From positions 62,001 through 126,000 of the forward strand of contig CATKHK010000090.1 in assembly GCA_949751835.1 (NCBI GenBank): a DNA stretch of 64,000 nt. Direction: 5' to 3'. Positions 1-64,000 of this stretch are shown here, piece by piece (the first letter of the stretch is position 1; the number at the start of each line of letters is the position of its first letter). The DNA comes from Blepharisma japonicum (taxonomy: Eukaryota > Ciliophora > Heterotrichea > Heterotrichida > Blepharismidae). A model generated the notes under the pieces. It was not told where the DNA came from. It worked only from the letters and a program-made list of their open reading frames with translations, and searched no databases. A program made the position numbers and the translations under genes.

Positions 1-241
1 TTAAATATTTTCTTTAAGTTGAGGATTGGTAAATAAGAATATTTTTGAATATTAAAAATAAATTAATATTTAAATTATTATTAATACTTGAAGAGAAATT
101 CATGTGTGACTTTATTCTTAAGGGTTTAACAGAATGGTGGTATATTTACTTTATGCTATAAAAACAGGTTTTAAATGATAGAAGTTTTAGATAATTATAG
201 CATCAGAATATTTTGAGACTTTTTAAATCGAAAACCAAAAC

Positions 242-664
242 CTAGTTAAATTTTATAGAATCAATAGCTTTTTTCTGCTTCTTTTCAAAAGAACTACCAA
301 TTTTAGCTCCAAGGGCTCCTCCTAGCGCTGAGCCTATCCCAATTCCAACTGGTCCTCCAATAACTCCTAGTGCTCCTCCAATAGTCATCATCCCACCACC
401 AATCATCCACTTTCATCCTTTTGCCTGCGTTACAGCTGCTTTTTTCAGCTCATTCCCTGCTTCTACACTTTCTATATGTGCTTTTTCTGTATTTTTCTCA
501 ACCTCTTTTATAATTATCTGCTGATCGCCCACAAGTTCGTTTACATCTTTTTCAATTTCTTTTAAAGATATCAGCTCCTTGTGTATTTCTTGATAATTCC
601 TGTGTTTTTCTTCTTCTTCGTCATAAGGAATTACATTTAGCTCATTGGTTTGTATAGAATTCAT
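242..664 (-). CDS. Short Qa-SNARE, syntaxin-17-like, with glycine-zipper hairpin anchor
   Basis: A 140-aa protein. ATG is at 664 and TAG at 242-244; one in-frame TGA (Trp84) separates the SNARE region from the anchor. Residues about 26-78 form a t-SNARE coiled coil with a central Gln in the context VGDQQIIIKEVEKN, which lines up with the zero-layer region of syntaxin 17. The C-terminus is not a single transmembrane helix. It is a Gly-rich hydrophobic hairpin (MIGGGMMTIGGALGVIGG, then PVGIGIGSALGGALGAKIG) followed by a basic tail. Syntaxin 17 has this type of hairpin and uses it in autophagosome-lysosome fusion. No Habc domain is present, so the protein is much shorter than animal STX17. The gene begins 17 bp after the anoctamin stop codon. 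The SNARE call is firm; orthology to STX17 is inferred from the hairpin. Confidence 0.8.
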
Positions 665-681
665 AATTTAATAACTATTTA

Positions 682-3600
682 TTATGATACAATTATATTT
701 TCTGGTTTAACTGTGCAATATATTTTTGGATCAATTCCGCTTTCCATCTGCCCTGCAACCTTACCTTTGCTATATTCCCAGCCTCTGAGGTGCCTGTCTT
801 CTATGTTTTGGTGTCTTTTAAAAACATAAAGATATTTTTCTGGTACATCTGGGATTGCTTTTTGCAGAAAACTGCGGAAAACGATTAAACATATAGAAAA
901 TATTGCAAAAGTGGCATAAATGTTATCACTTGCGACTTGCCAGTTATCAAAAGTGGGCATTGTAAAGCATAAGAGCGCTACATTGGTAAAAATAGCTATG
1001 ATGCAGTTTATATTGAAAATCGCCCATCAGGTTCCGATGTCTCTTGCTCCCATAGGCTGTGGCCGTCTTACTAAATACAAAAGTTTATATTTATCGACTT
1101 GCAGCTCACATAGACACATCAGTAAAGAAAGAGAGCATGACAGTGGAAAAGCGACGGCAAAAAGAGTGATATAGCCAAATAAAACAGCCAATTCCATATA
1201 ATCCCCTAATGTCCCGTCAACTTCTCTTGTTATATATGCTGGTTTTTGGATTTGGATGTCAATTTCATTTCTCAGTGCTCCGAATTCGTCTGAGGAAACC
1301 AAAGAAAGAAGCTTTTTTCTGTCTTCATCTCGCATATAAAATTCTTTTTTCTTCATTCTGTACTGTAAATAAGGCAAGCCAAGCTCGACAGCGTTTTTCA
1401 AAAAGGCGACTATAAATAAAGAAATTAATTGGGTGTAAAGCTCACCCATACAGTTTGCACCAATTTTTCTAGTTTTTTTGCCATTTGAGTCATTAACTAT
1501 GCAGCCTTCTAGGTTGGTTTTTAAAAATGCTATATAAAATAAAGAATTGAATGAGTTGATGAACTGGAAAGTATAGGTTTTTATGATTAATGAATTTTCA
1601 TAAGAGCTCTGAGTTCTATGATTTTCCCTATCATTCAATTTAATAGCTAATTTCCCATAAATAAAGTTAAAAAGCTGAACTTGAAAAGCATTCAAAATAG
1701 AGCAAACCGGCCCAGCAAAATCATAACCCGAATATAAAAGATAATCAGTCAGTGTCCAGCGCAAAAAAATTATCCCCGTAACAATTCCAAGAACAAGGAG
1801 AATAAACAATAAGGACGCGAAATAAGTAAGCATAAGATACAATCTTCTTTTTCCTGCAGGAAAGAAGACTTCTTCAAGATCGTCATCAATTGGAGACCTT
1901 CTAGTTTCCCCTCTAAACTGTGACCTTGGTACTTCATCTTCTTCATAATCCATTTGTCCCCATTTAATTGCTAAACAATTTTCTTTTCTCCTTCAGTATT
2001 CTAATAAACAAGTTGCCCATGTAGCTATAAAAATGCAATAAAATGCATTCAATACTATAACAAACTTGTTGTCGTCTGGATAGCTTCTTTGAAAAATATA
2101 TACCACAAGGCCAATTATCCCTGGGATTTTTAAAGCATTACTGTAAAACCCTAAAAATGCAAAATATAGTCCAATTTTTTCTCCAAAATACCCACGGATT
2201 TTGCCTAAGGGAATCCTCCTACCTAAAAAATCTCCTTTTCATATATTGACTAGTCCTTGGGCATGCTTTTTTCTCTCATTTAAATATCCCATAGAAACTT
2301 GTGAAAAAATTGTGTTCACGTTTAGGTCGTCCGTCATATTTGCCAAACTTTCTTTTCCATTTAACTCTCACTTATTAGTAAGCGGGAAATGAGCTAAAAT
2401 TGCTCCTTTACGTTGTAAATACTGCAATTTTACTTGTCGGCCGATAAGAGACTGTAGTAGCTTTAGCCTATCTGTGTTTCTGAAAATTGATCTTCTATCA
2501 TTTTCGTCAATTTTGTGCCTTCTTCACAAGTATGAGTATTTGTCTTCATCAGTCACAGGGTCAATTTTTTGCTTATAATCACAATAAGCACCAATTGGCT
2601 TGGGGAGTTTTAGCCTATCTCATAAATTTTGTAGCTTAAATTTCTCAAATCTTGAAGCATTAACATTATCAATGCAGTTTCTGATTAGTTTTTGGTAATA
2701 CATCATTCGCTGATTAAAAGGCAGCTCGACCTCTTTTAGCTCATCCAAGCCTTGCCGTAGCTGAAACAAATACATTTTATATGACTCTCAATCTTGGGAC
2801 GTAACCCCATTAGGCTCATATTCTTGTCCTTCTGACTCATTAAATCTGAAGGAGTTCATTATTTCGCTGTAATCTTCGTCCAAGCCTTTTAGCAACGCTT
2901 TAACATCTTGGGGGCAGGTCAAAACTCTATACGGTCTATATGACTTGTCACACGGTTCTAGCGATGCCAGATCTGTTACTCCTATTTCCAGCTGTAGATT
3001 AAATTCTATTGCTTCAGCTTCTTTAAGCAGCTCATTTTCATGAGCATAAAGCAACAAATAAATGTACTTCCCATTCTCACTTATAACTTGCCTTGTGTAC
3101 AGTCCTAAATGTATCCCAAGCTTGACTAGTAGAACATTTCTAACTAATGTCAACACATCTTTAGGCGGCCCTCCTAAGTCCATGAACGCTTTAAATTGGG
3201 TTTTTACAATTCTTCCGCCATACTTAAACTGCTTATCTTTTCCGACATCTGGGATTGAGTCTAAGCACTTTTTATAAGCAGCAAGCTCGACCCGCTGGTT
3301 ATTTCGAAGAGTTTCCATGTTTTGCGAGTATTCAGGATTAAAACATTTTTTAAATAATTTCTCAGCCTGAAACAAGGTGATTGATCTACCTAAAAAAGTT
3401 GGGTAATCAGGGTTCGGCAACACAATGACATATTCTCAGTTTTGCACCGTCACAAAATTAGCTGGGTGAGAAGTGCTAGGATGTGACCCGAAAATTCCTT
3501 GAAAATATCTTTGCAATGCAGCGACTCTAGTAAGTATAACAGTTCCATGAAAAAGCAAGGTATTTTTCAACAGGTCATTTTCTACAGCTTTTGGCTTTTC

Positions 3601-3795
3601 TTGCTGGTCTTCTTCTTCTACCAAAATGTCAGGTTCTGTTTCAAAGTCTTCCGGAATTTCATTTTCCATTTCGGCGATCTTGTCAATAAGGTTGTTTTTC
3701 TCATCTAATAAAGCTTCATAAGCTTGTTGGTTTAAGATTGACTGCCTCATTAAGCGGGCTTTTTGATTTTTCAGCTTAATGAGTTCAGATTCCAT
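682..3795 (-). CDS. Anoctamin (TMEM16) family channel/scramblase
   Basis: A 1037-aa multi-pass membrane protein read through several TGA (Trp) codons, for example at 3433-3435 and 1024-1026, with no frame change. An N-terminal coiled coil (about residues 1-50) precedes the anoctamin core. Family motifs seen are RGYFGEKIGLYFAFLGFY before the first TM, ATWATCLLEYW after TM2, and RRPQPMGARDIGTW before the last helices, where the final Trp is a TGA at a position conserved in TMEM16. Calcium-site residues are mostly kept: KNAVELGLP (TM6 Glu), GDYMELAVLFGY (Asp/Glu of TM7) and CELQVDKYK (Glu and Asp of TM8). The TM6 Asn equivalent appears to be Lys. Anoctamins are Ca2+-activated chloride channels or lipid scramblases; which activity applies cannot be told here. 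The start is 11 bp from the methyltransferase stop. Confidence 0.93.
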
Positions 3796-3806
3796 TTAGT
3801 TATAAC

Positions 3807-4619
3807 TTATTTATATGCTAAAACCACCTGGATGTCAAACATCAAGACTTCTTCTTTTTCTATGATTTCTTGGACTAGCTCTGTAAGCCTGGCCCAAAAT
3901 CTTTGAAAGGTAGCCTCATCATATTGGTTTTTAATTGCAAGAACTCTAGGAAAATTAGCATAAAAGGACATCGTCACTTCAAATCCTGTGCCTGCAAAAG
4001 GCGCAGCTGTGAAATATCTGTAGACTTTACTAAATCCACAGCTTTTTACTAGAGATTTCAGCTCTCCTGAATCAGATAAGTAAAAAGGAGATCTCTTGGA
4101 TTTAGCTTGGATGCCAATCACATCGAATAAAGCTTGTTCCCAAAGTGCTTCTAAGGTGCAATATTCTCTTCTCCCCCACACTGAGAAAATAGCAACTCCT
4201 CCAGGGGCGAGAACTCTTCAAGCTTCTTGGATCATCAAATTTGCGTCAGGGACGTACATTAAAGATAAATTCGCAATGTATCTATCAAAAGTATTATCTA
4301 CATATGGCAAAGCGTCGTTTGAAGCTTGAACTGTATGAGTTCTAGGAAGATTTCTCTGCAGAACTTTAGCGACCATAGCATCTGATATATCGCTTGCCCA
4401 TATTTCAGAATCCTGAGGAAGGTAGCTAAGTAAAAGAGATATTTCTCTTCCTGAACCACAAGCAACATCACAAATTTTATGAGCATTTTTTAGATCAAGA
4501 ACTGGAAGCAAAGCAGAATAAATAGTAAGTGCTGAGACTTCTGCTGAGTCAATATACCACTCTGAGGCAGCATTTCAGTAAGCCTGCACTTCTGAAACAC
4601 TTGGATGAGATTGAGCCAT
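3807..4619 (-). CDS. Class I SAM-dependent methyltransferase (Methyltransf_11 type)
   Basis: A 270-aa protein starting at ATG 4617-4619 (MAQSHPSVSEVQAYW) and ending at TAA 3807-3809. In-frame TGA codons give Trp at residue 15 and in MIQEAWRVLAPGG. Motif I is ICDVACGSGREISLLL (SAM-binding glycine loop), followed by an acidic residue in IWASDISDAM. The post-motif WRVLAPGGVAIFSVWGRRE is typical of Methyltransf_11/UbiE-like enzymes. The C-terminal half (substrate side) is not diagnostic; the family includes small-molecule and lipid methyltransferases. It heads a minus-strand trio with the anoctamin and the SNARE. Substrate unknown. Confidence 0.85.
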
Positions 4620-5120
4620 ATTAGATATATAGCAATAAAATTAGGCTCTTTAAGAAATATAGCTTGTTATTAAATGGAATTTTTGGGTTAAGAATAGATG
4701 AATATTTTTTAAATTTTGTAAGAGAGTCAATAGATTGAATAAGCAAAAATACCCATAATTCAAATAATAAGTATTTCTAAAAGGTTAAGATAGTTTAAAT
4801 AAGATTTTAAGCTAAATTTAACTATATGCTAATTTTTAACTACATAGAAGCTATTTCCAGGCTTGCAAATAAATCTATGATAATTATTTACAAAATCGCA
4901 CAATTTTTTTCTAAAATCTTCATATTTCAATATTTATGACGTATATCTCAAAAAGTCATAAATAATTTTCAGCTAAAAATTCTTTGTGTTTTTAATATAG
5001 CAATTTCAGCTTTAGCTTAATCAGCGTCCAAATAATCGAAAATTACTCAAAACCTATTCTTAATCAAAATCATATAATTATTTATATATGCTGAAACCAG
5101 TTTTCCTATCTTTTATATAA
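4620..5120. other. Divergent intergenic region, no gene
   Basis: AT-rich spacer between the divergently oriented methyltransferase and ArfGAP genes. It probably carries both promoters, but no motif stands out. Confidence 0.6.
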
Positions 5121-6362
5121 ATGTCATCATCCAGCGATATTTTTCGACAGCTTCAAGCCGATAGAGAAAATAGCCGCTGTTTTGACTGTGGAAAAGCTGG
5201 AGCTCAGTGGGCCTCAGTGAATCTCGGCATCTTTTTGTGTTTAGAGTGTTCAGGTCAGCACCGTTCACTTGGAGTTCACATAAGCTTCGTAAGATCTACC
5301 ACAATGGACTCTTGGTCTCCTCAGCAGCTGCAGCTTATGTCAAACGGAGGTAATCGGCGACTCAGAGAATTTTTTAACTCATACTCAATGCCTCCAAACT
5401 GCACAATTCAATTCAGATATTACACAAAAGCAGCTGAATATTATAGAGAGCTCCTCAAATCAGAGGTCGAAAGACGTCAGCTTAATATTCCGCCACCTAC
5501 CCAATCAGCAGCCCTTCAGCCTTTTGCACAAGCTCCAGTTGCACGACCTCAAGTGCCTCGTCCTGTTGATAATCGGATGTCAATCGAAAACCCTCATTTT
5601 GCCTCAAATTACAGTTCAAACTCTGCTGAAAGCTCTTCTTGGTGGGGAACTTCTAAATCTTTGCTTGGCGGAGCAGTTTCCAAAGCGTCAGAATGGGCTT
5701 CTTCAGCTGTAGAAACTGTAAAAGATAATGGGATCATAGGAAGTATTAAAAGCGGGGCTACAGTAGTAATTGATAAGTCTAAAGAAGTAGGAGGAAATAT
5801 TGCAGAGAAAATAAGGGAAAGCAGCATAGGAGAAAAATCGTTAGACGCCCTCAGCACTGTAGGAGGGTATGTGTCTGAAGGAGCTTATGCGGCGTATTCA
5901 AAGGTGAGGGGAAATGGAAAGCCTTCGTTATATAGAGATATTGATGATGTACCGAATGATGCAGGAGAAAAACTGTTTTATCCGGAGACAAATTCGCAGT
6001 ATGGAGGAGCACAGAGAGGAAATTATGTGCCACCAACAGGAGAATTCAGCTGGAAAAAAGATGAAGAATTGGTGCAGCCGAGACAGAACCAAAGATTTTT
6101 TGACCAGAATAGAATGGAGCCCAACAGGTCGTTTGGATACCAAAATAATGGCCAAAGTTACAATCAAGATAGAAATTATCAGCAAGAGCAACCAAGGGGT
6201 TATCAAAGGGAAGAACCAAGAAACTACCAGAGAGAAGAACAAAGGAGCTTCCAGAGAGAGCCAAACTATTATCAAGAACAAAGAAACTATTACCAAAATG
6301 CACCAACAAGAGCCCAAACCCATGATACTATTGACTTATTGACTGGAGATAAAAGCGAATAA
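5121..6362 (+). CDS. ArfGAP (ARFGAP1-like) with ALPS-like amphipathic region
   Basis: A 413-aa GTPase-activating protein for Arf GTPases. The N-terminal ArfGAP zinc finger has Cys20, Cys23, Cys40 and Cys43 (C-x2-C-x16-C-x2-C) and the catalytic arginine finger Arg48 in CSGQHRSLG, followed by HISFVRSTTMDSW. Residues about 165-270 are rich in Ser, Ala, Gly and spaced hydrophobics (SSWWGTSKSLLGGAVSKASE and onward). This resembles the ALPS lipid-packing-sensor helices that take ARFGAP1 to curved Golgi membranes; that part is inference. The C-terminus (about 330-400) is a low-complexity Gln/Asn/Arg/Tyr tract. The frame is open without any TGA. Expected role: COPI vesicle or Golgi traffic. Confidence 0.9.
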   Translation: MSSSSDIFRQLQADRENSRCFDCGKAGAQWASVNLGIFLCLECSGQHRSLGVHISFVRSTTMDSWSPQQLQLMSNGGNRRLREFFNSYSMPPNCTIQFRYYTKAAEYYRELLKSEVERRQLNIPPPTQSAALQPFAQAPVARPQVPRPVDNRMSIENPHFASNYSSNSAESSSWWGTSKSLLGGAVSKASEWASSAVETVKDNGIIGSIKSGATVVIDKSKEVGGNIAEKIRESSIGEKSLDALSTVGGYVSEGAYAAYSKVRGNGKPSLYRDIDDVPNDAGEKLFYPETNSQYGGAQRGNYVPPTGEFSWKKDEELVQPRQNQRFFDQNRMEPNRSFGYQNNGQSYNQDRNYQQEQPRGYQREEPRNYQREEQRSFQREPNYYQEQRNYYQNAPTRAQTHDTIDLLTGDKSE

Positions 6363-6413
6363 ATCGATTAGCTAATTGTTTAAATAATTAGTGCTTAATT
6401 AACTGTATACATT

Positions 6414-7322
6414 ATGGAGAAGAATGAAGAATGATGGCAGAAGTATCAAGGCTTGATACTTAGTGCAGGGATTTTCTATGAATATGAAAGATGGATGCCT
6501 ATAACTCAAAGGTCTGAACGAGCTTCAGGCGATCTTGTGACTTATAGATTCCACGTTTCAGAGCCTAAGGCGTTGGTTTTTATATTCCATGGCTCCTTTT
6601 CGGCAGCTAGCTATCATACTTATTTGGCAAGTCGGCTATATCAAGAAGGTTTTGCGGTTTTCGCAATAGATCAGTTAGGTCATGGCAAAAGTGCAGGTAC
6701 AAGAGGGCTGATTCTTGATCTTGAGGCTACTTATACTAGCCATATTGAATATATTGAAAAAGTCAAGGCTTTATATCCTGAAAAAACACCTATTTATCTT
6801 GCTGGAGAAAGCTTAGGAGGGACAATTGCTTTAAGTATAGCTTTAAAGCTCCCAAATCTTATTAATGGGCTGATCCTTTTTGCTCCAGGAATCAGCAATG
6901 GACCTAAACTGTCCTCATGTAACGTTAGAGTTATGAAATTCCTTGCCTGGTGCAAACCTAGTATGACAATCCCCAAGATGAGCTCTGATGCCTTTTCAAG
7001 GAACCCTCATCATGGAAGCTGATGGGCTGATAACCCTGACTGTTTTTCAGGAGCAATAGAAATGAGAAGCATCCTTACTATGGTAGATGCATTGAATAAT
7101 CTTAGTCGACAACTTGATAACCTTACCACCCCTTTTATTTATTTTCAAGGAGGAAAAGATCAATCCTGCGATCCAAGTCAGGCCCAAGATTTTGTGAACA
7201 GAAGTACAGTTCAAGATAAAGAGTTTGTATTTTATGAAGAAATGTATCATGCGATTGGAAATGAGCCAGAGTTTCCTGAGATTGTTGATAAAACTATAAG
7301 ATGGATATATGATAGGATTTAA
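6414..7322 (+). CDS. Monoglyceride-lipase-like alpha/beta hydrolase, paralogue A
   Basis: A 302-aa serine hydrolase of the Hydrolase_4 (monoacylglycerol lipase) family. The start is ATG 6414-6416 (MEKNEEWWQKYQG), which aligns with the N-termini of the three paralogues; Trp7 is a TGA. A second TGA at 7021-7023 encodes Trp in NPHHGSWWADNPD. Motifs: oxyanion FIFHGSFSA, AIDQLGHGKSAG, nucleophile elbow GESLGG with Ser133, Asp249 in FQGGKDQ and His279 in EEMYHAIGNEPE. The triad is complete, so it is probably active on monoacylglycerols or similar esters. Paralogue B follows 125 bp downstream in the same orientation. Confidence 0.9.
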
Positions 7323-7447
7323 GAAAATAGATAATAAAAGATTATATATAGTAAACTTGCTTCATTATTAGTAGTTTTCTCTTCATTTTTAGCTCACTTA
7401 ATAATTTTGGTTTAAATTTGCATTAAGCTAACTGCTTACTAATTAAA

Positions 7448-8365
7448 ATGAGTGGCTGGTGGACCAAATACCAAGGCTTGATTCCTAGTGCAGGTGTCTT
7501 TTTCCCAGAAGAAGACTGGTTATCTCTGCATTCCAGCTCTTGCCACAAGCTCTATACATATCGTTACCCAGTAAAAAACCCCCGAGCTCTCATTTTTCTA
7601 TTTCACGGCTCATTTTCTTCATCAAGCTACTATACCCACTTCGCCTCCAAGCTTGCCAAGCAAAATTTCGAAGTTCTTGCTCTCGATCAGGCTGGCCACG
7701 GCAAAAGTGGTGGTGCCCGAGGTGTATATTCTGACCTAAACAATACTTACGAAGACGCAACAGAATACATTTTTCGAGCAAAAGAGCATTATCCCAAAGA
7801 TACCCCAATTTTTCTCGCAGGTGACGGAATAGGTGGTACAATCTGCTTAGAAATTGCTTTAAGCTACCCAGGGGTCATAAAAGGTCTTATTCTTTTTGCA
7901 CCCCAGATTGGAGTAAATTCAAATTTTTCACGATGCCAATTTAAGTTTTCCAAGTGGATTTCTTTTTGCTATCCTACAATGCTGACCGAGACTATTGATA
8001 TAGAAACTTTATCAAGAAATCCTCATAATACTTCTTGGTGAAACGAAAACCCTGATATGATAAAAGGAAGAATCCAAATTGGGACAACTGTAAATTTAAT
8101 TAATGCTATAGAAAGGCTTAGAGGGAGATTATGGGACATAAAAACACCTTTTATTCTTTTCCAAGGTGGAAAAGACAATATTTCAGACCCAGAACAAGCA
8201 GAAACGTTCGGCAGATGGTCGCGGGCTGAAGACAAAGAATTCGTAGTCTACGAAAACATGCACCATTTCATTGCAAATGAGCCAGAATTCCCAGAAATCA
8301 TTGGGAGGACTATTTCTTGGCTAGATCTACGTCTTGAGCACCTAGAAATGAATAATCATTTATAA
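7448..8365 (+). CDS. Monoglyceride-lipase-like hydrolase, paralogue B, nucleophile Ser replaced by Gly
   Basis: A 305-aa paralogue of the preceding gene, read through TGA at 8039-8041 (NPHNTSWWNENPD). The fold motifs are intact: FLFHGSFSSSS, ALDQAGHGKSGG, Asp in FQGGKDN and His in ENMHHFIANEPE. The nucleophile elbow, however, reads AGDGIGG where the paralogues have GESLGG or GESMGG. Residue 127 is therefore Gly (codon GGA, 7826-7828) and not Ser. The reading frame is otherwise clean, which suggests a maintained non-catalytic family member (inferred). It sits 13 bp before the dehydrogenase gene. Confidence 0.9.
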
Positions 8366-8378
8366 ATGTAATTATAAA

Positions 8379-10010
8379 ATGTCTTTATTTTCCCTTGCAA
8401 TTGTAGGTGCAGGACAATACGGGACCGCCCTTGCATTAGCTGCAAGCTGCAACGCAAAAGCTATAGTCCGACTAATTGACGTTTCAGAAGCAAAATTAGC
8501 CTTTTCCAGCTCATATTTTCAGAAATGGATGTACGACAAAAATAAATTGGTCAATGTAAGCTCCTCATACGCTTATGAAGTAATAGAAAGAATCACATGG
8601 TCTCAGAACCTTGAAGACACTTCTTATGCTAATTTTGTATTTGAATGTATTGATGAAGACCTAGTGCTTAAAAACGACGTCATAAGACAGATCGAAAAAT
8701 ATACAAGTGAAAATACTGTCATTGCGAGCACGACTAATCATATATCTATAGGGAAAATCGCAAAAAATACAAAGGCACCACATAGGATTCTTGGGATGCA
8801 TTTTCCACAGTGTCCGGTGAAATATAATGCATGCGAAGTGGTAGCACATAAGGGGAGCTCGAAAGCAGCAGTGGATAAAGCTTGTGATTATGCTATAGAG
8901 ATGAGCTTTAAGCCAGCTGTGTGTCTTGATACACCTGGGTTTATTGCGAATAGGGCTCTTTATTTGCTTATAAATGAAGCTGCTTATATGCTGTATGAAG
9001 GGAATGCGAGGAAAGAAGATATTGACAATGCTGTACGTAGGGCGTTGTTTAATCAGCTAGGGCCGCTAGAATTGGCTGATTATATTGGGATTGATGAATT
9101 GTTGGAAGGACTGAGGACTTTTCATAAAGAGACTGGAGATGATAAGTTTCGACCTTGTCCTCTGCTTGCCAAAATGGTTGATGCAGGCTGCTTAGGCAGA
9201 AAAACAAACCAAGGATTTTTTGAGTATAACTTTGGAGAATTCTTAGGCCGCCCTAAGCATAAAATAGAGTCCTATAATGCCTGGGACCAAAAAATGAAAG
9301 ACATAATTGGCTTAGAATTAGAATTCAAGAAAAAATATGACGTCGTCTATAATACCTCTCACATTGACTATTTAGAAAAATTTGACGCAATTTCCCACAG
9401 AGATACCCTAAAAGATCCAGAAGACTTATTTGCGCTTGAATCTCCAAGCGAAACCCGAGAAAAAGACATAGAAGACATGAAAAAAATTGCTGAACTGATG
9501 AAGCAGCACAATGAAGAAGTACTCAGAGGGTCATTTGGCGGTCACAGAGAAGGTGAGAACTCTGAAGAAGATTTTTCAAAGGACGAAACTTATGAAAAAG
9601 CTAGAAAAGTTTGGGCCGATTGAGACCTTAAGAATGAAGAACTTAATGAGGAGCTTGAAACTTTCAAAAATACTGAGGCTTTTAAAGAGGTCATGTTTCC
9701 AGAAAAAAAAGATGAGTATTTCGAGGATCTTTATGAAATATTTGAAGAAAAAGCAAATAAAGGACCATTTAAGGATGATTCCCATCATTGGAAAGATGAC
9801 GTAGAAGAGGAAGATATGATGGAAGAATTCCAAGATATCAATCTTGATATAAGAGGAGAAGAGCTAGAAGAACAGCTCGGCCAGACAATTGAGTCGTGGA
9901 AGAGACAGAGAAAAGCTGCTGAGCATGCTGAAGGGACTGTAAAGGCTGGAGGGGCTGAAGAGGCTGTAGAGATTGAAGAGGCTGAAGAGTCTGGCAAAAA
10001 GAAAGAGTAA
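8379..10010 (+). CDS. 3-hydroxyacyl-CoA dehydrogenase with long acidic C-terminal extension
   Basis: A 543-aa protein read through TGA at 9621-9623 (KVWADWDLKNEE). The first 300 residues or so are a short-chain-type 3-hydroxyacyl-CoA dehydrogenase. They show a Rossmann NAD motif AIVGAGQYG (Gly10, Gly12, Gly15), STTNHISIG, the catalytic His segment ILGMHFPQCP, Glu in ACEVVAH, and the C-terminal-domain motif PGFIANRALYLLINEAAYML. These enzymes oxidise L-3-hydroxyacyl-CoA in beta-oxidation or butanoate metabolism. The last 240 residues or so are highly charged (Glu/Lys/Asp), have no recognised domain, and are unusual for the family. The part encoded by 9243-10010 is duplicated as a pseudogene at 11306-12059. 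Confidence 0.9.
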
Positions 10011-10174
10011 TATATTATTTATAAAATATCTGCTTCAAAAATATGATAAATTAATTGTATGTTAAAATAATGATGGGTCATATTAAAGGTCTTCCCATGA
10101 TGAATTTTTGAATTGCAAAGTAAGAAATATTTTAAATAAAGACTGACCTATTATGTCTACAATTTTTATATAAA

Positions 10175-10810
10175 ATGGACGATTCAAATGCACAATTGTA
10201 TACATTCGGCAGACACAGTACTGGAAGAGGAAAGTACGAAGCAGAAGATATCGGTCACTCTATTGCTCCAGGCGAAATGAGCTTTTATAGCTCCATTCTT
10301 CTACCGTTATTTACAATTTTACTTGCAATTGCGTGCTTAGTTGTTTCATTCTACGATCCAAAATCTTTTACAAAGCAATCTTACGCGAGAGTGTATTTAA
10401 TTACCTCAGCGATTATATTATTTATTGATTTTGCCTGTGTGTTTACTGAATCTCTACTAGCCAAAAGACAAGTAAACATCAGATGGGTAAAATTTCAAAA
10501 ATTTTCAATAATCTTTTTACTAGTCTCTTACATTTTTCTTGCAATTTTTGGCTCATTTATGATTTCCAATGTGAGTGAGTATATTAAATCCTCTAAAGAC
10601 AATGCTCCAGTATCGCTGGCTTTTATTACTGTATATTTCTTTATTGTTTGCAGAACTCTTATTGATATCGGATCATTTGTGGCTTTTTGAATGTTCCAGT
10701 GCTTTAAAAACAGTTCTGAAAGTGAAGCACTAGGCATAACTGATACCCCAAGTTCTCCAAATCTTGAAATATCTGAAGACGATATTGATCTAAATGAAAA
10801 AACAAAATAA
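10175..10810 (+). CDS. Four-TM membrane protein of unknown function, copy 1
   Basis: A 211-aa protein ending at TAA 10808-10810 after an in-frame TGA at 10688-10690 (GSFVAFWMFQCFKN). Four hydrophobic segments are clear: SSILLPLFTILLAIACLVVS, VYLITSAIILFIDFACVF, FSIIFLLVSYIFLAIFGSFM and VSLAFITVYFFIVCRTLI. The N-terminus is polar and Gly-rich (about 35 residues); the C-terminal tail is acidic and Ser-rich (about 35 residues). Tail-in/tail-out topology is not determined. I recognise no family. A near-identical second copy is at 12212. Confidence 0.75.
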
Positions 10811-11305
10811 TGATATTATGATAATAAAATAAATTTTGAAATTTTGGTTAAAAATTAAGACTGAAAGCTCACTGAAAGAAAGAAGTATATAAATATTTAA
10901 TCACTATGTCTAAATTTTTTTTATTTCAAAATCAATGCAAAGATTCTAATTCTTGTAAGAAATTAGAATTATTCTACAGAATAACTATTAAATATTAAAA
11001 TAAATTTAGTTAAATATTATACAACTCACTTTTAATCATGTCCACCACATTGTGTATGTGTAACATCTGATCTAGTATAGGCCTCATGATGAGGCCGCCT
11101 TCCTCTCCGAGTAATGGTCCAGCAGTTTTTTAGCCATAGGGATACTTTCGTCTCCAGCTGCAAGAACTCTTTTCTTATGTCACCTTCGCTATCAGGATTC
11201 CATCTCATAGATTTCACTTCACTGGATCACGGTAGAATTTCATCCATTCGTCTATCCTTCCTGAAAGATGTTTTCTTAGGGCTTAGGCCGGAAAAAGAAT
11301 AAAAT
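10811..11305. other. Spacer with degraded foreign-looking segment
   Basis: The first 170 bp or so repeat downstream of copy 2 of the 4-TM gene. The part from about 11037 to 11280 is visibly richer in G and C than its surroundings and is listed separately. Confidence 0.6.
11037..11280 (-). pseudogene. Degraded coding fragment of unknown gene
   Basis: On the minus strand two frames look protein-like in turn. One reads LRKHLSGRIDEWMKFYRDPV and continues KWNLWDGILIAKVT using TGA as Trp, then hits TAA. The next frame reads RVLAAGDESIPMAKKLL, then DHYSERKAASSWGLY and a TAG. The base composition is richer in G and C than the flanks. The most economical reading is a truncated, frameshifted gene remnant at the duplication junction. 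I do not recognise the family. Confidence 0.4.
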
Positions 11306-12059
11306 ACGGTCCTATAATGCCTGGGACCAAAAAATGAAAGACATAATTGGCTTAGAATTAGAATTCAAGAAAAAATATGACGTCGTCTATAATACCTCTC
11401 ACATTGACTATTTAGAAAAATTTGATGCAATTTCCCACAGAGATACCCTAAAAAATCCAGAAGACTTATTTGCCCTTGAATCTCCTAGCGAAACCTGAGA
11501 CAAGGACATCGAAGACATGAAAAAAATTGCTGAACTGATGAAGCAGCACAATGAAGAAGTACTCAGAGGGTCATTTGGCGGTCACAGAGAAGGTGAGAAC
11601 TCTGAAGAAGATTTTTCAAAGGACGAAACTTATGAAAAAGCTAGAAAAGTTTGGGCCGATTGAGACCTTAAGAATGAAGAACTTAATGAGGAGCTTGAAA
11701 CTTTCAAAAATACTGAGGCTTTTAAAGAGGTCATGTTTCCAGAAAAAAAAGATGAGTATTTCGAGGATCTTTATGAAATATTTGAAGAGAAAGCAAATAA
11801 AGGACCATTTAAGGATGATTCCCATCATTGGAAAGATGACATAGAAGAGGAGGATATGATGGAAGAATTCCAAGATATTAATCTTGATATAAGAGGAGAG
11901 GAGCTAGAAGAACAGCTCGGCCAGACAATTGAGTCGTAGAAGAGACAGAGAAAAGCTGCTGAACAGGCTGAACAGGCTTAACAGGCTGTAGAGGCTGAAG
12001 GGGCTGTAGAGGCTGAAGAAGTTGAAGAGGTTGAAGAGGCTGACAAAGAGAAAGATTAG
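11306..12059 (+). pseudogene. Truncated duplicate of the dehydrogenase C-terminal part
   Basis: Nearly identical to 9266-10010 but lacking the catalytic dehydrogenase domain. It also carries nonsense changes: TGG to TAG at 11937-11939 (ESWKRQ in the parent) and a TAA about 40 bases later in the Gln/Ala/Glu tail. The fragment has no start of its own and begins at the duplication junction. Confidence 0.85.
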
Positions 12060-12211
12060 TATATTATTAATAAAATATCTGTTTCAAAAATATGATAAAT
12101 TAATTGTATGTTTAAATAATGATGAGTCAGATTAAAGATCTTCCCATTATGAATTTTTAAATGGCAAAGTAAAATAAAGACTGATCTATTTATGTCTGCA
12201 ATTTATATAAA

Positions 12212-12847
12212 ATGGACGATTCAAAAGCACAATTGTATACATTCGGCAGCCACAGTACTGGAAGAGGAAAGTACGAAGCAGAAGATATCGGTCACTCTAT
12301 TGCTCCAGGCGAAATGAGCTTTTTTAGCTCCATTCTCCTACCGTTATTTACAGTTTTACTTGCAATTGCGTGCTTAGTTATTGCATTCTACGATCCAAAA
12401 TCTTTTACAAAACAATCTTACGCGAGAGTGTATTTAATTACCTCAGCGATTATATTATTTATTGATTTTGCCTGTGTGTTTACTGAATCTCTACTAGCCA
12501 AAAGACAAGTAAACATCAGATGGGTAAAATTTCAAAAGTTTTCAATAATCTTTTTACTAGTCTCTTACATTTTCCTAGCAATTTTTGGCTCAATTATGAT
12601 TTCCAATGTGAGTCAGCATATTAAATTCTCTAAAGACAGTGCTCCAGTATCGCTGGCCTTTATTGCTGTATATTGCTTTATTGTTTGCAGAACTCTGATT
12701 GAGGCAGGATCATTTGTGGCTTTTTGAATGTTCCAGTGCTTTAAAAACAGTTCTGCTAGTGAAGCACTAGACAACACAAATACTCCAAGTACTCCAAATC
12801 TTGAAATATCTGAAGACGATATTGAAATAAAAGAAAAAACAAAATAA
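12212..12847 (+). CDS. Four-TM membrane protein of unknown function, copy 2
   Basis: A 211-aa tandem paralogue of the gene at 10175, with the same in-frame TGA (12725-12727) and TAA at 12845-12847. Differences are scattered substitutions (for example Arg to Ser at residue 13, Asp-Ile to Glu-Ala before GSFVAF). All four hydrophobic segments and the acidic tail are preserved, so both copies may be functional. Function unknown. Confidence 0.75.
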
Positions 12848-13067
12848 TGATATTATGATAATAAAATAAATTTTGATTTTTTTGTAATAATTAAGACTGA
12901 AAGCTCACTGAAAGGAAGAAGTATGTAAATATTTACTTAATATGTCTAAAATTTTTTTATTTCAAAATCAATTCAAAGATTCTAAGTAATTAAGACTTTA
13001 AGCTGCAATTTTGAGATTGTATTTAAGGAAAATCTAGAAAAAGTGACTTTCTTTCTATAATATCAAA

Positions 13068-16000
13068 ATGGAACAAGACAAGAGGGAAGTATTCGGGCGT
13101 GCTCAATTAGTCAAGGATAACAAATTGTTAGTGTACATACCAGAAGACCAGATGCACCTTGCTCTTCCGTCATCGTGAATTAGTAAAGCCCCTATAAACT
13201 CTGTTATAAGGTTTTACCATTACAAGAACAAATATCATAAAGCTGAATTATACGAATCATACTCCACTGTTGATGGAATTATTGCTGAAGATCGAAAGGA
13301 AAGCTATCTAGTGAGTGTTCAAGCCTCCAGCAGCTCTTATATCAATATAGCAGTCCCAAAAAATCTGTTTACAATAGACAATGTTTCTCCATTAGTCGGT
13401 TCACAGGTCACTCTCTACAAATCTGAGAGTGGGAAAATTTGGAATGCAATGGTTAAAGAAAAGGTAATAGAATCTGAGATAAAAAAGGTAGAAAAAGCAA
13501 GCAATCAAGAATATCCAGATACCGTGGGAAAATCAAGAATTAATATATATCATCTGAAGAGCGAATATGCATTTAATAACAAAATGCTAGATTTTATTGA
13601 AAAATTGGGGACAGAATATGCAGCATTCAGAAGATCAAGAGGAGATGGGAACTGCTACTATCGGGCTGTAGGAGTCAGCTATATTGAGTACTTGTGCAGG
13701 CCAACTACTAATTTAAGTGAATTTGAAAAATTTATAAGGAAACTTGAAAAAAGAGAAGGAATTTTTAGAGAAATTAAGGGATTTAGTCATAGACAAGAAT
13801 TTTTGAAGTTGCTAGAATACTTATATGGCTGCAAAAAGGCAAATGTATGATCAGCTATAAAAGAAGCTCAAAATATTTTCCAAGATATAAACGATGACGA
13901 GACTATTGTCAGAGAAATGAGAGCAATTGCTTCTTTGTACTTAGTTGATAATTCTACAAACCCTAAGCTTTCTGGATTTCTAGTAAGTGAAGAAATTGGA
14001 TATGAGAATACTCAATCTTTGTATATGAAAATGATGAAAATGGGAGAAGAAGCTGAAGGGGTAACGTTCATCTGCATGTCAGAAGCTCTTCAGATAAGAT
14101 TCCATCATATATTCTTAGGAAGAGAAGTACTGGATATGCATAATTTTGAGCCTGAAGAAGCCACAAATTCTGATATATATTTATTATTAAAGCCTGGACA
14201 TTATGATTTGCTTTACACCCATAAGCAAATTCAAGATGACCGCTATGATTTAGAAACGTCTCAATTTGTGCCTCAAGGAGCACAGAATGTCAGTAGAGAT
14301 CTTCAAGCAGCTCAAGGGGTTCCAGAAAACTACACAGCAAAATTGTTGTCTCATATCCAGTATTTATATGAAAATTTATATCATTTATCAGTGAGTAATA
14401 AGTTGCATCGTGTAGATCTTCTCCCAGATTTCGGACAGCAGATTTCTACCTTTTGGAGTCAATTTTCAAGCTTAAGCAGCTATAACTATAAGCCCTCCTC
14501 AAGCATTCTTAGTGAAGCTGAAGAAAATCTATTAAAAGTGGCTTACAGCGACAATTTCACTTCTCGACTATTAGAAATCTGTTTTTATTGCCAAGAAAAG
14601 CCATCATCCATTATTCTCAAATGTGGCCACTTATATTGCCAAGATGACATAATAGACTGCTTAAACCAACAAACTGGAGGAGTTTTCTTATTAAACCCAT
14701 TCGAAATAACCACACCTATAACGTGCCTAATGTGTCCCCAAGAAATTAGTCAAGACGAAATAAAAGTAGCATTAGGAGATACATGGGAATATTATGACCA
14801 AATGAGAGCAGAAAGGCAAAAAAGCTATCAACAAAAAATAGATAAAGAACAAGGGGTTGTTACATGCATTAATTGTGGAGAAAGGAGACAAAAGGAAGAG
14901 TTTAGGAACAGGCACCAGTGTATCTGTGACATCTGCATGAGAAAAGTAGCGTCGCAAACTAAAATTTGTCCTATTTGTGAAAGAGAAATTAAGATGGAAG
15001 AAATTGCAGGGATTGTGAAGCCTCTTTGTGGATATTGCCAAGAAGTTATTAAAGAGTTTAGCTTGGTGAAGTGTAAGTCACATTGGCTGTGCAGCAATTG
15101 TGAATCAATCAGCTATTTATCACAAAATTGTGTATTCTGTAACAGAAATTTCAACAAAGGAGAATACGAGCTGATCTCAACTCGATATAAATTAATTTGT
15201 GCTATTTGCAACGGAAGCTTTAACCAAGAAGATATAAAGAAAAGCGAATGTCCCTGCACTATATGCAAAGACTGCTTTAAAAAATGCGTGAATGAAAACG
15301 GTAGTGTTTGCATGTATTGTGGGAGAATGGTAGAAGACATTGACCCCGATTTTTTTGAACAATTTAAAGACCCTCCACCTCTACCATCTAAAAAGAGCTG
15401 TGCAGTATGCTTTGGAGAGTTTGAAAGAGCAGAAATGCTTACATTATCATGCGACCACTATTTTTGCAAAGATTGCTTAATAGGCTATTTCGAAAGCGAA
15501 ATCGACTCTGGAAAAATTGGTCCAAATGGGATTAAATGCCCACTTCCAGATTGCCCTGAAATAGTCGACGGAAGTATTATGATTGCCGTTTTGAGCCCAC
15601 AAAAATGGGACTTTTATAATAAAATTTCAATAAAAAAACAATATAAAATTGCAGAATGCCCCAAATGCAAGTGTGAGTTTGAAATAGACCAAAACCAAGT
15701 GAGGTGCCCTCAATGCAAGTTTAGATTTTGTGCTGCATGTCTGAAAGACCAGCATGCAGGAAGCTGTGATGAAAATGAAAGGAAAGAAATCTTGAGGGAT
15801 CTTGAACAGAGCGGAGAGCCAGTATCTCAATGTCCAGGATGCAAACACCCTTATTTAAAGGATAAAGCCTGCGATCATGTAAAATGCACCCAGCCTAATT
15901 GTGGTATTGAATTTTGCTTTAGGTGCTCGTGCATAAGAGGACCGACGCTAGTGCACGGAAATCATTACCATAGGCCGGAATGCAGCTTTTATGCTGATTA

Positions 16001-16118
16001 TGCAGGAGAAAATGTGTATAGTCCTGATAAATGTGCAGAATGCAAAAAATTAAATAGATTGTGTCCGAGGCCACAGAAATTGAATACTCCAAGGAGATTT
16101 GAAGAAGGCGAAGTTTAA
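13068..16118 (+). CDS. Otubain-like deubiquitinase fused to RING-like fingers and an RBR ubiquitin ligase, copy 1
   Basis: A 1016-aa protein from ATG 13068 to TAA 16116-16118, with in-frame TGA (Trp) in the N-terminal region and after CKKANV. Residues about 185-385 form an OTU peptidase of the otubain (C65) type, with catalytic Cys196 in RGDGNCYYRAVG and His378 in LKPGHYDLLY. Residues 505-751 contain four RING-like Cys/His clusters beginning CFYCQEKP, CINCGERR, CGYCQEVI and CAICNGSF. Residues 778-955 are a canonical RBR module: RING1 CAVCFGEF...CDHYFCKDC, IBR CPKCKCEF...CPQC...CAACL, and RING2 CPGCKHPYLKDKACDHVKC with the thioester Cys935. RBR ligases carry ubiquitin on the RING2 Cys; otubains cut ubiquitin chains. 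Both catalytic centres look intact in one polypeptide. Confidence 0.92.
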
Positions 16119-16149
16119 ATAATTATTAATATAATCTCATGAATTAAAT

Positions 16150-16347
16150 GGTGAAACTAGAAAGGGTAGTGCTCCAATATTACTTGCTTTTATTGCTGTA
16201 TATTGCTTTATTGCTTGCAGAACTCTAATTGAGGCAGGATCATTTGCGGCTTTTACCAGTAGAGTAGTAGACAACACTGAAACCCCAGGTACTCCAAATA
16301 ATGATATATCTGAAAAAGAGATTACTGTGAAAATCAAAATAAAATAG
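16150..16347 (+). pseudogene. 3' remnant of the four-TM gene
   Basis: The segment around ttgctgtatattgctttatt and the following acidic-tail codons match the last third of the 4-TM genes (compare 12660-12847), with deletions and a lost TM. No open frame to a start exists. It shows that the ancestral duplicated unit held a 4-TM gene ahead of each otubain-RBR gene. Confidence 0.7.
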
Positions 16348-16461
16348 ATGAAATATTAATAATAAAATAAATTATTTTTGGCGAATAATTAAGACTGAAA
16401 GCAGCAATTGTAGTATTATTTAAGGAAATCTAATAAAAAATAATTTTCTATAATAATCGAA

Positions 16462-16525
16462 ATGTAATTTAATAAAAGAGAGTATTTGGAGAGGCTCAAT
16501 TAGTCAAGGATCATTTTTTAGGACA
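16462..16525 (+). pseudogene. 5' remnant of the otubain-RBR gene
   Basis: The stretch ending gaggctcaattagtcaagga matches the first 60 bases of the otubain-RBR reading frame (13068 onward). It has a TAA as second codon and then runs into unrelated spacer. A short, dead third copy of the 5' end. Confidence 0.6.
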
Positions 16526-16773
16526 TATAACTAAGGACCGAAATCTCACTAACAGGAAGGATTATGTAAATATTTAATTAGTGGGTCTAAAATTTTTTTA
16601 TTTCAAAATAAATTCAAATATCCTAAATCTTGTGTTGAGAAATGAGGATAATTTATGCAGAATAATTCATTAATATTGAATTAAAATAAATTTCTTCTTT
16701 TTGATATTAAATTATGTTAGCACAATTTTGAGATTATACTTAAAAAAAGTGATTTTCTTTTGATAATATCAAA

Positions 16774-19700
16774 ATGGAACAAGACAAGAGGGAAGTATTC
16801 GGGCATGCTATTTTTGTAGAGGATAGCAAATTGTTAGTATACATACCAGAAGACCAAATATACGTTGCTCTTCCATCATCATGAATTAGCAAAGCCCCTA
16901 TAAACTCGGTTATTAAGTTTTATTATTACAATAACAATTATCATAAAGCTGAATTATACGAATCATACTCCACTGTTGATGGAATTATCATTGAAAACTG
17001 AAAGGAAAGCTATTTAGTGAGTGTCCAAGATTCAAACAGCTCTTCTATCAATATAGCAGTCCCAAAAAATCTGTTTACAATAGACAATGCTTCTCTCTTA
17101 GTAGGCTCACAGGTCACTATCTACAAATCTGAGAGTGGGAAAATTTGGAATGTTAAGTTTAAAGAAAAGGTAGTAGAACCTGAGATAAAAAAGATAGAAA
17201 AGGCAAGCAATCAAGAATATCCATATACTGTGGGAAAATCAAGAATTAATATATATCATCTGAAGAGCGAATGCTCATTTAATAACAAAATTCTAGATTT
17301 TATTGAAAAATTGGGAATAGAATATGCAGCATTCAGAAGATCAAGAGGAGATGGGAACTGCTACTATCGGGCTGTAGGAGTCAGCTATATTGAGTACTTG
17401 TGCAGGCCAACTACTAATTTAAGTGAATTTGAAAAATTCATAAGGAAACTTGAAGAAAGACAAGGAATTTTTAGAGAAATTAATGGATTTAGTCATAGAA
17501 AAGAATTTTTGAAGCTGCTAATATACTTATATGGCTGCAAAAAGGCAAATGTATGATCAGCTATAAAAGAAGCTCAAAATATTTTCCAAGATATAAACAA
17601 TGATGAGACTATTGTCAGAGAAATGAGAGCAATTGCTTCTTTGTACTTAGTTGATAATTCTACAAACCCTAAGCTTTCTGGATTTCTAGTAAGTGAAGAA
17701 ATTGGATATGAGAATAATCAATCTTTATATATGAAAATGATGAAAATGGGAGAAGATGCTGAAGGGGTAACCTTCGTCTGCATGTCAGAAGCTCTTCATA
17801 TAAGAATCCATCATATATATTTAGGAAGAGAAGTACTGGATATGCATAATTTTGAGCCTGAAGATGCCACAAATTCTGATATATATTTATTATTAAAGCC
17901 TGGACATTATGATATGCTTTACACTCATAAGCAAATGCAAGATGACCGCTATGACTTAGAAACATCTCAGTTTGTGCCTCAAGGAGCACAGAATGGCAGT
18001 AACGATCTTCAACCAGCTCAAGAGGCAAAGAACGGTAGCAGCGATCTTCAAGTAGCTCAAGGAGTTCCAGAAAACTACACAGCAAAATTACTTACTCATA
18101 TCCAGTATTTATATGAAAATTTATATCATTTATAAGTGAGTAATAAATTGCATCGTATAGATCTTCTCCCAGATTTTGGACAGCAGATTTCTACCTTTTG
18201 GAGTCAATTTTCAAGCTTAAGCAGCTACAACTATAAGCCCTCCTCAAACATTATTAGTAAAGCTGAAGAAAACCTATTAAAAGTGGCTTACAGCGACAAT
18301 TTCACTTCTCGACTATTAGAAATCTGTTTTTATTGCCAAGAAAAGCCAGCATCAATTATTCTCAAATGTGGCCATTTATATTGCCAAGATGACATAATAG
18401 ACTGCTTAAACCAACAAACTGGAGGAGTTTTCTTACTAAACCCATTCGAAATAACCACGCCTGTAACGTGTCTAATGTGTACCCAAGAAATTAATCAAGA
18501 CGAAATAAAAGTAGCATTAGGGGCTGCATGGGAATATTATGACCAAATGAGAGCAGAAAGGCAAAAAAACTATCAACAAAAAATAGATAAAGAGCAAGGG
18601 GTTGCTACATGCACTAATTGTGGAAAAAGGAGACAAAAGGAAGAGTTTAGAAATAGGCACAAGTGTATGTGTGACATCTGCATGAGAAAAGTAGCGTCGG
18701 AAACTAAAATTTGTCCTATTTGTGAAAGAGAAATTAAGATGGAAGAAATTGCAGGGATTGTGAAGCCTCTTTGTGGATATTGTCAAGAAGTTATTAAAGA
18801 GTTTAGCTTGGTGAAGTGTAAATCACATTGGCTGTGTAGCAATTGTGAATCAATCAGCTATTTATCACAAAATTGTGTATTCTGTAACAGAAATTTCAGC
18901 AGGGGGGAGTACGAGCTGATCTCGACTCGGTATAAATTAATTTGTGCTATTTGCCAGAGAAGCTTTGACCAAGAAGATATGAAGAAAAGCAAGTGTCCCT
19001 GCACTATATGCAAAGGCTGCTTTAAAACATGCGTTGATGAAAATGGCAGTGTTTGCATATATTGTGGGAGAATGGTAGAAGACATTGACCCCGATTTTTT
19101 GAAGAAATTTGAAGACCCTCCACCTCTACCATCTAAAAAGAACTGCGCAGTATGTATTGAAGAGTTTTTAAGAGCAGAAATGCTTACATTATCATGCGAC
19201 CACTATTTTTGTGAAGATTGCTTAATAGGCTATTTAGAAAGCAATATCAACTCTGGAAAAATTGGTCCAAATGGTATTAAATGTCCGCTTCTAGATTGCC
19301 CTGAATTCGTCGACGGAAGTATTATAATGGCCCTTTTGAGCCCAGAAAAATGGGACTTTTATAATAAAATTTCAATAAAACAACAATATAAAATTGCAGA
19401 ATGCCCTAAATGCAAGTGTGTATTTGAAGCAGACCAAAATCAAGTGGGGTGTCCTCAATGCAAAGTTAGATTTTGTGTTGCATGTCTGAAAGACCAGCAT
19501 GAAGGAAGCTGTGATGAGAATGAACGGAAAGAAATCTTGAGAGATCTTGAAAAGAGCGGAGAGCAAGTATCTCAATGTCCAGGATGCAAACACCCTTATT
19601 TAAAGGACAAAGCCTGCGAACATGTAAAATGCACCCAACCTAATTGTGGTATTGAATTTTGCTTTAGGTGCTCATGTATAAGAGATCCGACGCTAGCGCA

Positions 19701-19863
19701 TGGAAATCATTACCATAGGCCAGAATGCGACTTTTATGGTGAATTTGCAGGAGAAGATGTGTATAGCCCTGACATATGTGCAGAATGCAAAAAATTAAAT
19801 AGATTGTGTCCGAGGCCACAGAGATTGAAAACTCCGAGGAGGTTTGAAGAAGGCGAAGTTTAA
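16774..19863 (+). pseudogene. Otubain-RBR fusion, copy 2, interrupted by one TAA
   Basis: A tandem paralogue of the gene at 13068, in one frame over 1030 codons except for a TAA at 18133-18135 (codon 454). Copy 1 has TCA (Ser) there, in the context YHLSVSNKLHR. Before the stop lies a complete otubain domain (DGNCYYRAVG and KPGHYDMLY present). After it, 575 codons hold all RING-like fingers and the RBR with its RING2 Cys (KDKACEHVKC). The rest of the downstream frame is clean, so the break is recent, read through, or leaves a free-standing deubiquitinase. The first ATG after the stop lies inside the first finger (CLMC). An extra 16-codon or so repeat of the NGSSDLQ type precedes the linker. 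Confidence 0.8.
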
Positions 19864-20098
19864 TAATTATTAAATAATTTATTTGCATTAAATGAAAAAG
19901 TTAAAGGTATCAGGACTTTCACTTACTTTTGTAAACCCGAATCATAAATGCTTGATGTTTTAGCTAAAAATCCCGCTTAATTAGGAAATAGTCATACTTT
20001 TACAGTTTTACAGATAAAACAGAAAAGAATTTATGTATTTTGCACCCTATTGCCGATACATGTCAGACAGTTTCATTATTTGTCTAATATTAAAATAA

Positions 20099-21001
20099 AT
20101 GTCAGAGTGGTGGCGTAAATACGAAGGTCACGTCCCCGGTGCAGGAGTAGACTACCCTGAAGAGTCCTGGCTTGTTTTAAAATCAAGCAAAGGCTATAAA
20201 TTAGCTACTTACAGATTTCATGTCCCAAATCCCCAAGCCCTTGTATTTCTCTTTCATGGGATGCACGTTTCATCATTCAATTTTGCATATACCGCAAATA
20301 TTTTATCCCAAAATAACTTCGCAGTTTTAGCATTTGACCAAGAAAGCCATGGTAACAGTGGCGGTCCAAGAGGAAATATTAGAAGTGTGGACGAGTACGT
20401 TAATTGTGGAATTGAGTATATTTCCAAGGCAAGGGAACATTACCCAGAAGGGACTCCTGTATTTATTATAGGAGAAAGCATGGGCGGCACTATTTGTGTG
20501 AATATTGCATTGCAGATACCAAATATAGTCACCGGGATGATTTTATTTGCACCTGCGCTAGGGATTAATCCAGATTTAGAGCCTTGGTTAGTGAAAATTA
20601 TTAAGTGTTTGGCATGCTGCTGTCCTGGACTTCCTACGAAACCTGCTGATATAAGTATGCTGTCAAGAAATCCTTATGTGGAACAATATCAGAGAGAAAG
20701 CCCAGTAAATTATAGTGGAAGACTTAATGCGAGGACTGGAGCGGCGATGTTGAGAGCTTTTGATGAATTAAGCCCTCAGCTAGGACATGTGAGAACCCCT
20801 TTTATTTTGTTTCAGGGTGGAGATGATATTATGGTAAGTGAACAACTGAATAAGGATTTTGTGAAGAATTCTAAGGTGGAAGACAAGGAATTGGTGTATT
20901 ATAAAGAAATGAGACATGATATATGCCATGAGCAAGAGATTTTTGAAATCACTGAGAAGATAGTAGAGTGGATTAATAAAAGAGCAACATTAAAGAATTA
21001 A
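20099..21001 (+). CDS. Monoglyceride-lipase-like alpha/beta hydrolase, paralogue C
   Basis: A 300-aa member of the same Hydrolase_4 family as the genes at 6414, 7448 and 26476, with no TGA codon in the frame. It starts MSEWWRKYEGHVPGAG. Motifs: FLFHGMHVSSF, AFDQESHGNSGG, nucleophile Ser127 in GESMGGT, Asp in FQGGDDI and His in EMRHDICHE. It shares LSRNPY and the Cys-rich lid segment (CLACCCPGLPTK) with paralogue D, so C and D are closer to each other than to A and B. The complete triad suggests an active monoacylglycerol-type lipase. Confidence 0.9.
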   Translation: MSEWWRKYEGHVPGAGVDYPEESWLVLKSSKGYKLATYRFHVPNPQALVFLFHGMHVSSFNFAYTANILSQNNFAVLAFDQESHGNSGGPRGNIRSVDEYVNCGIEYISKAREHYPEGTPVFIIGESMGGTICVNIALQIPNIVTGMILFAPALGINPDLEPWLVKIIKCLACCCPGLPTKPADISMLSRNPYVEQYQRESPVNYSGRLNARTGAAMLRAFDELSPQLGHVRTPFILFQGGDDIMVSEQLNKDFVKNSKVEDKELVYYKEMRHDICHEQEIFEITEKIVEWINKRATLKN

Positions 21002-21312
21002 TATTTTTAGCTGCTTTTTAATAATAATTATTAAATAATCATTTTCATTTTTTTTAATGTGATTATTATATAAGTTATTTTATAATTTTAGGCATAATCT
21101 CAATTTATATTATTTTATACATGACTTAGCTTGAGTTTCAGTTTCTTCAGAATTATATAATTATATTAGGATAATAAACTTATTTATTTAAAATAGAGCT
21201 ATAGAAGTTTAAGAATTGAAATAGATACTTAAAACAAGATAATATTAAGAATTAAAATTAAATCCCTTTAAAATTCTATTTATTGTAAAGATGAAGATAT
21301 TAGTTCCTCTAT
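21002..21312. other. AT-rich spacer, no gene
   Basis: Region between convergent genes; nothing recognisable on either strand. Confidence 0.6.
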
Positions 21313-22321
21313 TTATTGATCTCCTATGCTTTCTGCTTCATGCTCTCCTTCCTTAATTTTTGGCGATTCCACAATGCCTTGATTCTTATCTTCCTCCATT
21401 CCATCTCCAGCACACTTGCTTCCTGCCCCTTTTCCTTGAACTTTTAACGATTCCACATTTTCTTGATTTTTCTCCTCCTCAATTATCGGTTTATCACTAA
21501 GAAGAGCTCTAATTATTTCAACTTCAGAAGAAGGAAGCTGCCCGCTCATCACCAATTGCATTCTTTGATTATTTTCCTGCTCAAACTTATTAAATTGATA
21601 TTGGAAATCACTTCTTTTCCCATATTTACTAATAGAAGTTTTCAAAATCATATTAGCTGGGTTTTCAAGTCCAATTAGCCCATATTTTTCATATATTTTA
21701 TAACTTCCCTTTTCAATATTGCCAGCCCTACTTTGGAATTCTCTCTGAAACACCATGCCATCAGCAATACCTATTCCTTGTGACTTTAAATCTTGCATAA
21801 TATCATATATACTTACCAGAGTAGCATTACCTAGGTCTTGTATTAATTTTAAAGTAACTTCAGGCGTAAGGAAGTCAGACAATTCTCCACGAAAGCTAGG
21901 CTCAATCCCTTTTAAGGCATTATTTTAAAGAATTTTCCAGTTCCTCCTTTAGTTTTTGGATTTCGGGGTCTTGTCCATAATCTGTTTGGCATATGCCCTC
22001 AAAGATTTCTTTGGTAGTGGAGTGCTTTTGTAAGACGGAAGTTTCAGTTCTATTTATTGTTTCACCGAATTGGCTTTGAATAAGAATAAAGTTCTTGAGT
22101 TCTTGGTCAGGAATTCTGTTATTCATTTGTTGTTTAACCTGCTTGGCAAGGTTTGAGATAGAGAGGTAGATGTCGGCAAGCTCAATCCAAAGGTCATGGA
22201 AAATTTCAATTATAACTTCTTTGGTTAGAGTGGATGGCGGTGGAGAGGACTCTAGGTTAAGGGATGCGAGATGGCCACTTAGCCATGAAGTCATGCCGCG
22301 GAAGAATAATTGGTTATCCAT
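21313..22321 (-). CDS. Hypothetical helical protein split by an AAA-TAA +1 frame break
   Basis: The 5' frame (22321 to 21920, 133 aa, MDNQLFFRGMTSWLSGHLAS) ends at TAA 21920-21922. A second frame opens 5 bases earlier and runs 189 codons or more to TAA 21313. The second frame has no ATG near its start. Reading AAA-TAA-T as AAA, skip T, AAT joins them into one protein of about 334 aa (ENSLK-NALKGIEPSFRGE). The product is mostly helical and charged with a Glu/Lys-rich tail; I recognise no family. The 5' end with its promoter region is duplicated at 25483-25780. This could be a programmed +1 shift, a single-base indel, or a decaying gene. Confidence 0.55.
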
Positions 22322-22792
22322 TTCTGCTGATTTTTACTATATAATTATATAAAAATCTGATGCATTGGCTGAAAGAAGGGATAAATTTATGTTTATGATA
22401 ATAAAATATTGACGACAGCCAAAATAATATAAATTGAGTAGGAGCAGAGTTTAAATCTGAAGTAATTATACAATTATATTATTTATAAAAATTTATAATT
22501 TTTATAAATAAATAATTCATCCTTATTATTACATATGAATAATGCTTCGAATGCTTATCTCTTACTTAATTGTTTAGATTTTAGCGAGTTTCTTCTTTCA
22601 TTAGGTTTTTTAGACCTTTTTATATCCCAAATTGGTGACATCAGTAGCCATATTGTATAACAATCATTCCAGAAGATAGCCAAAGGACCGAAATTCTTGA
22701 GGAGCAAATTTAGAACTTTCCTTATAAAATTTAAGGGTTCAAAATTTTGTGATAAAATCCCTACGAATGAGCAGGATTCGATTATTTAAGGG
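22322..22792. repeat. Upstream spacer repeated three times
   Basis: The 150 bp upstream of the split gene (22322-22475) recurs at about 25625-25775 and, more diverged, at about 26040-26170. The shared core includes the ataaaaatctgat..ttggctgaaag type of sequence. It probably holds the gene's promoter copied with it. The rest is AT-rich and empty. Confidence 0.6.
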
Positions 22793-23074
22793 ATGAGTGA
22801 GGACATTATCAAATATTCAAGTATTCTACTCATCACTAAAACACATTTTTTAACTGTAGAAAGAAAAATTGAATTTATTCTTAGTAAAGCTCAAAAGGCA
22901 AATATCAATTCTAAAAAGCTTGAATTATTAAATATATGACTTAAGCTCGAAAAAATGATACTTTTTACAAGGAAATTAGAATATGTTGAAAGAGAATCAA
23001 TTATATCGAAAATAATCACATCGATCAACGAAATGCATATAGTGCTAATGTTGGAGGACTTTTTAGAACATTAG
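22793..23074 (+). CDS. Possible small hypothetical protein
   Basis: A 93-codon frame from ATG 22793 to TAG 23072-23074 with one TGA read as Trp (LELLNIWLKLEKM). The predicted product is helical and charged (SEDIIKYSSILLITKTHF). It is longer than expected by chance in such AT-rich DNA but has no recognised domain and no paralogue here. Confidence 0.35.
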
Positions 23075-24021
23075 AAACAAAAGATAAGTTAAAAGAAGTC
23101 TAATACTTTAGAGTTTTGTAGAATAACCGCGGATTTGTCTAGAAAACATAGTATCGAAATTAATAATATTCAAGCAAATTTTTAGAAAGAAGTTAATGAA
23201 AATTTTAATAGATCGCCTTGGTTAATTTTTTAAATCCTTTTGCAAAGAGCATATTTGCTGAAGAATTTGAAAACTCAGTGAAATCTATTATTAAGCAGAC
23301 TAAGCATAAGGTTGAGGTAGAAGAAACGCACTGTGCTCTATTTTAGCAATAAAGAAGAAGGAGAAAAATAACTAAATAAGTCTAAATTATATTTTAATCA
23401 TCCTAACTTAAATTTTACTGCTCAAGGAAATCAAAAATATCAATATATTCAATTTAACTAAAAACTAAAGCAGAGCATCAAAGAAGAGATAACATATAAA
23501 TATAAAAGATGCACCTAAATATTAAATAGCATAATAGCTAAATATATAATAAAAGAAAACAAAGAAATAAATTATTTGTATCGCAAAGCGTTTCTTGTCT
23601 AATTTATTAACTTTGAGTTACCTCACATCTCTTTTTATATAATAAGGCCATATTGAAGCCATAAATAAAGTAAGACAGTCCTGAATAAATGCTCTTTGTG
23701 CATCTTAAATTTTGACTCCAAGCCTATTTTTATAACACATAGTAAAAATAAATTTTGATGATGGGGCTCTTTTGACAAATTGATCAATGATATATGCATA
23801 TTTTAATTGGAAATAAAAATATATATTAATTTATAGTATTTATGCCCAGCACTATTCATTTAATTTTAGCTCCTAAGAATATACTTCTCTAATTTCAAGA
23901 GAGAGTGAGAGAGTTTGAAAATAGCAGAAATTAGTCAGATATCTAATACACTCTTATTCTCTAATTGAATAGCAACGCTTTTAGTTAGTATTTATTTATA
24001 AAAATTGATGCTTAATGATAA
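23075..24021. other. AT-rich spacer, no convincing gene
   Basis: All frames are interrupted by many TAA/TAG codons. Some stretches look weakly coding, but not above what AT-rich sequence gives. Confidence 0.5.
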
Positions 24022-25154
24022 TTAGAAGCACTTGCGGTGAACAATGCTAGCTCCTGCTTCATCATATTCAGCCTTGGTGATCCACATCTCTTGGAAGCTT
24101 GAAAGTGAGCTGAGAATTGATCCTCCAATCCAGTTTGAGTATTTTCGTTCAGGTGGTGCAACAACTTTAATTTTCATGCCTTGTGGTACCTTTGCTACAA
24201 GTTCTTTATTGAGTCTTTCAGCAATTCCTGGATACATGGTAGACCCCCCACTCATGACAATGTTTCCGTATAATTCTCTTTGAATATCTGAGTCACATTT
24301 CATGACTGATTTATAAGCAACCTCATCTATGCCATCAATATCAAGCCATAGCAAGCTTGGCTGGAACAAAGCTTCAGGGGCTATGAATCTTTCGCTTCCT
24401 AGTGTGATTATGCTTCCATCAGGCATCTTGTAGTTTTTCTGGATTTCTGAAGAAGTCCGGGCTTTTTACTTTTCTTCTTCGAAGTCCAAAGCAACGTAGC
24501 AGAGCTCCTCTTTGATGTCTCTGACAATTTCTTTCTCAACTGAGTTGGTCAGTGAATAGCCTCTCTCAGTCATGAGTCTGACCAAGTGCAAGGTCAAGTC
24601 ACGACCAGCAACGTCAATTCTTTGAATTAAGGGTTTCAAAGAGTAACCTTCAAAGATTGGCATGACGATGGTTACTCCATCTCCTGAATCAACGATTATA
24701 CCAGTGGTTCTGCTAAGGCTGTATAAGGATAGCAAAGCTGTGTATGCGACGTAGAAAGCAGGGACGTCGAAAGTTTCGAACATGATTTGGGTCATCTTTT
24801 CTCTGTTGTTCAAAGGGTTGAGAGGAGCTTCAGTGAGAAGGACTGGGTGCTCGTCAGGATAGACTCTTAATTCGTTGAAGAAAGTATGATGCCAAATACT
24901 TTCCATGTCATCCCAGTTAGTAACAATACCATGCTCAATCGGGTATTTAAGATTGAGCACACTTCTCATAGCTTGTGCTTCATCACCAATATAGACTTCT
25001 TTTAATTCTTCTGTTTCTACGATGATTCCAGGCATTCTTGGGCGACCGATAATGCTTGGGAAAACAGCTCTGGGGCAAGGTCATCGACTATGCCGGCCTT
25101 GCACATTCCTGAACTGTTATCAATGACGAGACCTTGGACGTTCTGATCCCACAT
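24022..25154 (-). pseudogene. Actin pseudogene
   Basis: Almost full-length actin from ATG 25154 (VIDNSSGMCKAG) to TAA 24022, ending SIVHRKCF. Blocks seen include [71 protein letters not shown] and [15 protein letters not shown]. Two lesions break it. One base is missing between about 25057 and 25075, where KAGI shifts out of the frame that continues [12 protein letters not shown]. An in-frame TAA lies at 24466-24468, at a position that is Gln in ordinary actins. Substitutions at usually invariant sites add to the case. GC-richer codon use than its neighbours reflects origin from a highly expressed gene. Confidence 0.85.
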
Positions 25155-25482
25155 TTATTAATTTATAGAATTTAAAACAGATTATAAATTTTTAGCATTT
25201 AAGGAATTATTTAACATCATTTGTACTAGAAGCAATGAACATAAATTAATATTTCTTAAATATATTCAGTCGAAGAATGATAATTTGAAGTTGATACCGA
25301 TATTTCGAGGTATAATTTTATTCAAGTCTTAAAATGTAGAATCTCAGAGAAATGTAATGATTCTACAAATTGTTATACTTTTAAATTTTTACTGTTAAAT
25401 AATTTTTACAAAGAATCTTTAAATGGATTAAGTCTAAACTTTTGTCAATGATCCGAGTTATTTAAGCATTATATCTCGGAAA
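25155..25482. other. AT-rich spacer, no gene
   Basis: Upstream of the actin pseudogene; nothing recognisable. Confidence 0.6.
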
Positions 25483-25624
25483 GCTCACGCCAAAGGTCAT
25501 GGAAGATTTCAATTACAGTTTCTTTGGTTAGAGAGGGTGACAGCGGGGCGGAGACTAGGTTTAGAGATGTGAGACGGCTACTTAGCTATGAAGTCATGCC
25601 ATGGAAGAATAATTGGTTATCCAT
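25483..25624 (-). pseudogene. Duplicated 5' fragment of the split gene at 21313-22321
   Basis: The minus strand reads MDNQLFFHGMTS-stop-LSSRLTSLNL from 25624, matching the first 48 codons or so of the gene starting at 22321. The Trp codon after TS has become TAG. Homology stops near 25483. Confidence 0.8.
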
Positions 25625-26475
25625 GGCTGCTGTTTTTTTAATATATATTATATAAAAAATCTGATATTGGTTGAAAGTATGAATAAATTTATGATTATGA
25701 TGATGAAAGAGTGATACTAGCCAGAATAATATTAATTAAGTAGAAGCAGAACTTAAATCTGAAGTAATAAATGCGATTGTATTAAAAACAAAAAAAAGTT
25801 ATAATTGCAATAATATTTGGTGGCTTATCTCATATAGTCCTTAAGCATGCTTATGCTGTTCTTCTTGGCAATAATAGAGTAATTTGATCAAATTAGTTGC
25901 TAAAATAGGAGCTTTTTCTACATCAAGTTATTGTTTCTCTTGGGGCATCTGATCAACTTCTAAAATTGCCTTTAGAAAAGATCAGAATCTCAAACTATAG
26001 CTATTTGAGGGCTATATTATCCGTATCTTTTCTTGATTTTTAAAAGCATATATAAAATCTGATGTATTTGATTGAAAGAAGAGATAACCTTAAACTTATG
26101 ATAATAAAAGTTAAACTCTACATAAAATAATATTAGGGATTAATGGCAGAGCTTAAATCCAAAATTCGAAATAGATTGATAGAAAGGATTAAAAATTTTA
26201 AAAATGCTTTAAAACTATAAATATTTCTCTAAACCTTGAGTATATAAGTCCTTTATCTGTAGAATTCTTATCTTCACGTTTCGGAAAGCCAAATGCTGCT
26301 TTGCATTTGAGAAATGAGATAAATCCCTATCACTATTAAACTTTTAATGAAATTAATTAGCTTTATTAAAATAGTAAAATTGACAGTTTCAGGAATATCT
26401 CGCTTCTTGAAAGATTTGAAGAAATAAAGCTTTGGATAACTTAATTTATTATTAGCAATTTCAATAATAATTCCT
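25625..26475. repeat. Copies of the upstream spacer, otherwise empty
   Basis: About 25625-25775 repeats the upstream region of the split gene, and about 26040-26170 is a weaker third copy. No coding frame was found in the rest. Confidence 0.55.
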
Positions 26476-27381
26476 ATGACTTCAAAAGACGAAACGTGAT
26501 GAATCAAATACCAAGGCCACATCCCATGTGCAGGGATCTTTTTTCCTAATGAAGACTGAATCCCTCTAAAATCCAGCAGAGGCTATAAACTTCACACTTA
26601 CCGCTTCCACCTTGAAGCCCCTCAAGCCCTTGTCTTTTTATTTCACGGAATCCACGTTTCATCAGGAATTTTTTCCTACCTCTCTAGACGACTATACGAG
26701 CAAAATATAGCAGTTTTAGCATTTGACCAAGAAAATCATGGGAAAAGTCAAGGAAAGCTCGGAATTGTCTATACAATAGACGAATATATAAATTGTGGAA
26801 TCAAATACATTGAAAAATCAATAGAAAATTACCCAAAAAATACTCCAATTTTTATACTCGGAGAAAGTATGGGTGGGACTATATGCGTAAATATAGCTTT
26901 GGAAATGCAAAATATGATAAAAGGGATGGTTTTATTTGCTCCTGCATTAGCTGCAAGTCCTTCATTTAGTCCATTTTTAATTAAACTTGCAAGATGTTTG
27001 GGATGTCTGTGCCCAAGAATGCCTACAAAGTCTCCAGATTTAAAATCATTGTCGAGAAATCCATATAATGAAGGCTGGTATCAAGAAAACCCTGAATATT
27101 ATACAGGAAAAACTAAGGCAAGGACTGGGTCTGCGCTGCTGAAATCTTTTGATAAATTGAGGCCAAAGCTTAAAAATGTGAGGGTTCCTTTTATTATTTT
27201 CCAAGGAGGAAAAGACACAAAGGTGAATATTGAGGTGAATAGAAAATTCGCAGAAAATTCTGCTGTTGAGGATAAAGAATTTGTTTTTTATGAAGAAATG
27301 AGACATGAGGTTTGCAATGAGCCAGAAATTGAAGAAATTATTGATAAAGTGCTCACTTGGATAAGCCAAAGAATAATTTAA
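26476..27381 (+). CDS. Monoglyceride-lipase-like alpha/beta hydrolase, paralogue D
   Basis: A 301-aa protein from ATG 26476 (MTSKDETWWIKYQGHIPCAG) to TAA 27379-27381, with three early TGA codons for Trp (two adjacent in ETWWIKY, one in NEDWIPL). Motifs: FLFHGIHVSSG, AFDQENHGKSQG, nucleophile Ser131 in GESMGGT, Asp in FQGGKDT and His in EMRHEVCNEPE. A Cys-rich lid (LGCLCPRMPTK) and LSRNPY are shared with paralogue C. The complete triad implies an active lipase or esterase. A standard-code search would miss the first 131 residues. Confidence 0.88.
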
Positions 27382-27958
27382 TATGAGTTGTATATGATAT
27401 AGAAATTAAACTTAAATTTAAAGCCAAGAATTAGTAAAATACTTGCAATTAATTGTCTGGCTTTATATTCTGCAATTAATTTGAGACTTAATCCAATGCA
27501 ACTTTAGATGAGATATAATGCAATGAAAAGATCATGTGCAGTGATTGTTTAAGCTTTATCTGCTCCTTCTTACGATTATTTATCAGAATATCTTTCAATT
27601 TTCAATTTTTCTCGAAATTTTATTCAAATTTGCATTTTATACTCTAAATCACTTGAGAAATATATCTTATTGATTCAATTTACCTAAATCACAGTTCATT
27701 TTCAATAGCCAATCATATAAAATACAATTAATTTTATTCTCCCAGTTTCAATCCAAAAAGGTGTCTTCTTTTTCTATCAATATCAGCCCAAAGTTCTTAA
27801 AGCTATTTAAAGCTATTTACATACTTCATTATCGCCTTTTCTCGTGAGATAACCCCTCTCCTTTGCTACCTCTGCTCAATTTATTTCATGAATTGCCTTA
27901 ATCATCATGTTTGTTTTAATTTAATGGATTAAGAGGTCAATATTTATTTAAGCAAAAT
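27382..27958. other. AT-rich spacer, no gene
   Basis: Nothing recognisable on either strand. Confidence 0.6.
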
Positions 27959-28216
27959 TTATACCGGGGTGAGAGGAAACCACTCAACCTTCTTGTTTTC
28001 GCTTGGGCCTTGTGCTTCAATGCACCAGTCAGAGTCAAATTTGCTGCTATTTCTTAAACTGTTTAACTTTCCTATTAAGCACCAGAGGTGGCCGCTTGCG
28101 AGAAGTGAGCAATATAAGTAGATGTAGTTGCTATCCCAGGGCTCGAAATTACTGAGAACAAGAGCTATTAGTTCAGCAACGACAATTGCTAAGCTCATTT
28201 GGTAGACTTTTAACAT
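27959..28216 (-). CDS. Small putative membrane protein
   Basis: An 85-aa frame from ATG 28216 to TAA 27959. Two hydrophobic stretches (MSLAIVVAELIALVLSNF and YIYLYCSLLASGHLWCLIG) precede a polar tail with several Trp. Trp is encoded by TGG only. Composition is less AT-biased than its flanks, which supports coding. No family recognised. Confidence 0.5.
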   Translation of the reverse strand: MLKVYQMSLAIVVAELIALVLSNFEPWDSNYIYLYCSLLASGHLWCLIGKLNSLRNSSKFDSDWCIEAQGPSENKKVEWFPLTPV

Positions 28217-28791
28217 TATAATGATTCTATTTATATTTATTCTCTTTTATTATGTCGGAATTGAATTTCATGAAAAAATAGATTTAGTAACTGCCTTAAC
28301 GATTAAAACAAAAGTTTTAGGAAGTTTTAAAGATAAAAAACAGTTGCATTTTGATGAAAATGTTTAATAAAGCGGAAAGAGTTTCATATTGAGACTTTTG
28401 GTACATATTTGTAATCTGATCTAAGAGGAATTTACATTTTAAGACTCAGATTTTGCTATTAAGAACTACTCTTCAAATTCAATAGAATTTTAGGGATTCT
28501 TTTTGATATCTGATTATATTTTTCTACAATTTTTCAAGAATAATTGCAAAGAATTGCCAAAGAAATTCAAAGTATTTATTTATAAGTATTTTTCATATAA
28601 TAAAAAAATTATTAAAAGTGTGAGTTACATATATCATTAACAGAATTAGTGTTATTCCTCAATACTTGATTTTCATTATTTTCATTTTATATAAAAATAT
28701 TTAATAAATTTTATATAAAATATGAATATCTGATGTCAAATAAAAATGCAGCTCTTTATAAAATTCCTTTATATTAAATTCATATAATTAT
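28217..28791. other. AT-rich spacer, no gene
   Basis: Nothing recognisable. Confidence 0.6.
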
Positions 28792-29625
28792 TTAATAATG
28801 CCCTTCGCTACCTTTAAACTTAAGTGAAAATTTAGGCGCACAGCATCTATTATGCTTGCAAGCTGGAGTTCCTGGTTCTTGCAATTTCATCAGAATTTCG
28901 GGCGGAAGCTCTTCTCCAGCTTCTATCTGTGCTGCATAATCTTGCAATTTTTTACATTTTTTCACAAAGGCTCTTAAAACCCCTACTTTATCATCTTTAT
29001 GTTCTTGAAAATTAAATCCAAATTTGTTTCCAAACCTAATCTGCAGCAAATAATCGTCCAAAGATTTCTTTGAAACTCCCACATGATTAGCAGCTTCATC
29101 AAGGTCCATTTTTACCGAGACCTCATTTTCTAAGCTTCCATTATACAACTTTCTTCAGCAAGACACTTTTTCAATAATAAATCCGATTTTTCGTTCTTTT
29201 GTCCTTCTAGCTGCATTATTTTTTGTAATTGCTTCTGTCTGTGGCTTTAATTTTGGATTCGATTGGTTTCCTACAGTGTAAATTGTCCCAAAAGCGTTAC
29301 GAATTGCCCGTCGAGATGTAATCGTGATGGTATTGTTTTCTAATTCGTATTGTGGAATTGAGGTAAATAAAGGCAAGGGATCATTTCCACAGTAAATTTT
29401 GGAATTGGAGGATGGTGAATGATACCAGATCATGGAATGATCTAGGTCGTAGCCGATACTTTTGAGGTAGGCAATAATTGGGTATAGTAAAATATCAGAT
29501 ACAGAATTGAATTGGAGATGAGGCGGAGAGATCGAAGAAATTAATTCCTTATCGTAATTCGGAGGATTTCCGAAAATCAGGAATACATTGAGAGATTGGA
29601 GAGTGCTTGGATCTGAATTTGCCAT
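28792..29625 (-). CDS. Hypothetical protein with a conserved-looking helical C-terminal domain
   Basis: A 277-aa protein from ATG 29623-29625 (MANSDPSTLQSLNVF) to TAA 28792-28794, read through one TGA (EKVSCWRKLYNG). The C-terminal part (MDLDEAANHVGVSKKSLDDY, LLQIRFGNKFGFNF) looks like a helix-turn-helix-type unit followed by a helix (GVLRAFVKKCKKLQ). I recall similar segments from ciliate hypothetical proteins but cannot verify this here. Function unknown; a DNA-binding role would be speculation. Confidence 0.65.
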
Positions 29626-30266
29626 TAATTTCGGCAAAAATTATGCTCGGAGAGAAAATCTTAAAAATTTAAATAATCTGAAAATTAAATTCAAATATAA
29701 ATAGTTTGATGAAGCATTTTGCTTCTTCAATTTAGCATTTTAATTTTTTTATATTTCTACATCACTACATTTTTATAAGTTTTAATCCAAAACAATTTTT
29801 TAAAAATAAATAAAGAGGATTTCAAAATTTAAAAATATGTCAAGTGCAGGCTATCTCAGTTAAAAAAATTTAATTTGCTCTCTGAATTGAGAGAATCTAT
29901 TTCTTTTGATAATAAAAATTATTTTTATATATACAGATCATTCAAAGATAATTATTTTTTTCTTATTTGATTATATTTTCAATGTTTAAGCTAGATATTT
30001 CAGCAAAGAATTGCCAATTATGTCTATAAAAGATATGCATATTATTGGCTATGTGATTAAATTAAAAATCAATATTCAAAGGCTAATTTACCAAATGCAT
30101 AATTAGCACTCAAATGAAAACTTAGGATATTGGTATTCTAGAGTTTTATAAACTAAATCTCAGGAATTTCACTATTCTGAGCTTTTCTTTTATTATCAAT
30201 ATATCTACAAAAACTGTAATTATTTCCATTAATCTATTAATTTTGACTAAACTTTCTATAATAAAA
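29626..30266. other. AT-rich divergent spacer, no gene
   Basis: Lies between divergent genes; no motif identified. Confidence 0.6.
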
Positions 30267-30617
30267 ATGCCTGCAGAAGACCTTATAATTGATACTTTAT
30301 CAGAAAATCACTTGGAAAATTTTAAATTCAACAAGCAGAGCAGTCCAAAACTGAAATATAAAACAGAAATATGCAAGAATTGACAACTTAACAAATGCAG
30401 TTTTGGAGAAAAATGTATATTTGCTCACGGCAAAACTGAACTAAAAGCAAAAGGCCCAAATTATAAAAAAGAAGAATGTAAAAACTTTTCAAATGGATTT
30501 TGCAAGTATGGAGAGAGGTGCACTTTTATGCATCTGAAGAAAATTGATCGATTACGAGTATTTAAAAAATTAACAGCAAAAGAAGATGCCAAAATATTCG
30601 CAAGCCTTTATCTATAA
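30267..30617 (+). CDS. Tandem CCCH zinc-finger protein (TIS11/TTP-like)
   Basis: A 116-aa protein from ATG 30267 to TAA 30615-30617 with one TGA (Trp39). Two CCCH fingers of the C-x7-C-x5-C-x3-H type are present: Cys36, Cys44, Cys50, His54 in CKNWQLNKCSFGEKCIFAH, and Cys71, Cys79, Cys85, His89 in CKNFSNGFCKYGERCTFMH. The lead-in YKTEIC matches the YKTELC of the tristetraprolin family, which binds AU-rich RNA elements and promotes mRNA decay. A role in RNA binding is likely. The TGA hides the gene from standard-code ORF finders. Confidence 0.85.
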
Positions 30618-31244
30618 ATTAAGTAATAAATGCAGGATTTTAGTTTTAATATGGATTTAGCATGAAATCTATATTATTTAAATGAGGAATTTACTTAAAG
30701 TTTTGATATAAAATCATCAAATTTATTATACTTTAGCTGATTGAGCTATAGAAGGATATAGGATATTTGGTATTTGCATAAATAGATTTAAATATTTTTG
30801 TTTAAGAGATTATTTGATGATATAATCAAAATATAAAAGCGAAAATATATATGTTTAGCATGGTATCAATTTACGAATGATGTATTCTTTTTAGTTGAAG
30901 TTCTTATGCAGGAGGTATATGGCATGTTTGTCGAATTCTATTAAATATACAAAATAAATAATACACTCTATTTTTATCAATATGCAAATAGCAAGGATTC
31001 AATCATCAAATTTCTTTGATATCTTAGAGTTAAGAAATTGATTAGTTATAGTCCAGCTGCTTTTTATTGCATACTTAAAAATAAATTAAAATCTAAATAA
31101 TAAAATAAACATTTTATTATCAAAATGCTTTGCAAATACAGGAAAATTCTAATTTATCCCCGAATACTATAAAAACAAACTTTCCCATCTTCTCATTATA
31201 TCCCAATTTTTTCATTTATTACCATAAAGAGAATATTAAGCTTA
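30618..31244. other. AT-rich spacer, no gene
   Basis: Convergent intergenic region; nothing above background. Confidence 0.6.
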
Positions 31245-32558
31245 TTACCACGACAACTTTTCTCTTTCTTCTTCAGCCTCCTTGCATCCTTCATAAAACT
31301 GCGCATACCACGATCTCCAGTTCAGCAGCATTCTATCCGGTTCTTCTCTCAAATCATAATAAGTGCTCATGGCAAATTGCTTATTATCCCACACTCTTCC
31401 ATCGTTCATGACCTGTTGAGCCTCCAATCTTAGCATAAGTGCTGTTATACAATAAGGCAAATAACTACTCGCCCACATGTCATGGAAGACCTCGTGCTTA
31501 TATTTTTCTAGAGGTGATAAGTGCTGGAATAACACGGCTTCAAAAAATTGGCTTTTTAAGAATAAGTAAACCAGCCCTGAGCCAACTTGGAACGCAGTGG
31601 CGTTGAAGAAGAAAATTTCGCTGCAGCCAGGGAGGATCATATAGCTGTCTAAAGACAGGACACCAATGTATTTGGCATTTTCTTCAGTTAAAAACCTATC
31701 CATTAGCTGAGTTTTGAATTGGTCGATTAAAGGTACCTCATGCTTCATGATTTCTCTGAGCTTTGGGTCGTCACCTTTGGTCCATTTGGCTCTCCATCTG
31801 GCCTTGAAGAGGTCGGTAAATGGTAGAAATGCATTATGGACATAGTAAAAATGCATTAAGTCTCCACCATTTTCTGGGATATCTTGGACATGGCTTTGGA
31901 CTTTATTTATACTGACCCCACGATATGATAGTTTCTCCATGAATGGAGTAATATCCAGTGGCTCAAAAGGTGGAGGAGCAGTTCTAAGTTCTTCTATTGA
32001 GTGATACCACACAAAAATAAAACCGCCTAACTCCTTTACTTGCCATTTTTTGACACCGATTTTAGTTTTGCATTCCTTTTTAAGCCCTTCTGTAGCTTTT
32101 TCGCTATACGTAAACTTATCGGCTTCTCTTTGCTTCATGTCAGCGCCAGTCACACAGTTCCCTGTTTCTCCGTCAAAAACCCACCCGTGGAAAGGACATT
32201 GTAGTCCTTTGCCGAATTTGACTTTGCCTCCTTCAGCCAAATTTGCGCCCATATGTGAGCAATAGGCGTCGATTGCGTATATAATTCCATCAGTTCCTCT
32301 GAAAACTGCGATGTTTTGGCCGTGCATGTCAATGTGTTTGGCTTCGCCCTTCTTGATTTCTCCAGACCTTGCCACACAAAACCATCCGTTGGGAAAAGCA
32401 GGGAGGGTTTTGCCTATAAACCGGCGGCCTTTGGTAAAGGCGCTTTTTTGTTCAAATCTGTAGTGGTGGAACGTTCTGTAGTAGAGAATGTACAAGGCAA
32501 GGAATAGTGTAAGTAGGATGTTGGTAGTGGTTAAGTAGCCTTCTAGAAATTCAAGCAT
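31245..32558 (-). CDS. Rieske oxygenase, cholesterol 7-desaturase type (DAF-36/Neverland family)
   Basis: A 437-aa protein. It has an N-terminal TM anchor (about residues 10-28) and a Rieske [2Fe-2S] domain with Cys100-x-His102 (YCSHMGANLAEGG) and Cys121-x2-His124 (LQCPFHGWVFDGETG). A mononuclear iron site follows, with Asp233, His236 and His241 in NGGDLMHFYYVH. Length and order match DAF-36 and Neverland, which introduce the C7 double bond of cholesterol; a ciliate enzyme of this family does so in Tetrahymena. The endoplasmic reticulum is the expected site. No TGA occurs in the frame. Substrate is inferred from family membership. Confidence 0.9.
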   Translation of the reverse strand: MLEFLEGYLTTTNILLTLFLALYILYYRTFHHYRFEQKSAFTKGRRFIGKTLPAFPNGWFCVARSGEIKKGEAKHIDMHGQNIAVFRGTDGIIYAIDAYCSHMGANLAEGGKVKFGKGLQCPFHGWVFDGETGNCVTGADMKQREADKFTYSEKATEGLKKECKTKIGVKKWQVKELGGFIFVWYHSIEELRTAPPPFEPLDITPFMEKLSYRGVSINKVQSHVQDIPENGGDLMHFYYVHNAFLPFTDLFKARWRAKWTKGDDPKLREIMKHEVPLIDQFKTQLMDRFLTEENAKYIGVLSLDSYMILPGCSEIFFFNATAFQVGSGLVYLFLKSQFFEAVLFQHLSPLEKYKHEVFHDMWASSYLPYCITALMLRLEAQQVMNDGRVWDNKQFAMSTYYDLREEPDRMLLNWRSWYAQFYEGCKEAEEEREKLSW

Positions 32559-33087
32559 TATTATTCCATTAAAATTAAGCTGATTTAGATATGGAGTAAG
32601 GCAATTTTTAGACCTAGAAGAGACGGAACCTGAGACGGATGGTAACTCCTTTTTATTAAAAGTTACCTGACGATACTAAGAAATTTTTAGGTTTATTATA
32701 AAATAAGAAGTATATATAAGAGACTTTATACAAGAAACAGTAAATAAATAATTATAAGCTCAGAAAAGCAAAAATAAAAGCAAAAATTAATTATAGTAAA
32801 ATGTTGGTTTTTGAGGATGGACTGAATAGGGAGAAAATCAGGAGAAAATTTGAGCAGAGGTAAGGAGAGGTTAATGCAAAGAATACACTGATAATTGACT
32901 AAAAGACATCAATTGGTCACAAAGAAAGAAGATGCAGGCTCTAATGTTGCGTTTCTTAAAGAAATTTAATCATCTCATAATTAGATTTCCTTGATAAAAG
33001 CAATATTTCAGCTTATTATAATGACTAGCAATTATAAATTGATTATGGATTTCAAATTTCCAGATATATAAATATAATAGAAGACAC
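32559..33087. other. Divergent spacer with a small inverted repeat
   Basis: AT-rich upstream region of the Rieske gene and the gene at 33088. A short inverted repeat, GGTAACT at 32641-32647 against AGTTACC at 32661-32667, could form a hairpin. No gene seen. Confidence 0.5.
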
Positions 33088-33756
33088 ATGCTTGGACAAA
33101 AGCGAGATAGATCTGAAAAATCATCCAACGAATCCCTCATAAATTCCTTCCTCCGGAGTAGGCCAAATAAAGACGAAATCAAAGCTGCTTGACTTAATTG
33201 TATTTCGACCAAAAATTACTCCTTGCTCTATCAAGCATTATCAGTTTATTCACAAATCAGTATTGGCAACTTTTTCCTTAAAGGAGGCAAGCCAATCCTT
33301 CACGAATCATTATTCCGCTGCGACGACCTTCTGCCTCTTCGAATCCTCATAGAAAAAGTCCCCAAAAATATACTATTAGCAGTCTTCAAAGAAAACAAAT
33401 TTTCTCTATTGAAAAATTTTATAATAAAACAAAGCACAAAGCGAGACTCTGAGGACGAAAAATTTGGTTTCCAAAAGCTCAAGCTGCTAATAAATATTGA
33501 TAAGCCGAAATTTAAAAAAAAAATCGACGTGTATTTACACGATCCAGACATAAATTGAATGATTTCGGCTAATATGAAGAAATTTTTAGAAGAAGAAATG
33601 GAGGACGATTGTGTATGCTTGGAAGATGAAGAAATAATAGAAATTTGTTCATCTAGAAAAAGTGTCTATGAAGTAAAGAAAGGCGAAGACATAGTTGAAG
33701 TGTATATGAAGAAGAAAAAATTAATGAATAAAAACGTGCTAAATATTGATTTGTAA
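33088..33756 (+). CDS. Hypothetical protein
   Basis: A 222-aa protein from ATG 33088 (MLGQKRDRSEKSSNESL) to TAA 33754-33756, with two TGA codons read as Trp (KAAWLNC and DINWMIS). Basic Ser-rich N-terminus, then helical segments (DDLLPLRILIEKVPKNILL), a Lys-rich middle and an acidic/basic C-terminus with EDDCVCLEDEEIIEIC. The middle could be an ankyrin-like or ARM-like helical region, but repeats are not clear. Function unknown. Confidence 0.6.
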
Positions 33757-33806
33757 AATGGTACCGTTATTTAACATAATAAATGGTTAAGAGATGGGTT
33801 ATTTAA

Positions 33807-34694
33807 TTATTTATCTCTTCCCAGGACTTTCATACACACTTCAAAACCAGCCATATAAGCTGCATTAGAAGGGAAAGCCCTAATAATAGCTGGAAATCAG
33901 CCTTTGGTTAACCCAGCTAATCCACCTTCGTTCCAGGTGGTTTTTATACAGTCTTTTATATTTAGATATTTTGGGTTTACAAAAGAGTCTGCCTGAATTT
34001 TGGATTTAATAACGTCAAGTCCAAAAATCCCTATCCAATATGTAATTCCAGCAATCCCTCCACACATAATGATTTGCCATAGAGGTAGTTGGTGAGTGTC
34101 TATATTATCCCCACCAAAAAGCTTTTTGCCAGCAGTTTGATATGCCGCAAAGAATAGACCATATCCAAAAATATCTCTGGATAAGCAAATATTAAATCCT
34201 CGATACAACCCACTTATCCCATATTTTTTATATATTGATATAAAACAGTCTCTGGGATTTTTGTATATTGGGTCACCTCTAGGACTGATTTTCCCTTGAA
34301 CTTGAAGCTTTACAGTCACATGCTCGAACGGACATGAAAAAATGGTTTTCGAAATGCCAGAAATCGAGCCACACAAGGCGTGTTGCCAAATTTTTAAACT
34401 CTCCACCTGGTCTGAAGGGTTTTTGAAATATTTTTTAATATTTTCATTAATTCCAAGCGACAATGAACTTGTAATTGTTGTGCCTACAAGCGGCGAGGAG
34501 ACCGCTTTCCAAAACGCAAAAAATCCCTCTTGTTTCAAGAGGCTTGAAATAGTTAATATTACAGAACCGCCAATATTTTGCATGCGAACCTTGATTATAT
34601 CTAGAGGCTGGCTGATGAATATTGAGGTCCAAGAGGCGACCATGCCTGACAAAAAAGATTGATAATCAGGATAATAGTTAATTGTTGCACCCAT
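33807..34694 (-). CDS. Mitochondrial carrier (SLC25) family, paralogue 1
   Basis: A 295-aa protein from ATG 34694 to TAA 33807-33809, read through TGA in LTKGWFPAIIRAFPSNAAY. Three carrier repeats: signature PLDIIKVRMQ (repeat 1), PFEHVTVKLQ (repeat 2) and GLDVIKSKIQ (repeat 3, with Pro replaced by Gly-Leu). The C-terminal RAFPSNAAYMAGFEVCMK matches the carnitine/acylcarnitine and ornithine carrier group (RAFPANAACFLGFE). Six TM helices in the inner mitochondrial membrane are expected. It is first of three tandem paralogues and the most diverged. Confidence 0.88.
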
Positions 34695-34851
34695 TTATTT
34701 AACTTTATGTGAAATGAACAAGAAATTAATGGAGGAAATTCGAAAAATGGGTATAAGCAGTTCTGATGGAAATTTTTAAAATTGAAAATAAATGTTATGA
34801 AAGAATATTAATAGTGTAGAGTAGGCTGATGTTAAGTAAGGAAAAGGGAAA

Positions 34852-35736
34852 TTACCGATAGTTTCTCCCGAATAAAGACATAGAGGCTTCGAAGCCTAAA
34901 AAAATTGAAGCGCAGGCTGGAGCTGCTCTAAGCATCGTAGGCGCCCAACCTTTAAAAAATCCAGAAAATCCATCATTCTTATATGTAATTTTCACGCAGT
35001 CAAAAAGAGACTTATATCTTGGATTCGCAAATGAATCTGACTGCATTTTTGATTTAATAACATCAACACAATATGGTGTCCAGTAGCAGTACCCAGCAAA
35101 AGCTCCACATGCCATAATTTTTAATTTTCCCAATTCATCCGCATTGAGTTTTTCACCTCCAAATATTTTTCTTCCACAAAACTGATACCCACCAAAGAAT
35201 AGTGTATTCCCCAAAAGTTCTCTTATCATAGTAGCTGAAAATCCTCGATAAATCCCTTTAATACCATGAGTTTTTATTATAGAAATAAAACATTCAATGG
35301 AATTTTTATATAACGGGTCTCCTCTTGGGTCAATTTTCCCTTGGACTTGCATACGAATTCTTACATGTTCAGCTGGGCATGAAAAAAATGCTCGCAAAAA
35401 GCCTGCAGATGTCCCACATAAGGCATGCTGGGGCAGGCTTAAGATTTCTCCTGGTTTATTGTAAGAACTTACAATTCTTTTTGTGTTTTCATTTGTTCCA
35501 AATGATACTGCGTTAGATAAACCTACACCTATAAGAGGAGGAATTGAGCCTTTTCACAATGTGAAAAATCCTTCATGTTTGAGTAAATTTTTTAATGCTA
35601 AAATTGCTGAGCCACCTGAGTTTTGTAAGCGAACTTTTATAATATCAAATGGCTGGCCAACGAAAACTCCACATCAAGCCCCGACTACGCCAGAAATAAA
35701 ACCTTTGAATTCTGGGAGGAACTTGGATCTTTCCAT
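34852..35736 (-). CDS. Mitochondrial carrier (SLC25) family, paralogue 2
   Basis: A 294-aa protein from ATG 35736 (MERSKFLPEFKGFISG) to TAA 34852, read through two TGA codons (VVGAWCGV and TLWKGSIPP). Signatures: QPFDIIKVRLQ, CPAEHVRIRMQ and CVDVIKSKMQ (Pro lost in repeat 3). RAAPACASIFLGFEA and repeat-2 RGFSATMIRELLGNTLFF resemble carnitine/acylcarnitine-type carriers. It shares GKIDPRGDPLYKNSI and the C-terminal FGRNYR with paralogue 3, so these two are recent duplicates. Confidence 0.88.
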
Positions 35737-35805
35737 ATTAAATAGTTATTTTTAAGATATCAATGAAATATTCACTGTAATTTTATTGGGTTTTCGTTAT
35801 TTTTT

Positions 35806-36670
35806 TAAGATTATCGATAATATCCTAAAATTGGCGCTATCTTTTCAAATCCAGTTAAAATTGCTGCATGTACAGAGTCGCTTTTATATTTTTGAAAATA
35901 CTTTTATCCCAATTTCTTTTCAAATAACTTTAATACATTTTTATATCTCATATTTTATATAAATTAGTCTGAATCTATATTTTGCAATATCAATTGGATA
36001 CAACCCAAAAGATACCGCATATTCTAGTCTTCCACATCTTTAGCTTATTTATGTTTATATTATCTTATTCAAATAATTTTCTCCTGGTTATCGTTGGTAT
36101 CTATGTTTTATTAAGGTTTTCGCTGTTGCAAAAGAATATAGAGCAATTTAAGTTATTGCCAAATAATGTTGATATAAACCTCTTCATAGCTCGATTTATC
36201 CTCCATGATGATTGGATATTTCATTGTTACCGCCATTGTTTTGAATTTTTAATTATATATTTTTTAAAAAGAAAGAATTCTTTGAATTAATTTCTTACTG
36301 ATTTTATGTGAATTAATTTTAGATAATTCTCTTGACAGCTTTTCAGATAGCGAAAAGAGATTTTACTAAAGTGAAGATGCATCAAAAAAATTATTATTAT
36401 TAATTTGTAGGATTTCAAAAAAGGCCTATTATGCGATGGAAAAATTCTGATATTCATAATAGGTCTTCTTGCAAGTCTTAATATAAAAATATTGATTTTT
36501 ATATTTCTATCTCTTGTGGAAGAAAATTTTCCACGCATTATAAAAACCTCTGTAAAGCGATCAAAAAATTTATGCTCACACACAAGAGCCTAATAAGAGA
36601 AGTTTAGTAATTCAAAATAATTGACCAACAATTGAATTCTAAAAGAAACTTGGATGCTTTCATATTTATT
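35806..36670 (-). pseudogene. Decayed fourth mitochondrial carrier copy
   Basis: Around 35806-35880, ttcaaatccagttaaaattg matches the 3' end of paralogue 3 (36765 onward). Around 35983-36065, weaker matches to repeat-3 coding follow in order. Around 36630-36665 lies a match to the 5' end and start region of paralogues 2 and 3 (aaacttggatgctttcatat). Most of the middle is unrecognisable, and no frame is open. Confidence 0.65.
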
Positions 36671-36732
36671 AGTTCTTTAGATATTAATGAAAACCTACTG
36701 TGTTGTTCTGGGTTGTTTAGGATTTCCCAAAA

Positions 36733-37617
36733 TTATCGATAATTTCTCCCAAAAATTGACATCATAGTTTCAAATCCAGTTAAAATTGCTGCATTTGCAG
36801 GAGCTGCTCTTATAATCGCAGGCAAAAATCCTCTGAAAAATCCTTTAACTCCAATATCTTTGTATATTGCTTTCACACACTCAATAGCTGATTTATATCT
36901 CATATTTTTATATGAATCAGACTGAATTTTTGATTTTACAACATCAATTGGATAAACAATCCAATAAGCATATCCTGCGATTCCTCCACATATAGTAATC
37001 TGCCACATCTTCAGCTCATTTGTGTTTGTATTATCCCCACCAAATAGCTTTCTCCCTGAATAATGATAACCCACAAAATACATCGTAATTCCTATTAATT
37101 CCCTCAGCATCGTTATAGGAAATCCTTTATAAATCCCAATTATCCCATATTTTTTAAAAATTGTTAAAAAGCAGTCTATGGAATTTTTGTATAAAGGATC
37201 TCCTCGTGGGTCAATTTTTCCTTGAATTTGCATGCGGATCCGGATATTTTCTGTAGGGCATGAGATAAAAGCACGAAAAAATCCTGAAATAGTCCCACAG
37301 AGGGAATGCTGGAAAATTGATAGCACTTCTCCAGGATTATTGTAGGTGCTTATGATCCTTTTTGAGTTTTCATTAATACCAAAAGATATAGAGCTTGCTA
37401 AGCCATTGCCTATTAGTGGTGGTAGTGAGCCTTTTCATAGTGTTAAAAATCCTTCATGGCTAATTAGAGATTTTAGGGTGAAGGTTGCTGAGCCTCCATT
37501 GTTTTGAAGTCTTACTTTTATGATATCAAAAGGCTGCCCTACACAAACCCCGCATCATGATCCGACAACCCCTGATATAAACCCTTTAAATTCAGGGAAA
37601 AACTTGTGCTTTTCCAT
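36733..37617 (-). CDS. Mitochondrial carrier (SLC25) family, paralogue 3
   Basis: A 294-aa protein from ATG 37617 (MEKHKFFPEFKGFISG) to TAA 36733, read through TGA codons (GSWCGVCV, TLWKGSLPP). Signatures: QPFDIIKVRLQ, CPTENIRIRMQ and YPIDVVKSKIQ (intact in repeat 3). RAAPANAAILTGFETMM is the closest of the three to the carnitine/acylcarnitine carrier consensus. Predicted role: exchange of acylcarnitine or a basic metabolite across the inner membrane; the substrate is not certain. Confidence 0.9.
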
Positions 37618-38261
37618 TTATGCTCAAATATTTATAATTTACACTAAATGAGTTATTTGTATTTCAAACCTGCTTAAAGATCTAAAATTAACAGTAAAAG
37701 GCATAAAAATTTATAAATATTTTGTAAGGATTTTTTCAAATAATCATGAAGCCTATATTTGAATGAAAATCTGGTTGGCGCCTTTAAATAGCAAAAAGCT
37801 TTATATTTTCAAATGCAAGTAGTTATGATTATCTAAAAACTAAGCATATGATAGATTTTCCTTAGCTTGAATATGAACATAGATATTTTTTATCATGAAA
37901 TATACTAAAATATGAGAGATTACTGCAAAAGAAAGCAATAAAAAACTAATTTACGGTTATGACTCTCTAGGTTTATAATCAAGAAGTCACTTCTGTAGTG
38001 TTTTTTTCTTGATCCAAAGAAAAAATTCTTTCTTAAAACTATATAATTTGGTTATTCAGTTTTATTAATGTAAATAATATTCATAAATATTTCTCCTCTA
38101 AAAATGATTAATAGACTTTTAATTATTAAATCACTCATGAGAATTATTTATCTTGGGATTGGCTAAAATTCAGAAATGAATCTCTGGTGGTGATAATATA
38201 TGTGAGCAAAGTTTTAAATTCAATGTGGCTTGATATCAATTATTTTCGAAATCTTCATTTT
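37618..38261. other. AT-rich spacer, no gene
   Basis: Nothing recognisable before the candidate RNA that follows. Confidence 0.6.
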
Positions 38262-38600
38262 AATTTCATGACAAGGTCTTTTCCCTCATCTCTGGTGGCC
38301 GTAAGGCTGACCTAAGCTAGGATATTTGGTTAAAGTTTTGGGCTGACAGATTTTTCCCTCGATCCTTTTACTTATATCTGCACGCTGCCAGGGTTCTAGA
38401 GAGTCCTCGGTCGTAAGAGACTGGTCTTTGTAGATTCAAGTGATTCTCATCATAAGACTATCGAATCATCATACTTTAATAAGAAGAAAAAAGGGTGTAT
38501 GAGTAAAATGGTTTTTAGGGTCGCTTCGAACCTGGAGCTAGCAAGTCTGGGAGTGAATTTAGCAGGGATATTTCAGCTCTTAATCATTTTAATTTCTCAA
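38262..38600. ncRNA. Candidate structured non-coding RNA, strand uncertain
   Basis: A stretch of about 340 bp clearly richer in G and C than its surroundings, with no open frame on either strand. Short hairpins are visible: GCC-GTAA-GGC (a GNRA-type loop on the plus strand) at about 38308-38317, CCTA-AGC-TAGG just after, and a GGTC-GTAAGA-GACT stem near 38420. I tested it by eye against U1, U2, U4, U5, U3, SRP and RNase P consensus elements and found no convincing match. Confidence 0.4.
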
Positions 38601-39460
38601 AGGAAATTAGGATAACACTCCTATTAAACTCATGAAGATTCTGGTAGAAAAACCCTTTCCTTCTTAGAAAATTTGACCTTTTGATTTCATAACTGATTTC
38701 ATTCATATTAAACAAATTATTCTCTTGATTTAATTTTTATTCAATAAGCTAATTAGTCTTTTGATTTTTAGCATTTTTTATCTTACCTCTTTATTCTGCA
38801 TTTTTTCTGTTCTATCCTAAACTTTATGCAAAATAATTTTACTAAGCTCAAGGAATGCTACTATCAAACTTATATTAGCTGTAATTTTATTGATAGCTTT
38901 AATGCTTCTCATCAAACTGTCAAAATTAAGCATTTCTGATCTTGAATTTTCGATAAATTTCTTCAAAGATAAAGACAAAAATGTCAAAATTTTCACCATG
39001 CAGGATTCTTACAATAAATTCTCAATTTTAAAGCTATTTAGGGCTCAATAATTTAGGAAAATAAGTATTTTTAACAAATAAATCTTTGAGTGGTTTTTTC
39101 ATAAAAAATTATTTAAATCAAAATCAGCTTGAAAATCAATTAGAAATATCAGAATATTAAATATTTAGATTTTATCCATAAATTATAAAAAATTTAATCT
39201 TTAAATACCACCCAAGCTCCAAGAAAATTTTAATTTCAATATTATATCTCATTCTAATAGTTTTTTTTAATATGAAACCATTCATAAATTTAAATTTCAA
39301 TGACGATTCGCATTCAAATTTACCAAGAAATTATTCGCCACATTAACTTCCTATAATATTTCCATAATTTTAAAATTATCTCTCAGCTTCTTCTGTGAAA
39401 TTAAGATGGATGACTGTAATTAATAAACTTTTTAATAAACTGATTGTCTTAATAAATTTA
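38601..39460. other. AT-rich spacer, no gene
   Basis: Nothing convincing on either strand. Confidence 0.55.
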
Positions 39461-40450
39461 ATGGATAGTGAAAATAGTGTACAGCAAAGCAAAAGCAACG
39501 AAAGGAAGCCTCAATTCTTCAACAATAGCACTGGGCTTACAAACGATCTCCCACCGTATGAGCTGTATGAGCTGACGGGAGGTGACGATTCTCTTCAAAA
39601 AGAAAGTAAAGACCAGCTGGAAGATTATGAAAGCCTCCACTCAGACTTTCTCCAAAACGGCCCATCCCAGCTAAGTTCTTTGCTTTTAAGAAGGATAATT
39701 CAAAATCCAAAAATTCCATGCGAATTTAGATCCCAAACTTTATTTCGTCTGATCCTTGACGCTTGTCAAGTTTTAGCGTTAAATGAAGTCGAAATATCAG
39801 TTTGGGCAGTTTTTCTTGACAAATGTGTATGAACTGACAACACAGCCAAGCTAGACTACGTCTTGTATTATTCAGCATTATCAGCAAAAAGCTACACAAA
39901 TTCAGATGTGACCCCTTATTTAAAGTACTTGTCCTCAAAGATGAGTAATTTTTACAACAATTACATGCAGTGAACTCAAAGAAACAGAAACTGCCTGGAA
40001 GTTACAGATCGGGAGCTAAATTGTATTTATAAAAAACTCACAGCTCCACAAGATGAAACCCTGGTCGACTACAACTTTTACGTTGATGACATTTTACAAA
40101 TGGCTCCTCCTTATATGTCAGACCCTCGTGATAGCACAATTTCCAGAGATTTTTCTCGAGATGCAGAAGATACAACATTAGCGACTTCGATAAATTACCC
40201 AAAAAATAAAAAGCTGACTTTTTCGGACGCCAGCTGAATACCTAACTATGATTTTGAAACCCCTTCAATAACCCCGGCAACCAGTACCTCAAGCATAGAT
40301 TCTCATCAGAATTCCATTTTATCACCAATGATCTTGGAAAGAATTGATGTGATTTGTTCAGAATTCCTGAACTGTGAAGTCCCAAAAATAAATGTGTGTC
40401 CATCCAGCAGAAGCCAAAACCCACTTTTGAGCAGTTTAGCTAACTTATAA
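39461..40450 (+). CDS. Hypothetical protein, possibly cyclin-like
   Basis: A 329-aa protein from ATG 39461 (MDSENSVQQSKSNER) to TAA 40448-40450, with three TGA codons as Trp (KCVWTDN, YMQWTQR, DASWIPN). Upstream in-frame ATG 39410 is less likely, since the codons between are AT-rich and unlike the rest. Residues about 70-190 (CEFRSQTLFRLILDACQVLA, VEISVWAVFLDKCV, then LKYLSSKMSNFYNNYMQW) have the helix spacing of a cyclin box, but this is a weak resemblance. The C-terminal third is Ser/Thr/Pro-rich. It converges with the next gene with only 14 bp between stop codons. Confidence 0.6.
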
Positions 40451-40464
40451 AAATATTTACATTT

Positions 40465-41196
40465 TTAAAAATTTATTAAATTTTGACGGTGTTTGGCGTG
40501 GTTTACGATATTAGCAATGCTATTGCAATCTGTATAAAAAGTACTTTTTCGGATGTTTTCTTCTAGGATTTCTATATGATCTTCTTTTAGTCTTATTTGT
40601 TGTCGGAGATCTGATAGAAGTTTGCCATAAATTATAGCTTTTTCGGTCATTTCTTTGTATTTGTCCTTATATGAAATCTCTTTAAAATTATGGATTGAGG
40701 TGAGTAGAATTTTGGTGAGATCTTCGCATTCTTGTTGTGATAATAGAACTTCGTGGGGAGTAGTTGTGATTTTTTGTATCAAATCTTGGGAATTTGGAAA
40801 TATTCTTGTCTTTTCAGTATAAAATAAAAGTTCATCATTTTTTGGAATCGAAGCTATAGTTGGACTTGTAACTTCAGATGATTCCTTAAGTGGCCGCTTG
40901 ATTAAAACAAGAAATTCATCACAAAGTGTTTCTGTAAGATATTTCAAAGAGTTTAAAGTAACTCTAATATCATTTGAGCGTAAATGGGGCCGCTGAAAAA
41001 TTACACTTGAACGCGAAAGTGTCGTTTGTATTAGCTCTATAATAGATTTCAAATCATTAAGAAGGGTAAGATCTGATGAAGATTTATTTGGAGAAATCGG
41101 AGATTCAGAGTAAGGAGAAATTGATTCTAATTCTGAAATAACCACTTTTTTTATCTTTTGACTCTCAGATTGATATAAATAATGACTATTTTCCAT
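40465..41196 (-). CDS. Hypothetical coiled-coil protein
   Basis: A 243-aa protein from ATG 41196 to TAA 40465. Ser-rich N-terminus (ISPYSESPISPNKSSSD) with possible proline-directed phosphorylation sites, then helical segments. The C-terminal coiled coil (GKLLSDLRQQIRLKEDHIEI and on) spans about residues 185-225. No family recognised and no TGA used. Confidence 0.6.
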   Translation of the reverse strand: MENSHYLYQSESQKIKKVVISELESISPYSESPISPNKSSSDLTLLNDLKSIIELIQTTLSRSSVIFQRPHLRSNDIRVTLNSLKYLTETLCDEFLVLIKRPLKESSEVTSPTIASIPKNDELLFYTEKTRIFPNSQDLIQKITTTPHEVLLSQQECEDLTKILLTSIHNFKEISYKDKYKEMTEKAIIYGKLLSDLRQQIRLKEDHIEILEENIRKSTFYTDCNSIANIVNHAKHRQNLINF

Positions 41197-41246
41197 TATA
41201 TAAAAATAGTTAAAAAGAAACGATTATTAAAGATACTCTTTTACCT

Positions 41247-43277
41247 TTATTCTTCCAATTTCTTTCCATTCATGACCAAAAGAGATTTACTTTTCTCTTC
41301 ATCTTGAATTGGCGGTTGTTTTGCTCTTACTGAGGAAAACATTAGTTTTTCGATTGCAAGTGCAGGCATTTCGATCATAAGGACAAAAGGCCAAGCAATT
41401 AAAAAGCTGAACATGAAATTTCACGTTGCATCTTTGAAGATCAAGAAATTATCTAAGTAAACTGCAGAAGTTTGGGCATGATAAATCATATCAATAACAT
41501 TAGACTGCACCAAATAGCAGCAGAACGTTAATCTTGCTAATGGTGTCCAGATTTCTAATGACATAATCCATATAATCCATGTAAAGTGACCTAAAAGTGT
41601 AGGCAGAAGAATCAACGTTAGTCCAAGGCCATACACAAACCTATTGAAAGCTATAAAAGTTTGGTTTTGCTCATCAGTCCAATTAGGAAATTCCATAGCA
41701 GATCCTGGGTTTTTGGTAGTGTCATATTCGACCCATATTATAATATTGATAAGTGCAAGACCCAAAAACCCAACAATATATCTAACAACCTTATTTTCCA
41801 GTTTTTTCCCAATCCATACACCTAATGGGTCATAAACTTTTTGCTTGCTTTGGTACTGGCGATACGAATACACAATAATGCCAGTAATAATCCCAAGGGC
41901 ATATACCCCTACACGACAGTACGGCTTTATATAGTAATAATTGTTATAATTTGTCCACGACTCTGATGAAAACCCAACAGCATTTAAAGTAAAATGATGG
42001 GCAACTACCCCTGAAATTATGATAGAAAACCCAATTAAAAATGTCAAAATTGCCCACCCAATATATCTATTGAATTTATGATATAAATACAAAATTGGAG
42101 GAGTTATAATGAAAAACTGCATATCGTCAGCTAAATACCAGGACTGGCCCAAACAATTGCTACCTTTCCAATCAGGCACTAAATTGTTTACAAATAAAAT
42201 ATTAGTCCACCACCATTTTTTGCAGTCATTGTTGTACCAGTATTCGTTCCACCACATCGGCCCACTGCCCATATGTTTTTGGAGTGCCCAAGAAAATAGA
42301 ATAATAAATAAATACAGTGGGACAATTCTTAGATATCTGTGGACATAAATCATGATCCAATTCATTTTTTTGGAGTTGTTCAGCTCGATTATTAATAAGT
42401 AGCTGACGAGGAATCCAGAAATCCAAAAGAAAGTGTCGACTGAAAAGGTTCCTGTGAGAGGGATGACCATACTTTCTGTTTTAATGAAGTCTAAAAGTTT
42501 ATTGGGATTTGCTAAAACCGAAATTGTGATAGCATTAACAATTGTATGGCCTAGGATAACCCATCCTATCGACAAAACTCTCATTGCATTTAGCACCTCC
42601 AATGTATCCTTTTTCCCAAACTTCTCTTGGCTTCTGCTTAAAAACAGCTTCTGCAAGTTGGTAATTAAAGAAAAGCATAATAAATATTTCTCTGCATTTG
42701 ATAGCTGTGGAGGCTTTGAGTCATTTTCAATTTGCTTAGTAAGCGACGCTTTCTCTGTGATCCAGTACTCATAACCTGTTGCTATAATGATTATTCCGAT
42801 TATTATTGAAGTAAAAATAATCATAAGAATAGCTCCAGCATTATAACTATCAAAGTGCTTATCAGCAAATTCTTTAGAAAACATAATAAATGGTCCTTGG
42901 CTTCCAGCTTCTAGTGGCAATTTTAATGAAGAAGGTATTACTCCTCCAGCAAAATTACTAGATAAAAATTTAGGAAAAATATTTTGGTAATCAGTTTCAT
43001 TGCAGACCTTAGGCCCGCATAATGCTATTAATAAAGGAGGTTGGCCAGATAATAGCATAATAACATACTTTGCATGGGACAGCTCATTGCAAGAGTCATA
43101 CTGACCTAGATTATTGAGGGTGAATCCAGAATACATGAACATTTTGGTATAATTTGAAGGATTTGGAGAAAGAATACCTTTTCCTGCCTCGAGAATTTTT
43201 GCCCACTCAGTTTGGCACTCATTTAGAGCAGGCTCAGAGCTAACAATTGCAAATAAGAGGAGGTAGAGATAATTCAT
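41247..43277 (-). CDS. NRF-6-type acyltransferase 3 membrane protein, paralogue 1
   Basis: A 676-aa protein from ATG 43277 (MNYLYLLLFAIVSSEPALNE, signal peptide) to TAA 41247, with TGA at 41418-41420 read as Trp (FKDATWNFMF). An N-terminal Cys-bearing extracellular domain (NNLGQYDSCNEL, LCGPKVCNETDY) corresponds to the NRF domain. After a TM comes the acyltransferase_3 domain with the conserved His in MRVLSIGWVILGH, Asp in SVDTFFWISGFL and the RYLRIVPLY segment, plus about 10 TM helices. NRF-6 proteins are linked to lipid transport or acylation. Substrate unknown. Confidence 0.88.
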
Positions 43278-44105
43278 TTTGAATTTAATTTTATCAACAA
43301 TGATACAAGGTAAAATGGAAGCCAAAAAATTATTTCCACAGTTAGATTTATGTAAAGGAATATTTAGTAAAATCTGTGAAAAATGTTTTTTTAAATATCT
43401 AGAAGGTTAAATTTGGATAATATAAACCTTTGAAAAATTTAGGCTGGCTTAATAGATCACTGAAAATCTTTTCAATATAAAAAATTTTTATTTTTAGAAT
43501 CATAATTTAGAAAACTATGAGAAATTTTTGTATTTTCATAAATAATCCCTCTTTAAAGCTGATTCAAGCTTATTTATTATTATCAACAATAAAGAATATG
43601 TATTTTCGATAAGCAAAAGAAATTCGAGAGTATATCAAATTTTAATAATAATTATGCGATAAAGACAAAGACTAACTCATATAAGTTCTTTTAATCGCTT
43701 GCGATAATTCTCATCGAATCATTTGCTAGCTTTACTACAGAAAAGAAGTTGTTTTTATCAACTCATCTTCAACTCGTTATCAAATATGCTTAATCTATAT
43801 TTGAATAAAGTATATTATTTTAATTTACGATAACAAAATTAGTTCTAAATGAATTAAAATAGAGTACGCATAATGGAAAATATTTTTTATCCAAGTTAAA
43901 TCAAAAAATATTACTATTTATCTAAAATGCAATACAATTCATATCTCATTATAATTACACTTCAATGTAAAAATTTTTATAACATTAATAATATTTTTTA
44001 TTTTTCGATAAATTAAAATTTTCATTTACTCACAATATTCAAGCCAAATTCTTTTCTAATAATCCATTTTAATTACAATACTTTAAAATTAGCTAAAATG
44101 CTTAA
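43278..44105. other. AT-rich spacer between acyltransferase paralogues, no gene
   Basis: 828 bp of very AT-rich sequence; nothing recognised. Confidence 0.6.
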
Positions 44106-46139
44106 TTATGATGACTCCTTTGTCTCTTTATCCATCGACACCATCAATAAAGACTTAGCTTTTTCGTCAGTCGGCGGTTTTGATCTCACTGACATAAATG
44201 CCAATTTCTCCACTTGCAGAGCAGGCATCTCAACTAAGACCACAAAAGGAATTGCACACAAATAGCAAAAGAAAAAGAACCAAGTCGAGTCTCTGACATA
44301 AAGAAATTCATCAAACCACAATGCAGATCTTTGACATCTATAAGCAATTTCCATCAAATTTGACTGCAGTAAAAACACACAAAAAGTCAGCCTAGAAAAT
44401 GGAGTTCATATTTCTAATGATAAAATCCAAGTCATCCATGAAAAATGACCTAAAAGAGCTGGCAGAAGCACAAACATCAATGCAAATGACCAAATCATCC
44501 TATGAAAGGCAATAAATACCACATTTTGGTCATGTGTCCAGTTAGGATAAGTCAAAGCAAAACCTCCAGGATTTTTCATGATATCATATTGCACAAAAAT
44601 CACTAAATTTATTAGTACAAGCCCAATAAACCCAACAGTATACCTTACGTATTTATTTTCTAATTGTTTTCCTATCCAAACTGAGATAGGGTCATACTCA
44701 ATTCCTTTTTCTTTGTAAAGCCTATACGAATAAATAATAAACCCTGCCAAAATCCCTATTGCATAAGCTCCTACTCGACAATACGGTTTTGTGTAGTAAA
44801 AATCCATATAATTAGTCCCATTAACTGCAGCAAAAACGACAGTATTTAAAGAAAAATGATCAGCAACAATTCCTGACATGATTATAGTAAATCCAACTAA
44901 AGCCATTAAAATTACCCAGCCTATCCATTTGTGGTATCTATGGTATAAATATATTATAGGTGGTGTTATAATATAAAACTGCATATCATCAGCTAAATAC
45001 CACCCTTGTCCTAAGCAGCCGCTGCCTTTCCAATCAGGAATAAAATTATTGATAAATAATAAGTTTGACCATCAATAATCTTTGCATTGAGAATTATATA
45101 AGTCACCATTATACCACATTGGGCCATTTCCCATATGTCTTTGCAAGCCCCAGAAAAAGACTAAAATAAAAAGCATGAGGGGCCAAATTCTTAAAACTCT
45201 ATGAATATAAAGCATAGGCCAGTTCATTCTTCTTCCATTATTTATTTCTAAAAGTAGCAGATAGCCAATTAGGACTCCTGAAATACAGAAAAAAGAATCA
45301 ACTGATAAAGTGCCAGCTATTGTAATGATCATTTTAGGCGATTTCATAATGTCAACAATTTTATTGACGTTTACTAAAACTGTTGAAGTAACTAAAATCA
45401 TGCCATTGTGCCCAAAAACGACCCATCCAATTGATAAAACTCTTACAGGATTTAAAATTTCTAGAGTGTCCTTTTTCCCTAATTTTTCTTGGCTGCGGCT
45501 TGTAAAAAGTTTTTTTAAATTAGTAATAACAGAAAAACAAAGGAAATATTTCATAAGTAAAGTTGGTTTCGGAGGCTTGCCTGATTCTTTTTTAGCCTCT
45601 TCAGTTTTCGACATGAGCCAATAGTCTATTCATGTTCCAATAATGGCGATCAAAATAAGTGTTGAAACTAATATTAGCACAAGGATTGCCCCGGCTGTGT
45701 ATTCTTTAAAGTGATGATCTATGTACTCTTTTGGAAATATCACTTCAATGTTGCTTGTAGCTGTTGCTTGGATGACGTTACCAAAAGATTTTTGAAAAAT
45801 ATCATTATTATTTTTATCTAATGATGTAAGATTGGCGAACATATTCAAATAGTCATATTTTGAGCATACATCAGGTCCGCACAACCCTACCACTATTGGA
45901 GGAGACGGGTTAAATTGGATAATTGCATACTTAGAACTATCTAGTTCTAAACAAGGGTCATATTGGCCTAGATTATTGAGACTAAAGCCAGTGTACATAA
46001 ACATTTTAGAATAGTTGGAAGGAGACGGATCAAGAATCCCTCCAGCATCTTGAATAATTTTCAGTCACTCACTTCTACACTCTAGGAGAGTAGATTGAGT
46101 TAAAACGATACCTAAAAGAATGAAAAAATGAATTCTCAT
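44106..46139 (-). CDS. NRF-6-type acyltransferase 3 membrane protein, paralogue 2
   Basis: A 677-aa protein from ATG 46139 (MRIHFFILLGIVLTQST, signal peptide) to TAA 44106, all one frame with at least four TGA codons read as Trp (RSEWLKI among them). Same architecture as the gene at 41247: NRF domain (NNLGQYDPCLEL, GLCGPDVCSKYDY), TM, then acyltransferase_3 with His in VRVLSIGWVVFGH, Asp in LSVDSFFCISGVL, RVLRIWPLMLF and a shared C-terminus (EMPALQVEKLAFMSVR). A tandem duplication, clearly diverged, so probably functionally distinct. Confidence 0.88.
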
Positions 46140-46414
46140 CTTTAAATTATATTAATTCGACAAGATGGCAAGGAAGCAAATTAATAATTTTTATGAAAAG
46201 TATATATTGGGTTATTTTGATAGGATAAAAGCAATATTTAGAATTTCAGTAATTATTCAAAATATAATTTATTCATATTCAAATAAATTTAATATTTTAT
46301 TATTTTTTACTTTTTAGTTAAACTTATGTTGAAGATTACTTGAGATGATTTTATCAGCTTTAAAATCAAGAAATGATATTGATTAAATTTTCTATTCATG
46401 TAAAATTTTATAAC

Positions 46415-46630
46415 TTACTCATTTGGCTTATATTTTAATATATTTTTTGAAAATGACAACACTTTAATAGTTTTTGATAAGATCTCATTATTAGTATAAT
46501 TATTTTTCGGCAGGTGTATTTTTCGTTTGTATAGTTTCATCTCTTTGTTTTCATTGCCATGGCGTAATATTTGTAAAATTTTATTTAATATAAAAATAGG
46601 GTTTTTATCAGGCAATCGTGATTTACCCAT
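46415..46630 (-). CDS. Possible small basic protein
   Basis: A 71-codon frame from ATG 46630 to a TAA at 46415, Lys/Asn-rich (MGKSRLPDKNPIFILNKILQ). No paralogue or domain supports it, and such composition arises easily in AT-rich DNA. Confidence 0.25.
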   Translation of the reverse strand: MGKSRLPDKNPIFILNKILQILRHGNENKEMKLYKRKIHLPKNNYTNNEILSKTIKVLSFSKNILKYKPNE

Positions 46631-47091
46631 TTTTTAAACTAAATTAATAAAATTTAAGACAAGGCTATTTCTATTAATCAAAGTCAATGCCTATGTCCTA
46701 TCATTTCTCTATATCATAAAACAATAATTATATGATAATCCAATAAATATTTGGCACGAATAATTTATATTTATTTTCAAAGAAGAATCAATCAAATATT
46801 ATTTATTAAAAGCAAATGTCTTATTTTTGATATGAGATATGGAATTGACTATCTGATAATATTAAATATAGGTAAATACCTATAGTTTTTCTGGGTCATT
46901 TTATACGAGCTTGAGGCTGTAATTACAATTTTGATGCAATTATTATGAGAAAATATTACGACTGCTTTATTTGAAAATAAAAGACTCGAAAAATTCTGAT
47001 CTTTTATATTCTATGCATTTAAAATATCTGTATAAAATGCATACATGATTTATAAAATCAAATTGGAAAGTGAAATATTCTAATTAGATTA
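46631..47091. other. AT-rich spacer, no gene
   Basis: Nothing recognised. Confidence 0.6.
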
Positions 47092-50000
47092 TTATTGAGG
47101 AGGTGGATTCGCTTCCAAAACCAAAGATCCAAGCTCTTCGTCGACTACTAAAATTGCGAACCTTTCAGCTTCTGATAGCTTATTAACATTTAGCGACACA
47201 TAATCAAACTTTCCTTTTATATCTGTATACCCATCCTTATAAAACTTAATATCTCCAGTTTGTTGCTTTAAAAACACTTTTATATATGCTCCTGCTCTTG
47301 GTACTAAATTTTCATTCATAATTTTAACAATTCCATACCTTTCAATCAAATTAAATTTCAAATTCGCAGAAAAATGAGATTTCGAAACTGTATACACGCC
47401 GTAATCGATTTCAATAATAATATTTTGCCCTATAAGCAGATCAGGAATTTTTATTTTTGCTTGTCCATCATCTTGCAAATTTATTTCCATATCATAATAT
47501 GGCTTTACGTATTTAAAATGTTGAGAATTTCCAATAAAAAATGGATTTTTAGAGAATAAGATTTCTAAATCAACTCGATAAAATCTAATTTTGCATACTT
47601 TAACCCATTGATATTGCAGACTTATGCAGTCTTTTTCTATAGAAAACATTAATGTGGGCTCTTTTTCTTTAGGGTCTAGTATAGAAATATCTTGATCTTG
47701 AGTTTCTCTTGAAAATTTGGCTGCATCATTGAATAATTTTCTCCATGACTCTATTGGGTAATTTTCATATAAAACTGATATTATTGGCAGCATTTCAGGG
47801 TCAAAATAACAGCAAAAGTAATCATATTGAATTTGCAAATATGAAGACCCAGGCTTTTCGGTTGAAGGATGGAGAGGAATTTTACCAAAAATTTCTTTAG
47901 CTTCAGAAATGCGGTCTTGGTAAGTTAAATATTGGACAAAACACAGTTGATCAGAAATATCAAGATTTCCTTTTTCACATAGGAATTCTAAAAAGGCTCT
48001 ATAAGAATTTTTAAATTCAACATTAGCGATCCTTGAGTTTTTTCCTAATTTATGAGCTCTTGCATTTATTAATGGATCAACTCCAAATGAGCATAATCTC
48101 CTTTATCAGTTGATATTATTGATGAGTCAAAAAATCTCCCAAGTTCTTTTAAGATCATTTTACTCGTGCTCATCAGCTCATGAATTACACCAATATCATT
48201 GTGGTAAATAGCAAATCTTCAAATTTCGTCAAAATAGTAATTTCTCTGTTTCAAAATTTCAATTGTATTTTTCCAAAAAATTTCGTCTTTTAGCATTCAG
48301 CAAAAATCTTTCACATTGAATTCTTTGGTTTTTATGAATAAATTCTCAGCTCTTAAGAACTCCAAAATCATATCTTTTTGCCCAGTTAAAGCCAAATCTT
48401 TGAAGCTTGCAAGCTTTGATATTGTTACTTTTTCATGCACAAGTAAATTAGATGGTTCACATTTCGCTATAACCTTTTCTTTATATGAAATACTACCTGG
48501 ATAATGAGTGAATTGCCCACTATACGGGAAATAAAATAAATACTTATAGGTTTTTGTATAAAAATTTTCAACACTACAGATTTCACTAGTATAACTCTTT
48601 GGTGGCTTTATAGGGATGCTACCTTGAGGAATTTCTGTAAAAAGATCAACATTAATTTCCCATCCAGTAGTATTAGTGATTATTAATTGGCAACCATATA
48701 TTTTTTGCTTAATAAATTCAGTGACTATTTTATCTTTTTTCCCAAATTCATTCTCTGTATATCTATCAGCTGGATCAAAATATTTATGACACATCAATAT
48801 TTGATCATAAAGCTCGATTGGTGCAGCCATAATTTCCTTATAAAAAATCAAAAAATTGCTGCTCGATTTAAATGAAAATGAATTACTAGATGTTGCTGTT
48901 TCAATAGTACTTCCAATTAAAGGAAAGTCAGTAAATGCTAATGAACTTATTAACTCTGTAAGAGTTCTTGTAACTGCTAACACATCTTCAGTCAAAATAT
49001 AAGGCTTTTTATTAAGCATAGATAATGCCAAATTTGACCAAAATGGACTATTTTTGACTAATTCTTTATTTTTGTTAGAATCTTTAATTCCATAATAAAA
49101 TGTTTCACAAAATTCTTTGACTTCTTCAGGATTTTTGAAATAAGTTGGGATATCTCTTCTAGCTCTCATAATACTTGCTATTTTTTGCTTATCTTCTGAC
49201 TCTCCTGACTCTTCTTCATCCTCATCTTCATCCTTATCTTCTTCAGGGCTGCAAGCTTTATTAGAATCAAATCTCAGCGCCAGCTCAATTCTTTGTTTTC
49301 TCTCATTATAGTCAACTAGGAATGAGTCACTTTCATTTTTTAATAACCTTGCTAATTCTTGCGCAAAAATTGGATGTTTTTCTATATTTCTTTCAATAAG
49401 CAGAACTTTTTCAAGAGCATTCAAATTCGCGATTTTATGAATATCCATATACTCATCAAGATTTTCTGATAATAAATATTTATCAATAAAATCTTTTTCC
49501 ATTTTGCATATCAAGAAAGGTGCAACTATATCATCAAAAAAGTTTTTGTCTTTTTTATATAAAAATAAATTCAGCTCATGAGATATGAATTTATCGTAAA
49601 TATCTAGTTTTTGTGATAAATTTAAATTTTGCCACTTATCTAAAAAGCTTCATCCGTTATAATCTATATTATTATGGTCCAATATTATCAACTCTTTTTG
49701 CAGTTGGTAAAGTTTAGAAATTGATGAAATAATTTGATAATTTGAGAAGCTGCTTATTGTGATTATTTCGCCTGGATATGCAGTTTTGCATTGTATTTGT
49801 TCAGAATAGCACTGAGTTAAATCTAGTCTTGATTGGTGCTGAAGAGATTTTATTTGGATTGTAGCTTGAGGCATTGTAATTAATCTCATACAAGTGTTGT
49901 CTCCATTAGTTGCGATTAATAAAATATGTGGATACATATAGTCTTTCAATGGAATAGAAACTGTTCCATGCTCTGAGACTGAAGAAAATACTCATTCTGC

Positions 50001-53000
50001 AGCATATTTTAAAAAATCAACTGTAGGCTTCTCTGTATATTTGATATTAATTATGTCATATAACTGATTATTTGCATTTCCAATACAGTCTAAATAATTG
50101 CAGCCCTCCACATATACTCCTCTTCCTTTTCCTCTTCCTCCTTTTGTAGCCATAGGAAAAATATCAGCAGCATTTTTAGTTTTAGCATCTGTATTAGTTT
50201 TATTTCTCAACAATCTTTTTAAAAGCATTTGAGGCTTTTTTATTCCAATTCCAACATTTTTGGATTGGTATTTTCTATCAATTATATATCTATATTCTTC
50301 ATCTAAAATTTCGCTGTCAATGTATATTGATTTTTTTTGGGAAAAATTAAATGTCTTGCCAATTTCACCCAATAAAATACTGAGATTATTAAAAACCTCA
50401 GCATTATCATTGAAAAGATAATTAGAAAAAAATGCATAAATGTTTGAGTTCTGTGAGTCTCCTAATAAATTTACTTTTAGTTGATCTTTCTTTATTTCGC
50501 AAGCGCCGATTCCTAAAGTTCTATATTGTTTTGGGGTTTTGACAGCATATTGATCTGTTAGAATAAATTGATTGTCCATGAAATGAATCCCGTCATGGAC
50601 TTCAATATCAATATAATTATGATTGATTTTCAACCGAAATCTTCCTGTTGGTAAGTTTCGTAATCATATCATTGATTTTTCATAGTCTATTTCTATATGA
50701 TTTGGTAAATCGTCGATAATGATTGATTCATTCATTTCTGTAAGGATGACCCATAAATGGTGTGCATCTCTTATTCCATTAATATCAAAAGGCACCCCAA
50801 ATTCGTCTCCTTGGCAGAGATCAATTTTGGAAGGATAGCTGATCTTGCAAGTAAAATCATTTATATTTCAGGAAAAATTTTGGCATTCTTGGTTGATATT
50901 TATTGAAGCTTTAACCATATAAATATTTTTTAAATCACCTAAATAAGCATTTCCTGCTTCATCTGATATTAAAATTTCTTTTTTAGTGTCCTTTCAATAT
51001 CTATGGCTTAAAGTCAATTCAATTTTTTGCCAAGGAAAAACTTCTCCACTTCTTCCTCTTAATTCAATTTGATAACCTTTTATTCCGTATCGCAAATAAG
51101 CGCCATAAATATATTTAGTTTCCGATTCTTCCTTTATATTCATTTCAAATTTCTCTTCAAGAGAAATTTTATTTTTATTAATGATGCTTTCGACTTCTCC
51201 AGAAAAACTGAGAAAATTTTTTTTTAAATTTGTGGGAACTATGAAGTCAAGATTTATTAGGGAATTTTTTTTGGGAATTGAAAGATTTTCATATACAGAT
51301 GAAGATGTGCAATTATCAAGGTCTATAGTAGATATTGTTGCTTTACAGTTTGTTAGTAAAGAACTTAACGCTTTTATATTATTTATGTAGAGTCTTGGCT
51401 TTATAGAAATTGTGATTTTGCTTTTACTTAAAAATTGTTCTTGGTTGACAAAAAAGGCTGCCTTTAGTTTATAGTCTTCACTTAAATGTTCAAATTTTTT
51501 AATTAATTCACTGATTTCCCCATCACTTATGATTATATTTTTTTCAGATTGGCAGTTTGCAAAAGGCACGAAAGCTTCGCCTTTTTCATTTTCTGTAGAA
51601 TAAAACCTTCCATCAACAATTACACCAGACCCAGGATTTTTGCATATTTGGTTATTTTCGTCCAAAATCGTAAATAAATGTCCGGCATCAGTGATTTTTG
51701 AAAGATATTTCAAAAATCCTTTTTTAATGATCGTTCTACAGCATCTTCCATTACCAATAAATTCAATAACAAAGACTCCGCATAAATCTGTGATTTCAGG
51801 GAACTCAAATGCCCTTTTAACACGGATTAATGGGGATTCGTTAAATTCATAAATAATTTCATGTTTTGCTAATAAGCCATCTAATTCAATAGATTGATCA
51901 ATTTCCATATTTTTTTCTAAATAATAGGATTTTGTATTTATTTCCAGAATTTTGACTAAAAGTTTTGTTATATTTTTGGTAAATAATGAGAATTTTATCA
52001 ATTGATTTCTCTCAAATAACACTGGATTTTCTTCAGATGGCTCCAGTTCAACCAGCTCTACAATTTTATTTATCTCAGCTTGTGGCAAATCTTTGCTGTA
52101 GTTTACTAAAGATTCCCCAGACAAAATTTTTGCTTTTGCAAACTGCACTTTTATAAAATCATTTATGAAAAATTTCTCAAATTCTTTTATATTCATCCTA
52201 TTTTTCAATATTTCTACTAAATATCGTTCTATAAGTTTTACTTCATTTTTAACCCTTTTCATATGAGAATAAAAATTAACCCTAGCCCCTCATTTTGGGT
52301 TATTCTTGTATATTGAGTTTGATCTATGATTATTTAAATAATTAATAAATAAATCTTCATCATAGACACCAAATTTCAAGTTTAATTTCAAAATGTTAAT
52401 CAAAATAATGCTCTTTAATTGATTTATGCTTTCAGGATAATCTTGTATCTCAAATCATACTTTCTTATAAATTTCTAATTTATTCCAAAAATCATTTTTA
52501 TCTAGCTTATACAGATATTTCTTTTCGAAATAGTATAAGACATATGATATATTTGAAGTTATCTCTTTATGCAATTCCATAAGTTTATGCAGCTGACTAA
52601 CACTCATTTTTTTAAATCACTCTTCCTCATAAGTTACTTCATTTTGAAGGACTTCTGCGAATTTTTCTGGGACACCAGGAACATCATGAAGATACGGCAT
52701 TTCTATTGCAAATGTTTGAAAAACTTTTATTTCCATCTCATTTGCATTTAAACATTTTTTCGCATCATTATCCAGTTGTAAATATATTTTCAGCTCCCTA
52801 TGAGCTTTTGATAAATCGTCTTCAAATAATTTGTTGCTCAAATAGGAACTATACTCAGAATTTTGGGGCTTTTCGACAAGTTCTGGAGTTTCATAGTCAA
52901 ATTTATAATGAAAATATTTATCGTTAAGCTTCTTTATGATTTTTGATTTCTCTGTAGAATTTGTTGCATATTCAAGGCACTTTATTAGTTTTCTTAATTT

Positions 53001-53210
53001 TAAAGTGTTATAATAGCTTGATTTAAGCTTTTTAAGCTCTCTTAGTTCTTCTTTAAATTCGGATGATTTAAACTGGCCTGATTTCAACAGCTTGTTTGCT
53101 TTTAGATACTTTCCAAAAGAGCTCGTAGGTGGAAATGACTCAAGAGCTGCATCTTTATCATCAATAACGAGGAAATTTTCTAAGGCAATCAGTTCGTCTT
53201 CGTCAGACAT
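47092..53210 (-). CDS. Giant conserved protein of unknown function, one frame break
   Basis: About 2038 aa from ATG 53210 (MSDEDELIALENFLVIDD) to TAA 47092. The frame is continuous, with TGA as Trp at several points, from 53210 to about 48072-48105. There it must shift by -1 (or +2) to continue as GVDPLINARAHKLGKNS. The N-terminal 300 residues are helical. A long middle follows that looks like repeated beta-sandwich domains (GVIVDGRFYSTENEKGEAF, YIYGAYLRYGIKGYQIELRG). The C-terminus, YIKVFLKQQTGDIKFYKDGY, TDIKGKFDYVSLN and ERFAILVVDEELG, I recall as a recurring ending of very large proteins in unicellular eukaryotes, though I cannot verify it. An acidic Glu/Asp tract is at about 49200-49250. 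Function unknown. Confidence 0.7.
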
Positions 53211-53504
53211 CTTTTTATTGGTATTTGCGCATAGGGAAAATATTCACAGAAGATCACTACAAGAATTTAAATGATATAATAAATATGGAATTAATAGCAT
53301 TTTCATTATTGCTTGGATGAAAAGCAATGGATCCTGTTTTAATAAATCTTATCAATACTATTATAATCATTCTGCTAGTTAAATCTGTGTATTAAATTCA
53401 TCATGATCCTTAAAACTATAAATATCTCTAAATTTATGCTCTACATATTTATTTCTATAAATTTTTCAAAACAGAATTATAACTAATTAATTTATGAATC
53501 TTCT

Positions 53505-56500
53505 TTAATCTTCAACTTCAACATACATAAAGGTATTTGAGCCTGGTACCACTGTAACAGCGTTATTATCACTATCATCTAGCTCGTCAGCCCAGTCCTC
53601 CAAAAGAGCAAGATAAGCTTCAGCTCCTTCTTCTGTGACTTCATATCCACTAATGGTGATAGATTCCAAATCATTATCATCCAAATAGTCAATGACATCT
53701 TCTAACCAGTCAATGAAATCGTCAACTGTGTCTTCAGTCATAGTAAATGTACCGTCTTCATTTGACACAAGATCAGAAACAATATCATTATAATCCTCTT
53801 GGAGGTCAAGTAAGTCTTCTTCAATATAAGTCTTTTCTCCAGTTGTCAAGTCTATTGTGGCGCCTTCTGCATCTTCATCTTCAAGCTCATCAATAAAGTC
53901 TTCATTGGCTACTATTTTTTCGTCTAAATCTGCTGCTGTATATGTATTTGTGCCAACGACAATGGTTCCATCTTCAGGGAGTACGTCAAGAACATCTTCG
54001 ATTTCGTCGATTTTATCTTCAGAGTCGTCAATAGTGGTGGTGATGCTACCAGTTTCAGCTTGGGCTGAGAATTCATTGTAGATTTCTTCTAAGTCTTCAG
54101 TTTCGTCTTTAAGGTCGACTTCATCTTCGTCAGCGTAGACTATAGAAGTTGCACCTTCTGAGTAGCTGGCTTCGACTGCGTCATTTTCATCATAAGTTTT
54201 GACGAATTCGTCGACGTCTTCAAGGAGAGCCTCGACACCTGCAGTATCAAGGGTTAATTCTCCAACTGTGATGGTGTCACCTTCGTTCATTAAGTCTAAG
54301 ACATCTTCTAAGTCATCTTGCAAGTCTTCTGCTTCTTCATCAGTAAGACTGCTGGTGGTTCCATCTTCAAGATGGTCATTATAAACGTCTTCTAAGTCTT
54401 CAACTTCTTCATCGAGGTCTTCAATTCTATCAGCTTCATCATCTACGAAGTCGCCTTCAGCAATTTCGTAAGTTCCAGTTGACAAGTTGACTTTGACAAG
54501 GTCGTCACCGTCTTCTTCCATATCGTCAAGCATGTTTTCTAAGCTGATAACAAGCTCGTCTACGTCAGAACTTGTGAGGTTGGCTCCAAGGACAGTGCTG
54601 ACTGTTTCGCCTTCTGCTAATTCTACGTCTTCAAGCCAGTCTAATAGCTCTTCGACATCTTCATAATCCATAAGAACGTAGTTTTCGTCAGTAGCTTGGA
54701 CTTCATTTGCCTCTTGAATTTCTTCAGCTTCATCAAGAGTATCTTCGTCAGCAAGTACAATTTCGTCATCATCAGTAATTAAGAGAGCATCAGCATCATT
54801 TTCTTCAAGTTCGTCGAGGGTTTGTTCGATTTCGTTGTATTCCTCTTGGACTTCTGTATAAGTGTAGGTTACTCCACTTATTACAACAGTCTCGTCCTCA
54901 TCCATGTATTCGAGAACGTCTGCATAGGCGTCAAGTATATCTTCGAGGGTATCTGCTTCAATAATTTGAGCGTTTCCAGTGTATTCTTCATATGTGCTTT
55001 TTTCAATTTCTTCAAGCTCATCAATGGCATCATTTAATGCTTCTAAGTCCTCTTCCTCATCTTCATCAAGATCTTCTGTTTCTCCTGTTTCTGTTGGAAC
55101 TAGAATATTGGTGGTAGTGGATGCTTCTACTTCAGCCTCATCTACGTCAATTTCGTCAATATCATCTTCATCAATTTCGTCAACATCATCTACGTCAACT
55201 TCATCAATATCATCTTCGTCAACTTCGTCAATATCATCTTTGTCAACTTCATCAACGTCATCAACGTCAACTTCATCAATATCATCTATATCTACTTCAT
55301 CAATATCATCCTCATCCTCATCAACTTCATCCTCATCCATATCATTTTCGATATCAATAACTTCTTGATTGACTAAATATCCTTCATCTTCAACTTCTTC
55401 TTTCAGATCATATTGGTCTTCATTTACATATGAAATTGTTTCAGTTCCCAAATTATAAGTAACTGACTCTGCGTCTTCTTCATCAAGATTATCAATATAG
55501 TTTTCTGCTTCTTGAATGAGTCCTTGAATATCTTCTTGTGTAAATGTCTGTTCTCCAACTAATACAGTATCTCCTTCTTCTAAGAGCTCATCTACATCTT
55601 CTAAATCGTCAATTAAATCTTCAAGATCATCTTCAGTCTTTTCGATTTGTCCTTCAGCGATTTCTTCTTGGGTTTCATCATAATATTCTTGTAAGTCAGC
55701 GACTTCATCAACAAGGTCTTCTCTGTCTTCTTCTCCTTCTTCAATAGTATCACCATCATAAATGGTATAAGTCATGGTGGTGGTATCAATGGTGACGAGG
55801 TCTCCATCTTCCATATCGTCTTGGATTTCTTCTAAACTGACAATAAGCTCATTGACTTCTTCAGCAGTCTGGTCTTCTCCTACAATAGTATCAATGGTTT
55901 CACCTTCTTCTAAGACTTCGACAGCTTCAGTGTAATAGTCGATTAATTCATCAACGTCATCAAGAGTAAGGGTTTGTGTTGTTTCGGTGGAGACTAAGAC
56001 TTCGTTGGCTTCATTGACGTCTTCGACTATTTCTGCTTCGTCTTCGTCTAGATAAAGAGGCCCACTTTCTGAGAAAGTTACGTATTCTGCGTCATTTTCG
56101 TCGAGGTCTGCAAGAAGTTGGTCAGTGTTTTCAGTTGCGGCTTGAATGTCTTCATAAGTGAGGGTTTGGCCGTTAATTTCGACGGTGGCGGACTCGTCGA
56201 GGTTCCAGAGGATTTCTTGGTAAGCTTCGTTTACGTCTTCTAAGGTGTCTTCGTCAAGTATCACGTAGCCATTTTCAGAGTTTTCAGCACTAATATCTTC
56301 AAGCTCTTCAATTGAGTCTTCTAAGTCGTCAGCGTCGGTCATTTTCTCTTCGGCATTTTCTAAATTGTCTTCTTCGATTTCTTCTTGGGTATCTTCCATG
56401 CTTTCAGCGACATCTTCGTTACCTATTGAGCTTTCTTCTTCAGTAGAGGATTCTTCCTCTTCTGTGGATGAATCTGAAGTTGCTTGTTCTGTTTCTTCAG

Positions 56501-57350
56501 TATCATCTGTAGCTTCTACTTGAGTTAATGAACCTTCGACTTCCTCTTCTTCTTCTTCTTCAGTTTCTTCAACAGCTTCTTCAGTATCTTCTTGAGTCTC
56601 TGAGCTTTCAGCTGGTGCTTCTTCAACTGCTGCTTCTTCTTCAGCTGGTGCTTCTTCAGTTGCTGCTGCTTCTTCAGTTGCAGCTTCTTCTTCAGTTGCT
56701 GCTGCTTCTTCAGTTGCAGCTTCTTCTTCAGCTGGTGCTTCTTCTTCAGCTGGTGCTTCTTCAGTTGCTGCTGCTTCTTCAGTTGCAGCTTCTTCTTCAG
56801 CTGGTGCTTCTTCAACTGCTGCTTCTTCAGTTGCAGCTTCTTCTTCAGCTGGTGCTTCTTCTTCAGCTGGTGCTTCTTCAGTTGCTGCTGCTTCTTCAGT
56901 TGCTGCTTCTTCTTGAGTCTCCGAGCTTTGGGCTGCTTCTTCTTGAGTTTCTGAGCTTTGAGCTGCTTCTTCACTTGTTACTTCTTCTTGAGAGTCAGAG
57001 GTCTCTTCAGCGGCAGGTGCTTCTTGAGTTTCTGCAGAGCTTTCTTCAGTTGTTGTCTCTTCTGGGGTCGTTTCAGTAGATTCCGCAGTAAAAGTACTAG
57101 AATCCTGAGTTTCTGCTTCTGTGCTGGTATCAACTGATGACTCTTCAGCAGTTTGGGTCTCAGTTGGGGCATATTCTTGAGACTCAGCAGTCGTGGTCTC
57201 ACCAGTGCTTTCACCTGCAGTTTCTTCTTGAGATAATTGAATGAAGATTTGGTTGTTATCTAATTTTTGCTGATTAATATCGCTTTTGATAGCTAGAGTT
57301 CCTTGGAAAAGTATCAAAATCCACAAGGCAATCCAAAGTTTCCTTGACAT
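53505..57350 (-). CDS. Secreted, highly acidic repeat protein
   Basis: A 1281-aa protein from ATG 57350 (MSRKLWIALWILILFQGTLA, signal peptide) to TAA 53505. Residues about 40-290 are Ser/Thr/Glu-rich, then Glu/Ala low complexity (EEAPAEEEA units). From about residue 340 come eight modules of 75-110 residues, each a helix rich in Asp/Glu, a short GxTVxVGxxT strand and another helix. Modules 1-2-3 resemble modules 4-5-6 in order, so a triplet was itself duplicated. Between modules 3 and 4 lies an eight-residue acidic repeat (DEVDVDDV, DEVDKDDI and variants, about 55150-55340). Basic residues are very rare. A Ca2+-binding matrix or secretory-granule role is plausible but inferred. No TGA is used. 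Confidence 0.85.
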   Translation of the reverse strand: MSRKLWIALWILILFQGTLAIKSDINQQKLDNNQIFIQLSQEETAGESTGETTTAESQEYAPTETQTAEESSVDTSTEAETQDSSTFTAESTETTPEETTTEESSAETQEAPAAEETSDSQEEVTSEEAAQSSETQEEAAQSSETQEEAATEEAAATEEAPAEEEAPAEEEAATEEAAVEEAPAEEEAATEEAAATEEAPAEEEAPAEEEAATEEAAATEEEAATEEAAATEEAPAEEEAAVEEAPAESSETQEDTEEAVEETEEEEEEEVEGSLTQVEATDDTEETEQATSDSSTEEEESSTEEESSIGNEDVAESMEDTQEEIEEDNLENAEEKMTDADDLEDSIEELEDISAENSENGYVILDEDTLEDVNEAYQEILWNLDESATVEINGQTLTYEDIQAATENTDQLLADLDENDAEYVTFSESGPLYLDEDEAEIVEDVNEANEVLVSTETTQTLTLDDVDELIDYYTEAVEVLEEGETIDTIVGEDQTAEEVNELIVSLEEIQDDMEDGDLVTIDTTTMTYTIYDGDTIEEGEEDREDLVDEVADLQEYYDETQEEIAEGQIEKTEDDLEDLIDDLEDVDELLEEGDTVLVGEQTFTQEDIQGLIQEAENYIDNLDEEDAESVTYNLGTETISYVNEDQYDLKEEVEDEGYLVNQEVIDIENDMDEDEVDEDEDDIDEVDIDDIDEVDVDDVDEVDKDDIDEVDEDDIDEVDVDDVDEIDEDDIDEIDVDEAEVEASTTTNILVPTETGETEDLDEDEEEDLEALNDAIDELEEIEKSTYEEYTGNAQIIEADTLEDILDAYADVLEYMDEDETVVISGVTYTYTEVQEEYNEIEQTLDELEENDADALLITDDDEIVLADEDTLDEAEEIQEANEVQATDENYVLMDYEDVEELLDWLEDVELAEGETVSTVLGANLTSSDVDELVISLENMLDDMEEDGDDLVKVNLSTGTYEIAEGDFVDDEADRIEDLDEEVEDLEDVYNDHLEDGTTSSLTDEEAEDLQDDLEDVLDLMNEGDTITVGELTLDTAGVEALLEDVDEFVKTYDENDAVEASYSEGATSIVYADEDEVDLKDETEDLEEIYNEFSAQAETGSITTTIDDSEDKIDEIEDVLDVLPEDGTIVVGTNTYTAADLDEKIVANEDFIDELEDEDAEGATIDLTTGEKTYIEEDLLDLQEDYNDIVSDLVSNEDGTFTMTEDTVDDFIDWLEDVIDYLDDNDLESITISGYEVTEEGAEAYLALLEDWADELDDSDNNAVTVVPGSNTFMYVEVED
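55150..55340 (-). repeat. Eight-residue acidic tandem repeat inside the acidic protein
   Basis: 24-bp period coding for DEVDxDDx about eight times. The plus strand reads as a run of tcatcaatatcatc-like units. Confidence 0.8.
56560..56930 (-). repeat. Glu/Ala low-complexity tract inside the acidic protein
   Basis: Imperfect repeats of cagctggtgcttcttc and cagttgctgctgcttc units on the plus strand encode APAEEEAPAEEEA and ATEEAAATEEA blocks. Prone to length variation. Confidence 0.8.
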
Positions 57351-58230
57351 TTTAAAATATTACTATGCGTTTTCCAATAGGCTAATGGCCTTGCTGTATT
57401 TTTTAGAAAATTTTTGATGGGGTTGAAGCATAAAATAAAAAGATTAGAAGATAGCGAATAGATAGGGATTCCTGTTTTGGAGGATGAGTTAATTTAAAAC
57501 GTAAAAAAAATTGTTTTAATTAGAAAATTAATTATTGATATAATTTGAAGTCTGGCATGATGATATATAAAGAAGAAGTCTGCATAGAATTGATAAAGTT
57601 TGATAGAAAATAATATAGACTTAGATGAAATGATAAATCCTTTAAGGGTAAGGAAATTAATAAAAATGATTTTCATGTGAAATAATTGGCGCTTTCTCAT
57701 TTCAGCAGATTTCTGGAATATTTAGATAGTCTTATTATATAGATTTTTTAATAAACTAAGCTAATTCATTGTCTGAGCAATGTGACCCTTAAGATTTGCT
57801 TATAGGCGTTAATCTGATTTTAATAAATTTTGCAAAAATACATCAATATATTTTTGTAAGCCTATAAAGAATTTTTATGCCACTAATTTTAATCATTTTT
57901 AAATCATAAAGTAAGTAGCTAACTGTTAAGACAATAATAAAAGTGTTATAAATATATATACGAGCCACAAATATACAAATAACTAAATTTAATTGCTGAT
58001 CAACCAAAAATTATATCGATATTTTTATAATTATCCATTAAATCTATTGATAAAAATTGATTTAACTAAGAGTTAAAGACATTTAATTATATAAACTGAT
58101 TATGAAGATTTGAAATAAAATAATCATTAAATTAAGCAACATAGCATAAAAGAAATAATGCTTGATTAATTTTATTATTATTATTAAATAGATTTTTCAT
58201 ATTTTTATTCACTTGACTATCTATCAAATC
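57351..58230. other. AT-rich spacer, no gene
   Basis: A 68-codon frame at 57494-57700 is likely chance. Nothing else recognised. Confidence 0.6.
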
Positions 58231-59910
58231 TTAACTCCAAGCACTCTTAAGATTCAATTGAAATTCTGTGTTGGCTTTTCCATTTTGACTTGTAATTTTT
58301 TTAACTTGTATTGGCGATATATCTCCATTCGGATCAATAATCAATTCAGATTTTTCATCAGTTAAGCTGCTGCTTGAATTTTCTTGTTTTTCTTTAAACA
58401 ATACCGAAGAACTTATTTTTTTCTTAATTTTTGGTCTCAATTCTTCGTCACTTGAATTACTGTCAGAAATTTCTTCTAATTTGATTTTCGGGCTTCTAAG
58501 TTTAGGATTAAGATTTATGATGTTTTCTCTATATTTTCTTTCACTATGATTATTCAATATTGGAAAACTTTTGGGACCAAGCCTTGGACCAGCCTTCAGT
58601 GGCGGAGCTGGTATATCGAACTTTCCAGGAGTAAATCTAATAGGAGGTTGAGGATAAGAAAGAAGAGGAGGAGGAGGAGGAGAAAGAGGATGAGAAGGAG
58701 GAGGAGAAGGAGAAGGAGGAGGAGAAGGAGAAGGAGAAGGAGATGAAGAAGAAGAAGGATGAGTTTTTACCGGGGATGCAGGCCCAGAATTTTCTCCTCC
58801 CTTTATATCACTATTTTGGCTTATTGCATCAGAGCCTTTTGTATCCAAAGGCGAAAGTTTCAAGGATTTTCTCTTAGTTTTTTTAGGTCCTTTTGGGTCT
58901 TTTTTTATTATTCCAATATTATAATCTTCCCAACCTTCTTTCTTAGCATTTCAAAATGAAAATTTGGGAAAGGAAAAAAACACAGGGCTGCCTGCAGAAG
59001 TGATTGCTGGATAACCCTCTGATAATTCAAAGCTTAGCGGTTCTAAATCTTTTGAGCTATTTTCTGTCATATTAACAACACAGCCTTTAGTATTTGTTCT
59101 TCCGTTCTTGGGATCATGCCCGCCGACAATAAAAACTTTATCACCATCAATCCCACATGCTGGTTTAGCACACTTAAGAGCCAGCATAAAATTCTCCTTA
59201 ACAAATCCAAGAGATTTCAAATTTAAACTGTAAACATTTTTATTCATTTTGATCTTTCCATTAATATTGACACTATACCCACCAACAAAATAAATTTTCA
59301 TATCATATAAAAACACTCCAGGAAACATAATATCATTTAATGGAAATCCTTTGTCATATTTTGGCTTCATTTTCCCCTCGTCTTCTTTTTCGATAACTTT
59401 TCTTGGGATAAACAAAGTGACATCACCGTTTTTTTCTGAGATTTCTAAATATTCCCAGAAATGGTTTTCTATGCTGTATCTCATTAAAGGTGCTGGCTCT
59501 TCATTGAGATATAAAGTTTCGTCATCAGCCTCAATAAGGCCTCCGATATAATAAATGAAGTTATTATATTCAATGAAAGTTCCTTCTTTGGCTGGAATTG
59601 GTAAACCGCATATAGTGTCGAGTTTCATCAAATCAACATCAGCAATACAAGCATCATTAGTTAGACAGGAATTAGAATCAGTACCACCTGCAAGCATAAT
59701 CCTACTTTTTGATAAATAGCCAATTGCTACTTCAGTATGAAGATTAAAAGTATCTGGAATCTGGAATTTACTAATTTTTGCATCATGGTGCACCTGGAGT
59801 ATTTTTTTGTTAAGTCTGTTGAAATAAAAAAACTCAGGAACTTTTAAGTCTCCTTTTTCCTTTCTCTTTTTCTGAGCTGCAACATCTTCCCTTGAAACAC
59901 AAGCTCCCAT
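58231..59910 (-). CDS. N-acylated kelch-like protein with proline-rich C-terminal region
   Basis: A 559-aa protein from ATG 59910 to TAA 58231, read through TGA in FSFWNAKKEG. The N-terminus MGACVSRED is a good N-myristoylation site (Gly2, Ser6) with Cys4 available for palmitoylation. Residues about 60-310 show kelch-type GG doublets at repeat spacing: IMLAGGTDSN, FIYYIGGLIE, KIYFVGGYSV and KVFIVGGHDP. The C-terminal 230 residues or so are disordered. They hold a Pro/Ser tract (PSPSPSPPPSPSPPPS) like formin FH1 or SH3/profilin-binding segments, and clustered Ser near acidic residues. A membrane-anchored scaffold is plausible; no enzymatic domain is seen. Confidence 0.75.
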
Positions 59911-59979
59911 TTTTAGTTAAAATTTAGGGTTCTCATCTTAATACTCACTTATAAATTTTTTTTAATGATTAAAAAGACT

Positions 59980-60108
59980 AAAGTGTTGGGATTTGGCCAG
60001 CCCATGCTCCTAAGAGCACACCTGTGGCTGTTAATCCTCAATTATATTGTTGGGAGCTCTGCGAGATCCCTATGTTTAAGCTCTAGGTCTCGGCATTACG
60101 CTAAAAAC
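59980..60108 (-). ncRNA. Candidate structured non-coding RNA
   Basis: A segment of about 125 bp much richer in G and C than its flanks and not open in any frame. Stem 1 (plus-strand notation) has GGATT against AATCC, then GGCCA against TGGC, and a TGCTC-CTAA-GAGCA hairpin tip. An AT-rich hinge (tcaattatattgtt) follows. Stem 2 has CGAGATC against GGTCTCG, or alternatively GGGAGCTC against GAGATCCC. On the minus strand the segment ends shortly before a T5 run, a possible RNA polymerase III terminator. Two hairpins with a hinge recall H/ACA RNAs, and an ACA sits near the minus-strand 3' end. The class is unproven. Confidence 0.4.
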
Positions 60109-60698
60109 GTCATTTTTCAATGATAATATTGAATAAAACTTTTTATATTTATTTTTTTATACAATAAATTGTGAACTATGAATTATTTTATAAATATTTG
60201 AAGTGATTTTATAAAATGATGTGAAAATTCTTATGTTAATGCATATCTAGAATAATTTTTTTTGGGTTTAAATTTGACTATTTAAATCATCAATTGCCAG
60301 AGAATATGGAATTTTAAACAATTTCTTAATAAACATTAAAATTCACCTAAAAAATGGAGAGAAGATATTTACCTTTCAAAATTTATTAATCTGACACAAA
60401 AACATTAAAACGTAAAAACAATTGTTATATTTTAAATATTTTGGCTTTCATCCCGTTTGTTTTAAATAAATTCTTTATATCAATTTTCAAATTTCTCTTA
60501 ATATAAAGATAATTTTTTCTTAATCTCCTTTAAATTAAAATATTTATAATTTAGACATGATTCGCTCAATTTAATGCTCTCCTAATATCAAATTTCTTGA
60601 TGAGCAACTTTTACTGAATAATTTTGTACGACATAATTAAAACCACACCAAAGCCAATAATCGCCATAATTTTCTATAGAGAACTATTATAATATTTA
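60109..60698. other. AT-rich spacer, no gene
   Basis: Nothing recognised upstream of the TPR gene. Confidence 0.6.
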
Positions 60699-61226
60699 AT
60701 GTTACCCTTGGAGATCAATAAGAACAGCTATTCAAGCCTTTGCAGACTTGGGATTAGGTATGCCGATGCCTATATGCCATGTGAAGCATTTCAATGCTTC
60801 ATTAAAGCTATCCATTTAGGCCATGCAAGAGGAGAAGCATGGATCAATCTTGGAATTTTATATGAAATATTTGACCAATTTGATCAAGCAAGAAATGCTT
60901 ATTTAGAAGCTAAAAAGATAAGAAACACAATGAGTATTGGAAGGCTAATGCTGAAAAATGTTGGAACTCTGAAGAAAAAAGACCTTAAGTTTGTGCACCC
61001 ATTAGAAGATGACAAAGAAAGTGAAGGAAAAATAAGGCGAAAAAGGCAAAGAGTTGAAGAATTTGAGGAGTTAGGAAGACCTGGAAAAAAACTCCAGCTA
61101 AGGAAAGAAGATATAATGCCAAAGTTATGCTCAGCTCCAAGCTTGAATGAAATTCAAAGCCAAATAGAAAAAACCGATTTTTCGATCTTAGAAGAAATTG
61201 CGAAATTTCTGTCACCATTAAACTAG
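60699..61226 (+). CDS. TPR-containing protein with basic tail
   Basis: A 175-aa protein from ATG 60699 to TAG 61224-61226. Two TPR units are visible, RYADAYMPCEAFQCFIKAIH and AWINLGILYEIFDQFDQARN, giving an anti-parallel helix pair suited to peptide binding. The C-terminal half is Lys/Arg-rich (EGKIRRKRQRVEEFEELG, RPGKKLQLRKED), possibly a nuclear localisation signal, and helical at the end. TPR repeats of the AxxxxGxxYxxxxxxxxA type also occur in Ssn6/Cyc8-like co-repressors, but two units are too few to place it. Confidence 0.75.
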   Translation: MLPLEINKNSYSSLCRLGIRYADAYMPCEAFQCFIKAIHLGHARGEAWINLGILYEIFDQFDQARNAYLEAKKIRNTMSIGRLMLKNVGTLKKKDLKFVHPLEDDKESEGKIRRKRQRVEEFEELGRPGKKLQLRKEDIMPKLCSAPSLNEIQSQIEKTDFSILEEIAKFLSPLN

Positions 61227-61786
61227 GATTCACCAATATAGTAAAAACAATGTATTTAAAAGTTTTTTTGCTAATTATAAAAGATTAAATATTGGTCTGA
61301 TCAAGCTGTTTTTATTCTGATTATTTAAAATTTCAATGAATTTAAATTGCTGTTGCCCAACTAAAATGTCAGTAAATTAAGTATAAAATTATGAAATTTG
61401 TGTGTTCTGACATCTATTTATAAAATAAATTTGAATTTTAGGACCTCAATTTTATATCAAGTTGTATATAAATTATCATAGTTAGATTATGAGATAAACT
61501 ATTTATTCTATATCTAATCTTCTCAATAGAATTGTGTAGATTTTATGCTGCTTCCGCAAAATATCAATAAAACAATAAGTGCTTTATTGAAAATCGCTAT
61601 AATTGTATATTTGATTTGAATGACAAAAAGTTCTGAATTATAATTATTTATAAAAATTAATTTCATTATTTTAAGAGCACTTAATATAACAGGAAATTAT
61701 ATGATAAAGAAAAACAGAATTAAGGCTTTTCAAATTATTGAAATTTACTAAAGCTATTTTTGGAAATTTATTAAATTAATATAGTA
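61227..61786. other. AT-rich spacer, no gene
   Basis: Nothing recognised. Confidence 0.6.
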
Positions 61787-62770
61787 ATGGGAAACCAAAT
61801 AGGAATTGATATAGGGCCTGTATATATCAGAATTGCAGTACTTATTCATGAAGATTATGATAAATCTTTATCATCTATTTATCTCCAAACACATTTTGGA
61901 GTTATCTACTTTTTCAAGTTCCTCAAAGAAGAGTACCGTTCTTTTGAATCTTTTCCTATATATGAAAAAATTATTAAACACAAAAATATTCCCGTCACTA
62001 TCACAGGGATGAGATTTGATGGAATGCATCAAACTTTAAGCGACTATTACGATTTTATACATGACACTGTTATGACAAGCCAATGCATTTCAAAAGCTCT
62101 TGATACTCTAAATACATTATCTCCCAATAGCTTTTTTTACTATGGAGGATCTTGCACCAGAATCAATGTTATCTACCGCGGCCAGCCTGAAAACACCACA
62201 AAAATACCAATATCAGCCAGCATTTATCCTTGTTTAATCGTCAATGTCAGAGAAGGTCTCAGCATCTACAAGTTTTCATCCCCAGACTCTTGTGAAAAAG
62301 TCAGCGGAACAAGTATAGGCTCATCCAGCTTTTGAGGACTAATAAAGCTTTGCACAAACTATAAAACCCCTGAAGAAGCTATAGAAGAAGCTACTCTAGG
62401 AAATAATGAACAAGCTGATTTAACAGTTGGGGATATTTATGGAGGAGATTACTCCAGCATCGGCCTAGGAGCTGATATTATAGCTTCATCTTGTGCCAAA
62501 CTTACGAGAAAAACTGCAAATTCAAGAGATTTAGCGAGATCTTTGTTGGTAATGTTTGCTTATAATTTGACTTTGATTGCTTATATGGTGTCGAGGGTGG
62601 AGATGATTGAAAATATTGTAGTTATTGGCAATGCAGTGAGCCCACCTTTGTTTATGCATAAGGCACAGGAAAGTGTGAATTTTTGGTCAAGAGGGAGCGG
62701 GAAATTGATTTTTTCAGAATATGGAGCATATATGGGAGCTCTTGGAGCTTTACTTCAGAACAATCAGTAG
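61787..62770 (+). CDS. Divergent type II pantothenate kinase
   Basis: A 327-aa protein from ATG 61787 to TAG 62768-62770, read through TGA 62333-62335 (SSSFWGLIK). It matches eukaryotic PanK over its length: KVSGTSIGSSSFWGL (family GTSLGGGTFxGL), EAIEEATLGNNEQADLTVGD, IYGGDYSSIGL, NSRDLARSLLVMFAYNL, NIVVIGNAVS and YGAYMGALGALL. PanK commits pantothenate to CoA synthesis. Differences from the consensus lie in the phosphate-binding loop (IGIDIGPVYIRIAV in place of DIGGTxxK), in YGGSCTRIN where PanKs have GGGAYKF-like sequence, and in VNVREGLSI in place of VNIGSGVSI. Family membership is firm; activity is uncertain. Confidence 0.85.
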
Positions 62771-64000
62771 TTATAGGATTGGAATTATATTATTCAATTT
62801 GATAGAAAATTATATATAAATATAGCCACATAAAATATTAAGTAACTAATCTTTAAATTATTTTTTATTATGACATAGAAAATTAGAGAAAAGATAGTTT
62901 TTGAAGTAATATTTTGATTAAATCCATTTGTTTATAAGCAAATTCATTTGAAACATGACTTTTTCTTATTTCTAGCTGAATTCGTTTTTGCATTATATTT
63001 ATTTTTATTGTTCATCTTTTTTATATTCACAATTGAGACTTGGCAATTAATAAACAGCACAATAGGAATCCTGAACTGCAAAATAAAATTTTTATATATT
63101 AATTCTCTTGGATTTCTAGTTTCCTTAAATTCATATCGTCATTGAAATCTCTAAGCAGAGCAATAGCCTTTAAGTGTAAATTATAAAATAATGACTTCTT
63201 TAAAAAATTAGCCTGCTTTAAAAAAATTTTAGAATTCTAATTATTTTGCTTAATTAAAAATTTAAGACATTTTTTCCTTTATTTTAAATTTATAGTAAAC
63301 CATTGGAATTTTTGAAAGAGTTTAGACTTGAAATTTACTATGCTAATACTTTAAAGCATTTAAATCTCAATTCCTAAAATATTTTCTTACTGTTTGCATA
63401 TTTTTTGATTAATTGCTGAGCCATTTAAAGGGCTAGAAGCCATTTACTGCTATCACAAAAAATACAAAGATTTATATATTAAGGTTAACAATATATTTCA
63501 TATGTTGAATTATCTTTTAATATCCTTGGCTAAAATCAAGGTATATCATAATTAAGTATAAATTAACGATTTCAATTTCAACACGATGTATAATAGCTAA
63601 AATAATTGTAAAAATCTTTAATTTCAATAGCCCTATTACGATTTTCAAAAATAATAAATTTCTAGTCAAGCTCTTTAAAATAAGCCAGAAAATAACGACT
63701 AGTTATCATATGCCAGCGATGAAAATTCTTTACAAGCGATAATTTAAGGGCTACTTCAACTTACAACTCAAATCTTCATTCTTCCTAGACGACTTTAGAC
63801 CTAAAATTCTAGATTTTCAGCCAAAATCTCTTTATTATATGGAGTCTCACATACCTGATGCAAAATAAAATAAAATTCCTTCTGAAAAAAGAAAATTCTA
63901 TCACATAAATAGGATAATATCATATCCAGCATACCAGCTTTATAAAAAATCGTTTCCTCTCAGAGAACTTTTCTTAACGTTTATTGACCATTTTTCAGTC
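62771..64000. other. AT-rich end region, no gene recognised
   Basis: No frame with TGA read as Trp gives a convincing protein on either strand, and no RNA gene is evident. A gene may begin beyond the window. Confidence 0.5.

Follow-up and report, generated by a model that had tools for sequence, protein, structure and literature searches.

The locus described here raises the question of whether one polypeptide can attach ubiquitin and remove it as well and, if so, what the second activity would do for the first. OTU-type enzymes remove ubiquitin, and RBR ligases attach it; the latter hold it as a thioester on its way to the target, and many of them modify themselves. In the window, which is the whole stretch of 64,000 nucleotides that was analysed, a single frame (copy 1), followed in tandem by a second copy (copy 2), joins an otubain-type OTU domain to an RBR ligase, and the catalytic residues of both are present in it. 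The parts of copy 1 are as follows, where the residue numbers are those of its protein.

13068-16118, plus strand: copy 1, the OTU-finger array-RBR fusion gene, 1016 amino acids in a code 4 translation.
13068-13517, plus strand: N-terminal region, residues 1-150, in which no domain was recognised.
13524-14216, plus strand: otubain-type OTU domain, residues 153-383 (Pfam Peptidase_C65, E 1.6e-28).
13653-13655, plus strand: OTU nucleophile Cys196 in DGNC (193-196), from the sequence and aligned to DGNC of OTUB2.
14199-14207, plus strand: OTU His378 and Asp380 in GHYD (377-380), from the sequence and aligned to HYN of OTUB2.
14217-14564, plus strand: linker, residues 384-499, where the stop of copy 2 falls and up to about which the N-termini of the paralogs diverge.
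14580-15320, plus strand: four RING-like zinc clusters, residues 505-751 (zf-C3HC4_3 in four stretches, E 5.6e-12).
15399-15554, plus strand: RING1, residues 778-829 (Pfam RING models; ARIH1 in the PDB).
15657-15767, plus strand: IBR, residues 864-900 (Pfam IBR; PDB alignments of RBRs).
15831-15983, plus strand: RING2, residues 922-972 (Pfam IBR_1; aligned to GGCNH of ARIH1).

The frame of copy 1 runs unbroken over 1016 codons and ends with TAA when TGA is read as sense, which bears out the single frame proposed in an earlier, sequence-only reading of this DNA. From stop to stop it has 1023 codons and starts 7 codons 5' of the ATG. Codons 37 and 261 are TGA, and the standard code splits the frame there. 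In the assembly searched (45.2 Mb, 224 contigs), in-frame TGA occurs in 7 of the 11 otubain matches, two of these seven being copies 1 and 2; of 33 actin matches genome-wide, 15 contain it, and so do 11 of 32 matches to Tubulin_C. TGA is a sense codon in this genome. Its reading as Trp is borrowed mainly from the likeness to Blepharisma as published, for which passages of PMC9942806 give UGA as Trp, introns of 15 or 16 bp and a genome of 41 Mbp. At the six places where TGA stood against another codon in aligned gene pairs, the partner coded for Trp twice and for Arg, Gln, Tyr and Cys once each, and at eight places TGA was present in both partners.

The TGA codons were also considered as parts of hidden introns, and this explanation was rejected. 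A script searched for GT..AG stretches 15 or 16 nt long that overlap a TGA codon or the TAA of copy 2, and found none over codon 261 of copy 1 or over that TAA. A 15-nt stretch at 13169-13183 overlaps codon 37, and splicing it out would leave the frame intact; it is read as probably coding because copy 2 has no GT at the matching position and yet retains the TGA. A candidate 15-nt intron (GT..AG, containing TAG) lies inside the otubain on contig C74. Elsewhere in the window, an actin-family match at 24025-25077 on the minus strand contains one in-frame TAA, which is perhaps a tiny intron or the sign of a broken copy.

Residues 1-150 of copy 1 gave no Pfam match, and the corresponding region of copy 2 gave one PilZNR match below the cut-off (E 0.003, 18.1 of 23 bits). 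The likeness of this region in copy 1 to a barrel fold was a mere impression, of which no claim is made. The domain behind it matches Peptidase_C65 with 100.2 bits against a cut-off of 24.3, over profile positions 9-242 of 243, and in the PDB the best matches to OTUB2 and to OTUB1 had E 3.4e-15 and 1.4e-13, respectively. OTUB2 aligns with residues 169-384, where the Cys and His are matched, and the third residue of the triad is Asp in copy 1 as against Asn at the aligned position of OTUB2. Both the profile match and the Cys-His-Asp/Asn residues place this domain among the otubains, and the OTU centre that had been claimed from the motifs DGNC and GHYD was recovered as C196, H378 and D380. Otubains are not known to have a ligase part.

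The four RING-like clusters named in the sequence-only reading were found by zf-C3HC4_3 as well; with boundaries drawn by eye, they span residues 505-556, 600-637, 654-691 and 711-751. The array alone, compared with Pfam at E up to 10, gave RING models only and no A20-type finger. In the region that follows, Pfam gave IBR_1 (1e-7), IBR (2.1e-5) and RING models. An RBR profile built from copy 1, copy 2 and three paralogs of this genome (L048, L049 and L050) matched ARIH1 (3.8e-20), ARIH2 (7.9e-16) and parkin (7.4e-8) in the PDB from RING1 to RING2, HOIP/RNF31 over RING1-IBR (7.7e-8), and also RNF216. The catalytic position is held by C935 (15870-15872) in KDKAC (931-935), with H937 after it; these align with the C-x-H of ARIH1, and C935 is present in 4 of 4 aligned sequences and H937 in 3 of 4. 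RING1, IBR and RING2 in this order, together with the RING2 Cys in its C-x-H, assign the protein to the RBR ligases, as the first reading had proposed.

ARIH1/HHARI and other RBRs are aligned with copy 1 over the full length of RING1-IBR-RING2 and are alike in the catalytic Cys and the C-x-H, whereas the Ariadne domain of ARIH1 is not matched in copy 1, which has an OTU domain at its N-terminus. Assignment to the Ariadne subfamily was rejected, since no Ariadne-domain Pfam match appeared at E up to 1 and copy 1 ends 44 residues past RING2. Its C-terminal tail recurs in four paralogs from this genome that were aligned with it. Assignment to the A20 family was rejected too, since at E up to 1 the whole of copy 1 was matched by no models other than those for RING, IBR and C65.

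A self-comparison with blastn showed that 13006-16150 is repeated at 16723-19894 with 91% identity. Copy 2 (16774-19863, plus strand) is 91% identical to copy 1 in DNA and has the same parts, and a stop codon lies between its two halves.

16168-16693, plus strand: decayed pieces lying between the two copies (blastn self-comparison); they derive from the 5' end of another fusion copy and from the neighbouring 211-aa gene plus its flank.
16774-18135, plus strand: OTU part of copy 2, 453 amino acids, ended by TAA at 18133-18135.
18136-19863, plus strand: finger array and RBR of copy 2 past the stop, 575 codons, with no further stop before the end.

The stop is codon 454 of copy 2, where copy 1 has TCA (Ser441). 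Past it, the ligase half has no gap relative to copy 1, and over the whole protein 61 of the 61 Cys of copy 1 are retained (P about 3e-4, assuming an average rate of Cys change of 12.3%). The dN/dS ratio between the copies over 1015 codons was 0.32 (bootstrap 0.24-0.43), with 0.36 (0.23-0.56) before the stop, 0.30 (0.20-0.43) after it and 0.25 (0.09-0.70) in the linker. Purifying selection is thus evident for the whole protein and for the ligase half of copy 2; for the OTU domain alone the ratio was 0.48 (bootstrap 0.23-1.19), a range that includes neutrality. Since the ligase half of copy 2 has not decayed, its stop may be recent, or this half may still be produced.

Tandem duplication extends to the neighbourhood of the pair. 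A 1.7-kb block at 9242-10949 is repeated at 11282-12985 with 93% identity (blastn), so that the duplicated stretch 9242-12985 adjoins the fusion genes; a 3-hydroxyacyl-CoA dehydrogenase-like gene ends within the block, which also carries a 211-aa gene containing hydrophobic stretches, and the second dehydrogenase piece is truncated. A decayed relative occupies C90:13463-14809, some 60 kb upstream of the pair in the window.

Peptidase_C65 gave 11 matches in the genome, including copies 1 and 2, and the RBR half of copy 1 gave 38 at E up to 1e-5, some of which are not separate genes. Twelve further loci, namely the nine other otubains (L009-L017) and L048-L050, were scored over frames of at least 60 codons with RBR and OTU profiles made from sequences of this genome; as some of these loci had gone into the profiles, their own matches arise by construction, while L050 stood outside the OTU profile. 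Both parts in one frame were found in one of the 12, L050, and the other otubains were rejected as further fusions, none of L009-L017 having both profiles in one frame. Three of them (L015, L016 and L017, on C11, C158 and C189) consist of OTU-like frames, and in L015 and L016 integrase-like frames adjoin these by eye, as in OTU-bearing transposons. L015 also has IBR-like frames on the opposite strand, where a weak RBR-like frame was scored (E 7e-5).

L050, on contig C97, is a single frame of 960 codons (956 amino acids from the first ATG) with the order OTU-array-RBR. When L050 is aligned with the ligase half of copy 1, 53 of 56 Cys are conserved, 27 of the 30 in the array among them, with non-Cys identity at 23%, which is more conservation than chance would give; both C935 and H937 are present. 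Its N-terminal domain is OTU-related by profile, scoring 23.9 bits where the highest of 1000 shuffles reached 9.2, although Pfam OTU models gave no match to it at E up to 1. The catalytic Cys is absent, SRLDINSFYR standing in place of the SRGDGNCYYR of active-type OTUs; the profile alignment stops short of the His region, and the frame contains no GHYD and a single His (H250) in its first 360 residues. L050 is therefore described as a probable pseudo-deubiquitinase ahead of an RBR. In phmmer searches, copies 1 and 2 were nearest to this domain (13.0 and 13.2 bits, with the next at 6.3), for which reason one fusion event for copies 1 and 2 and L050 is favoured, without proof.

The tandem neighbour of L050 on C97, L049, is 84.5% identical to it over 697 columns. 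The two have almost identical finger arrays and RBRs; their dense similarity begins at KSALEPFRGLNGG, and the N-termini before that point differ, being Cys-rich and B-box-like by eye in L049 and a dead OTU in L050; in L049, Ile replaces H937. These few sequences suggest that this ligase has exchanged its N-termini in the vicinity of the linker.

The sequence-only reading had also named no precedent for an otubain-RBR fusion with this finger array. Neither an otubain-RBR nor an OTU-RBR fusion was among the matches listed in the open-licence literature, a body to which subscription papers mostly do not belong; passages of PMC4327156 and PMC10038098 contain no OTU-RBR fusion, and a text search of PMC2904391 gave no hit for OTU. 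A deubiquitinase fused to an RBR is already published as a kind (PMC9741609). According to passages of that paper, a VTD deubiquitinase domain is joined to an RBR ligase in most sequenced genomes of Agaricomycete fungi, and two of the fungal VTD domains cleaved K6-linked chains in tests. Copy 1 is like these proteins in having a deubiquitinase and an RBR in one chain, but VTD is another deubiquitinase class than its otubain/OTU, and an array of four RING-like clusters is not mentioned in those passages (PMC9741609). Scans of viral contigs with the OTU domain, the RBR domain and the RBR profile, and of prokaryote genomes with the RBR profile, yielded no confirmed relative, and a viral or prokaryotic kinship was set aside on these scans. 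Within the literature searched, the deubiquitinase-RBR fusion is thus known as a kind, and the otubain version, the sister with a dead OTU and the array of four RING-like clusters appear to be new.

A second comparison is with OTULIN, as described in passages of PMC7862380. OTULIN is an OTU enzyme physically tied to the RBR ligase HOIP of LUBAC, whose auto-ubiquitination is inhibited, and it has a dead-OTU relative, FAM105A, which may be compared with L050. It differs in that OTULIN and HOIP are two proteins joined in trans by a PUB-PIM contact, and in that OTULIN cleaves Met1-linked chains and belongs to an OTU subfamily other than the otubains (PMC7862380).

The fusion is a real gene and, judged from its sequence, probably a functional one, in which the OTU and RBR halves of copy 1 are probably both active. 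From these features we infer both activities, action in cis, a role for the array and a choice of linkage. The ligase half would take ubiquitin from an E2 at RING1, form a thioester on C935 in RING2 and then pass the ubiquitin on, while the finger array may hold the substrate, ubiquitin or the E2. The OTU half, acting in cis, would strip ubiquitin off the ligase itself or trim the chains on the substrate. The outcome would be short or linkage-selected chains, and a protein spared self-destruction, as OTULIN does in trans for HOIP.

That one polypeptide combines an otubain-type deubiquitinase with an RBR ligase, and that its OTU trims its own or its substrate's chains in cis, is the reading we prefer, with a confidence that approaches but does not reach an even chance. 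It is argued for by the two catalytic centres in copy 1, which lie on either side of the stop in copy 2, by the likeness of its domains, in Pfam and the PDB, to those of otubains and of RBRs (ARIH1, ARIH2 and parkin), by the dN/dS of 0.32 between the copies and 0.25 in the linker, and by the order of parts shared with L050. The dependence of OTULIN on binding to LUBAC for the inhibition of auto-ubiquitination points the same way (passages of PMC7862380). Against cis trimming stand the wide dN/dS range of the OTU domain alone, which leaves selection on it uncertain, the retention of the same order in L050 with an OTU-related domain lacking the Cys, and the stop between the halves of copy 2.

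The second of these points suggests a rather less probable alternative, in which the OTU is mainly a module that binds ubiquitin or E2-ubiquitin and thereby recruits chains or tunes the ligase, with cleavage secondary or lost. Because the OTU of L050 is dead (SRLDINSFYR, no GHYD, 23.9 against 9.2 bits), such binding may suffice in part of the family. The ability of OTUB1 to restrain E2s non-catalytically is a point in favour of this role. Another is FAM105A, a pseudo-OTU of humans that belongs with OTULIN (passages of PMC7862380). However, Cys, His and Asp are retained in both copies 1 and 2, which speaks against it.

Editing in the manner of A20 is unlikely, though the presence of a deubiquitinase, a zinc-finger array and a ligase within one protein speaks for it; the OTU would strip one chain type off a bound substrate, and the RBR would build another. 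A20/TNFAIP3 combines an OTU domain with zinc fingers that have ligase activity in one polypeptide, with A20-type fingers, no RBR and an OTU of a subfamily other than the otubains. Copy 1 is like it in carrying an OTU and a ligase in one chain, but A20-type fingers are absent from copy 1, whose fingers match RING models and no A20-type model.

The TAA of copy 2 at 18133-18135 invites the thought that the halves are separate proteins and that the frame of copy 1 is likewise read in pieces, the more so as the ligase half past that stop has a dN/dS of 0.30 (0.20-0.43) and neither a further stop nor a gap. Copy 1 is nevertheless open throughout, the linker has a dN/dS of 0.25 (0.09-0.70), and the distant paralog L050 is a single frame as well, which makes two products very unlikely. 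A non-functional or misassembled locus, which the tandem duplications and decayed fragments nearby might suggest, is highly improbable in view of the 61 of 61 Cys retained, the dN/dS of 0.32 and the same architecture on another contig (L050).

The paralog L048, on contig C99, has an RBR 41% identical to that of copy 1 and a pepsin-like domain in front of it (Pfam Asp, 2.2e-46). L031, L033, L034 and L045 (C78, C193, C189 and C78) have the same look, and the two of these scanned, L031 and L045, match Asp at 2.8e-48 and 1.6e-42. In all five, the motif D[TS][GA][ST] is absent from the protease part and a strongly hydrophobic segment is present; L048 has a full RBR, and the frames examined in the other four match the RBR profile partly. 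These loci are apparently receptor-like ubiquitin ligases with a dead protease ectodomain. An RBR tree was calculated from 20 of the 27 loci tried, two having been left out for want of a match and five for short matches only, the latter including four of the five pepsin-type loci. Copies 1 and 2 formed a group with L048, L049 and L050, separate from the remaining 15 RBRs (100/99; midpoint root).

With cis trimming kept as the preferred account of copy 1, a broader idea can be offered as tentative and on the whole doubtful: one RBR family may have repeatedly gained N-terminal protease domains as controlling parts, with the window gene as a live, self-editing member. The gained domains could, on this hesitant view, comprise two kinds of otubain, one active and one dead, as well as membrane-anchored pepsin-like ectodomains that are dead, and it is conceivable, if again somewhat unlikely, that the dead members serve as ubiquitin- or ligand-sensing receptors. 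The idea is drawn from the tree, which joins both copies, L050, L049 and one pepsin-type member; the four other pepsin-type members are placed in the family solely on profile score and architecture.

Should both halves prove active, one chain would hold the writer of a signal together with its eraser, and the rate and linkage of editing in cis would become measurable on one molecule by means of two point mutants. For comparison the genome itself supplies copy 1, in which both centres are present, copy 2, whose halves are parted by a stop, L050 with its dead OTU, and L049, which has a different N-terminus on nearly the same ligase; the question of why a ligase carries its own deubiquitinase thereby becomes testable. 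Editing is a plausible proposal, and the OTU case, placed beside the fungal VTD-RBR fusions, would point to convergent fusions of deubiquitinases with RBR ligases.
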